A DNA stretch of 64,000 nucleotides from Leptospiraceae bacterium (GCA_015075105.1 JABTUZ010000002.1:530001-594000); one strand, 5' to 3'; positions 1 to 64,000 are shown, numbered from the stretch's first letter. The notes: generated by a model not told the origin, from the sequence alone. Translations and numbers: made by a program.

Positions 1-311
1 GGAAACCGGCAGGGCTAACTCTGTGGAAGTTATTCGGAACTACAAATCAATTACTTGCAGGGCTTGCCTTACTTGTGATTGCGATTTATTTATACAAATC
101 GAAAAAGCCTACAATTTATGTAGCAGCACCTATGGTTTTTGTTTTGGTAGTTACGTTTTGGGCTATGGTGGATAATTTTTTTGATTTTTTAATTGGGAAA
201 AACCCAAGTGTATTACTTAGTGCAGTGGGGGGAATTTTAATTCTTCTTACAATTTGGTTAGTTATTGAAGGAATTTTGTCTATGATAAAGTTAAGAAAAA
301 CAAATGTGTAA
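1..311 (+). CDS. cstA: CstA-family transporter, C-terminal end (partial)
   Basis: Frame 3 is open from the left edge of the window to the TAA at 309-311. The codons just before the first internal start read [18 protein letters not shown], which matches the last conserved block of carbon starvation protein CstA (a peptide/pyruvate transporter of the inner membrane). Two further hydrophobic segments follow and the chain ends in a short basic tail (KLRKTNV). Only about 100 residues of a protein normally near 500-700 are present, so the GTG at 75 is an internal codon rather than a start. The family call rests on one motif and topology, but that motif is characteristic. Confidence 0.8.
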
Positions 312-395
312 AAATTTTTAGATTGCTAAAATATTCAGGTATTCTAAAAAAAGAATTTTACAAGAATGTGGAGTAAAACAAGGATAAGAATACTT

Positions 396-1766
396 ATGGA
401 AAAAATTAATAAAATTACACTATCAGAAAAAGAAATTCCCAAATCTTGGTATAATATTCAGGCAGATATGCCGAATCCTATGTTGCCTCCACTCCACCCG
501 GGAACAAAACAACCTGTTGGCCCTGAAGACCTTGCACCACTTTTCCCAATGGAGCTAATTAAGCAGGAAGTTTCTCGTGAGCGTTATATCGAAATCCCTG
601 AAGAAGTGATAGATATATACAAAGTTTGGAGACCGACTCCTTTATTTAGGGCGTATAGACTCGAAAAAATGTTGGATACTCCAGCAAAGATTTACTATAA
701 ATACGAAGGGGTGAGCCCAGCTGGGTCGCATAAACCTAATACTGCAGTTCCTCAAGCCTACTATAATAAAAAACAAGGCGTAAAAAGAATTACTACTGAA
801 ACCGGCGCAGGCCAATGGGGCAGTGCGCTCAGCTATGCTTGTAATATTTTTGGAATAGAATTAGAAGTGTATATGGTAAAAGTTAGTTTCGAGCAAAAAC
901 CGTATAGAAAAACTCTGATGAATACTTGGGGAGCAAAAGTATTCGCTTCACCATCTGACAGGACAGATGCAGGAAAATTAATTTTATCAAAAGATCCAAA
1001 ATCTCCAGGTAGCCTTGGGATTGCTATTTCTGAGGCAGTTGAGCTTGCAGCAAAAGATGAGGATACCAAATACGCGCTCGGAAGTGTTTTAAATCACGTT
1101 TTACTTCACCAGACAATCGTGGGACAAGAGGCACTTTTGCAAATGGAGAAAGCTGGAGACTTGCCCGATGTAGTGATTGCGCCTTTTGGTGGTGGTTCCA
1201 ACTTTGCAGGAATAAGTTTTCCTTTTTTAAAATTAAATTTTACGGATAACAAAAAAATTCGTTGTATTGCGGTTGAGCCTGCGTCTTGCCCTAAACTTAC
1301 CAAAGGGGAATTTAGATACGATTTTGGAGATAGTATCGGCATGACTCCACTAATTCCGATGTACACTCTCGGTCATTCTTTTGTTCCTCCTTCTATCCAT
1401 GCGGGTGGGCTTAGATACCACGGTGCAGGCGCGATAGTGAGTCAATTATTGAAAGATAAGCTAATAGAAGCTGTGGCTATTCAACAAAAAGAGTGCTTTG
1501 AAGCGGGTGTTGCATTTACTAAAGCAGAAGGAATTTTACCTGCTCCAGAGGCGACACACGGCATAGCAGAGGTATTTCGTCAGGCAAAAAAAGCAAAAGA
1601 AGAAGGTAAGTCTAAAACGATATTATTCAATCTTTGTGGACATGGGTATTTGGACCTTGGAGCTTATGAAGATTATTTTTCGGGAAAGTTAGTTGATCAT
1701 AATTTAAGTGATGAAGAAGTAAAAAAATACTTAGTTGACCTTGAAGGATTTCCTAAAGCTATTTAG
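396..1766 (+). CDS. trpB2: TrpB2-type tryptophan synthase beta chain-like PLP enzyme
   Basis: A 456-residue fold-type II PLP enzyme that would condense indole with serine to give tryptophan. The PLP lysine lies in AGSHKPNTA (Lys113) and the phosphate-binding glycine run is GGGSNFAG. Length and the N-terminal [10 protein letters not shown] block fit the TrpB2 group (TIGR01415) rather than the TrpA-coupled TrpB1. No trpA is adjacent, which agrees with TrpB2 enzymes often standing alone as indole salvage enzymes. An upstream in-frame ATG exists at 366, but AGGAT at 381-385 sits well placed for the ATG at 396, so I chose that start. Confidence 0.9.
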
Positions 1767-1811
1767 TTTTTTTATTGGCACCCGAGTAAACGCCTTATAG
1801 AATTTGAAATT

Positions 1812-3377
1812 TTGCTAAAATATAGGTTCGTGGAAATTTACTCAAAACGACTTTTTGCTGCGATACCGTTTCTATTTTTATTTGAAATAATTTTTTTCTC
1901 TTTCGAAATTTTTCCTCAGGAAAAAAATATCATAGAAAAAGATAAATCTGCCACGGAATTAAAAGAAAAAAGTTTAGAGCTTGAAAAAGAAAATGAAGAA
2001 ATTTCAGATAAAGATATTGTAACTTCAAAATTTTCGGAGATAAAAATTTTTGGGTTTGTGGATGTTTATTACAACTATACATTGAATGATAAACAAGGTA
2101 ATAAAGTTGATTCCTCTGAAACATTTCACCAGTACAATAAACAATTTGCTGTCAATTCAACCGAACTCGATTTAGAAAAAATTGCTAAAAAAGAAAGTCC
2201 ATGGGGTTTTCGGGTGGATTTTATGTATGGACAAAACCCTGTATTTCAGGAAAGGCCAAGTGCTGTGACAAATAATATTTTTAATATGAATATGTTGCAG
2301 CAAGCCTATATTAGTGTATTTTTTCCTTTGCTAAAAGGCTTACACGTTGAACTAGGAAAGATGACCGGGCATATCGGTTTTGATTCATTAGAGTCAATGA
2401 ACATGAACACATATACACTTGGATATATATTTTTCAATGTCCCATTTATTAATACGGGTGCTAGAGCAGTATTAAAATTTTCTGAGCACTGGACTTTTTC
2501 ATTGTTCTATTACAATAGTGCTCAAGGAACAGGGTATGCAAACCCTAATTCGCATAACGTCCCTCCATCCGATAAACTTACCTCTACTTTTCTAACAGAT
2601 ACTTCACGCCATGCGTATTCGGACGGTTTGAATAAGGCTCAAACTGTTGGCACCAGATTGAATGGGGATATAATCAGGGATAGATTGAGTCTCACTTGGA
2701 ACTTGATGCTTGGAAATGATAATGAAGTAGGAAGAATTTCCAATAGAAATATCTATATCCGAGATGTAACCGGAATTTCTCCGAGTACGCCACCTACAAA
2801 TTCAAAATACGATTACTATTTTATTCATCAGTCTTGGTTGACAATCAGTCCGAATAAAAGTTTTACATTTACCTTAGATTGGACTCACCAGATTCGCTCT
2901 GGGAGTACGGCAGTCGGAAATGGCGTTTATGTCAATGAAGGAATACAACAAATCGGTACAACCAATTTGCCTGTAACGGTCGGTAGAGACGATAGAGATG
3001 TAAAAAGAATAAATAACACTTACGCAATATTTGCAAAATACTGTTTTACTGAAAATTGGGCACTTGGATTTCGCTATGAAAATATAGACGATAAAAGATA
3101 CGGTGGTTCTTACGTCGCCAATCCTCCACTTTCCGGGGTAACACCAAATTATAGATATGACTTGGTTTATTTAGATAGGATTGGGCTGAGAAAACCTTCT
3201 AACCTTGGGCAGTTGCGCTCCGTGACTGTTACACCAACTTATATTTTTTCTGAGCATGTAATCATTAAGTTGGATTTAAGGAAAGATTGGGCACTTGGTA
3301 AACAGTTTGTAAATATCCATGGAAACCCTTCAAGCTCTCAAGTTGGATTTATATTGGGAGTAGTTGCCAAGTTTTAA
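1812..3377 (+). CDS. outer-membrane beta-barrel porin, OmpL/BBP2-like
   Basis: About 521 residues. A hydrophobic signal segment (residues about 15-33) is followed by a Lys/Glu-rich linker and then by alternating aromatic/polar strands such as FGFVDVYYNY, typical of the barrel family PF07642 (bbp2, OmpL-like). The chain ends in a hydrophobic strand closing on Phe (GVVAKF), as outer-membrane proteins do for BAM recognition. It would form a channel in the outer membrane; the substrate cannot be told. The reading frame opens with TTG at 1812; a GTG at 1830 would also leave a good signal peptide, so the start is uncertain. The stop lies 10 bp from the convergent tRNA gene. Confidence 0.75.
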   Translation: MLKYRFVEIYSKRLFAAIPFLFLFEIIFFSFEIFPQEKNIIEKDKSATELKEKSLELEKENEEISDKDIVTSKFSEIKIFGFVDVYYNYTLNDKQGNKVDSSETFHQYNKQFAVNSTELDLEKIAKKESPWGFRVDFMYGQNPVFQERPSAVTNNIFNMNMLQQAYISVFFPLLKGLHVELGKMTGHIGFDSLESMNMNTYTLGYIFFNVPFINTGARAVLKFSEHWTFSLFYYNSAQGTGYANPNSHNVPPSDKLTSTFLTDTSRHAYSDGLNKAQTVGTRLNGDIIRDRLSLTWNLMLGNDNEVGRISNRNIYIRDVTGISPSTPPTNSKYDYYFIHQSWLTISPNKSFTFTLDWTHQIRSGSTAVGNGVYVNEGIQQIGTTNLPVTVGRDDRDVKRINNTYAIFAKYCFTENWALGFRYENIDDKRYGGSYVANPPLSGVTPNYRYDLVYLDRIGLRKPSNLGQLRSVTVTPTYIFSEHVIIKLDLRKDWALGKQFVNIHGNPSSSQVGFILGVVAKF

Positions 3378-3386
3378 ATTTCAAAA

Positions 3387-3757
<371 letters not shown>

Positions 3758-4774
3758 TTATGAACTTGATTTTATATTTTGGTTCAATAGCCTATCTATC
3801 CCTTCTTCGATTTGTACTTTTGGAGAGTATCTGTATTCTTGGATGGCTTTCGTTGCAGAGATTTCTTGAGATCCGGTTAATGGGCTTAAATCAATTACAT
3901 ATTTTGTTTTAGTTAGTTTGAAAAAAAAGGCAATTCTATTAAAGTTAGAAACTGTTTGTAATAAAAATTTAGAGATAGGTATTTTTAAATACACCGACCC
4001 AGAAAGGTTTTTTTGGATTAGTCGAATAAGGTTAGGGTACTCTACTTTTTCCGGGTTTACGATGTTGAAAATAATGTTTGACTTTCTATCTTTTTTTATT
4101 TCGAGTAGAAAATATTCAACTAAATCGCCTATATAGATAAAATTTTTACTATTTCTCCCATAATTTAAAAAAGGAATTATTCTTTTTTTCATCAGATGTA
4201 TTAATTTATTTATAAAACTTTTATTGTTTTCTCCGTAAACAGATCCTATTCTAAAAATTGTTACCGGTACTTTTTTATTTTCCAATAAAATATTTTCAGC
4301 GAGTATCTTGGATATTGCGTAATCGGAGATTCCTTCTAATTTAGAGTCCTCTGTGATTTTTTCTTTTTTGTTTTTACCGTAAACAGACACAGAGCTTGAG
4401 AAAATAAATTTTTTTACGCTTTTCAATTTTGCAAATTCTAAAAGTATCTTAGTAAAATCTAAATTACTCTTTTTATAGTCTTCAAAAGAAATACTTTTGC
4501 CTGCTACTTGCCCGCCAAGATGGATAACGCAGTCTATTTTTTCGTGAATCGATATATGCTTTACATTTTGGTAATCACATTCTATAAAATGAAAATTTTT
4601 GTTTAGGCAAATATCTTTCGGGAAGTTTTTCACCTTACGACCTAGTGCATAAATTTTGTAATGGTCTATCAACTTTGGAAGTAAAACTTTTCCGATACTC
4701 CCGCTTCCACCGGTAATTAATATAGAATGAATTTTAGAGGAAGTTCTTGACTTTTGAGTGATTTTTTTTACCAT
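3758..4774 (-). CDS. NAD-dependent epimerase/dehydratase (extended SDR)
   Basis: A 338-residue soluble protein of the extended short-chain dehydrogenase family. The nucleotide-binding motif GGSGSIG follows a basic N-terminus, and the catalytic pair appears as YAISK with upstream serines in FIFSSSVSVYG. This architecture is that of nucleotide-sugar epimerases and dehydratases (GalE/RfbB type) used in polysaccharide or LPS synthesis. The exact substrate cannot be read from sequence. It is divergent from the DUF6580 gene, whose preferred start lies 31 bp away, so the two promoters must overlap the opposite 5' ends. No strong Shine-Dalgarno precedes the ATG. Confidence 0.85.
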   Translation of the reverse strand: MVKKITQKSRTSSKIHSILITGGSGSIGKVLLPKLIDHYKIYALGRKVKNFPKDICLNKNFHFIECDYQNVKHISIHEKIDCVIHLGGQVAGKSISFEDYKKSNLDFTKILLEFAKLKSVKKFIFSSSVSVYGKNKKEKITEDSKLEGISDYAISKILAENILLENKKVPVTIFRIGSVYGENNKSFINKLIHLMKKRIIPFLNYGRNSKNFIYIGDLVEYFLLEIKKDRKSNIIFNIVNPEKVEYPNLIRLIQKNLSGSVYLKIPISKFLLQTVSNFNRIAFFFKLTKTKYVIDLSPLTGSQEISATKAIQEYRYSPKVQIEEGIDRLLNQNIKSSS

Positions 4775-4805
4775 TGGAATAGATTCTAAAAGAGGGCTGA
4801 CTCAA

Positions 4806-5339
4806 ATGATTAATTCTCGTTTTCTTACAATTTCTGCAATGATTTTTTTGGCTGCGATTAGTAGAATACTTCCGCATCCGTCTAATTTTACTCCAATTAT
4901 GGCTATTTCACTTTTTGCAGGAGCTGTTCTGCCTAAAAAATTGGAAGCTCTTCTCATTCCTACTCTTGCTATGCTTGTAAGTGACTTCATAATAGGTTTT
5001 CATCCTCTAATTTGGGTGGTCTATCCTTGTATTTTACTCATGGTATTTTTAGGCTCTTTAATCAAGGAAAAACATAGCGCCTTGAGAATTCTTGGAATGA
5101 GTTTATCTGGCTCTGTTTTATTTTTTCTAATTACCAATTTTTTTGTATTTTTAACAACAGGAATGTATCCTCAAAACCTTGGTGGACTAATTCAGGCATA
5201 CACTCTCGCAATTCCATTTTTTCAAAACAGTGTAATTGGAGATTTATTTTTTACTGTAGTGTTGTTTGGTGCGTTACGCGTCTTTGAAATGCGTGGCTGG
5301 GTATCACCAGAATTAAAATCTTCAGAGGTTAGAATTTGA
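4806..5339 (+). CDS. DUF6580 integral membrane protein
   Basis: About 177 residues with five or so hydrophobic helices. The N-terminal SRILPHPSNFTPIMAISLFAG block is what I recognise as DUF6580, small membrane proteins resembling substrate-binding subunits of ECF transporters. The reading frame extends upstream to 4758, but AGAGGG at 4790-4795 is well placed for the ATG at 4806. Its stop overlaps the TTG start of the cytochrome gene, so the two are probably translated together. No function is established for this family. Confidence 0.75.
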   Translation: MINSRFLTISAMIFLAAISRILPHPSNFTPIMAISLFAGAVLPKKLEALLIPTLAMLVSDFIIGFHPLIWVVYPCILLMVFLGSLIKEKHSALRILGMSLSGSVLFFLITNFFVFLTTGMYPQNLGGLIQAYTLAIPFFQNSVIGDLFFTVVLFGALRVFEMRGWVSPELKSSEVRI

Positions 5340-5728
5340 ATAAAGTTTTATTTTCTGTTTTTCTTTTAGTAGGGATTTTTTCTTTGACTTTGTTTTCTAA
5401 TATAACTGCACAAAGTTCAGGAAAAGAAATGAATCTTCACGACTTCATGGAAGATTTTACCGAAGTTGCGATTGAAAAAGCCAAAAAAAATGGCGATATA
5501 AAATATCTTGAAAGAGTATATAAAGAAATTCCCAATCTCGCTCTACCTGAAGCAAAAGAAAAATGGACTGAGATTACTTCAAAAGCTATTGCAGGAAAAG
5601 ACTACGATAGTTTTAAAAAATCCTGTAAAGCCTGCCACAAAGAGTATAAAAAGCCATACAAAAAAACTTACAGAAAAAGACAAATTACTATTCCTTTAGA
5701 TTTAATTCAGTTGTTTAAGGATATTTAG
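5336..5728 (+). CDS. small periplasmic c-type cytochrome
   Basis: 130 residues with a Sec signal peptide (hydrophobic residues 4-19, cleavage near ITAQS). A single haem-c site CKACH sits at residues 97-101, near the C-terminus, after a helical domain. One site, small size and C-terminal placement resemble cytochrome c' or class II cytochromes c, with His101 as axial ligand. The tail is strongly basic. It would carry electrons in the periplasm. The start is a TTG overlapping the upstream stop (TTGA), suggesting coupling with the DUF6580 gene. Confidence 0.75.
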   Translation: MNKVLFSVFLLVGIFSLTLFSNITAQSSGKEMNLHDFMEDFTEVAIEKAKKNGDIKYLERVYKEIPNLALPEAKEKWTEITSKAIAGKDYDSFKKSCKACHKEYKKPYKKTYRKRQITIPLDLIQLFKDI

Positions 5729-5767
5729 AAGCATTACGTTTACAGTAAACATAAAAATTTATTGATT

Positions 5768-6697
5768 ATGGCTACTGCAATTTGTCTTGACAAAATATTT
5801 TGGGAGCACGACACAGGTAACTCTCACCCTGAAAACTCCAACCGGCTAACTTCTATTCAAAAGAGGTTGCAAAGTTCAAGTTTTTATAAAGACTTGATTC
5901 AACCAAAAATTCAAGCTGCAAAGTTAGGCGACATTGCTAAGATTCATACCGAGTCTTATATTCAAAGCGTAGAGAAAATATCTGGGAAAAGGGGGTATTT
6001 TGATTTAGACACTCCTTATTCGGAGATGTCGCATAACGCAGCATTTTTAGCGGCAGGTTCCGGTATCACTTTAGCTGATTTAATAACGAGTAAAGAAATT
6101 CAAAATGGTATGGCTATTGTAAGGCCTCCTGGTCACCACGCAGAAAATGACCACGCTATGGGTTTTTGTATTTTTAACAATATCGCTATCACAGCGCGCT
6201 ATATACAAAGCCTTGGATTTACAAAAATTTTAATCTTAGACTGGGATGTACACCACGGCAATGGCACAGAGCGTTCATTTTACGATGACGATAGCGTGTT
6301 TTTTATTTCTTTGCATCAGTATCCGTTCTATCCCGGAACAGGAAAAGAGACGAGTAAGGGAAAAGGAAATGGGTTAGGCTATAATTTGAATGTGCCTCTT
6401 TCTTCAGGTAGCAGCGACTCCGATTATCTTGCTGCCTTTGATAAACTCATAGAAAAGGAGATAGATTCCTTTTCTCCTGATTTTATTTTGATTTCGGCAG
6501 GGTTTGACGCACACAAAAATGACCCTTTAGGTGGAATGGATTTGAGTACTAAAGCTTTTGAAAAATTTTCTATCTTTATGAAAAGAAAGGCGAGTGAGCA
6601 TTGCGACAATCGGCTAATTTCATTTTTAGAAGGTGGATACGATTTAAAAGCACTTGCAGAATGTGTTGAGTCTCATATTGCAGTACTAGTAGGATGA
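5768..6697 (+). CDS. histone-deacetylase-family hydrolase
   Basis: 310 residues of the arginase/deacetylase superfamily (class II HDAC, acetoin-utilisation AcuC and acetylpolyamine amidohydrolase relatives). Zinc and catalytic motifs are intact: RPPGHHAE around residue 122, DWDVHHGNGT around 158, SAGFDAH around 245 and a C-terminal LEGGYD. It would remove acetyl groups from lysine or polyamine substrates in the cytoplasm. The ATG at 5768 lies two codons inside a longer TTG-initiated frame. The substrate cannot be assigned. Confidence 0.92.
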   Translation: MATAICLDKIFWEHDTGNSHPENSNRLTSIQKRLQSSSFYKDLIQPKIQAAKLGDIAKIHTESYIQSVEKISGKRGYFDLDTPYSEMSHNAAFLAAGSGITLADLITSKEIQNGMAIVRPPGHHAENDHAMGFCIFNNIAITARYIQSLGFTKILILDWDVHHGNGTERSFYDDDSVFFISLHQYPFYPGTGKETSKGKGNGLGYNLNVPLSSGSSDSDYLAAFDKLIEKEIDSFSPDFILISAGFDAHKNDPLGGMDLSTKAFEKFSIFMKRKASEHCDNRLISFLEGGYDLKALAECVESHIAVLVG

Positions 6698-6700
6698 TTT

Positions 6701-9700
6701 TTAATTATCGCTATACAACTCCTTTACTAAAGAATTTAATACATAATAAGCAAAATTCAGATTATTTTTATTTTTTACTTCCAAAATATCAAGGTTGTTA
6801 ATAATTTTATCCACACTATTAAAAGAATTATTATCTAACTGGATAAGTTTAATTTGGATAGAGTTTGAAATATCTGATATTTTTTTGGCAATTTCTTTGT
6901 TAGGTAGAATTATTTTTTTGAAATCATCCCACGAAATTTCTTTACGAACTTTCAATTGGTTTTGCATTTCATCAAATAAGAACTTTGCTAGGTTTGTGCC
7001 GCGAATTTCAAGTGAGATGATTTTTTTATTCTTTAGTTTTAATTGAATGTTGTGATTAAATCCATGTTTCTTTAATCTATTCTCCGGTTCAATAAGCGAG
7101 TAACCTTCCCCGGCTATTTCCAAGACATCTTTGATGAGAAAATTTTTAGGAACTTCACCAAAATAAATATAGCTGTTCTTTATTGAATCTAAATCGTTTA
7201 TATGATTATCAAATATCGTAACTCTTTCGGCGGTTTGAATTTCTATTTCTTTTGAGAGTGAATTTGCAATAATTTGATAATCATATTTTAAATTTTTGAT
7301 ATTTTTATTATCTATATCAAATTCAAAACCAAGATTTTTATAGGAATATAGCTCTCCTGTCCATTCTATAATATAGTCAACCAACCCTTTCTCTTTAATG
7401 AATGTGTTACTTGTTTTATTATGTTTGAACTGAGTTGTATCTTTTAAAGTCCTATAATCTCCTGCTAAAAAATCGTGTATTTCTTTTTCTCGTATATTGG
7501 AAAAATCGATCTTAGGAATTGGGATTTTAGAAACAGAGGTTGTAAATAATTCAAATGAGTTTCCTTTCATTTTGCAATTACCACTTTTTAGCCAATTCAA
7601 AACGTGATCTGAAATGAGCACTCCAAATATGTATTTCAAAGATTCTTCTGTTTTATCTTTTTTATTTATGTAGTAAGTATCTGTTGCGCTATAAAAAGGA
7701 TGATTTGTGTAAGCAAAACTATTTGTATTTGTACGATAGGAAATCATGATTTTTTCAGATTCAAAGAGAGACTTTTCTCTTGCCCACCACAAATCAAACC
7801 ATCGGATTTTTCCTTGCTCGACCTCTCTCCTTGTTTCTAAATAATCCGTATATTTTTCTATATGATTTTTGAATTTTGGAAAATTTGATATTTTATCAAT
7901 TTTTGGTGTGTAAATTAAAAAGTTATTTGAAGAGAAATTTAAGAATGCTTTTTTAATATCTGAATTTTTATAAAACGTATAAAGCAATTCTTTTTCAATA
8001 GATTTATGTTCGACTTCTTCTTTTGAAAGAACAAATACTCCTTCATTGTCTGTTATTTTATATTCCTTAATCTTAGAAGATTTTAATTTATTAATCATTT
8101 TTCTTGTATCAACGGGACCTGGAACTACCCCCTGATTTACATTACAAAACTGTTGCAACTCTACAATATTTCCATGAATCTGAATGGAGTCTTTTTCTTT
8201 TTTATAAATATACCAAGCATTCTCGTCTAGTTCACCTTGTAAATTTACGCTATAATACACATCTGCAATTTCTTCTCTTTTAAAATTTCCAAGTAAAAAA
8301 CTTGATCTATCAGGGTTTGCAAATAAATCAAATTGTTCTTTATTTAATAAGAGGCTTTGCCATCTATCAAAATTTTTGATAACAGTTTTTTTTGTAGTTA
8401 AGGTCTCGGTGGGGTCTAATATCCAGTCTTTTTGAAACTGGATAATTTTAATTTTGTTATTTTTTCTTTCATTCTCTTCGCTACATTTTTCTAAAACAAA
8501 AACAATATTTTCCTGTCCTTTCGCTTCAGGAAATAGCTTAATCCCTTTAAAATCAATTATCTCTATTATCTTTGCATTGTTTAAGATATATTTTCTTAAC
8601 TGGCTGGCTCCATCTGCGGTAAGCCAGTATTGTGTTGTAATAAAAGAAAATCTTCCGCCCTCTTTTAATTTACTTAAGCCAAGTATTATGAAATAGTAAA
8701 GGTAGTCACTTTTTCCCTGATAGAAATTTTTCCAATATTTGTGGGTTTGAAGCGGTTTGAAAATATCCTTATGACCGCTTTCACCGACATAAGGAGGATT
8801 TCCGACTACAAAATCAAAATCATTCTTATTTATCAAGGAAATAAATTTCTTTTCCTTAGGAGAGGCAGTGACGCTCAAGTCAATTGGCGTAGCCGTTTCT
8901 CCGTTTATTTCCTGATGGTTGTAAATCTGCAAAAGACTGTCTTTTCTATACACATTTAATGTGTGGATTTTTTTTTGGGCTTCTTTTTCAAGATTTTTTA
9001 TTAAAGGCAAAATTTGTACTATTAAGTTTATCTCGCAAAGAAAATGAGCAAATGCAGTCAATTCTGTTCCGAATAAATTGTTTGCAATATGAATTTTCGC
9101 CTGACCTTCTGTGTTTAAAGAAGCCATTCTGATTCGTTTTGCTGCCTCAACTAAAAAACCGCCTGATCCGCAAGCCGGATCTAATAAAGTTTTATTTTCT
9201 ATCTTAGACAAATCTTTAAACGAGAATCCAACCCGATTTAAAATAAATTCTACAATATAGTGAGGAGTATAGTATTGCCCCTTTTCTTTTCGTTCTTCAT
9301 AATTTAGATAGTGCTCATATAAATCGCCAATCAAGTCAAAATCAATTTCTGAAAAATTTATTTTACTTAATTCAAAAAGAATTTCTATAAATGTGTCTTC
9401 ATTTTCGATTACAAAATTATAAACACTCTCCTCAAAAAAACTTGGTATAATATCGCTTGCATCAATGTTGGATTCTCTTAGAATTCTTTTTAGCGTAAGA
9501 CTAAAGGGAGGCTCTGTTTTTAATTTAAATCCTCCGTTGTATAAATGAATCGGGATGAGGTTGTTGTCCTCCAAAATTCTAATTAGAATGAGTTTAATGA
9601 GTAGCACATAAGAGGCTTGCTTAACAAATTCCTCAAGTAAAATTGATTCTTGGTCTTCTTCGTTTCTTATCTTAAATTCAAAACTGATTTTTTGCAATTC

Positions 9701-10465
9701 GGAGTGAAGCTGCTCCCAGTCGTAGCTGTCTTTTGTAATTCGCTCCACTTGATTTTTTATATCAACATTGATTGCGCTTAACGTATTATATATAGTTGCT
9801 TTTAACAGATCTTTATCTGGTTTTATTAAATCTTCTTTTTGTCTTGTTTTGATTTCTTCTGTAAATTGAGATCTATCAATCTCGTGATATTTAAAATTTT
9901 CAATAAACCATAGAAAGTTCTCGTAGTCTTCGCCTGAAAAGTCATCCTGATGAAATTGATTGTAAAGATTTATAAAATTAATTTTTTTTGGTAAATGCTT
10001 AATAACAAAATTACCATTTATATCATAATCCCTTAGATAAAATTCAATGCTGACTAAATTATAAAGAATACCGTATTTATAGCCTTCAAATGATCTTAAA
10101 TATCTGGAGATTTGATTGTAAGAAGTTTCTGTAGTGTTGGAAGAAATAGGTTTGATTTCAATCCCTGTGGATTTTGCATCTAAAAGAAATAAGTTATTTC
10201 TAAACGTTCTGAAGTCTGGTTTATCTCCTCCTTTGGTACCTTGCTGAATAAGATTTACTCCAGATTTATAGCCAAGCAAATCTAAGATTTTTAATAAAAT
10301 TGGCGTTACTACAGAGTCTTCATCACCCTTATACTTTCGATTATAATCTGTTAAGATAGCATATTCTGTGAAGTTAACAGGTTTGTTCTCTTTAGATCGG
10401 AATCTATCTTCTTTCAAAATCCGAATGATTGAATTTAAGAAATCCTTTGTTTTCACTTGAGACAT
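6701..10465 (-). CDS. Type IIG restriction-modification enzyme (Eco57I/TaqI-like MTase with N-terminal nuclease)
   Basis: About 1254 residues combining nuclease, adenine-N6 methyltransferase and target recognition in one chain. Near residues 70-100 a PD-(D/E)xK-like site appears (GGDKPDF then LLDAKS). The SAM-binding motif LLDPACGSGGF lies near 430 and the catalytic NPPY (FVVGNPPYVGE) near 556, preceded by the helical segment KGQYYTP. A TaqI-type specificity domain (NQGVVPGPVDTRK) begins near 785. No separate nuclease or specificity gene is adjacent, as expected for a self-contained Type IIG/IIL enzyme. BREX PglX is an alternative for the methylase part, but the N-terminal nuclease signature and absence of other BREX genes argue against it. 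The frame extends upstream to 10531, but MSQVKTKDF is the more natural start. Confidence 0.88.
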   Translation of the reverse strand: MSQVKTKDFLNSIIRILKEDRFRSKENKPVNFTEYAILTDYNRKYKGDEDSVVTPILLKILDLLGYKSGVNLIQQGTKGGDKPDFRTFRNNLFLLDAKSTGIEIKPISSNTTETSYNQISRYLRSFEGYKYGILYNLVSIEFYLRDYDINGNFVIKHLPKKINFINLYNQFHQDDFSGEDYENFLWFIENFKYHEIDRSQFTEEIKTRQKEDLIKPDKDLLKATIYNTLSAINVDIKNQVERITKDSYDWEQLHSELQKISFEFKIRNEEDQESILLEEFVKQASYVLLIKLILIRILEDNNLIPIHLYNGGFKLKTEPPFSLTLKRILRESNIDASDIIPSFFEESVYNFVIENEDTFIEILFELSKINFSEIDFDLIGDLYEHYLNYEERKEKGQYYTPHYIVEFILNRVGFSFKDLSKIENKTLLDPACGSGGFLVEAAKRIRMASLNTEGQAKIHIANNLFGTELTAFAHFLCEINLIVQILPLIKNLEKEAQKKIHTLNVYRKDSLLQIYNHQEINGETATPIDLSVTASPKEKKFISLINKNDFDFVVGNPPYVGESGHKDIFKPLQTHKYWKNFYQGKSDYLYYFIILGLSKLKEGGRFSFITTQYWLTADGASQLRKYILNNAKIIEIIDFKGIKLFPEAKGQENIVFVLEKCSEENERKNNKIKIIQFQKDWILDPTETLTTKKTVIKNFDRWQSLLLNKEQFDLFANPDRSSFLLGNFKREEIADVYYSVNLQGELDENAWYIYKKEKDSIQIHGNIVELQQFCNVNQGVVPGPVDTRKMINKLKSSKIKEYKITDNEGVFVLSKEEVEHKSIEKELLYTFYKNSDIKKAFLNFSSNNFLIYTPKIDKISNFPKFKNHIEKYTDYLETRREVEQGKIRWFDLWWAREKSLFESEKIMISYRTNTNSFAYTNHPFYSATDTYYINKKDKTEESLKYIFGVLISDHVLNWLKSGNCKMKGNSFELFTTSVSKIPIPKIDFSNIREKEIHDFLAGDYRTLKDTTQFKHNKTSNTFIKEKGLVDYIIEWTGELYSYKNLGFEFDIDNKNIKNLKYDYQIIANSLSKEIEIQTAERVTIFDNHINDLDSIKNSYIYFGEVPKNFLIKDVLEIAGEGYSLIEPENRLKKHGFNHNIQLKLKNKKIISLEIRGTNLAKFLFDEMQNQLKVRKEISWDDFKKIILPNKEIAKKISDISNSIQIKLIQLDNNSFNSVDKIINNLDILEVKNKNNLNFAYYVLNSLVKELYSDN

Positions 10466-10644
10466 AATGAGCACAGTTAATACAAAGTCAATTTCTAAAT
10501 ATTGAATTTTAAAAAAGCAATATATCATCACTTAAAATTTCACAAAAATAAACGCGGATTTACTATCGGGATAATTTTTTTCCTTTTTTGTAGAATTTTT
10601 ATATAAAATTATAGTCAAATAATTAACCTAGAGGTTATTTTTCG

Positions 10645-11121
10645 ATGAAATATGTTTTTGCGATAGCTGTAATTTTCTTTTCTATGGGCTCATTTTCATA
10701 TTCGTTTGCAGACGATAGACTATACACAGATTGCCTTGAAACAGTGAAAGATAAAGAAAAGTGTACAGAGCTTTTAAAAAAGACAAAGGAAAGCTACGAG
10801 GATAAAAAACTTGCTTCAACCCAAGATTTTGGCTCTTCTATTCTGCTTCGTCAAAATATTAAAGATTCTTTGCAAAGTAAAAATAAACTCTACGTTATTA
10901 ATTATTTAGGTGAGCCAGATGAAAGATTGAAAAACGGCCCTGATTATGACCTATTTGTTTATAAAAGGCCGGTTAGTCGTCGTACTAAAACATCTGATCC
11001 GGATAGAGAAATTACAATAGTGTTTAGAAGAGAATTAGTTACTGAAGTGGTTCATCTCCCCCCTTCAAATGAGAGCAAGTCTCAATTGCATTTTCATGAG
11101 GCAACCAAGCATCATAAATAA
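10645..11121 (+). CDS. exported protein of unknown function
   Basis: 158 residues. A clear Sec signal peptide (hydrophobic residues 4-20, cleavage after SFA) precedes a small charged domain with two cysteines (DCLETVKDKEKC) that could form a disulfide. The segment INYLGEPDERLKNGPDYDLFVYKR resembles the G-x-P-D turn of SmpA/OmlA (BamE-like) domains. The C-terminus is His-rich. AGAGG upstream at 10630 serves as RBS. It sits divergently from the restriction enzyme. I do not recognise a named family. Confidence 0.6.
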   Translation: MKYVFAIAVIFFSMGSFSYSFADDRLYTDCLETVKDKEKCTELLKKTKESYEDKKLASTQDFGSSILLRQNIKDSLQSKNKLYVINYLGEPDERLKNGPDYDLFVYKRPVSRRTKTSDPDREITIVFRRELVTEVVHLPPSNESKSQLHFHEATKHHK

Positions 11122-11302
11122 GATAGTTGTATTCTTTTCTATTCTTTGTAATATGATTTTTAAGTAGAAAGAGACTTACTTTTTTGCATAACAATTGAAA
11201 GTGGATTTTTTTTCAAAAATGAATTTATTTTTTTGAAATTTTACTTTACAATTTATCAAAGTGAGTCATTATACCATATCTAAATTATGTATTTGAAGGG
11301 TT

Positions 11303-11644
11303 ATGAAAATAAAAGTAGTAGTTAAAAACGACGTTCATATTTTTAAAATTGAAGGTCCCATAAAAGCAGGCAATGAATTCGAGCTTGGAGAGAAAATCGA
11401 AGAATACATAAAGAAAGGTGTAGTTCCGAAATTTATTATTGACTTGAAAAAGGTTCCTTTTATCAATTCTGCGGGTCTTGGTATTTTTTTAAATATCTAC
11501 AAACACGTGGATAGTCTGAAAGGCAGGATGGTTTTTGCAAACTTAAATTCTGATATTGAAAATTTAATGGAAATCACAAAACTTGCCAGTATATTTGAAA
11601 TTTTTAAAACAGCAGATGAGGCTTTGGAGTCTTTCGACTTTTAG
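11303..11644 (+). CDS. STAS-domain anti-sigma-factor antagonist
   Basis: 113 residues forming a lone STAS domain. The conserved loop FINSAGLGIFL carries the phosphorylatable serine (Ser56) that a partner anti-sigma kinase would target. Proteins like this (SpoIIAA/RsbV type) bind anti-sigma factors when unphosphorylated and release the sigma factor. No kinase or phosphatase is next to it, so its partners are encoded elsewhere. GAAGGG lies just before the ATG. The next gene starts 6 bp after its stop, so they may be co-transcribed. Confidence 0.88.
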   Translation: MKIKVVVKNDVHIFKIEGPIKAGNEFELGEKIEEYIKKGVVPKFIIDLKKVPFINSAGLGIFLNIYKHVDSLKGRMVFANLNSDIENLMEITKLASIFEIFKTADEALESFDF

Positions 11645-11650
11645 CGTAGC

Positions 11651-14600
11651 TTGAATATTGAGGGAATACAAGAAACATTTGTAAGGATTTTGAAGAAGAA
11701 GAGTTTTATTATTCTTTTTCTTGTCTTTTGTTTTTACAAACTGGTTTTTAATTCCTTCACGGGTGATTTTTTAGTCTCCTATATTTTTAAGAATTACTCT
11801 ACTGGAAGCTATTCTGGAAATGTATCTCGGTTTTCTTTATTTTATGGATTGGAAATTAAAAAAGTTTCTATTTTTTCAGGTGAAGACTTCGGAAAAAATA
11901 AAATATTTGAAGCCGAAAGGATCGCTGTAAAGTACAACCTGCCTCTTCTATTTTTGGGAAGATTGAAACTTTCTGAGATCGCTTTAATCGCTCCTAAAAT
12001 AAATTTAATAGAAAAAAATAAAAAATGGAACGTGGAGACTCTTTTTCCTTCTGAAAGCAAGCCTGAAATAAAAAAAGAAGAAAAAGAAACAGAAGAGGAA
12101 AGTTCCGACTCAATCAAAACCTATATTCCTGTAAGTGCATTTTTAAAACTCATAATCCATGATATGGATCTTAGCATCGAAAAAGAAAAAGGCGAGAAAT
12201 TTTTTCATGCAAAAATAGACGGGTTTACTTTTCGATTTCTTCTTGATACTAAAAGAATCAATTCAATTCCGTTAAATACACAAATTGTGACTATTTTCGA
12301 TAGATTAGAAATTGGTCTAAACCCTGATAAAGAAATCAAGGTTTTATTTGAAGATAATTCTAAGAAACTAAAAAATCCGTTTCATCTGACTTGGACACTA
12401 TCTCAAGACGCAAAAACAAAGCCTGTACTATTTTCCTCCAAAATGGATATCGGTGCTAAGTCTATTCCGATTTCTGTTAAAAATAAACTTGTCGCACCTT
12501 TTGGATTTGGCTTGTCTTACGATTTGCAGTACGAGCCAACAGAAGATATTCTATCTCTAAAAGAATTAAAAGTAAATTTTAATGAGGATGTTTGGATTGG
12601 GTCTTCCGGCAAAGTAACTAACGCATTAAAAAAGGAAAGAAATATTCATTTTGAAATCAATAAGTCGTTTATGAATTTAGACCCGGTTTCTAAGGTTTTA
12701 AACGATTTACCGGGAATGCCTTCTATGAAGCTTGCAGGAGTCATCAGCCTTGCTCCTTTAAAAATCACAGGCTCTCTTAATAACATGAATGTAGTCGGTG
12801 AGATTTCCATAAAAGATCTTATCTACTCTCAAAGTAAAAGCTCTCCTCATAAGGTATCTTATTTAAACTTTCAATTTTCTACAAGTTTAGATTTTCAATC
12901 TAATACAAAACCGAGTGCGGCCAATCCTTTGCCTTACATAAAAACTTTAAATATTTCTAAGTTAGATCTAAATTACAACGGGGCTGATATAAAAATTAAT
13001 GGAGAGTTTTCTATCGGAAAAATTATAGACTTAAATATTGTTTTTGATAAAGTTAATCTTCACACTTTTGTATCTTCCCAATACGGAACGACGAAAGGTA
13101 AAATTAATCTCAAAGGGAAATATTTTTCTATTCTTTCTACAGATTTGTATCTATACCTTGATTCATACAGGTACACTGCCGGAAACAGTATATCCGGCGC
13201 GCATTTTATAGACTTTTGGTTGAATGGAAATCTTATTTTTAAAGAAAACTACCAGCTTACTGATATTTTGCTAAACAACATGAAAACTATTTTGAAAAAT
13301 CAAAATGGTGGCGTTGCACTCACTCTTAACACAAAAGGCTCGATGAATCTGGTTGGCGGGTTTACATTGGATGCAAAGAGTATGAAAGTGGAAACAAACT
13401 TGACCAATCTCATACCTACATTGGCTTTAAGCTCCAGAGATGCAATTGTGTCTTCTCGTGAGTCTTACGGAAATACGCAAGTCTTAGATGGAGATTTTTT
13501 ATATTCTATTAAAAAAGGAAATCAAGTTTATGCCGGAAACTTGGTTATAGGGCTACCTGCGTTTGAGCTAAAAGATTTTAAAACAAGGTTTGAAGCGCAT
13601 TTGCTCGACGATAAAAATGCAACGATTAAAATTCCAAAATTTGATTTTTCTGCGTACAATAATTTAGTTACCGGGCAAATTCAAGGAGTTCTATTCAAAG
13701 GAGATCCCAATTTCCCTGCGCCTCTTGGAGTTTACTACCCTGACTTAGACGTAAAAATTTCTCTTAGCTCGGATAAGTCCCAATATATGTTAAAAGGAAT
13801 TTCTTTTCTCGGAAAAATGGAAATTTATACTAAACTAAAAGATTTCTTAATCAAAGGGTATATTCGTTCTAAGAATACAAATTTTGCCTTTTCAAAAGGG
13901 AAGTGTCCGGGTGCAGATTGCCAAACTTATTTAGTGAATAAAATAAATATGGACTTTCCTTTCGAGCACGACTTACAAAAAAGAACTACACCTGAATTAA
14001 TAGAAGGAGACAAGTCCAGATTTATAAGAACCTACGGACAGACCCCTCCACCAAATTTTACAATTCATCAAATCACGGGACCTCACCCCTATATCACCGG
14101 TATAGTTTTTGAGTATGTAAAAAATATCGGGAACACTCCCGGGTTTGAAACGCACTTAGACTACAAAGAAAATTATTTCTTTTTAAACGGAATGAAAATT
14201 CGTATGCTCGATGGAGTTATTTATGGAAAAGACGTACTTTTCAATGTAGGGGAAGGTAAGCCTGAAAAAATGGAGTATTCTACTACTCTTCAAATACGGG
14301 ATATAGATCTTAAACAACTCCTTCCTGAAGCATCCCGAAAAAAAATTGATGACGGAAAAATCAAAGCAGATATGAATATATTTGGAAGAAACTTGAGCGA
14401 TGCAGTAAGTAATCTAAATTTATTTTTTAGTTGTTTTCAAATCGGAAAAGATTTTGGTAAAAGTGCAGTGAATGTGATTAGCCCTCAAAATATTTTAACG
14501 GATTATATTGTCGGGAGTTATTCGGTGGATAAGATGGATGTCCAACTTTCCAAAGGGTTAGTATACGCTACGATACTTTTCAAAGGCTCTCTTTTATCTG

Positions 14601-14704
14601 CAATGTTTATGAATATTGAAAACAATAAAATCAGTCAAGAAAGAATGCCTCTTGCAAATTTTTTAAAAAGAGCAGGCTCGGAGATTTCAAAATATGAAAA
14701 ATAA
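11651..14704 (+). CDS. AsmA/YdbH-like intermembrane protein
   Basis: 1017 residues. One N-terminal transmembrane helix (residues about 16-35) anchors a very long, beta-rich periplasmic chain built of repeated short strands, with a Lys/Glu-rich insert near residues 135-155. This is the architecture of AsmA-like proteins (TamB, YhdP, YdbH) that form hydrophobic grooves carrying phospholipid between the two membranes. The C-terminus (residues about 880-1000) resembles the AsmA_2 region. The following gene is a YdbL-like lipoprotein, which supports a YdbH-type assignment. The start is TTG, 6 bp after the STAS stop. The similarity is structural rather than by a single motif. Confidence 0.65.
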   Translation: MNIEGIQETFVRILKKKSFIILFLVFCFYKLVFNSFTGDFLVSYIFKNYSTGSYSGNVSRFSLFYGLEIKKVSIFSGEDFGKNKIFEAERIAVKYNLPLLFLGRLKLSEIALIAPKINLIEKNKKWNVETLFPSESKPEIKKEEKETEEESSDSIKTYIPVSAFLKLIIHDMDLSIEKEKGEKFFHAKIDGFTFRFLLDTKRINSIPLNTQIVTIFDRLEIGLNPDKEIKVLFEDNSKKLKNPFHLTWTLSQDAKTKPVLFSSKMDIGAKSIPISVKNKLVAPFGFGLSYDLQYEPTEDILSLKELKVNFNEDVWIGSSGKVTNALKKERNIHFEINKSFMNLDPVSKVLNDLPGMPSMKLAGVISLAPLKITGSLNNMNVVGEISIKDLIYSQSKSSPHKVSYLNFQFSTSLDFQSNTKPSAANPLPYIKTLNISKLDLNYNGADIKINGEFSIGKIIDLNIVFDKVNLHTFVSSQYGTTKGKINLKGKYFSILSTDLYLYLDSYRYTAGNSISGAHFIDFWLNGNLIFKENYQLTDILLNNMKTILKNQNGGVALTLNTKGSMNLVGGFTLDAKSMKVETNLTNLIPTLALSSRDAIVSSRESYGNTQVLDGDFLYSIKKGNQVYAGNLVIGLPAFELKDFKTRFEAHLLDDKNATIKIPKFDFSAYNNLVTGQIQGVLFKGDPNFPAPLGVYYPDLDVKISLSSDKSQYMLKGISFLGKMEIYTKLKDFLIKGYIRSKNTNFAFSKGKCPGADCQTYLVNKINMDFPFEHDLQKRTTPELIEGDKSRFIRTYGQTPPPNFTIHQITGPHPYITGIVFEYVKNIGNTPGFETHLDYKENYFFLNGMKIRMLDGVIYGKDVLFNVGEGKPEKMEYSTTLQIRDIDLKQLLPEASRKKIDDGKIKADMNIFGRNLSDAVSNLNLFFSCFQIGKDFGKSAVNVISPQNILTDYIVGSYSVDKMDVQLSKGLVYATILFKGSLLSAMFMNIENNKISQERMPLANFLKRAGSEISKYEK

Positions 14705-15302
14705 TACGATACTATTGTTTATAATTTTATTAGGAGTAATTTTTTCTTTAGGGTGTTTGAGCTTGAAGCCGCCACCAATTACTTTTACACAAACTCAAAC
14801 TTCGGCAGAAAAGCAGATGGTGGGCGAAGACAAAGAGCTTGAAAAAAATGGCTGGCTCATTGCCTCGATTAAAACTTCATCTTCAGGCTCGGAAACATGG
14901 CAAAAGGAATCATCAGGAGATGAATTTTCTGATCCCGAATATATGATTTCCCTTCGTACAATAGCGTATTTTACAGGTGAATTAAAAAAATATAAGAGGC
15001 ACGGTATTCTTGGAGAAGGATTGGATGGAAGCGTTAGGAGAAATCCTCTTGTAAAAGAAAGCAAATTTTATGCAGATTACTCTACAGCAGAAATGGTAAA
15101 ACGCATTGATGAAGTCGTCAAAATCATAAATGAAGCAAGAGAGAAAGTAGTAAATTTCAGAATTGAACAAGAAAAGAAAAAAAATATTTCCCCTAAAGAG
15201 ATTTTAGTGCTAAAGGAAAATCTATCATTGACCTACTATAGAGAAATAACCCCTGGAGAATATTACGAGTCCGCAAAAGGAAAGTGGTCAAAAAAAGAAT
15301 AG
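14694..15302 (+). CDS. YdbL-like (DUF1318) lipoprotein
   Basis: 202 residues. Hydrophobic residues 5-20 end in a lipobox SLGC, so the mature protein would be lipid-anchored. The C-terminal 70 residues (VVKIINEAREKVVNF...ITPGEYYESAKGKWSKKE) follow the DUF1318/YdbL pattern of an Asn-x-x-Arg helix followed by a P-G-E-Y and a final G-K-W. In E. coli YdbL is encoded with the AsmA-like YdbH and the lipoprotein YnbE. Here the start overlaps the end of the AsmA-like gene by 11 nt, so the pair is coupled. The DUF1318 call is from memory of the pattern. Confidence 0.65.
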   Translation: MKNNTILLFIILLGVIFSLGCLSLKPPPITFTQTQTSAEKQMVGEDKELEKNGWLIASIKTSSSGSETWQKESSGDEFSDPEYMISLRTIAYFTGELKKYKRHGILGEGLDGSVRRNPLVKESKFYADYSTAEMVKRIDEVVKIINEAREKVVNFRIEQEKKKNISPKEILVLKENLSLTYYREITPGEYYESAKGKWSKKE

Positions 15303-15388
15303 TGCCTATTTAATCTTTTTTATATACATACAACGTAATTTTTCAAAAAATTTATTTTCTTTAAAATACTTTTTTTACCTAAATAGGT

Positions 15389-17512
15389 ATGAAGAGTTTT
15401 TTAAGAAAATTTATTCCAAAGAGCCACTTTGCTTTTTTAATTTTAGGGTTTTTAGCGATAGACAGAGTTGTAATTTTTTATGATTATAAAATTTTAACTA
15501 TACTATTTTCCGGTGCTTTGCTTATTGTTTTTTATCTTTTAAAAAACAAAAGAGTTTCTTATTTTTTATTTGGTATATTTATCTATTTCGCATTTCTTTC
15601 GATTGAAACAGAAACCACCTTTTCAAAACTAAATATTTTATCACTTACAGAAATAAAAAATTTTCAAAAAGTAAAAAAGCCTGTTATATTTCAACTTGAA
15701 AATGAAATCAAAAAAAATTATTGGAAATCAACCATCGTCATCAATGAAGAAAAAAAAGTAGTAATTGTATATCTAAAGAACTGGAAAGAAGATTTTACTC
15801 CAACATTTCAATGCGGTTCGGAATTAATAAAATTAAAATTTCCACAAAGTAGTTTTGGCGACTATTTTTTATTCTTAAAAAAATTTGGGAACTTTTACCT
15901 ACAATTCCCAAATAAAAAATGCCACATAGTAGAAAAAATTTTAAACCCGAAAAGAAAAATCAGAAATTATGTAGAATCACTTTTAATTTTGGGAGGAATG
16001 GAAGACTATAGTTTGGACATTAGCCTTGGATTAATTTTTGGTGATTCGAGTTACTTGGATAAAGAGTTTAAAGCAAAAGCAAAAGAAGGAGGAATCTTAC
16101 ACTTGTTTGCCGCTTCGGGCTTGCATATAGGAATTTTTACGGGATTTGTGTATTTTCTATTATCGAGAATTCAGTTCATAAATTACTACGCATTAAAAAT
16201 TATACCGACGATAGCTGCCCTTTTTTATTTATACCTACTTGATTTTCCTGTCTCTCTTACAAGAGCATTTTGTTTTATTTCTATTTTAACACTTGCTTCG
16301 ATGTTTTTTAGAAAGACTCATCCGACAGATGTGCTTTTATATTCGAGTTTTATAATTTTTCTATTGGATCGAGACAGCTATCTTTCTTTATCATTCAATC
16401 TTTCCTTTTCGGCAGTTATGGGAATTTTTTATTTTAAAAATGCGTTAGACGAAATACTATTTCATAAACTGAAAAGTTCTTTTGGAGATAATTTAACGAT
16501 TTCTTTATCTGCTACAATAGGTACATTTCCTGTGCTTATGTATTATTTTCACGCTTTTAGTTTTGGTTCAGTCATTGTAAATTATATTTTAGTTCCACTC
16601 ACTTCATTTATATTGCCAGTTCTTTATGTTGCAATTTTTGCTGAGCTGATTCAGTTTCCTCTTTTGAATAAAATTCTTTGGACTTACGCAGATTTACTCA
16701 TTCGTATTCAAGCCTTTCTGTCGGATTTTCTCGGAGAAAGAGTTGGTTTTTATAAAGAATTTGATCATTTTGGAATTTTTCATATTGCCTTATTTACTTG
16801 TTTTATTGCTTTAATATTTTTTTGTATATTTATTTACTGTAAAATAATTTTTATTCGAGATGACTTAAAGAATCTGGATCACCGCCAAGATACAAAAATC
16901 AATCAACGAAAAATCTTTATTTTATCTATTTTTTCTTTTTTAATTGTGTTTAGTTTTTTTATTATTGGAATTATTTTTTCTCCTGAAAAGAAGAAAATCA
17001 ATACAGAGTTTGTTCAAATTGAATCAAATTCATTCATAATTTTTTCAAAGAAAGAATTATATATAGGTGGAGACTGCAAATACAATATATATAAATTAAA
17101 AAAGAATTTTTCAAATCAAGTTTGCAAGGATACTATTTCAAAAATATTTATCGAAAAAGAAAGTTGTATTGAGCTATTGAAATCTTGCGATAAGAAATCC
17201 TTCCCTAAAACTTTATTATTTTACGATTCATCTATTGTTTTATGGAAAGATTCCTTTTTCTCAGTAACACTCGAAAAACGAAACGAATCCAAAAAATTTC
17301 AACTTGCAAATTCTTCTTATGTTATTTTTTTTAGACCAGACAAAGATGGATTGAACTTTCTTCAAACTGAAACAAAAAATGGTTTTGGAAAAATTGTAGT
17401 GATATTTCCGTATAAATCCAAGGACAATATAGACGATTGGAAATTATATCAAAAGATTCTGGGGATAAATGAAAACTGGCAATTTGTTTCTGCCTCAGAA
17501 TTTCAACTTTGA
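15389..17512 (+). CDS. comEC: ComEC/Rec2-family DNA uptake channel
   Basis: 707 residues with three N-terminal hydrophobic segments, a soluble DUF4131-like region, and then the Competence domain. The signature block GGILHLFAASGLHIGIF (about residues 231-247) and a run of some eight further helices match ComEC, the inner-membrane pore that passes single-stranded DNA during transformation. After residue 530 comes a soluble region without the HxHxDH zinc site of the metallo-beta-lactamase domain, so that domain is absent or degenerate. The 3' end overlaps rsmA by 44 nt. Confidence 0.88.
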   Translation: MKSFLRKFIPKSHFAFLILGFLAIDRVVIFYDYKILTILFSGALLIVFYLLKNKRVSYFLFGIFIYFAFLSIETETTFSKLNILSLTEIKNFQKVKKPVIFQLENEIKKNYWKSTIVINEEKKVVIVYLKNWKEDFTPTFQCGSELIKLKFPQSSFGDYFLFLKKFGNFYLQFPNKKCHIVEKILNPKRKIRNYVESLLILGGMEDYSLDISLGLIFGDSSYLDKEFKAKAKEGGILHLFAASGLHIGIFTGFVYFLLSRIQFINYYALKIIPTIAALFYLYLLDFPVSLTRAFCFISILTLASMFFRKTHPTDVLLYSSFIIFLLDRDSYLSLSFNLSFSAVMGIFYFKNALDEILFHKLKSSFGDNLTISLSATIGTFPVLMYYFHAFSFGSVIVNYILVPLTSFILPVLYVAIFAELIQFPLLNKILWTYADLLIRIQAFLSDFLGERVGFYKEFDHFGIFHIALFTCFIALIFFCIFIYCKIIFIRDDLKNLDHRQDTKINQRKIFILSIFSFLIVFSFFIIGIIFSPEKKKINTEFVQIESNSFIIFSKKELYIGGDCKYNIYKLKKNFSNQVCKDTISKIFIEKESCIELLKSCDKKSFPKTLLFYDSSIVLWKDSFFSVTLEKRNESKKFQLANSSYVIFFRPDKDGLNFLQTETKNGFGKIVVIFPYKSKDNIDDWKLYQKILGINENWQFVSASEFQL

Positions 17513-18359
17513 ATTTTACAAGCCTTCAAAGATAAATGAGTTTCTTCGATCCAACCAAGTCAGTCCCCAGAAAAAGTGGGGACAAAATTTTTTAATAGAT
17601 CCAAATATCGTTGAATTGATTTTTTCCTCTTTTCCAAAAAACGATTATGAAATTGAATGTATCGGTGAAATAGGAACAGGACTTGGAGTCTTGTCACATA
17701 GAATCGCATCCTCTGATTACCCGGTTTTCTTTTTTGAGATAGACCCATTTCTTTGTAAATTTTTACAATCAAATGCTTACTTCCAAAAAAATAAACATAC
17801 ATTACTTCAAGGGGATGTATTGAAAAACTTGAATCAGGTTGCCAATAAAAAAATATTTATTTTTGGAAATCTACCCTATTACATCACTTCTGATATTTTT
17901 ACAACTCTATTGAAAACAATTCCAGAATTTCAAGGAGGAGTTTTTATGGTTCAAAAAGAATTTGCTAAAAGACTAATAGAAGAAATATCTTCCATTTCAA
18001 TTTTTATTTCAGCTTTTTGTGAAATTAAATGGATAAAAAAAATATCTAAAACTTGCTTTTATCCTTCACCAAAAGAAGAATCTGCTCTCATCACCCTAAA
18101 AAGTTTTCCAAATCGAATATTTACAACTAAATTAGAGGTAGAAAAATTTGAATTAGTGCTTAAAACTTTTTTTTGGGGAAAAAGAAAAACTTTGTACAAA
18201 TCAGCAAAAGAGGCTCCCTTTTATTCCTCAATTAAAGAAAGAGATACGTTATGCGAAGCTCTGGTAGAAATAAAGGTTCCTGAAAAAACGAGACCTGAAC
18301 AACTGACTAAAAATCAATTCTATGAAATAGCTAAAATCTTTATAAAAAAGGGGGCATAA
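17469..18359 (+). CDS. rsmA: 16S rRNA dimethyladenosine transferase RsmA (KsgA)
   Basis: About 296 residues. RsmA dimethylates two adjacent adenines in the 3' hairpin of 16S rRNA late in 30S assembly. The sequence shows the entry motif KKWGQNFLID, the SAM-binding loop GEIGTGLG (Thr in place of the usual Pro), and the catalytic FGNLPYYIT. The ATG at 17469 lies inside comEC; start codons slightly downstream are possible because the conserved region begins only near residue 25 (FLRSNQVSPQKK). The stop codon is inside the loop of a terminator shared with ssb. Confidence 0.93.
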   Translation: MKTGNLFLPQNFNFEFYKPSKINEFLRSNQVSPQKKWGQNFLIDPNIVELIFSSFPKNDYEIECIGEIGTGLGVLSHRIASSDYPVFFFEIDPFLCKFLQSNAYFQKNKHTLLQGDVLKNLNQVANKKIFIFGNLPYYITSDIFTTLLKTIPEFQGGVFMVQKEFAKRLIEEISSISIFISAFCEIKWIKKISKTCFYPSPKEESALITLKSFPNRIFTTKLEVEKFELVLKTFFWGKRKTLYKSAKEAPFYSSIKERDTLCEALVEIKVPEKTRPEQLTKNQFYEIAKIFIKKGA

Positions 18360-18367
18360 CCCCCTTT
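18347..18367. terminator. bidirectional terminator between rsmA and ssb
   Basis: AAAGGGGG, loop CATAA, CCCCCTTT, followed by TGTTTTT on the plus strand and preceded by AAAAA (a U-run on the minus strand). It lies between convergent genes; the loop contains the rsmA stop codon and the ssb stop is 5 bp away. Confidence 0.85.
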
Positions 18368-18371
18368 GTTT

Positions 18372-18725
18372 TTATGCAGCTTTTTTTACCTCCTTGTACT
18401 GCGCACTATCAAATCGAACTCTTGAAGCTACAATTTTATACTTTTGTCGTGACAAACCGTCAGCAGTCTTCCACCTATCCTGCCTTAGAGTGCCTATAAC
18501 GGTTACCTTCCTACCTTTTTTTAAATAAGAAGCACACGCTTCTCCATCTTTTTCCCATGCCTCTACATCAAAAAAGGATACCTCTCCTTCTTCTTTGTCT
18601 CCCTTCGGATCTGTGTGATTAACAGCAATTGAAAATGTAGTTACATTTTTTCCATTGGGTGTTTTTTTTGCCTCCGGATCTGCTGTTAAATTTCCATCCA
18701 TAACGATATGCGCTATGTTTACCAT
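18372..18725 (-). CDS. ssb: single-stranded DNA-binding protein
   Basis: 117 residues, an OB-fold protein with the SSB landmarks GNLTADPE, TTFSIAVNH, SFFDVEAW, and LKKGRKVTVIGTLRQDRW. It coats single-stranded DNA during replication and repair. It lacks the acidic DDDIPF-type tail that most SSBs use to recruit partners and instead ends in a Lys/Ala tail, so it is either a shortened form or a second SSB of the cell. The start at 18725 has a strong AAAGGAGA site; the longer frame to 18761 is not needed. Confidence 0.9.
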   Translation of the reverse strand: MVNIAHIVMDGNLTADPEAKKTPNGKNVTTFSIAVNHTDPKGDKEEGEVSFFDVEAWEKDGEACASYLKKGRKVTVIGTLRQDRWKTADGLSRQKYKIVASRVRFDSAQYKEVKKAA

Positions 18726-18901
18726 AATTTTTCTCCTTTGAAGCGAATTCATTCGCATCATTAATATAGGTAAATAAAGATGTAGATAGAAAAAAAATTT
18801 TTCTATAAATTACACTTTTCATCAAACAAAAATACAAATTATGAAATTCTGTTTGTAAAAATATTTTATTAAATCCAATGTTTTTTTACCTTTCTAAGTA
18901 T

Positions 18902-20197
18902 ATGGATTACAATAAAGAACAAACAAGTATAATCGAGTGTAGAGAAAAATACCAACAAGTGATCGCAGCCGCAGGATCAGGAAAAACCAGTACAATGGTT
19001 GCCTTACTAGAAAGAATATTAGACGAAAAAACAGAAGATCCAAGATCAATTTTAGTCATCACATTTTCCAGAAAAGCAGCAAACGAGATTAGAGAAAGAC
19101 TTCAAATAAGAGTTGGTGAAGTGGAACTAAAGATAAAAACTTTTCATGCGTATTGTTTGTACGCAATTCAAAAATTTCATCCAGAATATGTGTCGAGCAC
19201 AATCAAAATTATTGAAGACGAAGAAAAAGAAGAACTGTTTAAAGAATATTTTAAAAGAGAGAAATTTAAAGTCGGTGGGATACCTTACAAGTTTCTTCTC
19301 GAAGAAAATTTTTCCTTAAAAAAAGAATTCCCGGAAATTTATAATGATCTCGAAATAGAATATAAAAAATATAAAGCTCTTACAAAGAAATTAGACTTCA
19401 AAGATTTAATTGAAATATTTGTTACAGGATTAAGGCAAAATTCAGATTGGACAAATAACGCAAAAAGCGAAATTCAGAGAATCATTGTTGATGAATTCCA
19501 AGATACAGATATGGAACAATTAGAAATGATCAAGCTCATGGATCCGAGTAGCTTGACAGTTGTTGGAGATGATTGGCAGGCAATTTATGGTTTTAGAGGA
19601 GCAAGCACGATTCCATTTCTAAAGTTTAAAGAATTCTTCTCTCCCTGTAAAGTTCATTTTCTTGAAAGAAATTATAGATCACTTTCTAAAATTATTCAAA
19701 CCTCTGCAATTCCTATCTCAAAAAATTCAATGAATATTAAAAAAATAGTTAAACCAAAAAGAGAAGGGAAGGGATTCGTCGGAAAAATCTTAATAGAGAC
19801 AAACTCTGAATTAGCAATTCTTACACAAAAAATTCAAGCTATACCTGATTATAAAAATAAAATAAAGATACTATGTAGATCCAATTTTAGAATTAGTACT
19901 TATCATCAAACAAATTTAGATGAAAATTGCCTTATGACAATTCATAAATCTAAAGGGTTAGAATTTGAAACTGTATTTGTCGATTTATTTTCTGGTTGGA
20001 ATTTAAAAATAGATGAACCCAAAGATACAATTGAAGAAGAAAGAAGAATATTGTATGTGGCTTTGAGTAGAGCTAAAAATAATTTAATAATTCTTGGAAA
20101 TAAAATAAAGTCCAATGATCGCATAGAAGATTTATTTTTTTCTTATTTTAAACGAATGAAAACTTTAAACCTGGATTGCCTCCCTAATGTTTTTTAA
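18902..20197 (+). CDS. compact UvrD/Rep-type superfamily 1 helicase
   Basis: 431 residues carrying the SF1A helicase motifs in order: Walker A AAGSGKT, Ia ITFSRKAANEI, II VDEFQDTD, III GDDWQAIYGFRGA, IV LERNYRS, V TIHKSKGLEFE and VI YVALSRAK. UvrD and Rep are near 670-720 residues, so the 1B and 2B accessory subdomains are reduced. It should unwind DNA with 3'-5' polarity or displace proteins from single strands. The frame is open from an ATG at 18878, but MDYNKEQ is the conserved beginning. It is divergent from ssb. No clear Shine-Dalgarno is visible. Confidence 0.88.
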   Translation: MDYNKEQTSIIECREKYQQVIAAAGSGKTSTMVALLERILDEKTEDPRSILVITFSRKAANEIRERLQIRVGEVELKIKTFHAYCLYAIQKFHPEYVSSTIKIIEDEEKEELFKEYFKREKFKVGGIPYKFLLEENFSLKKEFPEIYNDLEIEYKKYKALTKKLDFKDLIEIFVTGLRQNSDWTNNAKSEIQRIIVDEFQDTDMEQLEMIKLMDPSSLTVVGDDWQAIYGFRGASTIPFLKFKEFFSPCKVHFLERNYRSLSKIIQTSAIPISKNSMNIKKIVKPKREGKGFVGKILIETNSELAILTQKIQAIPDYKNKIKILCRSNFRISTYHQTNLDENCLMTIHKSKGLEFETVFVDLFSGWNLKIDEPKDTIEEERRILYVALSRAKNNLIILGNKIKSNDRIEDLFFSYFKRMKTLNLDCLPNVF

Positions 20198-20253
20198 GGA
20201 AAAAAGTCATGAAAAAAAATTTAAATAGGTATAAAAAAATTTAGGAGAATACT

Positions 20254-20718
20254 ATGAACCCTGAAAAATTTGAACGAACTCAATCGAGTTTACTTATTCC
20301 AGAAAAATACATGGATGAGTTTGATCGCAGGACAGAAAATATTTCGAGAGAAGATTACTTGCATGAGTTGTTAGAGAGGTACAGGAATGTATTACTTTGG
20401 GGGACTTTTGAAAAGTTGGATTGTGTGAAAACTTGCTATCAAGAAGAAGGACAGAATTTGCAAAAGAAGAATTTTCGTCCGGAGAATGCAGACTGGATTG
20501 AGTTAGGTGAGTTTGCTCAATGGCTTGGTATTTCCCGAACGGCTCTTTTTACTCTTCTTTTGCTGCTTGACATTGCCGGATGGGACATAATCATCCCTGC
20601 CAAGTTCTATGACTTTGGAGTTCCACCCAAGGTTAGTTCTATTGCGGTAGGAGTTTACCTCTCCAAGAGAAAAACTATACGATACAATAGACTAAAACGA
20701 CATAAGCTGAAAAAATAA
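20254..20718 (+). CDS. DUF1564 protein, copy A
   Basis: 154 residues of the Leptospira-specific DUF1564 family. Features are SSLLIPEKYMDEF, a helix rich in Leu/Glu/Arg (YLHELLERYRNVL), the block KKNFRPENADWIELGEFAQ, and a hydrophobic helix (ALFTLLLLLDIAGWD). It has no signal peptide. The function is unknown; the N-terminal pattern could be a small DNA-binding fold, but I cannot show this. A strong AGGAGA precedes the ATG. It is 95% identical at protein level to copy B (55441-55917) over the first 151 residues, differing at seven positions. Its intact C-terminus RHKLKK helps show what copy B lost. Confidence 0.85.
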   Translation: MNPEKFERTQSSLLIPEKYMDEFDRRTENISREDYLHELLERYRNVLLWGTFEKLDCVKTCYQEEGQNLQKKNFRPENADWIELGEFAQWLGISRTALFTLLLLLDIAGWDIIIPAKFYDFGVPPKVSSIAVGVYLSKRKTIRYNRLKRHKLKK

Positions 20719-20765
20719 AGAGCAAAAAAAAGCCAAACTACAAAAAGCCAAAAAGAACAGAGGTG

Positions 20766-20807
20766 AAACTATGCTTGGAGGAGAAAAAATAGAACTTGAC
20801 ATAGTTT
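20766..20807 (+). repeat. 8-bp inverted repeat downstream of DUF1564 copy A
   Basis: AAACTATG (20766-20773) and CATAGTTT (20800-20807) are perfect complements, separated by 26 nt that contain GGAGGAGAAAAA. A 12-codon frame with a GAGGTG site begins at 20771 but is too short to call. No T-run follows, so it does not look like a simple terminator. Confidence 0.45.
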
Positions 20808-20925
20808 AAAGGAAGTCCAATAAGTAAGTATAGAGAATTATGTCTCTTAAATTTTTAAAATTTTTAGGTAGGTAAACACGGTAAGCTTCCTTGAATTTTC
20901 AATAATTAAATTGAAAGAATAATTT

Positions 20926-22965
20926 ATGAAAAAGAAACGTTATGCTATATTCCTCTTCTATTCTATTTTATTTTCTGGAAATTTATTTTCAGAAGGATTG
21001 CCTCCATTTGGTTTAAAAGAAGAAAAAGCAAAAGAATTATTTAAAACCGGATTAGTGTATTTCCATAATCGGAATTATACTGCTGCAAAAGAAAATTTTT
21101 TAAAAAGTCTATCTATTAAAGAAGACTTTAATCTATCAAGAAAATTTTTATCGGATTCCTACTTTTTGAATGGAGAGTGGAATGAAAGCCTTAATGAATT
21201 AGAAATTCTTGAAGGGAAAAATACAAAAAGCCCATATATAAAAAATCGCGCAGACGTTATGCGCCAAATCCTCGGTGGTAGTACTGGAAAAGGCAAGAGA
21301 ACTTTTTATAAATCAATTTCCGGTGATAGTTTTCGAGGTTTTAGGTTTCGCAATCCCACTGATGCGTTAGTTGATGAGGATGGAAACTTATATGTCCTTT
21401 CTTTTGAAACTCAAAATATAATTAAATTCAATCCTGATGGAGTTCCTATTGGAAATTTTAAAGGAGGAATCGGTAGATCTTTTGAGGGCCCTCTTTACTT
21501 TACAATTTTTAAAAAAAAATTATTTGTTAGTGATTTTGTTTCTGATAGAATAAATATTTTAAGTGATGCGGGGGATTTTCTTTTTAGGTTTGGCTCTACT
21601 GGAAAAACTCCTGGAAAATTTCATGGCCCTGCTGGAATCTCTATTTCACCAAAAGGTGAAGTCTATGTTTGCGATTCTGGAAATTCCAGAATTCAAAAAT
21701 TCTCTTTGGAGGGAAATTTTTTACAAGAGTTTGGTCTGGCAGGAAAATCAAAACTTTCCAATCCAGTAGGTATTTTATACAAAGACCAAGATCACATTTA
21801 TGTAGTAGATAAAGCTAGCAAAAAAATTATTATTTTTGATGATGAAGGAAATTTTGTTTCTGAAATTTCTCATAAAAACATGAAGAAGCCCCGGTCGGTT
21901 AAAGTACACAACAACAGACTTTATATTGCAGATGAATTGAATGGGCTGATGATATATTCTCCTGATTCGGGAAAATGGTCAAAGGTATCTTCTTTTATGG
22001 ATGAAACTGGCAAATACAGGAAGTTAGACAGACCATTCTCCAGTGCTTATGATTACACAGGTTCATTGTATGCAGTAGATTATGCAAGGCATAGAATAGA
22101 TATATTTTCTCCCAAAAATTTATTATTATCCAATCTGAATATATTTATTGAGAAAATTGAAACTTCGAGATTTCCAGACGTTAGTGTATTCTTAACGGTA
22201 AAAAATAAGAGTGGTTTAGATATAACAAAAATTCATAAAAATTCTTTTCGTATTTTTGAAAATGACAATCAGGTTCCATTGCCTGGTCTTACAAATTTGA
22301 ATAAATTTAATGATAACTTAAGTGTTTCCTTAGTTTTTGAAAATAGCAAAAAGCTATCAGAGCATTCTGACAGATTAGAAAGTTTTTTAGGACCTATGCT
22401 TAGAAAATTTTCTAAAAACGATAAATTAGAAGTGATTCGTTCTGGACAAGATTCTACAAAAGTTTATGAATTTGGATATTCTATGCACGATATTTTTGCA
22501 CGAATAAGAAAGTCAGCTCCAGAAAATGAAATCAATCTTGGAAAAGGAATGTATTTTGGTTTATCAGATTTAATACCTGAATTAGGACCGAGATGTTTAA
22601 TACTTTTAGTTTCAGGAGAGAGTTTGCCTAACGCATTTAATCAATTTGGAATTAGAAAAAATGTTCAGTTTGCAAAAGCCCACTCTATTCCAATTTTCGT
22701 TTTATCTCTTGGTGCAGATAATCAAATGTCTTCAATATACAAAGAGATTGCAGATTCTACCGGAGGGCTTTACTTGAAAGTACCCGGCTCTGCGGAAGAA
22801 AGAAATTTATATGAAATAATTAAAACTCACATAGACAAAAGATATATCCTTTCTTTTAAAAGTGTAATCAATCCCGACCTAACCGGAAAATACATTGATT
22901 TACGAGTAGATGTAAACTACAGAAATACGATAGGAAAATCAGAAGGAGGGTATTTTGTTCCATAG
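20926..22965 (+). CDS. exported TPR / NHL-propeller / VWA-like protein
   Basis: 679 residues in four parts: a signal peptide (residues about 4-20), a short TPR-like pair (LFKTGLVYFHNRNYTAAKENFLKSL), a six-bladed NHL propeller at about 120-385 (repeated pattern exemplified by GPAGISISPKGEVYVCDSGNSRIQKFS), and a C-terminal von Willebrand A-like domain at about 450-640. The VWA metal site is degenerate: the expected DxSxS is ENSKK. It is probably a periplasmic scaffold that binds other proteins. Its stop is overlapped by the next gene, so the two are coupled. Confidence 0.75.
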   Translation: MKKKRYAIFLFYSILFSGNLFSEGLPPFGLKEEKAKELFKTGLVYFHNRNYTAAKENFLKSLSIKEDFNLSRKFLSDSYFLNGEWNESLNELEILEGKNTKSPYIKNRADVMRQILGGSTGKGKRTFYKSISGDSFRGFRFRNPTDALVDEDGNLYVLSFETQNIIKFNPDGVPIGNFKGGIGRSFEGPLYFTIFKKKLFVSDFVSDRINILSDAGDFLFRFGSTGKTPGKFHGPAGISISPKGEVYVCDSGNSRIQKFSLEGNFLQEFGLAGKSKLSNPVGILYKDQDHIYVVDKASKKIIIFDDEGNFVSEISHKNMKKPRSVKVHNNRLYIADELNGLMIYSPDSGKWSKVSSFMDETGKYRKLDRPFSSAYDYTGSLYAVDYARHRIDIFSPKNLLLSNLNIFIEKIETSRFPDVSVFLTVKNKSGLDITKIHKNSFRIFENDNQVPLPGLTNLNKFNDNLSVSLVFENSKKLSEHSDRLESFLGPMLRKFSKNDKLEVIRSGQDSTKVYEFGYSMHDIFARIRKSAPENEINLGKGMYFGLSDLIPELGPRCLILLVSGESLPNAFNQFGIRKNVQFAKAHSIPIFVLSLGADNQMSSIYKEIADSTGGLYLKVPGSAEERNLYEIIKTHIDKRYILSFKSVINPDLTGKYIDLRVDVNYRNTIGKSEGGYFVP

Positions 22966-24937
22966 AAAAATTTACTTCCTTTCTCTGTTTACGATTTTTA
23001 CATTTTTTAATTCTAATTGGAATGCCACAGAAATTCATGACTACCTTCAGAAAGGAGAAGAATACTATAGAGCAAGAGATTATAAAAATTCAGTAATTCA
23101 GTTTAGGTCAGCTTTGACCATGAACCCTTCGTCCAAAAAGGCACTGCTCGGGTATGCAAAAAGCTCATCTATAATTGGTGAAAAAAAAGATGCACTCGAT
23201 TCTTATTTAAGAATTCTTTCTCTTGATTCAAAAAATCGAGACGCTCTTATTGGAATATCTTTTTATTATATTAGTCAGGAAAAATTTGACGAGGCTCTGA
23301 AAAATGTAAACCTTGTATTAGAAAATGACCCTTATGATCCTGATGCACTTGTTGTGCTCTCTCAAATCTATCTTAAAATAGGGAAGAAAGAGTTTGCACT
23401 AAAAAAATTAGAAGAAGCCAAAAGAAAAACAGCACAAAATAAAGATTTTCTTTTCATGCTCGCAAACGCCTACACTGAAACTGGAAAATTTCATTCCTCT
23501 GAAGACCTCCTCTCCAATTTAATAAAAGAAAACCCTGATTACCCGGAAGCCTATTTTGGTATGGCAGAATTAAAAACTCGATTAGCTTCTTTAGAGAATT
23601 ATGAGAATAGAACGATGTTGATTGAAGAGGCCTATCTGAATTCAAAAAATGCCCTGTCTATTGATAAGTTTTACCCGGATGCAAGGAGACTATTTGCAAG
23701 AGTTTGTATTTATTTGCACAAATACGACGAAGCAAAGGATACCTTAGAGTCTTTGTTGGAAGATTTTCGCAATGATTACAATATTCGATATTTATATGTA
23801 TATACTCTGGAAAAAATTGGTAAACCGGAAAAGATTCCGAATGAGTTTAAAAAAATTCTTACCACGAATGAGTTAGACGACATCGCAAGATTTTATTCAG
23901 AAGAATACAGTATTCAACACCTAAAGGAGGGCTCAGAGTTAAGGTCTGTACTTGGAGAATATAGGATGGAAAGAGATCGTTTCGATAAAAGAAATTTTAT
24001 TTTTATAGATCCAAATTACAACCTTATGAGAGCAAAATATCTAATCCCACAAAAAAATTCTGTTCGTTCTGAAATTCTAAACTACTATCTTAGTAAAGGA
24101 TTATCAAAAGAATTTTTGAATGCGTTAATAAAAATTAGAAATGATGATCAAAATAATTTTAAAATACAAAATCGTCTTGAGAGTGCGATAAAAAAACAAA
24201 AGGAGTCTCTAAGCTATCTTGAGGGTTTTATAGATTTACACCCGGGCGGACTTCGATTGAATTTTGAAAAAAGTTCTCCTGAAATATTTTTATTCGACAT
24301 TTTTCCTGAAGAATTTTTAGACTACAAACCAAATGCTGCAATTCTAATTAATAATTCTTTAAAATTTTATCTTACTCAAAAACCAATTATAAAAGTGATA
24401 ACTGGAAAAGAAGAAAAAGCGATAAGAGAAAAGTTAGTTTCTAAATCTATTCCGTTTCCATATACAGGAGGAGTGTATTTTTTTCGTGAACTTACTGGAG
24501 TTTTGGATGAAGTGAGAAAAAATTCCAACCCAATTCGTTATGTAGGGCACGGAAGCTATTCTCTTAATAAAGAAACTCTATCTGTAAAATACCGGGTTTA
24601 CGATATCGAAACCGGTAAAAATATTACTGAATTCAAATTGACTGCATCAGGTAGGGGGTATCTCGGAGATATTACTACAAGGCTTGCACAAAAAATAATA
24701 TCTGTCTTACCTGTTTCAGGCAAGACAATCAAAGTAAAGTCGAACAGTGTAATAGTAAATTTTGGAGGACACGATGGGATTACAAAAAATCAAAAAATTG
24801 TTTTTGAAAGAAATGGAATAGTTTTAGGCGAAGGGTCAGTAGAAAAATTAGATGGACTTATTTCTGAAATAGTTCCATCTTTTAAAAATTGGCAAAATGT
24901 ATTGAGTATTGGTGATACTGTTTATCCTAAAAAATAG
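22955..24937 (+). CDS. exported tetratricopeptide-repeat protein
   Basis: 660 residues. A signal peptide (residues about 4-22) leads into at least six TPR units up to about residue 290 (for example YYRARDYKNSVIQFRSALTMNP and GKKEFALKKLEEA). The C-terminal half is a distinct domain with SKSIPFPYTGGVYFFRELTG and a final beta-rich segment. The start is TTG, preceded by an excellent AAGGAGGG inside the upstream gene, overlapping it by 11 nt. Coupling to the propeller/VWA protein suggests that they work as one periplasmic assembly. The function is unknown. Confidence 0.75.
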   Translation: MFHRKIYFLSLFTIFTFFNSNWNATEIHDYLQKGEEYYRARDYKNSVIQFRSALTMNPSSKKALLGYAKSSSIIGEKKDALDSYLRILSLDSKNRDALIGISFYYISQEKFDEALKNVNLVLENDPYDPDALVVLSQIYLKIGKKEFALKKLEEAKRKTAQNKDFLFMLANAYTETGKFHSSEDLLSNLIKENPDYPEAYFGMAELKTRLASLENYENRTMLIEEAYLNSKNALSIDKFYPDARRLFARVCIYLHKYDEAKDTLESLLEDFRNDYNIRYLYVYTLEKIGKPEKIPNEFKKILTTNELDDIARFYSEEYSIQHLKEGSELRSVLGEYRMERDRFDKRNFIFIDPNYNLMRAKYLIPQKNSVRSEILNYYLSKGLSKEFLNALIKIRNDDQNNFKIQNRLESAIKKQKESLSYLEGFIDLHPGGLRLNFEKSSPEIFLFDIFPEEFLDYKPNAAILINNSLKFYLTQKPIIKVITGKEEKAIREKLVSKSIPFPYTGGVYFFRELTGVLDEVRKNSNPIRYVGHGSYSLNKETLSVKYRVYDIETGKNITEFKLTASGRGYLGDITTRLAQKIISVLPVSGKTIKVKSNSVIVNFGGHDGITKNQKIVFERNGIVLGEGSVEKLDGLISEIVPSFKNWQNVLSIGDTVYPKK

Positions 24938-24996
24938 TTTGAGCTTTTTGCTAAACAATCTCTTGACCAAAAACTAAATTAGAAAAAACTGCCACT

Positions 24997-25809
24997 GTGA
25001 AAGAAATTTCAAAAATAGGTCACAACTCATCAAAAGAAGAAAGAGATTTTCTATTAGAGTACAAAGCGATTGATTTAAAATCACTCGAACAATTTACTCT
25101 TGGAGGAGTCACATTCGATAATGTAACTATTGATGAATCTATTGCAAAAATAATTTCCTTTGTAGAAAAAAAAGATAAGCACTACCATATATTATTCCTT
25201 GATCCCATTAAATTTATGTACATGAGAAAGGGTGCAAAATTAGCACGGATTGCAGAAAAGGCATCGATGGTTCTTGCCGATGGGAGTGGTCTTGGTTGGG
25301 CTGCAAGAAAAATGGGTTTTATTCTTAAAGAAAGAATTTCTGTAATCGGACTTATGATGGATATTGTTAGAATGGCAGAAAAGAAAAATTTTACGATATT
25401 CATGCTTGGAAGTAAAGAAGATATAATCGAAAAAGTTTTTTTTAATCTGATTCGTCACTTTCCTGATTTAAGGATTGTCGGTCGTCACTCAGGACACATG
25501 AACGCTCAAAGAGAATTAATGGTTAAAGAAGCAATACGAAAAACTAGCCCTGATATTATTTTTTTAGGATTGGATTATCCCGAACAAGAAATCTGGATTG
25601 AAAACAACACAGGTTATTTGGGCAAATCAGTAATTGTAGGTGTAGGTGGGGCATTTGATATACTAAGCGGCAAAATAAAAAAAGCTCCGGACTACTTTCA
25701 AGTCAATGGATTAACTTGGCTTTGGAGAATTATTGTAAGACCCTATCGAATCAATAGAGTGTTTAAACTGCTCTATTTTATCATCTTGGGTATATTAAAA
25801 AAATACTAA
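24997..25809 (+). CDS. WecG/TagA/CpsF-family glycosyltransferase
   Basis: 270 residues. The family transfers N-acetylmannosamine-type sugars to lipid-linked precursors of surface polymers. Landmarks are [28 protein letters not shown] with the catalytic Asp, [26 protein letters not shown] and [20 protein letters not shown]. The C-terminal basic, hydrophobic helix ([18 protein letters not shown]) fits membrane-surface attachment. The start is GTG. It converges, almost touching, on the large TPR gene, with 2 bp between the stops. Confidence 0.9.
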
Positions 25810-25811
25810 TA

Positions 25812-28800
25812 CTACTGTAATGCATTAGAATGAACATTCTTTAGCTCACGAATTGTATCTAAAGTAGGTGCGAGCCAATCATCTAACAAAGGTTCATTTC
25901 CTTTTGGTCTCACTTTAAATACTAAATCTTTATTTGAGTTTGCAATTTCATTTGTTATAGAAAGTTTTCGAGCTTTCTCAATAGATTTCCAATAACTCTT
26001 TAGAGCTTCGGTTGTATTATTTTTTCTTTCATAGACCGCACCAATGTTATTATAGATTGCAACTAACGTCTGATAAATTTCCTGATGGTTCATATCTTCT
26101 GGAACAGGGGTTGTGATCGCAGCTTCTTTGTCTTCAAAATCTTCTTTAACTTTTAAATAATTTCCGAGACTCGCATTCAATTGACCTGTATAGTAAAAAG
26201 CATTTGCTTTTCCGATTAAAAGAGTAGGATTTGAGTATGCGTCCTCTTCTCCGATATTAGACCAAATATTCAGTGCTTCTGTCCAGTTTGAGTGCATGTA
26301 TTCTATCCAGCCTTTATAAAAATACATTTCTCTTTTTAACATTTCATTTTTTAAATTTAGGTCATTTGCTTTGTTAAAAAATATCAAAGATTCGTGAAGT
26401 TCTTTTCTTCTATTTTCATCTTCTTGAGTTAATTTTCCGAGACTTCTTTCGGGATAAATTTTTCTTCCGGGAAATTCTACAATATTATCTTTTTTTGTAA
26501 CCCCTACCGATGCAAGGTAAATGATTTTTCCCATGTCAAAATATATTCTTCCCGGGTCTCCTTCGATTAGTACTTCATCTTCTTCTCTAACTCCATAGTC
26601 AATTTTATAGGTCTCGTATCTTTCTTTAGAGTTTGTGAGTAACTTTGAAGCTTCGGACATATCATTGACACGCATATAATATTCTGCCATCTGCAATACT
26701 GCAAGGTAATGAGCCGGATCATAATTAGCAGCAAATTCAAATTGTTTTAAAGCTCTTCGGGTCTCTCCTTTTTTTAAATGAAATCTCCCTCTCTGGTAAT
26801 AACCTTCTGCGTATTCTCCACCTTTGATTTCCTCTCCATCCCTATCTTCTTTTTTTGAAAACAGTATTGCTAATAGATGCTCTACGTTATCATCAATCTC
26901 CATTCCTGTTACTTGATCTTCAGGATTTATATTATATCGTATCCTTACTTCTTTACTATCTAAGTCGTTATAGAAAGCGGCTAATTTTGCCAACACGAAC
27001 ATCGACAAGTCTTCCTCGATGCCTAACGCATTCCTTACTTGACGATGGTGGTTTAAAACAAATTGAGGATTTTTGTCTCTTTTCCACATCTCTATATATG
27101 TGCTAAGCAACCCTCCATGTCCGATTTCATTTTTTGGATAAGCCTCGATAATTTTATTGTAGTAGGAAGCCGCTTTGGAAAATTCGTTTTTGTTGTAATA
27201 GATTTTTGCAATACCGGTTATTGCAGGAACATTGTAAGGGTCATTGCTGTCCGTAAAAACTTCTTTATAGTAATTGATTGCAAGCTCATCATTTTTATAA
27301 TCAACACCTTTGTAACGATTTCTATCTGTAAACGAATTTGCGGTATTGGAATGAAATCTTCCTAAATTAATATAAGTTGCAGTATCGTGAATATCTTTTT
27401 CTAATCTGGACACGATATAAGCACCCGCTTTCAAGATTTTTCTTTCTACTTTATCTTGAGCGATTAATTTCATCGTATCATTCTCATTAATTACCCTACC
27501 TGCAATGGGGAGTTTGAGATTATTCCAGCTTTCATTTTTTGCGAGGGTAATGTTAGGAACCTCTGTTCTTTTATTCCACGCTCTACGATTGTTTGGGTCT
27601 GAGCTTTCTGTTCCAAAGTCAGGGCTTACTTTTCCAAATAGTTTTTCAAAAGCTCTTTCATATTCTCCAGCTTTCATATAATGAATGCCGTAAAGATTAA
27701 GATACTTCAAACTATTTGGTTCGATTTTTTCACCTTTGGAAAAAAATTCTTCCGCATAAGCAAATCGAATCTTTCTTTTTTCAGGGTCTTTTTCTTCATT
27801 CGCTTTTCTAATTTCCAATAATCCTAGCTCATATTGTCCACCAGCTTGCCAAGGTTTGTATAAATGTTTATACGCAGAAAAAAATCCAAAAACGAAAAAT
27901 AAGGATGCCGCAACACCCAGAATAGATTTTTTAATTAATTGCTTTTGTCTGAGTAGCCCTTCTTTGGTATAAATAGGTTTTGTGGCAATGATCGGTATTC
28001 CATCTGCCGAGTATTGCCCGGAGCTATCAAACAATTCTACTTTGTATCCTAAAAGAGGAGACAAGAACGAGGTTATATCTTCCGGTTTCTGATTGGCTTT
28101 GATTAACTCGATTAAATCTTTTTGGTTTTGTTTGGAAATTCGATCGTTTACAAAAGCATCGATTACAGTGCGTTTTAGTTTTGGAGGATATTTTATAATT
28201 TCTTGTTGAATAGAAGCCAAGTCTTCATCAGAAAGGTTTTCTTCATAAGAAGTTTCTTCATCAGCAAGACTGGAAAGATCGTCATCAATAGAGCCAGGCT
28301 CTTCTCCACCGGAATCTGAAATATCGGAATCATCGAAAAAGCTATCCTCTGACGACCCAGAAATATTTTCTATAGAGCTTGTTCCTAGATCAGAATCAAA
28401 ATCATCGAAATTCATTGAAGGGCCGGAAGATTCTTCTTTGGAATCAGTTGAAATATCGCCTATGTCGCCAAATACATCGTCTGATGAAGTGTCAGTGGGT
28501 GTGTCACTTGAAAAATCAGGTGGAGAAGCATCAAAGCCAGGAAAAATATCTTCATTGGATTCGGATGAAATAGGATCGCTATCGCCTCCAATCTCGTTAA
28601 ACATGCTGTCTGTACTCGAAGTAGATTCTCCTAAACCAGCAAATGGATTTTCTTCTTCAGTGGAAGTTGTAGAATCCATATCGGAGAAACTATCTAAGGA
28701 TGGTGTATTTGAATTGTCTGTAGAGTCTCCTCCAAAGTCAGTTTCTGCCCCGGAGGAGAATTCATCTTCGGGTAAGGCGTTCAAATTACTGAAGGGATCT

Positions 28801-29450
28801 TCTTCTGTAGTTTCAACAGGATCATCAAGCCCGCTAAAAGGGTCGTCTCCTAAGTTAGCCATAGATGCGTCCCCCATATCACTAAATGGGTCTTCTTCTT
28901 TTTCTTGTATAGGTGTATCGTCTAACGCATCAAATGAATCTGTAGATACACTGTCTGATGGAGAATCGAGAAGATCAGCAAAAGGATCGTCGGGAGTGTC
29001 TTGAGAAAGGTTTTCAGGTAAAGAATTCTCTGGTGCAGATAATCCAAAATCATCTGAAGGTATATCTGATTCGTTTACGGGGATTTCAATATTAGAAATA
29101 TCCGGCTCTTTGGATTGTTGAATTTCTTCTGCCGATGGTTCTCTCAGTAACTCGTCAAGGTCAATATCGTCATCGTCAGAAATATTGGACTCCGGAGGGC
29201 TGTTAAAATCGTCATCGTCTCCACCTGAAAAATCGAAGTCTTCTACATCGTCAGAGGGAGTTCCAGATTCATGCTCTGGTTTCGTTTCTTCAGAAAATGA
29301 AATAGGCTCTGCGTGTCCTAATTTACCTCTCAAAACTTTTGCCATAGGACTCAATGCTTCTGAGGTACTCGGATTCACATTTAATGGCTCAAGAATCTGC
29401 GAAATATGCGATTTGTCTTCTTCTGTAATTTCTAATTTTTTATCAGCCAT
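25812..29450 (-). CDS. large membrane protein with acidic low-complexity N-terminus and TPR domain
   Basis: 1212 residues. Residues 1-410 are Asp/Ser/Glu-rich and probably disordered, with a recurring short motif (D/E/N)-PF-(A/S)-x-(L/M): DDPFADL, EDPFSDM, DDPFSGL, EDPFSNL and ENPFAGL. A globular segment follows, then a single transmembrane helix near 505-525 (GVAASLFFVFGFFSAY). After it come many TPR units to the C-terminus. The predicted layout is acidic domain in the cytoplasm and TPRs in the periplasm. I recognise no named family; a multivalent scaffold is inferred from the repeats. Confidence 0.75.
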   Translation of the reverse strand: MADKKLEITEEDKSHISQILEPLNVNPSTSEALSPMAKVLRGKLGHAEPISFSEETKPEHESGTPSDDVEDFDFSGGDDDDFNSPPESNISDDDDIDLDELLREPSAEEIQQSKEPDISNIEIPVNESDIPSDDFGLSAPENSLPENLSQDTPDDPFADLLDSPSDSVSTDSFDALDDTPIQEKEEDPFSDMGDASMANLGDDPFSGLDDPVETTEEDPFSNLNALPEDEFSSGAETDFGGDSTDNSNTPSLDSFSDMDSTTSTEEENPFAGLGESTSSTDSMFNEIGGDSDPISSESNEDIFPGFDASPPDFSSDTPTDTSSDDVFGDIGDISTDSKEESSGPSMNFDDFDSDLGTSSIENISGSSEDSFFDDSDISDSGGEEPGSIDDDLSSLADEETSYEENLSDEDLASIQQEIIKYPPKLKRTVIDAFVNDRISKQNQKDLIELIKANQKPEDITSFLSPLLGYKVELFDSSGQYSADGIPIIATKPIYTKEGLLRQKQLIKKSILGVAASLFFVFGFFSAYKHLYKPWQAGGQYELGLLEIRKANEEKDPEKRKIRFAYAEEFFSKGEKIEPNSLKYLNLYGIHYMKAGEYERAFEKLFGKVSPDFGTESSDPNNRRAWNKRTEVPNITLAKNESWNNLKLPIAGRVINENDTMKLIAQDKVERKILKAGAYIVSRLEKDIHDTATYINLGRFHSNTANSFTDRNRYKGVDYKNDELAINYYKEVFTDSNDPYNVPAITGIAKIYYNKNEFSKAASYYNKIIEAYPKNEIGHGGLLSTYIEMWKRDKNPQFVLNHHRQVRNALGIEEDLSMFVLAKLAAFYNDLDSKEVRIRYNINPEDQVTGMEIDDNVEHLLAILFSKKEDRDGEEIKGGEYAEGYYQRGRFHLKKGETRRALKQFEFAANYDPAHYLAVLQMAEYYMRVNDMSEASKLLTNSKERYETYKIDYGVREEDEVLIEGDPGRIYFDMGKIIYLASVGVTKKDNIVEFPGRKIYPERSLGKLTQEDENRRKELHESLIFFNKANDLNLKNEMLKREMYFYKGWIEYMHSNWTEALNIWSNIGEEDAYSNPTLLIGKANAFYYTGQLNASLGNYLKVKEDFEDKEAAITTPVPEDMNHQEIYQTLVAIYNNIGAVYERKNNTTEALKSYWKSIEKARKLSITNEIANSNKDLVFKVRPKGNEPLLDDWLAPTLDTIRELKNVHSNALQ

Positions 29451-29668
29451 TTTTGGATTACGAATTCATGTATTATTTGAAAAATTTGATTCAGAAAACT
29501 CCCTACTTACATATATTTATCGGTTAAAATTGAATTTTTTGTCATTAGTTTTTTATTATGTCACAGGTAGAAATACTAATATTTACACGATCCAGTTTTC
29601 TAAATTTATCTATTTTAGGAAAACTCTCTATTTTTTTTAAGAAAAATACGAAAGATAGAATATATAAA

Positions 29669-29701
29669 TGATCCCTATATAGAAAAAGGGTCAGTTTTTT
29701 T
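29669..29701 (+). terminator. hairpin plus T-run just before the CBM48-like gene
   Basis: TGATCCCT pairs with AGGGTCA (one bulged T) around a 10-nt loop and is followed by G and seven T residues ending 9 nt before the ATG at 29711. It looks like an intrinsic terminator, yet no plus-strand gene lies upstream within 3.8 kb. It might therefore attenuate the gene below it. Confidence 0.45.
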
Positions 29702-29710
29702 GGACTATAT

Positions 29711-30583
29711 ATGAAAATGAAAAAATACTTCTTGGCTTTCTTTGTTGTTGGAATTCTTGTATCCGTAGGAATTTTTGGTCAAAATGCAATAGATTGGATC
29801 GGCTCATATTCTTCTAATGAATTTTCTGATCCTAAAACAAAAGACAATAACGATAAATTGTATTATTATTGGCAGTTGGAAAGTCTGAAAAAAGGAATTT
29901 CTCCAAGATACATTCGATTATTAGATGCAGAAAAATACCCTGAAACAGGAAAATTCCTGAATAAGGGGATATTATTTACTTACGAGGGGATTCGAACCGA
30001 AGAAGTAGAAATTTGTGGAAATTTTACTGCCTATAGATGCATTCCAATGAAGAAAAATAAATACGGAGTTTTTTATACTATCCTACAACCTGAGTTTAAA
30101 GACAAAAATAGAAATTTAGCAACTAAATACCTTTATAAATACAAAGCTGATGGTTTATTTGAGCCGGATCCCGAAAACCAGAAAAGAATTGAAGAAGATG
30201 GGACTATCCTTTCTGAATATATTTTGGAAAAAAAGGATATAGAAAATCAAGCAACTGTTTTGATTGCAGAAAATGAACTGAATGATGAGCCTGATTTTAG
30301 GATAGTAGAATTTAGAATATACCAACCCGATGCTACTATTGTGTCTCTGGTTGGAAATTTTAACCATTGGAACCCTGAGCTAGATTACATGAAAAAAAAT
30401 CGAGATGGGATTTTTATCTTTCGTAAAAAACTAAAACCTGGAGAGTATTTGTATAGTTATGTTGTTGATGGCGAAAAAACTCTCGATTTGTACAATCCTG
30501 AAACAAGGATTCGTTACGATACAAAAGAAATATCTTCTTATCTAAATGTAGAAGAAAGAGAGAAGCCCTACGAGAGACCGTAA
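29711..30583 (+). CDS. exported protein with two CBM48-like (glycogen-binding) domains
   Basis: 290 residues. The signal peptide spans residues about 4-23 (FGQNA cleavage). Two early-set/CBM48-like modules follow: one near 95-145 (EEVEICGNFTAYRC) and a more typical one near 195-275 (ATIVSLVGNFNHWNPE...GEYLYSYVVDG). The G-N-F-x-x-W and Y-x-Y-x-V-D-G patterns are those of isoamylase N-terminal and AMPK glycogen-binding domains. No catalytic domain is present. It would bind alpha-glucan or act as a scaffold outside the cytoplasm. A glycogen phosphorylase gene occurs 33 kb away, though I see no direct link. Confidence 0.7.
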   Translation: MKMKKYFLAFFVVGILVSVGIFGQNAIDWIGSYSSNEFSDPKTKDNNDKLYYYWQLESLKKGISPRYIRLLDAEKYPETGKFLNKGILFTYEGIRTEEVEICGNFTAYRCIPMKKNKYGVFYTILQPEFKDKNRNLATKYLYKYKADGLFEPDPENQKRIEEDGTILSEYILEKKDIENQATVLIAENELNDEPDFRIVEFRIYQPDATIVSLVGNFNHWNPELDYMKKNRDGIFIFRKKLKPGEYLYSYVVDGEKTLDLYNPETRIRYDTKEISSYLNVEEREKPYERP

Positions 30584-30781
30584 AATATTGTTATGCAGTA
30601 TTAACAAAAAGTCTGTTTTATTTGTTAAAGTAGTGATTTGTACTAAAAAAATTATTGAATAATAGCCTCCTATTTATAGGATTTGAATATAATATAATAA
30701 GTTTTTAATATAAACAAAAAGAGAGCCTATTCTTTTCAAAAAAGTGGGGCTATACCATTTCAAGAAATTCGACATGTATAC

Positions 30782-33094
30782 ATGAAATATTCTATCATTT
30801 TAATTATTTTGTTATTTAACTTAACAAAGTGTAATGTAAAATTACCCGAAGTCGATTCTTCACCAGAGCTACTTGCAATATTTAATTGTGTTACCAACCA
30901 GTCTCATTGCAATATAGGTTTTTTAGTGGGTGGAACTGTCTCTGGTTTAGTTTCTGGAGAGTTAGTCGTCTCCTTAAACGAAAAATCTGACTTGTCTATT
31001 TATGGAGGACAAACAAATTTTACTTTTTTAATGGGACTTATGTTAGGACAAAGCTACACAGTAACTGTTAAATCTCAGCCAACAGGTTACTCTTGTTCAA
31101 TAGCGAATGGTTCAGGCACAATTGGAGGGAATGTTCATACAGTCCAGATATCCTGTGTAGTTGCAAATATAAATTATTTATATTCTAATGGTTTGAATTG
31201 GAATGACTATATAAAAAATGATGGAACTAATATTGCAAATGCTTCAAATACTGCATGTTTAGGAACAGAAACTCAATATCGCGGGTGTATTCCTGCATTT
31301 TTATATAGAGTTTTTGAGATTACAGGAAAAACAAGTTGCACCAATATTTCAATCGTTGACAATCTCACATTACTCAATTGGGCTTGCGTGGTATCTCCTA
31401 ACGGATCTGTTTATGCTCTTTCAACTGGTTTAAGAGATGGGAAAGGTCTTTCTGATACGATTGATTTTACAAATCTACAATTTAAAAATATAACAGTAGC
31501 TGTCTATGATGGTCAAACTACATATATGCAAACCAAAGAGCGAGTATTCTGGGGAAATGAAATTGGAACAGTGTCTCCTCTTTGTGTTCCAACAACTTCA
31601 GGAGAAGGTGTAATCTATGCAATATCGTCAAACGTAACTTGTTCAAGCACAGTGACACTTGGGAACTCAAAAGTAGGAATAGTTACAAATCCATCAACAA
31701 AAACAAAAATTATTTCTACAGCAAATACTGGAATTATAGACACAAATTCTAAGAATTTTGTATGGCTCGAAGTGACATTAGATGGATCGGCTATTACAGC
31801 TGCTTCTCAAGGAATAAACCTTTTTCAGTCTAATTATAGTAAAGTTCATAATTCAAGAATCGCTAACATGATTTTTGCAGGTTCAGTAGGACTGAAGATT
31901 CAAAATTCAAACAATAATATAGTTCAAAATTTATTTACGGGAAATAATGAATTAGCAGGACTTCAAATTTCAGGTACATCAAGCAATAATTTAATTTTAG
32001 GTCTAAGCAGTTATAACAATAGAAGAGGAATTGATTCTAATGGATTCAGCGTATCTTCAAATATTTTTCTATACAATACGATTATGAATACAACAGAGGC
32101 CGGAATAGACTTATCCGGGGCTGCTCAAACGAAAAAGAATAATGTTTTTATTTCGGTCACTGTCGCTAATAGCTTTACTAATGGAATTAATTTAGGGGGT
32201 ACTGCAAGTGGCGGAAATTTATTAATGGATATAGTTTTAGCAAATAATCAAACTAATGGGCTATTAATATCTGATAATTTATCCTCTACTTTAGGAACTC
32301 ATACATTCAATCATACGGCCTATATCGGAAATGGTGCAGCTGTTTCCATGAACTCTACAGGAAATTCAAGATATTATTTTACAGGGCTTTTTAAAAATAC
32401 TTTAGCCAGTACATGCACCAATACAACTAATACATCGGGACCAACTACCGGAACATGTAGTCCGGCTGTAGCTCCATCAAATTTTACTTATCAACCAATA
32501 TCAAGTCCTTATGGTATCTTCAATGGTAAATCTACTGACTCGATAAATTCTTCTGCCGATGGAACAGGACAAGCAATTTATAATATTAGCAACGATTGGT
32601 ATTTTTTAAATAGTATGACTAAAGGCTGGGGTATAGCTCATGCAAATCCATTTCCTGATACAGGTCATCGTGGAAAGTGTACAGCCGGAAATTGTCAAAT
32701 CTTTGCTTTAAGTTTAAGCAAAATTAACTCAGAAATCAGGAATGTTTTGACTTGTCCAGATGGAAATTTTACTCAAACTCATTTTTGGCATGCTACAGGA
32801 CAGACTGACGATGCAAGTTGTAATTTAGTTTTCCCTGGGGCTAAATATTATGGTCCTTTGGATTGTAGAACTACATTTTTAGCCAACGCAATTGAATTAA
32901 TAAATGATGGTACTGGTAACGATAATGGATTATGCGAATCTAATGAAAATTGCCTATATTCTCCAAACATAGGAGCGTACCAGGGTCACGGAACGATACA
33001 AAGTGCATCTAATGTATCCGGGTGTTCAGATATTGGAACAGGTACCGCAATTACAAATGTCAAACTTTTTCAATATGTAGGAAATGGTTACTAA
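30782..33094 (+). CDS. surface lipoprotein with right-handed beta-helix
   Basis: 770 residues. The signal peptide ends in a lipobox LTKC at residues 14-17, followed by a proline/acid-rich spacer and a 100-residue beta domain (GGTVSGLVSGELVVSLN) of a kind common in leptospiral lipoproteins. The region from about 330 to 520 has repeated N-x-V, L-x-I-S and asparagine ladders (IQNSNNNIVQNLFTGNNE, SSNNLILGLSSYNN) typical of parallel beta-helices. Several cysteines near the C-terminus may form disulfides. The function is unknown; surface exposure and adhesion or carbohydrate binding are possible. The upstream 198-bp gap shows no other feature. Confidence 0.7.
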   Translation: MKYSIILIILLFNLTKCNVKLPEVDSSPELLAIFNCVTNQSHCNIGFLVGGTVSGLVSGELVVSLNEKSDLSIYGGQTNFTFLMGLMLGQSYTVTVKSQPTGYSCSIANGSGTIGGNVHTVQISCVVANINYLYSNGLNWNDYIKNDGTNIANASNTACLGTETQYRGCIPAFLYRVFEITGKTSCTNISIVDNLTLLNWACVVSPNGSVYALSTGLRDGKGLSDTIDFTNLQFKNITVAVYDGQTTYMQTKERVFWGNEIGTVSPLCVPTTSGEGVIYAISSNVTCSSTVTLGNSKVGIVTNPSTKTKIISTANTGIIDTNSKNFVWLEVTLDGSAITAASQGINLFQSNYSKVHNSRIANMIFAGSVGLKIQNSNNNIVQNLFTGNNELAGLQISGTSSNNLILGLSSYNNRRGIDSNGFSVSSNIFLYNTIMNTTEAGIDLSGAAQTKKNNVFISVTVANSFTNGINLGGTASGGNLLMDIVLANNQTNGLLISDNLSSTLGTHTFNHTAYIGNGAAVSMNSTGNSRYYFTGLFKNTLASTCTNTTNTSGPTTGTCSPAVAPSNFTYQPISSPYGIFNGKSTDSINSSADGTGQAIYNISNDWYFLNSMTKGWGIAHANPFPDTGHRGKCTAGNCQIFALSLSKINSEIRNVLTCPDGNFTQTHFWHATGQTDDASCNLVFPGAKYYGPLDCRTTFLANAIELINDGTGNDNGLCESNENCLYSPNIGAYQGHGTIQSASNVSGCSDIGTGTAITNVKLFQYVGNGY

Positions 33095-33343
33095 AAGGTT
33101 TTCTTTTAATGATGAATGATAAGTTTACTTAAACTTCTATGCTAGTTTGTTTTGAAATGTTTTAATACAAATAAAAATAATAATCTTCCTCTTTAAATAC
33201 TATGTCCCATAGGAAGTAAGATATTTGTATTTTAACTTTTTCAACTGAATTGTTTTTCTTTTTAATTCAATCTATATTGAAATAGAATTTTGATTTATCT
33301 TTTTCGGCACAGTTAGAAAACTGTAATATTACTGAATTAGAAA

Positions 33344-35269
33344 ATGTTTAAGACCATAGTAAATTTTATATTTAAGAAATTATTCGTAGTTTCTGTTTTT
33401 TTATTTATTTTATATATACCCGATAACCTATTATCAGAAGATTGCAACTCTGTAATTGGTAGTTTCGACAATAAAATATCGCTGACTTCCGGTTGGATGT
33501 ATCGCAGGGGAGATAACCCGGATTGGAAAGACCCTCTTATGGACGATTCCCTCTGGACAAAAAAAAACTTACCGGATTACGGTAAGGATAAGTCTGTTAA
33601 AATCATAGGTTACCATTGGTACAGATGTAAGTTTTATATTCCTGAAAATTTAAAAGAATGGAACGAGCCACTTTCGATTAGCTTAGGAGAAGTTCGAGAT
33701 GTTGATGAAGTATATTTTAACGGGAATCTTATAGGTTCTACCGGTCAGACTGTACCAACTCTGAGTGTAGATCTTCACAAATTCAGAGTTTATACAATTC
33801 CTAAAAAATTTTTTATAAACGGCTCTAATTTAATTGCTATTCGAATATACTCTTCTACAAATACTTCCGGTTTTATAATCCCACCTGCAATCAACAACCA
33901 ATTAGAAATCACAAAAAGTGTAGCAAGAAAAAATATTTTTGGAATTATGTCCGGGTATGTTTTTTTAATGATGGGAATTTTTTTTATAATGGCTTCTATT
34001 GTAAAATCTACGAATAGAGGTAATTTATTTTTTTCCTTATTCTCTATTGCTTTAGGTTTTTATACACTTTTGCGAACTCAGTATAGATATAGAATCTTTG
34101 AAGATTTTGCACTTTCGTTTAAAATAGAGCTAATCATCGTTATCACTCTTCCAGTCTTATTTGTAAACTTTCTGTATATGTATTTAAACCAAAAAAGAAA
34201 TCTTCTTCTTTATGTTTACGAAATTGGGATGATGATTTTATTGCTATTTACTTTTATAAGTAAGACAACAAGCCAGTGGACTTTGATTATAGATATTTTC
34301 AATTTGACTTTAATCTACCCGATGGCTTTGGTACTTTTTACTATTTACAAAAATTACCAAACTAACAAGTCAAAAATAAAATATATTTTTATCGGTATGA
34401 TCGGACTCGTTCCTACAATTATTATAGATTCATTAACAGCCATAGAACTAATAAAACTCCCCGGTACTGTGTATCTTGGCTTTATGTTTTTTCTAATCAA
34501 TATTTCTATTCAGCTTTCTGATGAAATGGTTGAAAGTTTAAAAAATTATTTAGACCAAGAAAAAGAATTAATCAAAATGGAAAAAATTAAAACAGATTTT
34601 CTTTGGAATGTATCGCATGAGTTTAAAATTTATATGGATGAGCTTGGTAAAATTATAAGCTCAACTATTCAAGGATTAAAACCTTCAAAAAATCCAAAAC
34701 TTAACCTTGATGAAATTGATTTGTATGTAGGATTATCTCTTTCAACATTCAAAGATGCCATTACATTGAAAAGTGTCGAAGATAAATCATTTGTACCGAT
34801 CATTACACGATTTTCTATTCGAGAAGTGATCGTAGAAGCTATTGAAACTGTAGAAAAAAGACTCGGACAAAAACGAAAAAATAAAACTGTTACAATCCAC
34901 CCACCTGATTTTGAAACCACAAATTCTAAAAAATTATTATTTTTAATTGCATACCATCTGATTGAAAATGCATATAAGTATTCCGGGAAAACAGATAGAA
35001 TTCATATTTCATTCAAGTCTGAATTGGGGAAGGGCCAACTTATTATCAGTGATGAAGGGCCTGGTATTTCAAAAGAAGTTCAAACGAATATTTTTAATAA
35101 ATTTGTGCGAGGAGGTTTTTCCGGAAAAGAGTCAGAAAATGTAGGTTCTGGAATTGGATTAACCTTAGTGAAAGCATCTGTAGAGTATTTAGGAGGAACA
35201 ATTGAACTTCAAAGTCAAAATGGATTTGGAACAAAAGTAATGGTTGTACTTCCTTTGAAGGCGGCGTAA
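33344..35269 (+). CDS. 7TM-DISM sensor histidine kinase
   Basis: 641 residues. After a signal-like helix comes a periplasmic galactose-binding-like sensor (DISMED2 type, about 30-195, with YHWYRCKFYIP), then seven transmembrane helices (about 205-400), a dimerisation helix and an ATPase. The H-box reads VSHEFKIYMDEL, retaining His but lacking the usual RTP. The ATPase is complete: N-box HLIENAYKYS, G1 DEGPGIS and G2 GSGIGLTLVKA. It should autophosphorylate in response to a periplasmic ligand. No response regulator is adjacent. It is followed after 1 bp by a paralogue without a functional kinase end. Confidence 0.88.
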   Translation: MFKTIVNFIFKKLFVVSVFLFILYIPDNLLSEDCNSVIGSFDNKISLTSGWMYRRGDNPDWKDPLMDDSLWTKKNLPDYGKDKSVKIIGYHWYRCKFYIPENLKEWNEPLSISLGEVRDVDEVYFNGNLIGSTGQTVPTLSVDLHKFRVYTIPKKFFINGSNLIAIRIYSSTNTSGFIIPPAINNQLEITKSVARKNIFGIMSGYVFLMMGIFFIMASIVKSTNRGNLFFSLFSIALGFYTLLRTQYRYRIFEDFALSFKIELIIVITLPVLFVNFLYMYLNQKRNLLLYVYEIGMMILLLFTFISKTTSQWTLIIDIFNLTLIYPMALVLFTIYKNYQTNKSKIKYIFIGMIGLVPTIIIDSLTAIELIKLPGTVYLGFMFFLINISIQLSDEMVESLKNYLDQEKELIKMEKIKTDFLWNVSHEFKIYMDELGKIISSTIQGLKPSKNPKLNLDEIDLYVGLSLSTFKDAITLKSVEDKSFVPIITRFSIREVIVEAIETVEKRLGQKRKNKTVTIHPPDFETTNSKKLLFLIAYHLIENAYKYSGKTDRIHISFKSELGKGQLIISDEGPGISKEVQTNIFNKFVRGGFSGKESENVGSGIGLTLVKASVEYLGGTIELQSQNGFGTKVMVVLPLKAA

Positions 35270-35270
35270 T

Positions 35271-37184
35271 ATGAAAATTTTTACAAATATACTTTTTTTA
35301 ATACTCTTAATTTTTCAAATACATTGCAGCTCAGAGAGAAATGAAAAAGGTACGCACATTGTTGATTTATCTGGTGACGATTGGTCTATTGATTTTAGAG
35401 ATAACCCAAACTATGCTTCTCCAGAATATTCGAGTCAAAACTGGGAAAATACAAAAGTACCGGGAAATTTTCGTCTCTTAAATAAATCTCAAAGGGGAAT
35501 TCTTTGGATTAGAAAAGGTGTTGATTTGAACCCTGAGATGTACAATCAACCGATGGCTCTATATTTGGGTAGGGTGTATGATAAAGACGAGGTGTTTTTT
35601 AATGGAGTTCTAATTGGAATCAACGGAAAAAAACCTACCGATAGCATTCAGAATAATTATGCGTATGGTAGAAAAAGAGTTTATTATATTCCTCAAGAAA
35701 TTATTCGTAAAGGACAAAATACAATTGCGGTCAAGATCGATTCTGAATTCAGAAATATTGCCGGTATTACATCTGCTCCTGTACAAATTGTACCATTTTC
35801 AAATGCGTTAGACGATATATACAACGCTGAAACAGATGATATTATCTATGTAGCTTTTTATTTTTTTATAGGATTATTTTTTCTAATCAATTTCTGGAAG
35901 ATGAAAGAAATGAAGGAGTATTTATTCTTCAGTATATTTACTTTTTGTTTTTCATTGTATCTCTTATTTAAAAATGAGTATAGATTTGAAATTATAGATA
36001 GTTTTTTATTGTTCAAATATTTAGAGTACTTAGTTCTTTTCCATCTCCCTTATTTGTATTTAATTTTTATTCAGGAGTTTTTTTCAGTTCCAAAAATAAA
36101 GTACCAAAATATTTATTATTTTGTAAATCTTGGTTTTGCTGTAATTTTTGCAATTTTCAGAAACCCTTATTTTTGGGATAATTTCATATCTATCTGGTCA
36201 TTGCATATTGTTCTTTTGTTGGGTTACACTGTTTTGATTTGTCAAAGAAAAATTATCGAAAAAAATCGAGAAGGAATAATATTCGGTGTTGCGATTTCTT
36301 ATTTTATTTATGCAATTATAAAACAAATATTAATTGAGCGAGGCTTTATTGACAGTGATTCATCATTGGATAAAGCGTATTTTATATTTATATTATTTTT
36401 AACTCTCTCTCTCAGACTACGATTTATCATGTTTAAATTGAAAATACAAAAACGATTTGAGCAATTGAAAGAGGTGGACTCACTTAGAGAAAGAATATTT
36501 AAACACATGGATAAAATGATGACTACTCCTCTTCTTCATATTCGTCAAATTATCGCAAAATTAAAAGCCAAAGATGAGACTTCAAGTATTCCTGAAATGT
36601 TTCGAGAGATGAAATCTATCCATGACAATCTAAATTATACTATGGATGATATTTTAGAGTTGTCTCGTCTTGAAGTTATGGCAAAAGCTCAGTACAAAGA
36701 AACAGTAAATTTTGTAGATTTTATTCGAGCAGTTTTACCTGAAGGAAAAATCACGTATTCAATAAAAGTTGATTATGCATACGAAATTCACAATAGTTTA
36801 GATTTAATCAATTCTATTATTATGCGTCTTATAGATTTTCCGAGTTTTAAAGAATTTCAAAACATTGACTTGATAATCACCTCAGATCTAAAAGGTCAAC
36901 TTCATTTTCGATTTATGCTATACCATAAAAATCATAAAGTAACCCAAAGACTTTACGAAGAGCTTGCCGGTAGAAAATCAAATGAAAATGCCGTAAAATG
37001 GGCAATCATTAAAGAAACTTTACGATTGCTCGAAGGTCATTTCGAAATGAAAATACTGCACAAGAAATATTTAAGAATTGATTTTGAGCTTCAGGCAGTT
37101 CCCATAACGGCCAATATTGATATAACTCCGAAAAAGGAAAAAAGATTTAAGCTTCCTACTTTTGGAAAAAAGAAAGTTGCCTGA
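35271..37184 (+). CDS. 7TM-DISM pseudokinase-like sensor (lipoprotein signal)
   Basis: 637 residues, a tandem relative of the preceding kinase. The N-terminus ends in a possible lipobox (QIHC, Cys20). The same sensor domain follows (WSIDFRDNP, GILWIRKGVDLNP) and then seven transmembrane helices (about 190-385). The cytoplasmic end has a coiled-coil dimerisation helix (FKHMDKMMTTPLLHIRQII) but no N-box, no D-x-G-x-G and no G2 loop, so the ATPase fold appears eroded. It probably cannot phosphorylate and may modulate its neighbour by heterodimerisation. Start ATG is 1 bp after the upstream stop, so the pair forms one operon. Confidence 0.8.
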   Translation: MKIFTNILFLILLIFQIHCSSERNEKGTHIVDLSGDDWSIDFRDNPNYASPEYSSQNWENTKVPGNFRLLNKSQRGILWIRKGVDLNPEMYNQPMALYLGRVYDKDEVFFNGVLIGINGKKPTDSIQNNYAYGRKRVYYIPQEIIRKGQNTIAVKIDSEFRNIAGITSAPVQIVPFSNALDDIYNAETDDIIYVAFYFFIGLFFLINFWKMKEMKEYLFFSIFTFCFSLYLLFKNEYRFEIIDSFLLFKYLEYLVLFHLPYLYLIFIQEFFSVPKIKYQNIYYFVNLGFAVIFAIFRNPYFWDNFISIWSLHIVLLLGYTVLICQRKIIEKNREGIIFGVAISYFIYAIIKQILIERGFIDSDSSLDKAYFIFILFLTLSLRLRFIMFKLKIQKRFEQLKEVDSLRERIFKHMDKMMTTPLLHIRQIIAKLKAKDETSSIPEMFREMKSIHDNLNYTMDDILELSRLEVMAKAQYKETVNFVDFIRAVLPEGKITYSIKVDYAYEIHNSLDLINSIIMRLIDFPSFKEFQNIDLIITSDLKGQLHFRFMLYHKNHKVTQRLYEELAGRKSNENAVKWAIIKETLRLLEGHFEMKILHKKYLRIDFELQAVPITANIDITPKKEKRFKLPTFGKKKVA

Positions 37185-37199
37185 ATTTTTTATTCAGGC
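37179..37199 (+). terminator. hairpin at the end of the DISM sensor pair
   Basis: GCCTGAAT, loop TTTTT, ATTCAGGC. The stop codon TGA of the upstream gene is in the 5' arm, and a T-run follows about 10 nt later. It also lies just beyond the stop of the convergent lipoprotein gene and could serve both. Confidence 0.65.
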
Positions 37200-37207
37200 G
37201 TGGTGTT

Positions 37208-37585
37208 CTATTTTTTTTCAGGTTTATCTAATTTGTTGTATTTTACAGCAAACCCTGTAGCTTTCCAAGTTACTTTTTGCCATAGGAATAATACTGCGCT
37301 TTGGTTTATAATATCGACTTTTACATTCATTACTTCATCTCCACCTAACTTTTTCGCTTGGTCAAGAAGTTCAAAATATCCGGCTCCTCCCACAGAAACA
37401 AGCCAGAAATAACTGGAAATGGATCCGGATGCTTCTACTCTACCGAGAATAGTAAAATCAGCAGTTGTAAAATTGTATCGTGTTTCATCTGATGTTTTTA
37501 TTGGGGCAACAACATTTGTGTAAAGGCAACCAATTGAGTTTAGTGAAATCACAAAAGCTAGTATTAAAAAAAAGATTTTTTTCAT
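37208..37585 (-). CDS. small lipoprotein, TRL-like
   Basis: 125 residues. Signal peptide with lipobox SIGC (Cys20). The body has GRVEASGSISSYFWLVSVGGAGYFELLDQAKKLGGDEVMNVKVD, a glycine-rich strand followed by a helix and a D-E-V-x-N-V strand, as in TRL-like or YbjQ-like small periplasmic lipoproteins. The function is unknown. GGAGA at 37592-37596 on the minus strand gives a good RBS. Confidence 0.65.
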   Translation of the reverse strand: MKKIFFLILAFVISLNSIGCLYTNVVAPIKTSDETRYNFTTADFTILGRVEASGSISSYFWLVSVGGAGYFELLDQAKKLGGDEVMNVKVDIINQSAVLFLWQKVTWKATGFAVKYNKLDKPEKK

Positions 37586-37746
37586 ATATCTCTCCTTATT
37601 CTATGTATGTGCAAATCTAATTTTATAGTAAACAAGAATTTGTATTTTAGAATTGAAAAATACGCTTTAGGAAAATTCTATTTTACTTCGCAGACCTATT
37701 CCTCTAAAATGCAAGAAGTCTAAGTAAGTTTTCTACTTCCAATTTT

Positions 37747-39492
37747 CTACCAACACTTTGAATACGCTTCGTATTCTTTTGGAACTAAATCCGGCAATTC
37801 TAGAATTTTCATTTTATATTTAGATTCTAATTTCAAAAGCAAGCTATGAATTTGTTTTTCATTTTCTGTAGTAGGAAAACGTGTTTTTAAAAATATTTCC
37901 TTTAATTTACTTATTCTTTTTGTGTATTCTGTTTGACCCAATCGAAACAAAAACTCTGGAGAAAGATTGATGATAACGCCAAAACGAGTTTTCATATTTT
38001 CGTCGTATTCGGAATTATTTAAAGAGCAAAAAAATACTCCTTTATCAATAAGATAATCCAACCCAACACTTCTTTCGTGCCCGGGACGAAAGCTACCGGG
38101 GCGTTTTTGTTTTGCAATGAATTTATCGGTTAATCCTTGCTCGTCAATTATAAATACGTTAGTGCCTGCTGCTACAGAATAATATCCAAGACCTAAACCG
38201 GGCGCACATTTTGCATTTGTAACTGAATTGGTTATAATAAAATTTTTATATTGCAAACAAGTTACAAGCTCTTTCATCTTTAGCCCTTCTATATACCAAG
38301 GATAGCGGATTTCTTGAAATCTGGAAAATATATCTTGGTTTAGACCTCTGGTATAAACTTGTCTTTCATCAACGATAAATCCTTTGACTAATGGAATTTT
38401 TTGATTAAAGAAAACAAAATATATACAAAATACAAGCAAGATGCTATTTACGAGATAAGTTGATTTAAGAGATAAATCTTTGGATGCCCACAGAGTATTT
38501 TGATAGAACTGAAATAAGTATGTAAAGATGACTATTGAAGGCAAGAAAAATCGAAACGCCATAAAATCTCCACCAACACGAACAATATAAAACATTAAGA
38601 GTAGCAATCCACTAAAGTCTCGCAATAAAAACTTCACTTGATGGTTGCTTTTTCCCAATCGAATAAAAGCAGGAATTGAAAATAGAAAGATTAGTATTGA
38701 AGGTATGAGGAATGGCGAATAACGTAATGTATGAGAAAGGTACTTGATACCTTGGAAGTAGTTGCTTTCACCTCCGGATTTTGCGTAATAAGTATTCGGA
38801 AAAATATCATGATAATAAAAAAACCGAAACGCGTGATAACTTCCTGCGATTAAAATTATAGGTAGAACAATTTGAAAAATGTGCTTAAAATCTTTTTCTT
38901 TCAAATAGATAAATATTCCAAGCGAACCATAATAAAATAATAGAAGCCCCATTTCCGGCCTTGTTAAATATAAAAGAGACAAGATGGAAAACACAACTAT
39001 ATGGTTTTGAATCTCTCTACCTAAGATAAAAATAAAAAGCATCGTTAAAAGAAAAAATGTCAGAGAAAATTCCAAACCGGAAGTAGAAAAATCTCTAAAC
39101 CCAGAGTTGGAAATTAAAAGAAAAGCAAAAAGAAAAAGTATTTTGTCAAATCTACTTTGAAAAAATCTATACGCTAAAATTAGTCCCCCAATCGAGAAAC
39201 ATAATCCAAGAAAGATGGCTCCTTGATGGTTTGGTATTCCTACAAATCTTAGTGCAATTAAAAGAAAAGTCCATAGTGGATGGGTAAATCCTTCTACTCG
39301 CTCTCCGTTATTGAAGGTCAATCCATTTCCGGCAAAAAAATTATCTATATGTCTAAATGTGATATATGCGTCTTCAGCTACCCAAATTCTATCGAGTATT
39401 CCAAGAATAGCTAAAATTAGAAATGCAAAAGCAAACCATTTATTCCAATCATACTTTTTATTCATCTGCCCAATATAATCACTAAGTTTCAT
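37747..39492 (-). CDS. GT-C-type membrane glycosyltransferase
   Basis: 581 residues with about ten transmembrane helices. Right after the first helix the sequence VAEDAYITFRHIDNFFAGNGLTFN...ERVEGFTHPLWT matches the first periplasmic loop of GT-C glycosyltransferases of the AftB/mannosyltransferase sort, with the acidic pair (Glu-Asp) that acts as catalytic base and metal ligand. These enzymes use polyprenyl-phosphate sugars to glycosylate extracytoplasmic acceptors. The C-terminal 180 residues form a soluble periplasmic domain. The acceptor and sugar are unknown. Confidence 0.75.
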   Translation of the reverse strand: MKLSDYIGQMNKKYDWNKWFAFAFLILAILGILDRIWVAEDAYITFRHIDNFFAGNGLTFNNGERVEGFTHPLWTFLLIALRFVGIPNHQGAIFLGLCFSIGGLILAYRFFQSRFDKILFLFAFLLISNSGFRDFSTSGLEFSLTFFLLTMLFIFILGREIQNHIVVFSILSLLYLTRPEMGLLLFYYGSLGIFIYLKEKDFKHIFQIVLPIILIAGSYHAFRFFYYHDIFPNTYYAKSGGESNYFQGIKYLSHTLRYSPFLIPSILIFLFSIPAFIRLGKSNHQVKFLLRDFSGLLLLMFYIVRVGGDFMAFRFFLPSIVIFTYLFQFYQNTLWASKDLSLKSTYLVNSILLVFCIYFVFFNQKIPLVKGFIVDERQVYTRGLNQDIFSRFQEIRYPWYIEGLKMKELVTCLQYKNFIITNSVTNAKCAPGLGLGYYSVAAGTNVFIIDEQGLTDKFIAKQKRPGSFRPGHERSVGLDYLIDKGVFFCSLNNSEYDENMKTRFGVIINLSPEFLFRLGQTEYTKRISKLKEIFLKTRFPTTENEKQIHSLLLKLESKYKMKILELPDLVPKEYEAYSKCW

Positions 39493-39674
39493 TTGTCAAA
39501 TAAAGTAGAAATTTATTTCCGGTGCATTTTTTTTAAAAGGTTGCAAACATACTATTTGTTTTTGTCTCATATTAGCAAAAATATCTATAGATTCGTTTTA
39601 ATTTCTTGTTATCATTCAAAAAAGTGCTAATAGATTTTTTAAAACGATGCGAATATTAATAGCAGAGGTGCAAA

Positions 39675-39806
39675 ATGTTCTACTTACTACTCAGCCTTTT
39701 ACACGAAGATTTAATCTCTAAAAGAATTGACAGAGACACATACACTACAAACGTATTTATGCTGGCAAATGATTATGAAAAACTTGGGGCAATCACCACT
39801 CTCTAA
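39675..39806 (+). CDS. possible 43-residue small protein
   Basis: An ATG at 39675 with AGAGGTG at 39664-39670 opens a 43-codon frame ending TAA at 39804-39806, beginning MFYLLLSLLHEDLISKRID. The product would be a short leucine-rich amphipathic helix followed by a polar region, without cysteine. It lies in an otherwise gene-free 180-bp gap and converges on coaB with a 4-nt overlap. The well-placed ribosome site and tight packing favour a real gene, but there is no homology I can cite. Confidence 0.45.
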   Translation: MFYLLLSLLHEDLISKRIDRDTYTTNVFMLANDYEKLGAITTL

Positions 39807-40465
39807 AGTTTCTTTAAAAGAAAATGGCAGATTGCTTGTGCAATTTTTTCTTTTTTAGCTGGCCCAAAAGTAATTTCAATTCCATTCGTGGAGTATATTT
39901 GAACTGTGGTATCCTTTTCTCCAAAGCCTTTTTGGTTTGAATCGACATAATTTCCTATAATATAACTTAATCCTTTCTTGTTCAATTTATCAAGTGCATA
40001 CTTTTTCAAATTTTTTGTTTCTGCGGCAAATCCAATTGTTCTTGTATTTTTCCATTTCTCGAATTGAATTTTTTTCTTACACTCTATTAAAATATCCGGG
40101 TTTTCAATCAGCTCTATAGTATATTTGCCGGTTAAACTTTTTTTTATTTTTTGCCTTTCTTGTTTTTTAGGTCTAAAATCCGCAGGGGCAGCAGCCATAA
40201 TTAGTAGTGTAGATTCTTCAATCTCGGATAAAACCGAGTTTTTCATTTCTATCGTTGTTTCGACTTTGATAGTTTTTCCTTTTTGGAATGTCGCATAACG
40301 CTCAGTAGTGTTGCCGCAAATATAAACTATTTCAGGAATTTTTTTGCTAAGTTCGTATGCTATGCAATAACCCATTTTTCCTGACGACGCATTTGAGATA
40401 TATCTTACAGGATCAATCCACTCTCGTGTAGGCCCGGATGTAATAATCGCTTTTTTAAATGTCAT
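39803..40465 (-). CDS. coaB: phosphopantothenate-cysteine ligase domain protein CoaB (separate from CoaC)
   Basis: 220 residues equal to the C-terminal half of the usual CoaBC protein. It joins 4'-phosphopantothenate and cysteine. [24 protein letters not shown] is the substrate/nucleotide-binding start, and [10 protein letters not shown] and the later FAAET are typical. It begins with an ATG that overlaps the TGA of coaC (ATGA), so the two are translationally coupled and the split is a true gene boundary, not a frameshift. It would work with CoaC on successive steps of coenzyme A synthesis. Confidence 0.92.
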
Positions 40466-40992
40466 GAATTTTTCTGATGAAGTTGTGTCAGAATTTTTTG
40501 GATTTCGGATATATCTGCCATTTTTCCGTAACCTTCATCACCACATATAACTACTCCTTTTTGTGAATCGAGGACTATCACTCCATCATTTTTTAGTAGT
40601 TCAATATTTCTTTGAACAACTTTTTTGGAATACATTCCCGGATTCATGGCAGGAGCGATAACCACAGGGCAATTCGCTGCAAGGTAGGTGGAAGTGAGTA
40701 AGTCACCTGCAATTCCATGAGCCATTTTGCCGATTGTGTTAGCCGTAGCAGGAATTACAGCAAACACAGAAGCAAAATTTTTTACTTCAATATGAGGCAT
40801 TCCTGATTCAAACTTGTCTACCATCACAGAGTTTCCTGTAAGTGCTTCAAAGGTTATTTTTCCGATAAATTTAGTTGCGTTATGCGACATGATTACTTTT
40901 ACAGGAAGATTGTCTTTTTTTAAATTTCTGATTAGTTCGCAAGTTTTATAAGCGGCGATACTTCCTGTTACAGCAATTACGATTTCTTTCAT
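40462..40992 (-). CDS. coaC: phosphopantothenoylcysteine decarboxylase CoaC (separate gene)
   Basis: 176 residues of the FMN-dependent HFCD flavoprotein family, equal to the N-terminal half of CoaBC. Motifs are [13 protein letters not shown], the [19 protein letters not shown] block, APAMNPGMY and the flexible-loop cysteine in [13 protein letters not shown]. It decarboxylates 4'-phosphopantothenoylcysteine to 4'-phosphopantetheine. I prefer the ATG at 40992; a GTG at 41007 that overlaps the corC-type stop is the alternative and would add five residues. Confidence 0.92.
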
Positions 40993-41006
40993 TTTAATAA
41001 AACCCA

Positions 41007-42317
41007 CTAACCTTTTTTAATAAATTTTACTCGACTAATTTTATTCCCTTCCATTTTTTCTACTTGCAAGTCACCCATAGCAATTGAAATTGTAGTGCCT
41101 TCTTCGGGTAGATCTCCATACTTTTCTAAAATAAATCCGGCAATTGTTCTGACATTCACCATATCCGCTAAATTTTCACCTTCTAAAATTTCTTTTAGCT
41201 CTTCCAATTCGGCTTCTCCATCCATTGAGAAAACAGGGGACTCCTCTATTTGAGCGGGATCTACACCATGGTCATCTGTTTCATCCTGAATTTGTCCAAA
41301 AATTTCTTCAATGATATCCTCAAGAGTCAATAGCCCCGCAACTCCTCCATATTCATCTACTACTATAGCCAAATGTTGTTTGGCGTGTCTCAGTTTTTGT
41401 AAAACTTTTTCGATAGATAAAGTTTCAGGAACAAAGACGGGAGCTTGCATAATACTCGTGATTTTGTCTTTTGTGTTTTTTTTTGGATTCGCCATCCACT
41501 CGATAAATGCTTGAACATGAACTACTCCGATAATTTTATCAGTTGTATCTTCGTAAACAGGGTAACGAGAGAAGTTGTGCTCTGCGATAAGCCCTAAAAT
41601 TTTCTCCATTGATACGTTAGCCGGAATCCCTACAATATTGAGTCGGTGTGTCATCACTTCTTTTGCTTCGTGCTCGGAAAAAGTGAAAGATTTTTGAATC
41701 ATTTGAAACTCGGCGTTATCTATATTTCCGTGTTTATTCTGTTCTTCTATCAATATTCTCAATTCTTCCGGTGAGTGCAAAAATCTTCCTACGCTAAATT
41801 GCATTCCAAAAATTCTAAGAATCCCTGAAGTAATTTTGTTCATTATGAAGATAATCGGAAAAAATAAATAGTAGAAGAAAAATAACGGAATGGATGCTCT
41901 TAACGCAATAAATTCTGTCTTTTGTATAGCAATTGTTTTTGGTGCAAGCTCTCCTAAAATAATATGAAAAAAAGTTATTAGAATAAAGGATGCTGTGATA
42001 GAAAAAGCATGAATTGTAGCAAGACTTGAATTGAATTCAAAAAAGTTTAGTACCGCTTCCAATCTATGAACAATAAACATTTCTCCGAGCCAACCAAGAA
42101 GTAAACTTGCAATCGTAATCCCGACTTGGCAGGTGGAAAGCATATCGTTCAGATTGGCAACAGCTCTTTGGGTTAAGTAAGCTAATGGTTTATTCTCTTT
42201 GATTAGCTCCTCTAAACGAGAAGGTCGCATAGAAACTAAGGCAAATTCAGTGGCTACAAAAAATCCATTCGCAAGAATTAAAGATAAAATAATAGGTATT
42301 TCAAAAATTCCTTCCAT
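41007..42317 (-). CDS. CNNM/CorC (TlyC, HlyC-like) membrane protein
   Basis: 436 residues: an N-terminal DUF21/CNNM domain with four hydrophobic helices ([22 protein letters not shown]), a CBS pair near 220-330 ([35 protein letters not shown]) and a C-terminal CorC_HlyC domain ([19 protein letters not shown]). Relatives are Mg2+/Co2+ export or homeostasis proteins; in leptospires they are often annotated as haemolysin TlyC. A longer frame to 42407 would overlap the upstream gene, so I took the start at 42317. Its stop nearly abuts coaC. Confidence 0.88.
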
Positions 42318-42357
42318 TTCAGATTCGTCTTTTAGTTTTTTGGTTGAATCATATTTC

Positions 42358-43230
42358 TTAAAGATTCCATGCATCCAACCATTCATGGGAATCAATAATG
42401 AAACCATACTCTTTTTGTAAAATATTTAAGAAATCAGGAATGTGCGCTGCTCCATACAACATTCCGATTATTTGAGGGTTTTTTTGATTGAGTCGCTTTT
42501 GAACAAAACTCAATGCTACTTTATTTCTTTCTAAGATAAGTATTTTCCTTGCAAGTTTCATTTTTTCACTAAAACACAAATCATTGGCTGATGTGACAAG
42601 ATTTGATGCTATGATTTTTTTATACTCCTTTATCTTTTTTATAAATACTGGATTTGTTTCATCCATATTCTCTATTTCATTATAATTCTGAAAGGTATTT
42701 TTATTGTCGAGCGATAAATAATTCATCATCTTATGTTGAGAAATCTCATGTTTTTTTAAAATATTTTGAAATTCGGCATAATTCACATCTGCATTTACCC
42801 AATTGTACTCAGGAATTAATTCATCTACCTGACGAGCCAAAGAAACTTTTTTTGCAAAAGACTCTTGGTATTTGAGAATCTCTTTAAAATTGGTTTGTTT
42901 ATTTGCAACTTGTGCGATATTTTGTAAAATAGAATGTTTAGTATTGCTGAGTTTTTGAGTGGAAAAGGAAACCCCTTCGTAAAAAAGGACATCCATATCT
43001 TTTGAAAATACGTTGATTTTTTCGTAGTAGGATTTTTCTCCAATATGAATCACTCCGATTAGGTAAATTATATCTCCGGTGTCAGGAGAGACTAACTTGA
43101 ATTTCCCTGTTTGAAGTGATGAGTCTTGTAACCTTAAAAATCCGTCTTCTACTGAATGAAATTCTTGGATTTGAGAAAAAATTGAGTAGTGAATAAATCC
43201 AAAAAGAAAAATAAGGAGGAATTTCTTCAT
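42358..43230 (-). CDS. TraB/GumN-family exported protein
   Basis: 290 residues with a signal peptide (hydrophobic residues 4-17). The family hallmarks are two G-x-x-H motifs: [11 protein letters not shown] near residue 60 and GAAHIPDF near residue 265, with a Glu in YEGVS, which together form a metal-binding Tiki/TraB-like fold. Tiki proteins are metalloproteases, but most bacterial members are uncharacterised. AAGGAGGA lies just before the ATG at 43230. It starts 1 bp after the end of the MoxR-like gene. Confidence 0.8.
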
Positions 43231-43231
43231 T

Positions 43232-44668
43232 TTAATAAATGTCAATAGATTTAAACGCAGAAATCTCACCTAATCTTCTTCGAGATAATTTTTTTAATGA
43301 TACAAGCCCTTCAAGAATAAATTCTATTCCAGAAGCTAATAACTTCTCGTCTTTGTCTAAATTTTTTTCGTTCAATAAATCCCACATACTTGGTACAATT
43401 TCTAAAATATTTCTATATTCAGACAAAGGCATGCTATCAGAAATTTCTAATTTTTGAGAAGAATATACTTGCCTTGTAATTTCTTCAAACTCTTTAGAAT
43501 ACTTTTTTGGTGGAAAGTATTCTTCAAATACAGTTTTTGTAGCGAGGTCAATTAATTTCATTACCACTTGATACTCTGTAATAGCCTCGTCTCTATAGGG
43601 ATCAAGCTCAATTTTTCCAGAAGAAGACACAAACAGATTTCCAAGATCGGTAATTCTTACGATTCCATTCTTTTCACCAAAAAATAGGCTCCTTCTTCTT
43701 GCAGAACTTACTGCTGTTTCATAATTTGCAATACTCAATCTAGCACTAACACCGGATTTTTTATTGATCAGATGAGAATTTCTTGCTTGGATAGTAACTT
43801 CTTCTATAATCTCTTCAATAAAATTCGGAACGTCTATTTTAGGAGATGAAATCGGTAAATCAATCTCCTGCTTGGTGATATCTAAACCTATTTTTCGAGA
43901 TCTTGGGTAGTGAGTTCTAATTTCAGAACCAATACGATCCTTCAATTGAGATATAATTTTCCCTGTTCTGGAGTAATCTTCAGGATTTGCGGTAAAACAA
44001 ATAAACGAGTCTAATGAAAATCGAATAGGGATTCCACGAATTTGAATATCTGATTCTTCTAAAATATTAAACAAAGACACTTGAACAAGGTAGTCTAAGT
44101 CAGGGATTTCATTAATAGCAAAAATTCCCCTGTTCATCCTTGGTAGCAACCCAAAATAAATTGCTCCTTCCGAAGACAGAGCTTCCCCACCTATAATTTT
44201 TGAAGGATCAATATCTCCAATTATGTCAGCTATCTTAGAGCCTGGGGCTAAACGTTCAGCGTATCTTTCAGAACTATGAATCCATCGAATCGGTAAACGA
44301 TCTTTTTCTTCTGCCAATCTTCTCTTAGACTTTGCTGTAATCGGGTGAAAAGGGCTTTCAAATACTTCACTTTCATCTATAACAGGTATATACTCATCGA
44401 GAAGTGAGGTGAGCGACCTCATTATTCTTGTCTTGGCTTGTCCTTTTTCTCCTAATAAAACTATATTATGACCGGATAGAATTGCAGTAATTAGTTGAGG
44501 GATCACAGTATCGTCATAGCCGTGAATTTCAGGGAAGATTTTTTCTTTGTTTTTGATTTTCAAAGATAGATTTTCAGCCATTTCTACTTTAATTGGACGC
44601 TCTCTATACTCAGATTTCTTCAATTGTGCAAGATTGGATGGTTTAATTTTTTGGATTTTTGTTTTCAT
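43232..44668 (-). CDS. MoxR/ChlI-like AAA+ ATPase
   Basis: 478 residues. Walker A is GEKGQAKT near residue 75; the sensor and Walker B region reads GIFAINEIPDLD with an arginine-rich second half. ILSGHNIVLLGEKG and GAIYFGLLPRMNRG match the magnesium-chelatase subunit I-like branch of the MoxR group. Such ATPases act as chaperones that activate or remodel a VWA-domain partner. No VWA gene is beside it; the degenerate VWA protein at 20926 is the only VWA seen here. The start may instead be an internal Met near residue 30. Confidence 0.85.
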   Translation of the reverse strand: MKTKIQKIKPSNLAQLKKSEYRERPIKVEMAENLSLKIKNKEKIFPEIHGYDDTVIPQLITAILSGHNIVLLGEKGQAKTRIMRSLTSLLDEYIPVIDESEVFESPFHPITAKSKRRLAEEKDRLPIRWIHSSERYAERLAPGSKIADIIGDIDPSKIIGGEALSSEGAIYFGLLPRMNRGIFAINEIPDLDYLVQVSLFNILEESDIQIRGIPIRFSLDSFICFTANPEDYSRTGKIISQLKDRIGSEIRTHYPRSRKIGLDITKQEIDLPISSPKIDVPNFIEEIIEEVTIQARNSHLINKKSGVSARLSIANYETAVSSARRRSLFFGEKNGIVRITDLGNLFVSSSGKIELDPYRDEAITEYQVVMKLIDLATKTVFEEYFPPKKYSKEFEEITRQVYSSQKLEISDSMPLSEYRNILEIVPSMWDLLNEKNLDKDEKLLASGIEFILEGLVSLKKLSRRRLGEISAFKSIDIY

Positions 44669-44798
44669 TGTGTAAAAAATTATATTATTCTGAAATCTTT
44701 ACTTAAACTTACTAAAAGGGTTTGATTCTTCCAGCAAAAAATGTTTTTTTTAATTAGATTTTTTGAGAAAATAGAGAAAGAATACATAAAAAACAAAA

Positions 44799-44821
44799 AA
44801 CCCGCTCTATTCAAGCGGGTT
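44799..44821 (-). terminator. intrinsic terminator of the small basic peptide gene
   Basis: AACCCGCT, loop CTATTCA, AGCGGGTT. Read on the minus strand it is followed by TTTTTTGTTT. It stands 46 nt after the stop of the peptide gene and is the only convincing terminator in this gap. Confidence 0.88.
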
Positions 44822-44867
44822 CTAAGTAAATCTTACGATTTTTATATATCTAAAAAGTTTTTTTTAT

Positions 44868-44942
44868 TTATTTCTTTTTAGCAGCTGGCTTTTTTTTAGC
44901 AGCTGGTTTCTTTTTTGCTGCAGCTTTCTTTTTAGCAACCAT
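44868..44942 (-). CDS. 24-residue Lys/Ala/Pro-rich basic peptide
   Basis: ATG at 44942 is preceded by GAGGAGG, about the strongest ribosome site in the window, and the frame ends with TAA after 24 codons. The product starts MVAKKKAAAKKKPAA and continues as K-K-K blocks spaced by A-A or P-A-A, with 12 lysines, 8 alanines and no acidic residue. This is the composition of the C-terminal tails of histone H1 and of bacterial H1-like proteins (Hc1, AlgP). It would bind nucleic acid non-specifically or be a counter-ion for polyanions. A separate terminator and a promoter-like upstream region suggest a stand-alone, highly expressed transcript. Confidence 0.75.
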   Translation of the reverse strand: MVAKKKAAAKKKPAAKKKPAAKKK

Positions 44943-45271
44943 GAAAATTTTTCCTCCTCTCGGATTTGTTTCATATTCATTATTAAACTTAATGAATTAA
45001 TTTTGATAATGAATACTCTATTCAAGAGACATAATGAATTAAACCCATAAAAGTTGTAAAGAAAAAATAAAAAAAGTATAAATTTTTTTTCATTTTTTTT
45101 CTATGCTCATTATGCTTGAACTTTGATTACTTTTGTAATCTAAACAAATTATCGTTCATTAGTTGGAATAAATTCAGTTGATTTTTTTTATCCTTAATTC
45201 AAATTAAATTTTATTTTCATCTGTATAGAAACTATCGAATACAATGCTTCATATAGAATATTTGCAAAACT
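44943..45271. other. gene-free stretch upstream of the basic peptide
   Basis: 329 bp without a supported ORF. It must hold the promoter of the peptide gene on the minus strand and the 3' end of the moa operon. The octamer repeats listed at 44975-45039 are the only organised element I see; the remainder is AT-rich. Confidence 0.6.
44975..45039 (-). promoter_or_regulatory. TAATGAAT octamer array upstream of the basic peptide gene
   Basis: The octamer TAATGAAT occurs at 44990-44997, 45007-45014 and 45032-45039 and inverted at 44975-44982. The first direct and the inverted copy form a perfect 8-7-8 palindrome. The array lies 33-97 bp upstream of the peptide start, where a promoter is expected, so it may be an operator. 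In AT-rich DNA some repeats arise by chance. Confidence 0.4.
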
Positions 45272-45691
45272 CTATAAACCTTCTTTCCAATTTGATGAAT
45301 CGTCTTCAAATACTTCCTTCTTCCAAATAGGTGCATTCTTTTTTACGGAGTCTATGATGAATTGATTTGCGGTATAAGCCTCCTTTCTATGAGGAGAAGA
45401 AGTTATAACAACCACTGCAGACTCAAGGGGCATCACTACCCCTAAGCGATGAATGCAAATTGCGCTATTCAAATTCCATTTCTCAGTCGCTTCTTTTAGT
45501 ATTCCTTCTATAATTTTTTCTGCTAACTCTGTATGCGACTCGTATTCTAAGTATTTTACTGTCTTTTCTTTGCTATAATCTCTTGTTTCACCGCTAAATA
45601 GAACAATAGCTCCCGATTTCGGGTTGTGGTGCTCGCTTAATAATTCTCCTAAGTCGATTGGATCGCGTGTAAGATATTTCAAGATGATCAA
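45272..45691 (-). CDS. moaE: molybdopterin synthase catalytic subunit MoaE
   Basis: 139 residues. MoaE with MoaD converts cyclic pyranopterin monophosphate to molybdopterin. The family core is visible: GAIVLFSGETRD, YESHTELAEK, IHRLGVV, VVITSSPHRKEAY and the catalytic lysine region KKNAPIWKKEVFEDD. It overlaps moaD by 4 nt and is the last gene of the leftward molybdoenzyme cluster. Confidence 0.95.
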   Translation of the reverse strand: MIILKYLTRDPIDLGELLSEHHNPKSGAIVLFSGETRDYSKEKTVKYLEYESHTELAEKIIEGILKEATEKWNLNSAICIHRLGVVMPLESAVVVITSSPHRKEAYTANQFIIDSVKKNAPIWKKEVFEDDSSNWKEGL

Positions 45692-45930
45692 CCTCCGCTA
45701 CAAGGTGGAAGTAAATACACTAATGAGTTTTCTATTAAAGAAAATTCTTTTTCTACAATAGAATCATCTACTACAAAGGCTGAAATAGATAAAAGCCTTT
45801 CTGATTCAGGAGAAATGCTTAAGATTTTTCTTTCCAAGTCTTCGATTGTAGAAGACTTAGGCATATTGACCACAATCTCTCCTCCCAATAATTCTTTTAG
45901 ACCCGCAAATGTTTTTACTTTTATATCCAA
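45688..45930 (-). CDS. moaD: molybdopterin synthase sulfur carrier MoaD
   Basis: About 81 residues with a ubiquitin-like fold and C-terminal Gly-Gly (LLPPCSGG), the tail that is adenylated and thiocarboxylated. The long frame opens with TTG at 45942, inside moaA; GGAGGG followed by 5 nt before the TTG at 45930 fits better and leaves 1 bp after the moaA stop. It is translationally linked to moaE. Confidence 0.92.
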   Translation of the reverse strand: MDIKVKTFAGLKELLGGEIVVNMPKSSTIEDLERKILSISPESERLLSISAFVVDDSIVEKEFSLIENSLVYLLPPCSGG

Positions 45931-45931
45931 A

Positions 45932-46867
45932 TCACCCTCCAATTGATTGCATTGAAATAGAACTTCCCGAAAAAATTCTTTCTTTTTTCAATAAAATTGC
46001 TTTCTCAAGAGCTATCTTCAGCTCTTTTTCTTCTTTTTGTATTGGGAAATAGGTGTTTTCGCTTAAACAACCGTATATATTTCCTTTATAATCCATTCTT
46101 AACCTATCACAATCCGAGCAAAATGGATTTGAATGGTTTGAAATTACTCCAATTTTTATACTCCCTGGAATTTCCCAATAAGTGCAAGTATCTGACTTCT
46201 TCCTTCCAAGCTCGATTAAATTGTATTTCTGCTGAATGATTTCTATAATATTTTTTTCTGAAAAATAAAAGTCTTGATGAGAGTAAAAAATACTCCCCAT
46301 TTTCATAAGCTCTAAATAACGAGTAGTTATATTTCTTTCTTTTGCCCATTCCAGTATAGGCAGGATCTGGGTTTCATTTATACCTTTCATTACTGTACAG
46401 TTAATTTTAACCTCTATACCCGCATTTAGTGCAGACTCAATACCTTCTAAAACAGTACCTACCCCTTTAAATCTATTTATTTTTTGGAAAATTTCTTCAC
46501 TTATCGAATCTAAGGAAACATTAATGCTGTCTAATCCTGAATTTTTTAGACTAGTTGCTGATTTTTTTAGCCTACTTCCATTTGTAGTGAGTGCAATTCT
46601 TGGAATATTGAGTTTTTTTAAGCCTAAAATTAGCTCGATTAAGTTTTTGTAAAGACTTGGTTCCCCACCCGTTAGCCGGATCGACTCTAAACCTACAATA
46701 TCATGAATCCTAGAAATATTTTCTAAAATCTCGTTTACAGGGGTTTGCTTACCTGTGTTTACTAACTTACTTCCACTTGGAGAACAATACGCACAAGAAA
46801 AATTGCAGTTTTGTAATAAACTGACTCTTAACTTTTTAAACTGTCGGTTCTTTTTATCTATTATCAT
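45932..46867 (-). CDS. moaA: GTP 3',8-cyclase MoaA (radical SAM)
   Basis: 311 residues. MoaA makes the first molybdopterin intermediate from GTP. The N-terminal radical-SAM cluster is CNFSCAYC (Cys21, 25, 28), the C-terminal cluster is CSDCDRLRMDYKGNIYGCL, and the chain ends in the Gly-Gly dipeptide typical of MoaA (SIGG). AAAGGGG sits 6 nt before the ATG. The 135-nt leader before it carries three GAAA-loop hairpins and may be a riboswitch. Confidence 0.95.
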   Translation of the reverse strand: MIIDKKNRQFKKLRVSLLQNCNFSCAYCSPSGSKLVNTGKQTPVNEILENISRIHDIVGLESIRLTGGEPSLYKNLIELILGLKKLNIPRIALTTNGSRLKKSATSLKNSGLDSINVSLDSISEEIFQKINRFKGVGTVLEGIESALNAGIEVKINCTVMKGINETQILPILEWAKERNITTRYLELMKMGSIFYSHQDFYFSEKNIIEIIQQKYNLIELGRKKSDTCTYWEIPGSIKIGVISNHSNPFCSDCDRLRMDYKGNIYGCLSENTYFPIQKEEKELKIALEKAILLKKERIFSGSSISMQSIGG

Positions 46868-46869
46868 AG

Positions 46870-46999
46870 TAAACCCCTTTGCAATTTAGTCAAGCTACCT
46901 TGACCTCGGCTTGGTGTGGAGATTTCTCTCATACCTTTCGTCCTCTTACCATAGCTTTCGCCTTAGATAATTCGGATCGGAGTCGATTTTAAAAAATTT
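46870..46999 (-). promoter_or_regulatory. structured moaA leader, possible molybdenum-cofactor riboswitch
   Basis: Read on the minus strand, the leader contains ACTCCG, then TTATC...GGTAA enclosing GC-GAAA-GC (46946-46970), then AC-GAAA-GGT (46934-46941 region), then GAGA-GAAA-TCTC (46919-46930), then GTCAAG-GTAG-CTTGAC (46889-46904), then the RBS. Several GNRA hairpins directly upstream of moaA are what the Moco RNA motif (RF01055) shows in proteobacteria. The primary match is loose, so I call it a candidate. The last hairpin lies close to the ribosome site and could act as the expression platform. Confidence 0.42.
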
Positions 47000-47002
47000 G
47001 CC

Positions 47003-47926
47003 TTAGTGTCCCCCTCCAAGAATCATATTCAATGCGTGAAACGCTCCAGGTAAAATTGCATCCAAACTTTCCTTTGCACCATTGGAGCTACCGGGCAGGG
47101 TAACTATTAAAGACTCGCCTGTGATCCCTGCAATAGTTCGAGAAAGCATAGCCCAAGGTGTTCTTTCAAAACCATGGCTTCTCATCGCCTCTGCAATACC
47201 CGGAACTTCCTTTTCTAATAAAGGTTTCACTGCTTCTATTGTATTGTCTCTCGGTCCAAGTCCTGTTCCACCTGTTACAAAAATAAAGTGGATTTTTTGA
47301 TTAACCCATTCTTGAATCTGCTTTTGAATTATTTCTATATCATCGGAGACTATTTTTAAGTCCACTACTTCTACTTTGTATTTATCCATATACTTTTGGA
47401 TAATTTTACCGGACTTATCTTCTCTTTCTTTTTTAGAAGTTGAATCAGAACAAACGAGTATAGCCGATTTTGAATTTTTTGGGACTTTAAATTTCTTATC
47501 TGATTTGCCCCCTTTTTTTTCTAATAGTTTAATTTCTGAAATTTCCATTTCTAAATCAATCGGCTTTAATAAATCATAAATTGTAAGGGCTGTAACCGAA
47601 ACTGAAGTCAATAACTCCATCTCAATTCCTGTCTTATGTATAGATTTACCTTGAACAAGAATTTGGATAGCTCCCTTGCCATCAGAATAATTTTCTAAAA
47701 TTTGAAATTCAATCTGTAAAGAGTCTATAAATATAGGGTGGCAGTGGGGTATCAGAAGATGGGTTTGTTTGGATGCAAGTAGTCCCGCAGCTTTAGCCAC
47801 ATTGAATAAATCACCCTTAGGTAAATCGGAGGACTTAACGCGAGTAATAGTTTCTTTAGAGCAAACTACAAGCCCTGAAGCTTTTGCTTCTCTTAAACTA
47901 GAATGTTTATCACTTATATCAATCAT
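47003..47926 (-). CDS. MoaC-MogA/MoaB fusion protein
   Basis: 307 residues joining two molybdopterin enzymes. Residues 1-150 are MoaC (cyclic pyranopterin monophosphate synthase): DISDKHSSLREAKASG, LIPHCHPIF, GIEMELLTSVSVTALTIYD and KKGGKS. Residues about 155-307 are the MogA/MoaB adenylyltransferase fold: VTGGTGLGPRDNTIEAVKPLL, SHGFERTPWAMLSR and TLPGSSNGAKESL. Both active sites look intact. The fusion would tie the second step of pterin synthesis to molybdopterin adenylylation. It lies between the TauE/SafE gene (13 bp) and the structured moaA leader. Confidence 0.93.
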   Translation of the reverse strand: MIDISDKHSSLREAKASGLVVCSKETITRVKSSDLPKGDLFNVAKAAGLLASKQTHLLIPHCHPIFIDSLQIEFQILENYSDGKGAIQILVQGKSIHKTGIEMELLTSVSVTALTIYDLLKPIDLEMEISEIKLLEKKGGKSDKKFKVPKNSKSAILVCSDSTSKKEREDKSGKIIQKYMDKYKVEVVDLKIVSDDIEIIQKQIQEWVNQKIHFIFVTGGTGLGPRDNTIEAVKPLLEKEVPGIAEAMRSHGFERTPWAMLSRTIAGITGESLIVTLPGSSNGAKESLDAILPGAFHALNMILGGGH

Positions 47927-47939
47927 AGTCGATTTTCTC

Positions 47940-48677
47940 TCATATAATAAACATTTTTATAGAAGCAATTATTAAAACACAAAATAAAGCACCAAGGATC
48001 ACTTTATTTTCCATTTTTTTTGCACCGAGTGTCGAGCCGGCTAATCCACCTAAAATAACGCTTAGGGACCAAATCCAAACCGATTCGTTGATTTGTATGC
48101 TTTTTGAAAATTGGCCTACAAGTCCTGAAATAGAATTTACCAATATAAATAAGGCAGAAATTCCAGAAGTGTTTTTAATTGTAGCCCACCTGAAAAATAT
48201 TAATAAAGGAGTTAGAAAAATCCCTCCACCCACTGAGGTAAGCCCAGATAGAAAACCGATTGTAGATCCACTAACCACTCCAACCGGTATAGGGAGTTTT
48301 CTTAAGGTATAGTCGCTTTTCAAAAAACCTCTGATTACCATTACAAACGCAGAAAGTAAAAGTACAGCTCCCAGAAAAATTTTCATTTCTTTATTCGGTA
48401 ATATAACTCTTCCTCCAAGAAATGAAAATGGAACTGAAAAAATTGCAAAAGTTAAAAATACAGATAAAGAAAAACGCTTATTGTAAATATACTGAACAGA
48501 AGAAATCGAAGCAACAAGTATATTCATAATCAGGGCAGAGGATCTCATTTCCGGGGGACTAATTTCTGCAATTGCCATTATAGCTAAATACCCTGAAGCT
48601 CCTGCATGACCTACTGAACTATATAGCAGCGCTATTACAAAAAATAAAATCGGTAAAATAATACTACTAAACTCCAT
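47940..48677 (-). CDS. TauE/SafE-family membrane permease
   Basis: 245 residues with about eight hydrophobic helices in two halves. GHAGASGYLAIMA in the first half and GLTSVGGGIFLTPLLIF in the second are the paired G-x-x-x-G-x-G-G motifs of the TauE/SafE (sulfite exporter, DUF81) family. Members move sulfite, sulfoacetate or other anions. It lies between the chaperone and MoaC genes, 5 bp from the former, so it could serve the molybdoenzyme by handling an oxyanion substrate or product; this is inference from position. Confidence 0.85.
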   Translation of the reverse strand: MEFSSIILPILFFVIALLYSSVGHAGASGYLAIMAIAEISPPEMRSSALIMNILVASISSVQYIYNKRFSLSVFLTFAIFSVPFSFLGGRVILPNKEMKIFLGAVLLLSAFVMVIRGFLKSDYTLRKLPIPVGVVSGSTIGFLSGLTSVGGGIFLTPLLIFFRWATIKNTSGISALFILVNSISGLVGQFSKSIQINESVWIWSLSVILGGLAGSTLGAKKMENKVILGALFCVLIIASIKMFII

Positions 48678-48682
48678 ACAAA

Positions 48683-49486
48683 CTAAGTAGATGAGTTTTT
48701 AAATAATTCATGTGTGTCGCCTAACGCACTATTTGTAAAGGTTACGTTGTAAGAATTGTCTGAATTATTTGTTTTAGTTTGGGGAGGGGAGCCTGCACAT
48801 TCAAACTGACTGTCATAATTTTCCTGATTTTTTGGTTTTAAGTAACTATCTACTCTGATTGGTTGAATTTTCAAATTTTGGATTTCCAATTCTAAAAATA
48901 ACTCTAAAATCATGGAAATATATCTATAAAATTCTATCTGAGATGTTTCTATTAATTTAAGAGAAAAAATAAATCCCCATCTACCAAGGTGGTCCTGCAA
49001 AAATTTTTTTTCTGAGTCTATTACGATTTCGAGATTATCATCATCGTGGGATTCTTTTGCGTATCCTTCCTTCAATGCAAGAAAGCTCATAAACATTAGC
49101 TCCATCTTCATTGAATCTGGAGTTCCTTGCTTAGAAGAGGGCTGTAATTTATACGCTTCGTAAAATGCGCTCACATCTCCAAGTATTGTTCCCCTATCTA
49201 CCGGATAGTAAGAGCCTTCACTCTCCGGGCAATTCATTCCTGATGAAAAAATTCGAAAATACTCTGATTCCAAACTTGGAATCATTTCTTCCGTATAAAA
49301 ATTTTTTACGTTTTCTAATAAGGGCTTTAGTCTTACATCTGTTAAATCAGATTCTAACAAAGCTTCTGAGATTTCTTGGATTATAGAAACATTTTCTAAA
49401 TTAGGAAAATCTAAGGAAATAGATAAGAGCCTGTAAAAATCCGATCTATACAGAGATTGGTGTACAGGTGATTCCATTACATTCAT
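48683..49486 (-). CDS. TorD/DmsD-family molybdoenzyme chaperone
   Basis: 267 residues, all-helical. PESEGSYYPVDRGTILGDVSAFYEAYKL matches the conserved centre of TorD-like chaperones, and DHLGRWGFIFSLKL matches the second motif. Such proteins bind the apo-catalytic subunit and its Tat signal until molybdopterin has been inserted. The C-terminal 60 residues are polar, with poor similarity. It overlaps the gamma-subunit gene by 4 nt, which fits its assignment to the alpha subunit encoded two genes upstream. Confidence 0.82.
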   Translation of the reverse strand: MNVMESPVHQSLYRSDFYRLLSISLDFPNLENVSIIQEISEALLESDLTDVRLKPLLENVKNFYTEEMIPSLESEYFRIFSSGMNCPESEGSYYPVDRGTILGDVSAFYEAYKLQPSSKQGTPDSMKMELMFMSFLALKEGYAKESHDDDNLEIVIDSEKKFLQDHLGRWGFIFSLKLIETSQIEFYRYISMILELFLELEIQNLKIQPIRVDSYLKPKNQENYDSQFECAGSPPQTKTNNSDNSYNVTFTNSALGDTHELFKNSST

Positions 49487-50298
49487 TTTCCAGCCTCAAT
49501 CAAGATTGGTTGCCAGCTCATTAGTATATTTTTTCTTGAGCCTACGTTTCCCTTTCCTCCCTCCCAAATTGCAAAACTAATTCCCGTAACTTTTCCTGAT
49601 TCTAATTTTAGCTTTTCACTTTTCATCTTCATGGCAAATCCTACTTTCCATGTATTTTTCTCCCAAACCCCCCAAGATTTTAGATCTGTAGTAGGTTGTA
49701 ATGCAAGAGAGCCAAATCCTTCTGCAATAGCGAGCTGGGAAGGAGTAGTTCTATCGTCGCGAGACGCTTGGTTCTTTGAAAGTAGAGCAGTATTTTGACC
49801 GAACTTATCGGTATTTTCTACCCAAGTATTCGGATAAATATCTTTAATTCTTTGAAATCCTTTTTCTACATCTGTTTGCCAAACTGCTTTCCATTGACCG
49901 ATTGCAACCGGTGAGTTCTTTGATCCCATGAACGGAGAAGTTTTAGTCATCTCTTTTATTGGAAATTGAATAGCACAAGCATCAGTCATTTTTTCTGTTT
50001 CAAGACTCGAATCTCTTGTGGAATCACCCCATTCCAACAAAACAAAAATCGTATCATTATTATGAACTGAACGAAATGTTAGGTTGGCAACGGTTGATTC
50101 TTTGAGTGTAGGCTGGGTCATCTGCTGTGCAGATAGATTGATTTTTATCGGAGTTACGTCTTTCCAAAAACCGGCAGAAGGTTCAGGCTTTTCAGAATAC
50201 TTCGTATCTACTTTTATAAATTTCACTGTATATTGTGCTTGCGCAAACAATGAAACTGAAATGAGATTGCATACTATCAGTAAAAATAATTTTTTCAT
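49483..50298 (-). CDS. haem-b gamma subunit of a type II DMSO-reductase-family enzyme
   Basis: 271 residues with a Sec signal peptide (cleavage near LFAQA). The mature part resembles the ethylbenzene-dehydrogenase gamma/ SerC/ ClrC family: a beta sandwich beginning with W-K-D-V and continuing TFRSVHNNDTIFVLLEWGDSTRD, DACAIQFPI and ending GISFAIWEGG. The family binds one haem b through Met and Lys and passes electrons between the beta subunit and periplasmic cytochrome c. The ligand residues cannot be fixed without an alignment. It starts 12 bp after beta. Confidence 0.82.
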   Translation of the reverse strand: MKKLFLLIVCNLISVSLFAQAQYTVKFIKVDTKYSEKPEPSAGFWKDVTPIKINLSAQQMTQPTLKESTVANLTFRSVHNNDTIFVLLEWGDSTRDSSLETEKMTDACAIQFPIKEMTKTSPFMGSKNSPVAIGQWKAVWQTDVEKGFQRIKDIYPNTWVENTDKFGQNTALLSKNQASRDDRTTPSQLAIAEGFGSLALQPTTDLKSWGVWEKNTWKVGFAMKMKSEKLKLESGKVTGISFAIWEGGKGNVGSRKNILMSWQPILIEAGK

Positions 50299-50310
50299 CG
50301 AATTCTCCTT

Positions 50311-51438
50311 TTATAGTACATTATGCCTATATACATTTTCTTTTTTATCAAAATACGGGCGCTCAAAGAATGGCTCTGTAAACGGAACTCTAACTACCTC
50401 TTTTCCACTTTCGTTATAGCCAATTGCTTCCTCATTTTCGACTTTATACTTAGTGATTATGTACGGGGTATTTCCAAAAAGTAAAAATGCACCGAGTAAC
50501 TTTGGATCGGATTTTATGTTTCTGTAAATCTCAACTGCCTTATCACAATTTGGACCAAACATTTGTTTTAAAAAATCTTTTGGAACATGGACAGGTGGAA
50601 TATAATATACGTTAGGCTCTGTCCCATACTGTGGGTAGAGTGGGAGTGCAGCTTTTTTAATATGTACAATGTAATCAAGGGGGTTATCTTCTTTTGCTTC
50701 TTCTGGTTTAGATAACCAACCTTGCATACGAATTTTACCTATACAAGTTTGAACACACCTTGGCTGCTCTCCCCTTTCTAAAAGAGGAAAACAAGCGATA
50801 CATTTTTCTGAAGTACGAGTAATCATATTATAAAAAGTTTTTTTATAAGGACAGGCCTTTACGCACTCTCTGTAACCGTTACACCTGCTTTGATCGACTA
50901 ATACTACACCGTCTTCGTCCCTTTTATAAATTGCTTTTCTTGGGCAAGCCGCAAGACACGCAGGGTATGTACAATGATTACAAATTCTTGCAAGATAAAA
51001 CATCCAGGTTTTATGAATTCCTTGGAAAAAAGCACCTTTTTCTATGCTTTGAGTTATTTCGTCTTCTCCGATATTTGGATGGGCATAATCTTTTTGCTCT
51101 GGTAAATAACCTTGTACTCTTTCGCCTTGAGGAGCATTTTCAAAAATTGTTTTTCCTGAGTACTCTTCTCCCTTCCAAGTCTGCTCGCCGAGATTTTTTA
51201 ACCCATTCACATCCCAAGCAATCGGATAAAATCCGTAAGGCTTAGTCTCTACGTTATTCCAAAACATATTTTCTTGTCCTTGCCCAGAAGTCCAAGTAGT
51301 CTTACAAGCAATAGAGCAAGTCTGACATTCAATACATTTGTTTGTATCAAAAATATACGCTACTTGTTTTTTAGGTCTTTTCCCTTCGTAAGGGTATTCC
51401 ATTTCTCTGGATATTTGCCAATTTTTTACTTTTCCCAT
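50311..51438 (-). CDS. iron-sulfur beta subunit (NarH/EbdB-like)
   Basis: 375 residues with four cysteine groups, as in the beta subunits of NarGH, SerAB, ClrAB and EbdAB. Sites are CIECQTCSIAC near residue 36, CNHCTYPACLAACPRKA near 150, CNGYRECVKACPYKK near 185 and CIACFPLL ... CVQTCIGKIR near 215-240. The replacement of a cysteine by Tyr/Arg in CNGYREC is the feature that gives a 3Fe-4S cluster in NarH. It has no signal peptide and would be exported with alpha. Confidence 0.92.
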   Translation of the reverse strand: MGKVKNWQISREMEYPYEGKRPKKQVAYIFDTNKCIECQTCSIACKTTWTSGQGQENMFWNNVETKPYGFYPIAWDVNGLKNLGEQTWKGEEYSGKTIFENAPQGERVQGYLPEQKDYAHPNIGEDEITQSIEKGAFFQGIHKTWMFYLARICNHCTYPACLAACPRKAIYKRDEDGVVLVDQSRCNGYRECVKACPYKKTFYNMITRTSEKCIACFPLLERGEQPRCVQTCIGKIRMQGWLSKPEEAKEDNPLDYIVHIKKAALPLYPQYGTEPNVYYIPPVHVPKDFLKQMFGPNCDKAVEIYRNIKSDPKLLGAFLLFGNTPYIITKYKVENEEAIGYNESGKEVVRVPFTEPFFERPYFDKKENVYRHNVL

Positions 51439-51465
51439 TGTATATTCTCCTTCATCCTGTTTCGC

Positions 51466-54400
51466 CTAACGGATGTATCCACCTTTGATATATTTTAACA
51501 ATTCAGCACTTTCATAGCTTGGTCTTAGTTTTTGTGCTGCAAGTCTCCATAATCCTTTTCCATCCATGCCTCCATTTTCTGCTTTGGTAATTTTGACAAA
51601 AGACTCCCTTGGTGCGCCGGTAGGACAATGAACATCAGGCTCGAAACCTTTTCCGATTTTTTGACCTGCAATATCTTTTCTAACAAGACTGTCTGTCATC
51701 CAAGTAGGTTTTAGCCAACCTCTTGTAGCACTCTGGTGAGAACCGCCACGGAACATGGACTGGTAACCCGTGTCTGGACTTTTTGCAAGACCATCTGCCC
51801 TTGTTTTTGCACCTTTTATACTACCAAAAGTAGAGCCATACATATTGTGCCACATACGGGTAACTCCTTTAGGAGTTCCGTTGTAGTACCTTGCTCTACA
51901 CAATAGCCTTGCAACCTCGTACTCTTCTTTTCTGTTTTGCCAACCCATAAACGGCCTGTCGTGTGGGTCTGCATCTATATATATGTAGTCTCCATCTTCA
52001 ATTCCAAGTGACTTGGCATCTGATGGATTTATATCCATATACGCTTCAGTAACAAAAGGCATTCTTTTGTCTCTTCTGTGCATATCTCCAAAAGGCCCAA
52101 ACCATACTGCAATTATATCTGTGTCAATTGGAGTAGTGTGGGCTCCGTGTCTGTATTTTGGTGTATGGAATATAAACTTAAAGCCCTGGCTTGTAAGAGG
52201 GTGTCTCGTGCCTTCTACACTTCCCCAAGGTTTAACTACGTGGCGAGCTTGTCTGGAATCTGCATCTAACTTACTTGAGCTAACCCCATAGCTTTCGGGA
52301 GTTCTGGGTCTGATTGCAGGATTAGGCTTAGATACAATCACATTCGGCTCATAAAAAGTAGAGTCAATTGGTTCTCTGTAAACTGGGATATTTTCCCCAC
52401 TATCTATAAATTCCTTCTCTCCTCTATAAAATTCCAGCCTACCTGTTTTAGTATAAAAAGGTTTGTTTTCTTTCATCTGCTCATAAGAGCTGAATTTAGG
52501 ATAAGTTCTAGACATTAAAAGTGCAGGAATTCCTTTTTTAGCCTTAGCTTCTAAATCGTCAAAGTTGTATCCTTTTGTAGCGTTACTTGTATCTAAAATT
52601 CTTTGTAAGTAAACTCCTACCTTATTTTTATGTACATACTTCCAATAATCCTCAAACCTATCGTCATTAGTCATTTTTGCAAAAGCTTTTCCAAGACCTG
52701 CCGCAACCTCTATGTCCGACCTAGTGTTGTAAATTCTTTCCATTGGAGTTCTAGGGAACACATACAAAAATGGATTCGTTACAGATATTGTCATGTCTGG
52801 GTGCTTAAATTCTGCCCAGCTATCAACAGGAAAAACAATATCTGCATATTCACAAGATGCAGTCCACCACCATTCGTTTACCGCTAAAAATTCGGTCTTA
52901 GGAAGGGTATTCATCACAACATCGTAGTGTCCTTTTACGTTTCCAATTAAAGAGTTACTGTTCGCTACGTGGATCGCTTTTGTAGGCACAGGAATATGAG
53001 TTTTTCCGGTAAGAATTTCATTTCCCATTCTAAGAATTTTATCGCCGTGATTCCAATAGTGAACTGATTCTGCCTTCCAATAACGCTTGATCTTAGATGG
53101 TGCTGCTCCGTTGAAATTAATATTGAATGGGTCTTCCATAGTATAATTTCCAAGACCACTCATAAACCCCCATCTATAGTTTCCAGCATAGCTGCCTACG
53201 TTACCCCCCATCTGCCCTACGTTTTCAGTCAAGGCAGCTAAAAGAAAAACTGCCCTGTCTTTTAAATCGCTATTAAAAAATTGGTTTGGACCCATACCCA
53301 TTGCAAATAAAGTTTTGCCTTTGTTGTTTATAATTTCATTTGCAATTGCTTTAATTCCTTCAACAGGAGCCCAAGTGATTTTAGATGTACTTTCCGGGTC
53401 GCAATTATCTAAAATATAGTTTTTTAACAATTCAAACACAGGCTTTACTTCGATTTCTTTTCCATCTGCAAGTTTTACCTTGAAACTTCCGTCCAAAGCT
53501 GCATCTACTCCAAGTTTTTCAAATTCTTTTCCGTAGTTGTCTCTGGTAGCAACTACTGCTTTTTTGGTTTTTGTATCCCATACTAAAAAGTCTCCCCATT
53601 CTTCTCGTAATTCTTCAGATACAATAGGGGATTTTTGCTTTATGGGTGGAGGAAGAGTCTCGTCTTTTTTCAATACTTGTATATAGTTTTGAATAGAAGC
53701 ATTTTTGTGATTTTTATCTAAATCACTTGCTTTCAACATTTCTAGATTATCCATTCTTACTAAAAACGGAAAGTCCGTATATTTTTTAACATATTCAGGG
53801 TTGAATTTTTTTTCTTTAATTATATGGTAGCAAAATCCAAGCGCAAGTGCAGGAGTTGTTCCAGGTCTTACAACTAACGCATAGTCTGCTTTTGAGCATG
53901 TTGCGCTATATTCAGCAGCAATCACAGCAACTTTTGCTCCCTTCATCCTTGCTTCTGTAAGCCAATGAGAGTCAGGCATCTTAGTGGTAATCCAGTTCAT
54001 ACCCCAACTGATTATAAAGTTAGAATATTCAGTGTTTACTAAATCGAAGTCATTTGTTTGATGCCCTGTTACCATAGGATGCCCTGGTGGTAAATCTGTG
54101 TGCCATGTATAATTATCCCAGCCTGTTGCACCTACTGCTTTATCAGGACCTACATTTCTAATTTTAGAGTCGAGTAATGCAAACATATTTGCAAGTCTGT
54201 ACTGTGCATGGATTCGAGTGATACCGAGCGCAGGCATACCACCTCTTAGCTTAATTGTTCTAATTCCTGCACCTTTCATTTCTTCTACCATAGCAGGATC
54301 ATAACCTTGCGAAAGTAGTGCTTTTTTGCCTTCCTCACCCGTGTAAGTCTTTGCGATATTTTCAAGAGCTTTTGCTTCTAAGTCCAAAGCCTCTTCCCAA

Positions 54401-54957
54401 CTTACTTTGACCCAAGAGTCTCTTCCTCTATTTAGGTACTTTGCGGGAACTGCCTTAGTATTCAGATCTCTTTCAAAGTTTGATTTGACCCAGTCCATAA
54501 AACCTTTTCTGACCATTGGCTCCTTGCATCTTCTATCTCCATAAACCCTTCGAGCAAGTGCTAATCCCTTTTGACAACACCTTGGATCCCATCTATGAGA
54601 GGCCTTATTTCCATAAATGTCAGTTGCCTTTCCAAAACCAAAACTTGGACCTATCCTTACTGTTACTCCATTTTTTACATAAGCGGTCAAAAGACAATTG
54701 TGTGTATCGTTTGGGGCGCAAAGGAAATGAAACGTAGAATCATAATCAAATAAATTTCTGTAGTGTTTTTCCCAACCTCTATTCGGGTAGCCTGTCAATG
54801 GATTGGCATGGTCTAATGGTTTTAGATAATCGAACATATCTCCCTTATCTTTACACTTTGAAAGGAAAGCAGATGCTCCAAGTAGTGCAGCTCCTTTCAA
54901 AAAGCTTGTTCTGGGTAGTTTTGTTTCTTTATTTTTTGATTTAGATTTTGTATTCAT
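51466..54957 (-). CDS. molybdopterin catalytic alpha subunit, type II DMSO-reductase family
   Basis: 1163 residues, long as for NarG/EbdA. The N-terminus [14 protein letters not shown] resembles a Tat signal, but only one arginine is present (R16-T17). Next comes the FS0 cluster, spaced differently from NarG: His77, Cys80, Cys88 and Cys127 or Cys128 (H-x2-C-x7-C). The probable Mo ligand is the Asp in QTNDFDL (residue 303). The WG-x(3)[13 protein letters not shown] block and the C-terminal dinucleotide-binding domain are intact. It is a respiratory oxidoreductase of unknown substrate: nitrate, chlorate, selenate, or hydroxylation of a hydrocarbon are all possible. GGGGA lies just before the start at 54957; a start at 54969 is the alternative. 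Confidence 0.88.
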
Positions 54958-55440
54958 CGTGTTCCCCATAATTTATTTTAATATAGTATTATTACTAAAT
55001 TTTAGTTAAATTTATTTTGAAATTTATTTGCAACGATATTTAGGCAAATTGACCCCTTAGATGAGTATGATAAAAATCACATTTATAATTTGATTGGGCT
55101 ATAAAGTTGGATCTCCAATTCGGAGGGCTATGATTGAAATAGAGAAGTTGGAAATCTTTTTTTAATTGATTCCCCTTTTTCGGATGAGTTTTTAATATTA
55201 CACTTTTAGTGTAAATTTGCACTTTTCATGCAAAAATGTGGGAACTCCACCTTTTTTGGGGAATTTCAAGAGATTACGTATTTAATACAGATTAGGGACT
55301 TTTTCTGTAAAAACCTAGAAAAATCTTCAGAAAACATAAAAAAACGCAAAAAATTTATTTCTATCACGATATTATTTTACCTTATATCAAAAGGCAGGGT
55401 CAGGATAGAGAAAAGAAAACTTTTATATTAGGAGAAAAAA
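54958..55440. other. gene-free stretch between the molybdoenzyme cluster and DUF1564 copy B
   Basis: About 480 bp holding divergent promoter regions. A 67-codon frame (55228-55431) is open but low in complexity, and lacks an RBS. The segment near 55200-55255 (TTTGCAC...TGCAAAAATGTG, then GTGGGAACTCCAC) resembles a short leptospiral repeat and is related to the palindrome at 3671. I found no clear FNR-type box. Confidence 0.5.
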
Positions 55441-55917
55441 ATGAATCCGGAAAAATTTGAGCGAACTCAATCAAGTTTACTCATTCCAGAAAAATATATG
55501 GATGAGTTTAATTCGAGGACTGAAACTATTTCGAGAGAGGATTACTTGCATGAGTTATTGGAGAGATACAGGAATGTGTTACTTTGGCGGACTTTTGAAA
55601 AGTTAGATTGTGTGAAGACGGTGTATCAGGAAGAAGGGCAAAATCTTCAGAAGAAGAACTTTCGTCCTGAGAATGCAGATTGGATTGAATTGGGAGAATT
55701 TGCTCAATGGCTCGGTATTTCCAGAACGGCTCTTTTTACTCTTCTTTTGTTGCTTGACATTGCCGGATGGGACATAATCATCCCTACCAAGTTCTATGAC
55801 TTTGGAGTTCCACCCAAGGTCAGTTCGATTGCGGTAGGAGTTTACCTCTCCAAGAGAAAAACCATACGATACAATAGGTTGATACGACATAAGGAGGGTG
55901 TAGGAAATTTTGTGTAA
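55441..55917 (+). CDS. DUF1564 protein, copy B, with IS-derived C-terminus
   Basis: 158 residues, nearly identical to copy A (20254-20718) until RHK at position 152, where the two diverge completely. The last codons (EGVGNFV and TAA) lie inside the left inverted repeat of the adjacent IS256-family element. On the far side of the element, after the repeated CGACATAAG, the sequence continues AAGAGAGAAAATTAG, which would have given a natural ending RHKKREN. The insertion thus replaced four codons and a stop with eight others; the bulk of the protein should be unaffected. AGGAGA precedes the ATG. Confidence 0.88.
   Translation: MNPEKFERTQSSLLIPEKYMDEFNSRTETISREDYLHELLERYRNVLLWRTFEKLDCVKTVYQEEGQNLQKKNFRPENADWIELGEFAQWLGISRTALFTLLLLLDIAGWDIIIPTKFYDFGVPPKVSSIAVGVYLSKRKTIRYNRLIRHKEGVGNFV
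55885..55893. repeat. left 9-bp target-site duplication
   Basis: CGACATAAG, identical to 57204-57212. Nine bases fits the 8-9 bp duplication made by IS256-family elements. Confidence 0.85.
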
Positions 55918-57203
55918 AATCCTTTTCCGTTTAAATTTCCATTCTCCCTTCAAAATTTATTGCAAACTGATTAATCGCAACATCCAATTGTAATAATAGG
56001 CATGGTCCATTTTTTTGATGCATTCTGCGGAGCCAGATACAACAGTTTTTGCCGCATCATCATTGGGAAATGAAGCCAGTTTTGATCACTTTCAAGCATC
56101 ATATTCAAAGACTCGATTGCATGGTTGTGTAAATTACTTTCTGATTTCTGCCGGATTTGCAAGAAAAGGTTATCTCATTCCATCTGTTTTCCAGGATTTT
56201 GAAATCATCAGGATATTTTGAATCCATTTTTTAGAAAATTCCTGAAGTTTTAATTTTGCTTCCTCAACGTTCACTGCACGATAGATTTTTTCGAAGTCGG
56301 ATGAAAGCTCTTTTCGATTTTTAAAGGAAACATACTTCAGAATTTTCTGACCATATGAACGATACAAAGCTGAGACTGGCATTTGGATAAATAGTTTTAA
56401 TCGCTTCCGGAAAACCGGTAAGTCCATCAACACAGGCAATCAATATATCCTGCAACCCACGGTTTTTTTGGTTTAGTCAGGATTGGGCCAGAACTTGGAT
56501 CCTTCATTTTCTTCAATCCAGAACCAAAACCTCTTTTAAAATCGTTCATATTGACGCCGATATGAGCCATATGAACAGCCTTGTTTTTGACCTGACCATA
56601 GTCTCTGCAATTTTGACCTCAATGTGCATCAAGATAAATAATCGGATAGATTGAATCAATAGGTCTGGTCTGCCGTTTTTTTACTTCTTGATTACACATA
56701 TCTGTTATCAGGGAGATCAGATCAGGAGAAACTTCAACCTGATAGATTTCCTGAAGATGAGCCTGGATAATGCGTGTCGTCATTCCTCGCGCATACATAG
56801 AAATATTTTATCATCAAATCCATTCCAATGGGTCTGGTTTTCTTGATTATCTTCATTCAAATTGGAATTCCGGTCTCTGGGAACGTCGATTTCCAGGTTT
56901 CCAAAATCGCCTTTGATAGTCTTTTTCGAAAAAACCATTTGGGAATTGCCGGCACCATTTTTGCAATGAGAATGTTTTTCATAACCCAATTCAGGGTCAG
57001 TTCCTGCTGTATAGCAAATGGACTATAGCTTTGATTAATTGCTTTTCAGAAGACCATTTTCACCGATCAATTCTTCAGGATTTTTGTATTCCTTGATCAA
57101 CTCTTCAAGGAGCTCGTCTTTTTCTGGATTTTGTTTTTGCCATATTCTTTACCCTCTTTTATTTTCGGAGTAAAAGATATTTACACAAAATTAATTACAC
57201 CTT
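55894..57203 (-). mobile_element. decayed IS256-family insertion sequence
   Basis: 1310 bp bounded by imperfect inverted repeats and by a 9-bp direct repeat. Left end: GAGGGTGTAGGAAATTTTGT and onward; right end on the other strand: AAGGTGTAATTAATTTTGTG and onward. The best 13-bp core AATTTTGTGTAAA is at 55906-55918 and, inverted, at 57180-57192. Size, ends and the interior transposase fragments all match IS256 (Mutator-type). Because the transposase is frameshifted, the element cannot move unaided. It inserted into the end of DUF1564 copy B. Confidence 0.88.
55931..57143 (-). pseudogene. IS256-family (Mutator) transposase remnant
   Basis: The remnant runs from ATG at 57143 to TAA at 55931, about 404 codons, as in intact IS256 transposases. 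Fragments in different frames read, in order: [65 protein letters not shown], the DDE region around YLDAH and [40 protein letters not shown] and finally AINQFAINFEGRM. At least five frameshifts and stops separate them. It is non-functional. Confidence 0.9.
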
Positions 57204-57212
57204 CGACATAAG
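57204..57212. repeat. right 9-bp target-site duplication
   Basis: CGACATAAG again, followed by AAGAGAGAAAATTAG, the lost 3' end of DUF1564 copy B in its original frame. Confidence 0.85.
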
Positions 57213-57312
57213 AAGAGAGAAAATTAGAAAAACTAACCAAACACTAAACTAAAACAACGAAGAAAAACCTTTCCTAAGAGAAAAGGCTGGATACCTATAT
57301 TCTAAATAAAAA

Positions 57313-57342
57313 AATAACCTCGCATTTTATTGCGAGGTTATT
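57313..57342 (-). terminator. groESL terminator
   Basis: A perfect 12-bp stem AATAACCTCGCA/TGCGAGGTTATT with loop TTTTAT. On the minus strand it is followed by TTTTATTTAGA. It stands 72 bp beyond the groEL stop. Confidence 0.92.
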
Positions 57343-57413
57343 ACTCAGAGTAGTTCCTAATTAGGTTTTATAAAAAACTTTTCTATAAGCCTAATAATTG
57401 TCAACTATCCTAA

Positions 57414-59072
<1,659 letters not shown>

Positions 59073-59357
59073 CTATTTGATGACTGCGAGAATGTCGCTT
59101 TCACGGATAATGAGATATTCTTTTCCGCTTTGTTTAACTTCTGTTCCGGAATATTTACCATAGAGAACTGTATCTCCAACTTTTACTTCAAGAGGTATTA
59201 GTTTTCCGTCCTCGTATTTTCCGCTTCCAATCTCTACAACTTTTCCTTCTTGAGGTTTTTCTTTTGCAGTGTCGGGAACGAAAATACTTCCGATTTTTTC
59301 TTCAGATTCAGACTTAGGCTCTACTAATACTCTATCACCTAATGGTTTAATCGCCAT
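59073..59357 (-). CDS. groES: co-chaperonin GroES
   Basis: 94 residues, the lid of the GroEL chamber. [17 protein letters not shown], the mobile loop [18 protein letters not shown], and the C-terminal [14 protein letters not shown] are standard. AAGGAG lies just before the ATG. It is the first gene of the heat-shock operon. Confidence 0.98.
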
Positions 59358-59381
59358 AATGAACTCCTTATATTCAATAAT

Positions 59382-59408
59382 TTAGCACTTAAATAAACAG
59401 AGTGCTAA
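59382..59408 (-). promoter_or_regulatory. CIRCE element 1 (HrcA operator)
   Basis: TTAGCACTT, nine bases, GAGTGCTAA: one mismatch from the consensus TTAGCACTC-N9-GAGTGCTAA. It lies 25 bp upstream of the groES start codon, where it would overlap the transcription start or the early mRNA. HrcA binding here represses groESL until heat shock. Confidence 0.95.
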
Positions 59409-59445
59409 TCCATAGACACCATTTTTTTTTGAATGGTTCACAAGT

Positions 59446-59472
59446 CAAGCACTAAAATTATTGGAGTGCTAA
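59446..59472 (-). promoter_or_regulatory. CIRCE element 2 (imperfect left arm)
   Basis: CAAGCACTA, nine bases, GAGTGCTAA. The right arm is perfect; the left arm keeps AGCACT in register. It is 64 bp from the first element. A TTGACT sequence on the minus strand overlaps its left arm and may be a -35 box. Confidence 0.8.
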
Positions 59473-59638
59473 TTTGATTGTATCAGTTTTAGGGGTATTT
59501 CTGCGAAAAAACTCCATTTTTATGTATATTTTTTAGATTTTTTTTTATTCTTCTTAGTTTTAAAATAATGACAAACAGTAAATGGATTATTTTTTCTCTT
59601 TATTGACTACAGGAAGGATAAAATTAAAATCAAATAGT

Positions 59639-60889
59639 ATGAGTGAACAATTTGTCCCACCAATTTTTGATGTGCCTACACTTTGGACGGCAGATATGCT
59701 GTATCCATTCTTGTTGAAAAGCGTTTTCAATATCACAGATATTCAGGTCTCCGATAAAGACAAAGAAATGCTTCGTTCTCTTAGAAATAATAAATTGATT
59801 TATTTTAGCAATCACCCAACCCATGCGGAGCCTGCTATAGCCTTTCGGGTTGCAAATATTATGGGGTCTAGATTCAATTACATGGCTACAAGACACGTTT
59901 TTAATTGGGGTTCTGGTGCAATTGGACATTTTATTAAGCGACTTGGTGCTTTTTCTGTACTTGCTGGAGCAAACGATAGAGATTCAATCAAAATGGCTAG
60001 ATCGATTCTGTCTTCTCAAAAAGGGAAGTTAGTTATTTATCCTGAAGGAATGACGGATGGTGAAAATGATAACCTTTTACCTTTTATGCCGGGTGCGATT
60101 CAAATTGGTTTTTGGGGTTATGAAGATGCAAAAAAATTAGATTCGAATACTGATATAATCATCCTTCCCTCTTTTGTAAAATACACAATCAATGGAAGCT
60201 CTGAGTGGATTCAAAATGAGCTGTCAAATTCAATTGCCAGAATTGAGAATGCTTTAAGTTTTGATCCCGGAAATAGAAATCTACTTAGGCGTTATCTTGC
60301 GATAGGAAAGGTACTTCTAGAAAAAGCTGAAAAAGATTATTCAATCAAAGAAACTTCTTCAAATGATTATGAGTATAGAATTGGTAGAGTGCGTCATGCG
60401 ATATTGGATAGTGTCGCAAATCGGTATAATATTAAAAATTACGATAAATCAAAAGACGCTATCTCAAAAATTCGTCACCTGTTTACGGTGATTGAATCTA
60501 TAGAGGCAGGATTTCCAAGTAAAGATTTAGAAGGACTTTCTAAAAGAGAATTAGCCGAGGCAAAAAAAGAAGTCCAAAAAGCTTATGACTTCATTGTAGT
60601 CAAACGAGAATATTTATTGTCGTACCCTTCACCGGAAAGATTTTTTGAATGGCTTGTTCGATTTGAAAGTATTGTATTCGGTAAATCTGAAAACAGATCT
60701 CGTACTGCAAGAGTCTTATTTGCGAAACCTTTTGGGCTTTCTGAGTATTACAATAAATATAAAGAGAATAAAAAAGCTACAGTAGAAGAGCTTACACTTA
60801 GGCTAAGAAACGATTTAGAAAAGTTAATGCGAGAAGGAATTCGGTTTACCTCACCAATTGTACAACCAAATGATGTAGGCAATGATTAA
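59639..60889 (+). CDS. PlsC-like 1-acylglycerol-3-phosphate acyltransferase family protein
   Basis: About 416 residues. Motif I reads SNHPTHAEPA, that is H-x4-E where most members have H-x4-D; motif III reads YPEGMT, the phosphate-binding signature. These are the acyltransferase landmarks of phospholipid synthesis. The C-terminal half, from about residue 220, is helical and unlike plain PlsC. The frame extends back to 59582; I chose MSEQFVPP at 59639 because it begins the globular region, though no strong RBS is visible for either start. Its end overlaps the next gene by 8 nt. Confidence 0.72.
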   Translation: MSEQFVPPIFDVPTLWTADMLYPFLLKSVFNITDIQVSDKDKEMLRSLRNNKLIYFSNHPTHAEPAIAFRVANIMGSRFNYMATRHVFNWGSGAIGHFIKRLGAFSVLAGANDRDSIKMARSILSSQKGKLVIYPEGMTDGENDNLLPFMPGAIQIGFWGYEDAKKLDSNTDIIILPSFVKYTINGSSEWIQNELSNSIARIENALSFDPGNRNLLRRYLAIGKVLLEKAEKDYSIKETSSNDYEYRIGRVRHAILDSVANRYNIKNYDKSKDAISKIRHLFTVIESIEAGFPSKDLEGLSKRELAEAKKEVQKAYDFIVVKREYLLSYPSPERFFEWLVRFESIVFGKSENRSRTARVLFAKPFGLSEYYNKYKENKKATVEELTLRLRNDLEKLMREGIRFTSPIVQPNDVGND

Positions 60890-62201
60890 GCAAATTATGA
60901 GTTATTTAAAATTTATTTTATTTATTCTTTTTTTAGTGCATTGTAATTCGACTACGCTTCTTACTAAACAAGATTACGCTGTTTCAAAAAATTTAATTTC
61001 ATCAGGAGAAGTCCTTGCAACTTTAAAATATTTTCCTGAACACAAAGAAAAAGATTTTATTACAACCATGGAAAAAACCTATCTTCAGTTATTGAATGGG
61101 ATTCCCTCTATTGACGAGCTTATTAAGTATTCCAAAAAAATCGAGACAAGACTAAGGTTTAGTGCAACAAGAGAATTGAAGAGTTTTTTTTATTTAGAAA
61201 CCCCGGAAGGTTACTATGCTTCTGAGCACGAAGTGATATGGATGCATATACTACTTAGCTGGGGTTACTCACTTAAAAAAGATTTCGAGAAAGCAGCAAT
61301 AGAAGCAAGAAAAACCGCAAGTCTTTTGAATGGACAATGGAGTGAAGAAGGTAGGTTTGACGACCCCATGCTTAGAATTGTATTAGGTGCTATGTGGGCA
61401 ATGTGTGGGCATTGGGAGGAGGCAAAGGTTGACTTTAGAGTTGCTTCTAATTTATCTCCAAATCTTCGCTGGGCGAGAGAGCTTTCTGAATTAGATTCTC
61501 CACCAACAAAATTAGTTTTAGTGCTTGCAGGAACTGGACCTGAAATTCTCTGGAATCCTAAATTAGACATTAATCCTTTAAGAAGTGCAAGGGGAATTGA
61601 GTTTAAGCAAAACGGTAAAAAAAGTGTGCTAAAAATAAAAGACTTTGAAGGCAATGTTTTTAAATCAGGGATTTCCACAGACTCTTCCAATTGGTATAAA
61701 AGGCACTTCTTAAGGGAGAATGCAATTCAAGACGCAATCAATGATTCTAAATACGGTCAAAAAATGTTTATAACTGCCTCGATCAGCTCAGCAAAAATCG
61801 CAGCCGGAATTACTGTGGGAATAATTACTGGAACTTTGTCCGTTGCGCTTGGTGGCGCACTAATCTATGCAGGTTTACAAATTGGTTCAGACGTTGGAGG
61901 AACTATAGCAGGTCTTGGCTTAGCTACAGGAATTGGAGGAGTAAACTGGAGTTACAATTATGCGAAAGACACTACAAATGATGCGCTAAACGAAGCTAAA
62001 GAAAATTTGGATAGTTCTAATACTTACAGGTTTGTAAGATTTCTTCCTGAATATGTCTGGATTGGTTGGAGTAAAAAAGAAATCAGCTACCCGATATATG
62101 GTATTTCAAAAAAAGAAACTGTATTTTCGATTTTCTCCCCTCTGCAAACTCAAAATGAATCTAACCCGGTTTCGATTACTTTTTTTCCCGACGTGAAGTA
62201 G
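60882..62201 (+). CDS. COG3014-like lipoprotein with glycine-zipper segment
   Basis: 439 residues. Signal peptide with lipobox LVHC (Cys21) in the frame opened at 60882, or from an internal ATG at 60897. TPR-like helices fill about 30-210 (GYSLKKDFEKAAIEARKTASLL, CGHWEEAKVDFRVASNLSP). At about 308-355 a glycine-rich hydrophobic stretch (GIITGTLSVALGGALIYAG, GGTIAGLGLATGIGG) has the look of a glycine zipper able to enter a membrane. This arrangement resembles COG3014, of unknown function. It overlaps the acyltransferase gene, so the two may be co-expressed. Confidence 0.7.
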   Translation: MIKQIMSYLKFILFILFLVHCNSTTLLTKQDYAVSKNLISSGEVLATLKYFPEHKEKDFITTMEKTYLQLLNGIPSIDELIKYSKKIETRLRFSATRELKSFFYLETPEGYYASEHEVIWMHILLSWGYSLKKDFEKAAIEARKTASLLNGQWSEEGRFDDPMLRIVLGAMWAMCGHWEEAKVDFRVASNLSPNLRWARELSELDSPPTKLVLVLAGTGPEILWNPKLDINPLRSARGIEFKQNGKKSVLKIKDFEGNVFKSGISTDSSNWYKRHFLRENAIQDAINDSKYGQKMFITASISSAKIAAGITVGIITGTLSVALGGALIYAGLQIGSDVGGTIAGLGLATGIGGVNWSYNYAKDTTNDALNEAKENLDSSNTYRFVRFLPEYVWIGWSKKEISYPIYGISKKETVFSIFSPLQTQNESNPVSITFFPDVK

Positions 62202-62215
62202 GGGTAATAAATTAA

Positions 62216-63043
62216 TCAAACAAGGCTTTTTATTTTTTTTAATGTCCAATCCGGAATTTCAAACGGAAAAAAATGTGTTGCTTCGTCTATTACTGTAATC
62301 GAAGAATTTGGGTTTCCTCTAATTATTTTCTTTGCAGTATTTGGGGGACAGACTTCGTATTTTTTTGGATAGATCAAATGCGTTTCTGTTTTAATTTTTG
62401 AAAATTTAAACAATGTAGAAAAATTAGACATGTTGAAAATTTTAGTTTCAATTTCAGGATCACAACAAAGCTCGATATCTGATCCATTCACTCTAAAGCA
62501 AGATTTTAGATAATCTTCAAACACTCGGTTATCCCATTTTGAAAAGGCTGGAAATTTCTTGAAAGCCTTTCTTACAAATTCTATACTTTTAAATTTTCGC
62601 CTTCTATTTTTAGAAGTTTTTGCAAGCGGCCCTCCAAAAACTTTAACATACAATATTCTATAAAAATCGAGTATTACCGGATCAAGAGCAATTACTTTTG
62701 AAAATGAGCTTGGCTTTTTGGACGCAGCGAGTAAAAGAGAGGCACCTCCGAGAGAATGGCCGATTCCAATAACGTTTTCCAAAGACTCATGATTTATCAG
62801 TTCTAAAATTTCATCTCTAAAATAGTACCAACTTTCAAAGTTTAAAGAAGGCTCGGATTTTCCGTGTCCCGTAAAATCAAGGGCTATGACCCGAAAGTCT
62901 TTCGCTAATTCTTCCAAAATATACAAATAGCATTCAGAGCTGTAACCGTTTGCATGAGTGAGTAGAATTGTTTTTTCAAAATTCCCTTCAAAATCTATGT
63001 AGGACAGTGAATGAGAATCAAAAATAAATGATTTGTGCTTCAT
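62216..63043 (-). CDS. alpha/beta-hydrolase
   Basis: About 275 residues. The nucleophile elbow is GHSLGG; the oxyanion strand reads LLTHANGYSSECY; DFTGHGKSEPS is the typical post-strand loop. The final conserved His is in DEATHFFPFE. It should be a cytoplasmic esterase or lipase-like hydrolase; the substrate is open. A start at 63043 (MKHKSF) is preferred over the in-frame ATG at 63061. It converges on the lipoprotein gene and diverges from glgP. Confidence 0.85.
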   Translation of the reverse strand: MKHKSFIFDSHSLSYIDFEGNFEKTILLTHANGYSSECYLYILEELAKDFRVIALDFTGHGKSEPSLNFESWYYFRDEILELINHESLENVIGIGHSLGGASLLLAASKKPSSFSKVIALDPVILDFYRILYVKVFGGPLAKTSKNRRRKFKSIEFVRKAFKKFPAFSKWDNRVFEDYLKSCFRVNGSDIELCCDPEIETKIFNMSNFSTLFKFSKIKTETHLIYPKKYEVCPPNTAKKIIRGNPNSSITVIDEATHFFPFEIPDWTLKKIKSLV

Positions 63044-63192
63044 TTTAGAACTGATTTGCAAAATAAATTAGTTCATTTTTTTTAAAACTCAATTTTTAGC
63101 TTACTCAAGAACAAATTTTATAAAAAACCTCTTGCACTTTAATAACGATAGAAAGTAAAATACATTTTTGTATTAAATTCGAGGGAATCAAA

Positions 63193-64000
63193 ATGGATAA
63201 AAATCACGAAAAACTCTGGAATCTTTTGGATAGGGAGCAAAATACAGACGCAAGCTCTCTTGAGAAGTCTTTTGCACATCATTTGGAATATACGGTTGGA
63301 AGGCACAAGAACAATACCGAAAAGCAGGATATTTACAAGGCGCTTAGTTATACAGTTCGAGATATTATGATTGATCGGCTGAATGAAACTCAACTGAAAT
63401 ACAGGGAAGAGAATCCCAAAAGAGTGTACTATTTATCTCTTGAGTTTTTGATCGGCAGGACTCTTTGTAATTCTCTGATTAATCTCGGATTGTATGACGT
63501 TATGCAGAAAGTGATGCATGATTTTGGATATGACCTTACAGAAATCTTGGAGTTTGAACCGGATGCAGGACTTGGGAACGGAGGTCTTGGAAGGTTGGCT
63601 GCGTGTTTTTTAGATTCTATGGCTACTTTAAATTTACCCGGTTACGGATATGGGATTCGTTACGAGTACGGAATCTTTAACCAGCACATTCAAAATGGTT
63701 ATCAAATTGAAAAACCTGATCATTGGCTTGGAAATTTGAATCCTTGGGAAATGGTAAGGCCTGAGGTTCAATTTCCTGTACATTACTATGGTCATGTTGA
63801 AACAAGAGTGGATGCGACAGGCGAAATGGTTTCTGTTTGGATTCCCGGTGAAACTGTTCTTGCAGTTGCACACGATTATCCTGTTCCGGGGTACAATACG
63901 AATACTGTTAATGATTTGCGGCTTTGGTCTGCACGCTCATCTGAAGAGTTCAACTTAGATTATTTTAATCACGGAGATTATTTGAAAGCAGTTGAGGATA
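63193..64000 (+). CDS. glgP: glycogen phosphorylase, N-terminal part (runs off the window)
   Basis: An ATG at 63193 behind GAGGGA opens a frame that continues past the right edge, 269 codons so far. It contains the phosphorylase landmarks RVYYLSLEFLIGRTL, GLGNGGLGRLAACFLDS, GYGIRYEYGIFNQ, PDHWL and YNTNTVNDLRLW. The enzyme releases glucose-1-phosphate from glycogen; the PLP lysine would be beyond the window. The protein may be functionally related to the CBM48-like protein at 29711. Confidence 0.97.
   Translation, partial: MDKNHEKLWNLLDREQNTDASSLEKSFAHHLEYTVGRHKNNTEKQDIYKALSYTVRDIMIDRLNETQLKYREENPKRVYYLSLEFLIGRTLCNSLINLGLYDVMQKVMHDFGYDLTEILEFEPDAGLGNGGLGRLAACFLDSMATLNLPGYGYGIRYEYGIFNQHIQNGYQIEKPDHWLGNLNPWEMVRPEVQFPVHYYGHVETRVDATGEMVSVWIPGETVLAVAHDYPVPGYNTNTVNDLRLWSARSSEEFNLDYFNHGDYLKAVED

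Follow-up and report, generated by a model that had tools for sequence, protein, structure and literature searches.

The nitrite oxidoreductase (NXR) of Nitrotoga and the periplasmic nitrate reductase of Hydrogenobacter thermophilus fall together into a sister clade of the NXRs of Nitrospira and anammox bacteria, the Nitrotoga beta subunit carrying Cys in place of Asp45 and lacking an eight-residue insert (PMC6050957). In Beggiatoaceae, NxrA/NarG has been treated as a nitrate reductase, stored nitrate being reduced (PMC6052272).

We analysed a 64,000-nucleotide stretch of the genome of a Leptospiraceae bacterium (JABTUZ010000002.1, 530001-594000; hereafter the window), the host apparently living in a wastewater partial-nitritation/anammox reactor. 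The explanation we favour, and consider probable, is that the window encodes a periplasmic alpha-beta-gamma enzyme of the NXR sister clade that reduces nitrate, with TauE as a candidate molybdate importer. The enzyme joins a known but barely characterised clade and places an NXR-related nitrate/nitrite enzyme in leptospires, in which none is reported in the literature searched.

Gene content and family assignment

An ORF check of the window revealed nine co-oriented, tightly packed ORFs, all on the minus strand (Table 1), with gaps from alpha to moaE of 27, 12, -4, 5, 13, 135, -11 and -4 nt, in agreement with the arrangement given in the preliminary description including the 135 nt preceding moaA. 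The identity of each of the nine genes was confirmed by family profiles. For alpha, a second ATG at 54957, where the cluster had previously been taken to end, is an alternative to the start used here. The terminator-like hairpin lies about 450 bp beyond moaE on the minus strand. No FNR/CRP or sigma54 boxes were found upstream of alpha, and no cytochrome c gene is present within the cluster.

Table 1. Features of the molybdoenzyme cluster in window coordinates
Feature	Position	Strand	Properties
Alpha, NxrA/NarG-like catalytic subunit	51466..54969	-	1167 aa; profile and structure matches; Mo ligand D292; substrate-side N87; FS0 ligands C84/D88/C92/C132; R-T export signal
Beta, NxrB/NarH-like	50311..51438	-	375 aa; Fe-S Cys conserved among relatives compared
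Gamma, EbdC/NxrC-like haem-b subunit	49483..50298	-	271 aa; Sec-type signal; predicted haem ligands Met124 and Lys256
TorD-family chaperone (DMSO_red_II_cha)	48683..49486	-	Family profiles
TauE/SafE (TSUP) permease, candidate molybdate importer	47940..48677	-	Profile and gene context
MoaC-MoaB/MogA fusion	47003..47926	-	Above NF002947 cut-off
MoaA	45932..46867	-	Both Fe-S motifs and GG tail; genome's only MoaA
MoaD	45688..45942	-	GG at end
MoaE	45272..45691	-	Family profiles
Terminator-like hairpin behind moaE	44797..44823	-	11-bp stem, T run; consensus match only

The profiles TIGR03479, TIGR03478, TIGR03477 and TIGR03482 were all matched with E-values of 4e-90 to 5e-18, under the strict NCBI cut-offs; representing alpha, beta, the haem-b gamma and the chaperone, they assign the predicted enzyme to the type II DMSO reductase family. 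The family profiles thereby bear out the earlier view of a periplasmic-type type II enzyme with a TorD chaperone and linked cofactor genes in a leptospire. The layout that had been ascribed to type II enzymes in general holds for the periplasmic enzymes with an EbdC-type gamma subunit but not for NarGHJI, whose gamma subunit is a membrane protein.

Relationship to nitrite oxidoreductases

The best solved relative of alpha is Kuenenia NxrA, matched over residues 17-1164 with an E-value of 3.5e-267 and 892 bits, compared to 189, 124 and 119 bits for the solved structures of PcrA, NarG and EbdA, respectively; gamma matches Kuenenia NxrC with an E-value of 6e-19. In the alpha tree, the window clade (35 rows, 100/100) is sister to the clade of Nitrospira and Kuenenia NXRs (100/100) with NarG and PcrA outside both, the long PcrA and Halobaculum branches making the deep order unsure while leaving this sister relation unaffected.

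Following the Kuenenia numbering of PMC8387239, Asp275 (the Mo ligand), Asn70, Cys67 and Asp71 correspond to D292, N87, C84 and D88 of the window alpha, all four being invariant across five aligned alpha sequences, and the haem-binding Met155 and Lys305 of gamma have their counterparts in M124 and K256, conserved in 17/17 gammas compared. The window enzyme shares with the Nitrospira/Kuenenia NXRs (PDB 7b04) 39-40% identity from end to end, the Mo-coordinating Asp, the Asn, the three Cys and one Asp of FS0 and the Met/Lys pair of the gamma haem, and differs from them in falling into a separate clade and, compared to five Nitrospira betas, in having Cys45 instead of Asp and lacking their insert. 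Since every catalytic and haem ligand tested is intact, the enzyme very probably acts on the nitrate/nitrite couple. The substrate, which the preliminary description had left open, can accordingly be narrowed by phylogeny and ligands, while the direction is still not readable from the sequence because NXRs are reversible, the clade is reported to hold the nitrite oxidiser Nitrotoga and the presumed reactor supplies nitrite.

We infer that the window clade is the Nitrotoga/Hydrogenobacter sister clade, based on its Beggiatoaceae members, the beta features and the descriptions in PMC6050957 and PMC8387239, the tree comparing alpha with NarG, PcrA and the NXRs of Nitrospira and Kuenenia. Common to both are the sister position to the Nitrospira/anammox NXRs, A-B-C and chaperone genes, a beta subunit with Cys at Asp45 and no eight-residue insert, and a gamma subunit without evident membrane anchor. 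In contrast, the Mo-site motif reads Y-4x-D-11x-QT in the window with QM in Nitrotoga, and the window has linked moa genes, TauE and an R-T export motif.

A main role in reducing another oxyanion, i.e. chlorate, perchlorate or selenate, would agree with the shared membership of the type II family and the common gene layout. The EbdA/PcrA type II enzymes resemble the window enzyme in subunit architecture, in the haem-b gamma (Ebd) and in the TorD-type chaperone; however, the alpha bits are about five (PcrA) to seven (EbdA) times lower and PcrA lies far outside the NXR and sister clades, so that, with PcrA and EbdA as the enzymes compared, we regard this role as quite improbable.

Several assignments were rejected. 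Alpha as NarG, PcrA or EbdA is ruled out by scores and tree (EbdA by scores); a respiratory NarGHI by alpha not grouping with NarG and gamma not being of the NarI membrane type; and membership in the Nitrospira/anammox NXR clade by the tree and by beta Cys45 without insert.

A scan of the collection yielded 584 stretches encoding alpha relatives, the best 80 of the 584 being 56-72% identical and originating from Deltaproteobacteria, Beggiatoaceae, Planctomycetes, Bacteroidota, Acidobacteria and others. Nitrospirota hold two clean alpha classes, one window-like with 54-62% identity and one of multi-copy NXRs with 39-40%. Around the Brocadiia locus, a search at class level found no anammox NXR.

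Direction of the reaction and export

Direction, electron donor, TauE substrate and export are what we infer in the following model. The alpha-beta-gamma enzyme, a member of the NXR sister clade, would be soluble or surface-attached in the periplasm and in vivo most likely convert nitrate to nitrite outside the cytoplasm, potentially reversibly. Either a periplasmic cytochrome c or alternative complex III would donate electrons to the gamma haem b, from where they would travel along the beta Fe-S chain to the bis-MGD molybdenum in alpha. TorD would help in cofactor loading, the cluster-encoded MoaA, MoaC-MogA, MoaD and MoaE would make the cofactor, and TauE would most likely import molybdate where the genome shows no ModB-type permease.

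Outside the leptospires, three Deltaproteobacteria MAGs come closest in the tree, with an alpha identity of 71-72%, and in one of these (L016, alpha 71% identical) nrfH-nrfA follow directly after torD. NrfH/NrfA constitute the ammonium-forming nitrite reductase. Crp/FNR-type regulators are encoded near several of the relative loci, and Beggiatoaceae carry members of the clade. With nrfHA adjoining the L016 operon and clade members present in nitrate-reducing Beggiatoaceae, nitrate reduction would be the probable direction, nitrite oxidation being the less likely one. According to the latter reading, the enzyme would mainly act as a nitrite oxidoreductase by which the leptospire oxidises reactor nitrite and passes the electrons to a terminal oxidase. 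The best solved homologue being an NXR, the position of the Nitrotoga NXR in the same sister clade of reversible enzymes (PMC6050957) and the presumed anammox-reactor habitat rich in nitrite all speak for it. It is rendered unlikely by the nrfHA genes linked in the close relative, by the potential nitrite oxidisers of the reactor paper, which do not include Spirochaetota, and by the missing cytochrome partner in the cluster; the beta subunit without the Nitrospira Asp and insert also argues against it, though not decisively, Nitrotoga being the same. If nitrate is reduced, as we favour, a periplasmic return of nitrate to nitrite in an anammox reactor would supply nitrite to the loop described for this system.

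In some relatives gamma is apparently fused to a cytochrome c domain (L026:13532-14920, Pfam check; also L034, L038 and L046), suggesting cytochrome c as the electron partner of such enzymes. Genes for Alginate_exp-type outer-membrane barrels, possibly nitrate/nitrite porins, lie beside the enzyme at L015:15182-16444, L053:13291-14715, L020:6728-8011 and L036:6940-8253.

The twin arginine that is reported for Nitrotoga and is common in, but not strictly defining of, the Nitrotoga-type clade is replaced in the export signal of the window alpha, which has R-T in place of R-R. Other leptospire alphas have R-K and R-S, whereas nearly all non-leptospire relatives keep RRxF. The alpha twin arginine is lacking in three leptospire lineages (window 54850-54969; L006, L007, L008). 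That all of these deviate could be taken to mean that alpha is no longer exported and that the cluster is non-functional or cytoplasmic. We consider this very improbable, given that TatC is present in the genome, that its ActB likewise shows R-K (L012:7697-10786), suggesting a relaxed signal, and that the tested catalytic residues are intact within an open frame of 1167 codons. A relaxed Tat signal in leptospires is the likely reading of these motifs.

Cofactor supply, the TauE permease and spread of the block

The genome searched comprises 3,423,352 bases in 4 contigs, one of 2.007 Mb, and is 99.97% complete. Its other PF00384 matches are ActB of alternative complex III and a NuoG-like protein, so that alpha is the only molybdenum enzyme of the DMSO reductase family in the genome; further Moco enzymes of the PF00384 superfamily as users of the cofactor were rejected on the same grounds. 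The genome has one MoaA, located in the cluster; the proteins with a MogA-type domain are the fusion, MoeA and a CinA-like protein. With alpha as sole molybdenum enzyme of the superfamily and the single MoaA in the cluster, the Moco genes appear to serve the alpha enzyme, which offers a reason for their adjacency. The earlier notion of a self-sufficient cofactor supply applies to this MoaA and the linked moa genes but not to moeA, mobA and moeB, which are absent from the cluster, moeA lying 200 kb away.

The function of the permease is the most interesting part of our predictions, and the linkage to the cofactor genes is real and recurs. At 82 loci, moa genes occur within about 9 kb in 9/10 with TauE versus 10/72 without (p 2.8e-6, ignoring relatedness). 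The profile search found no ModB match in the window genome, and across 34 alpha-bearing genomes ModB above cut-off is present in 0/11 with a cluster TauE versus 11/23 without (p 0.006, the counts including related genomes and incomplete MAGs and p ignoring kinship and MAG gaps). In Moraxella plasmids, a TauE relative (43.5% identical to the window TauE) ends a Moco operon behind cytoplasmic narGHJI, in NZ_CP135140 in the order narGHJI-moeA-moaA-moaB-mobA-moaCDE-tauE. This cassette resembles the window in combining nitrate-reductase genes with a Moco operon and a TauE, and differs in its cytoplasmic NarGHJI, its NarK transporters and a fuller Moco set including moeA and mobA. TauE is thereby uncoupled from the periplasmic enzyme and linked to Moco instead.

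TauE following the Moco genes and anticorrelating with ModB suggests molybdate import, which is the simplest reading of both patterns and which we propose tentatively. It is also quite conceivable that TauE exports nitrite, sulfite or another by-product with no role in molybdate uptake, an alternative concerning the permease only. This would be the annotated role of the family, and two alpha-bearing leptospire genomes have no cluster TauE. Other TauE relatives are found in arsenic(-resistance) operons, which also favours export and shows the family to handle more than one oxyanion. Three points argue against export, namely that a periplasmic enzyme would release its nitrite outside the cytoplasm anyway, that TauE accompanies the Moco genes also where the neighbouring NarGHJI is cytoplasmic, and that it is anticorrelated with ModB. 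The anion that TauE/SafE had been taken to hint at is thus better tied to Moco and molybdate than to the substrate of the enzyme. No paper tying TauE/TSUP to molybdate was found in the literature searched, and molybdate import provides a directly testable function for a branch of a very large, poorly characterised permease family.

Neither alpha nor MoaA is found in three same-family genomes of good quality (G002-G004), which renders it likely that the cluster was gained as a block; this previous suggestion thereby gains support while staying at the level of a probability. Alpha is found in only 4/48 Leptospirae genomes, and the Turneriella-like alpha (L008) sits in a different branch of the tree together with Oligoflexia and Myxococcaceae, so that leptospires probably acquired the enzyme more than once. 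Composition gave no clear signal of recent foreign origin (cluster 36.7% GC, alpha 39%, flanks 32-37%). A binning error was rejected, the block lying on a 1.4-Mb contig beside groEL and flanked by DUF1564 repeats that recur elsewhere in the genome.

Beyond leptospires, enzyme and Moco set adjoin in Deltaproteobacteria (L014-16), Bacteroidota (L020, L034, L036, L038), Competibacteraceae (L026) and a planctomycete (L041), the set comprising moaA, moeA, tauE, mobA, moeB, moaE and moaC-mogA in varying completeness; L046 has both without tauE. The search of related genomes thus recovered the block in several phyla, but moa genes are not nearby at 63/82 loci. The linkage of enzyme and Moco genes is optional but not accidental. 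More speculatively, the block could be a portable nitrate-respiration kit shared across phyla, with its own cofactor factory and with TauE/SafE as a so far unrecognised class of molybdate importer replacing ModABC.

Some relatives show unusual arrangements. A Turneriella-like locus (L011:82-12528) holds NarG/NarH-type genes and a dihaem cytochrome c divergent from an NXR-like nxrABC-torD-tauE operon, i.e. by their predicted products two nitrate/nitrite enzymes head to head. The KatS3mg129 alpha (L010:3518-6835) is about 58 residues short at the C-terminus and followed by a 247-bp gap before beta, either an assembly error or a frameshift. On a plasmid of Natronococcus occultus (L128:8001-11404), an alpha about 46% identical to that of the window is present in two pieces; it is unannotated in the PLSDB table and adjoins beta and TorD genes.

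A DUF1564 gene, possibly a mobile or amplified leptospire element, is present in three copies (window 55441-55917, window 20254-20718 and L135:6506-6967) with about 95-96% protein identity within roughly 150 kb sampled. One copy starts 470 bp from alpha and one 2 kb from moeA, the homology to the moeA-side copy reaching upstream to about 55120 and into the alpha upstream region. As the copies are frequent, their position beside both moeA and alpha is probably due to chance.
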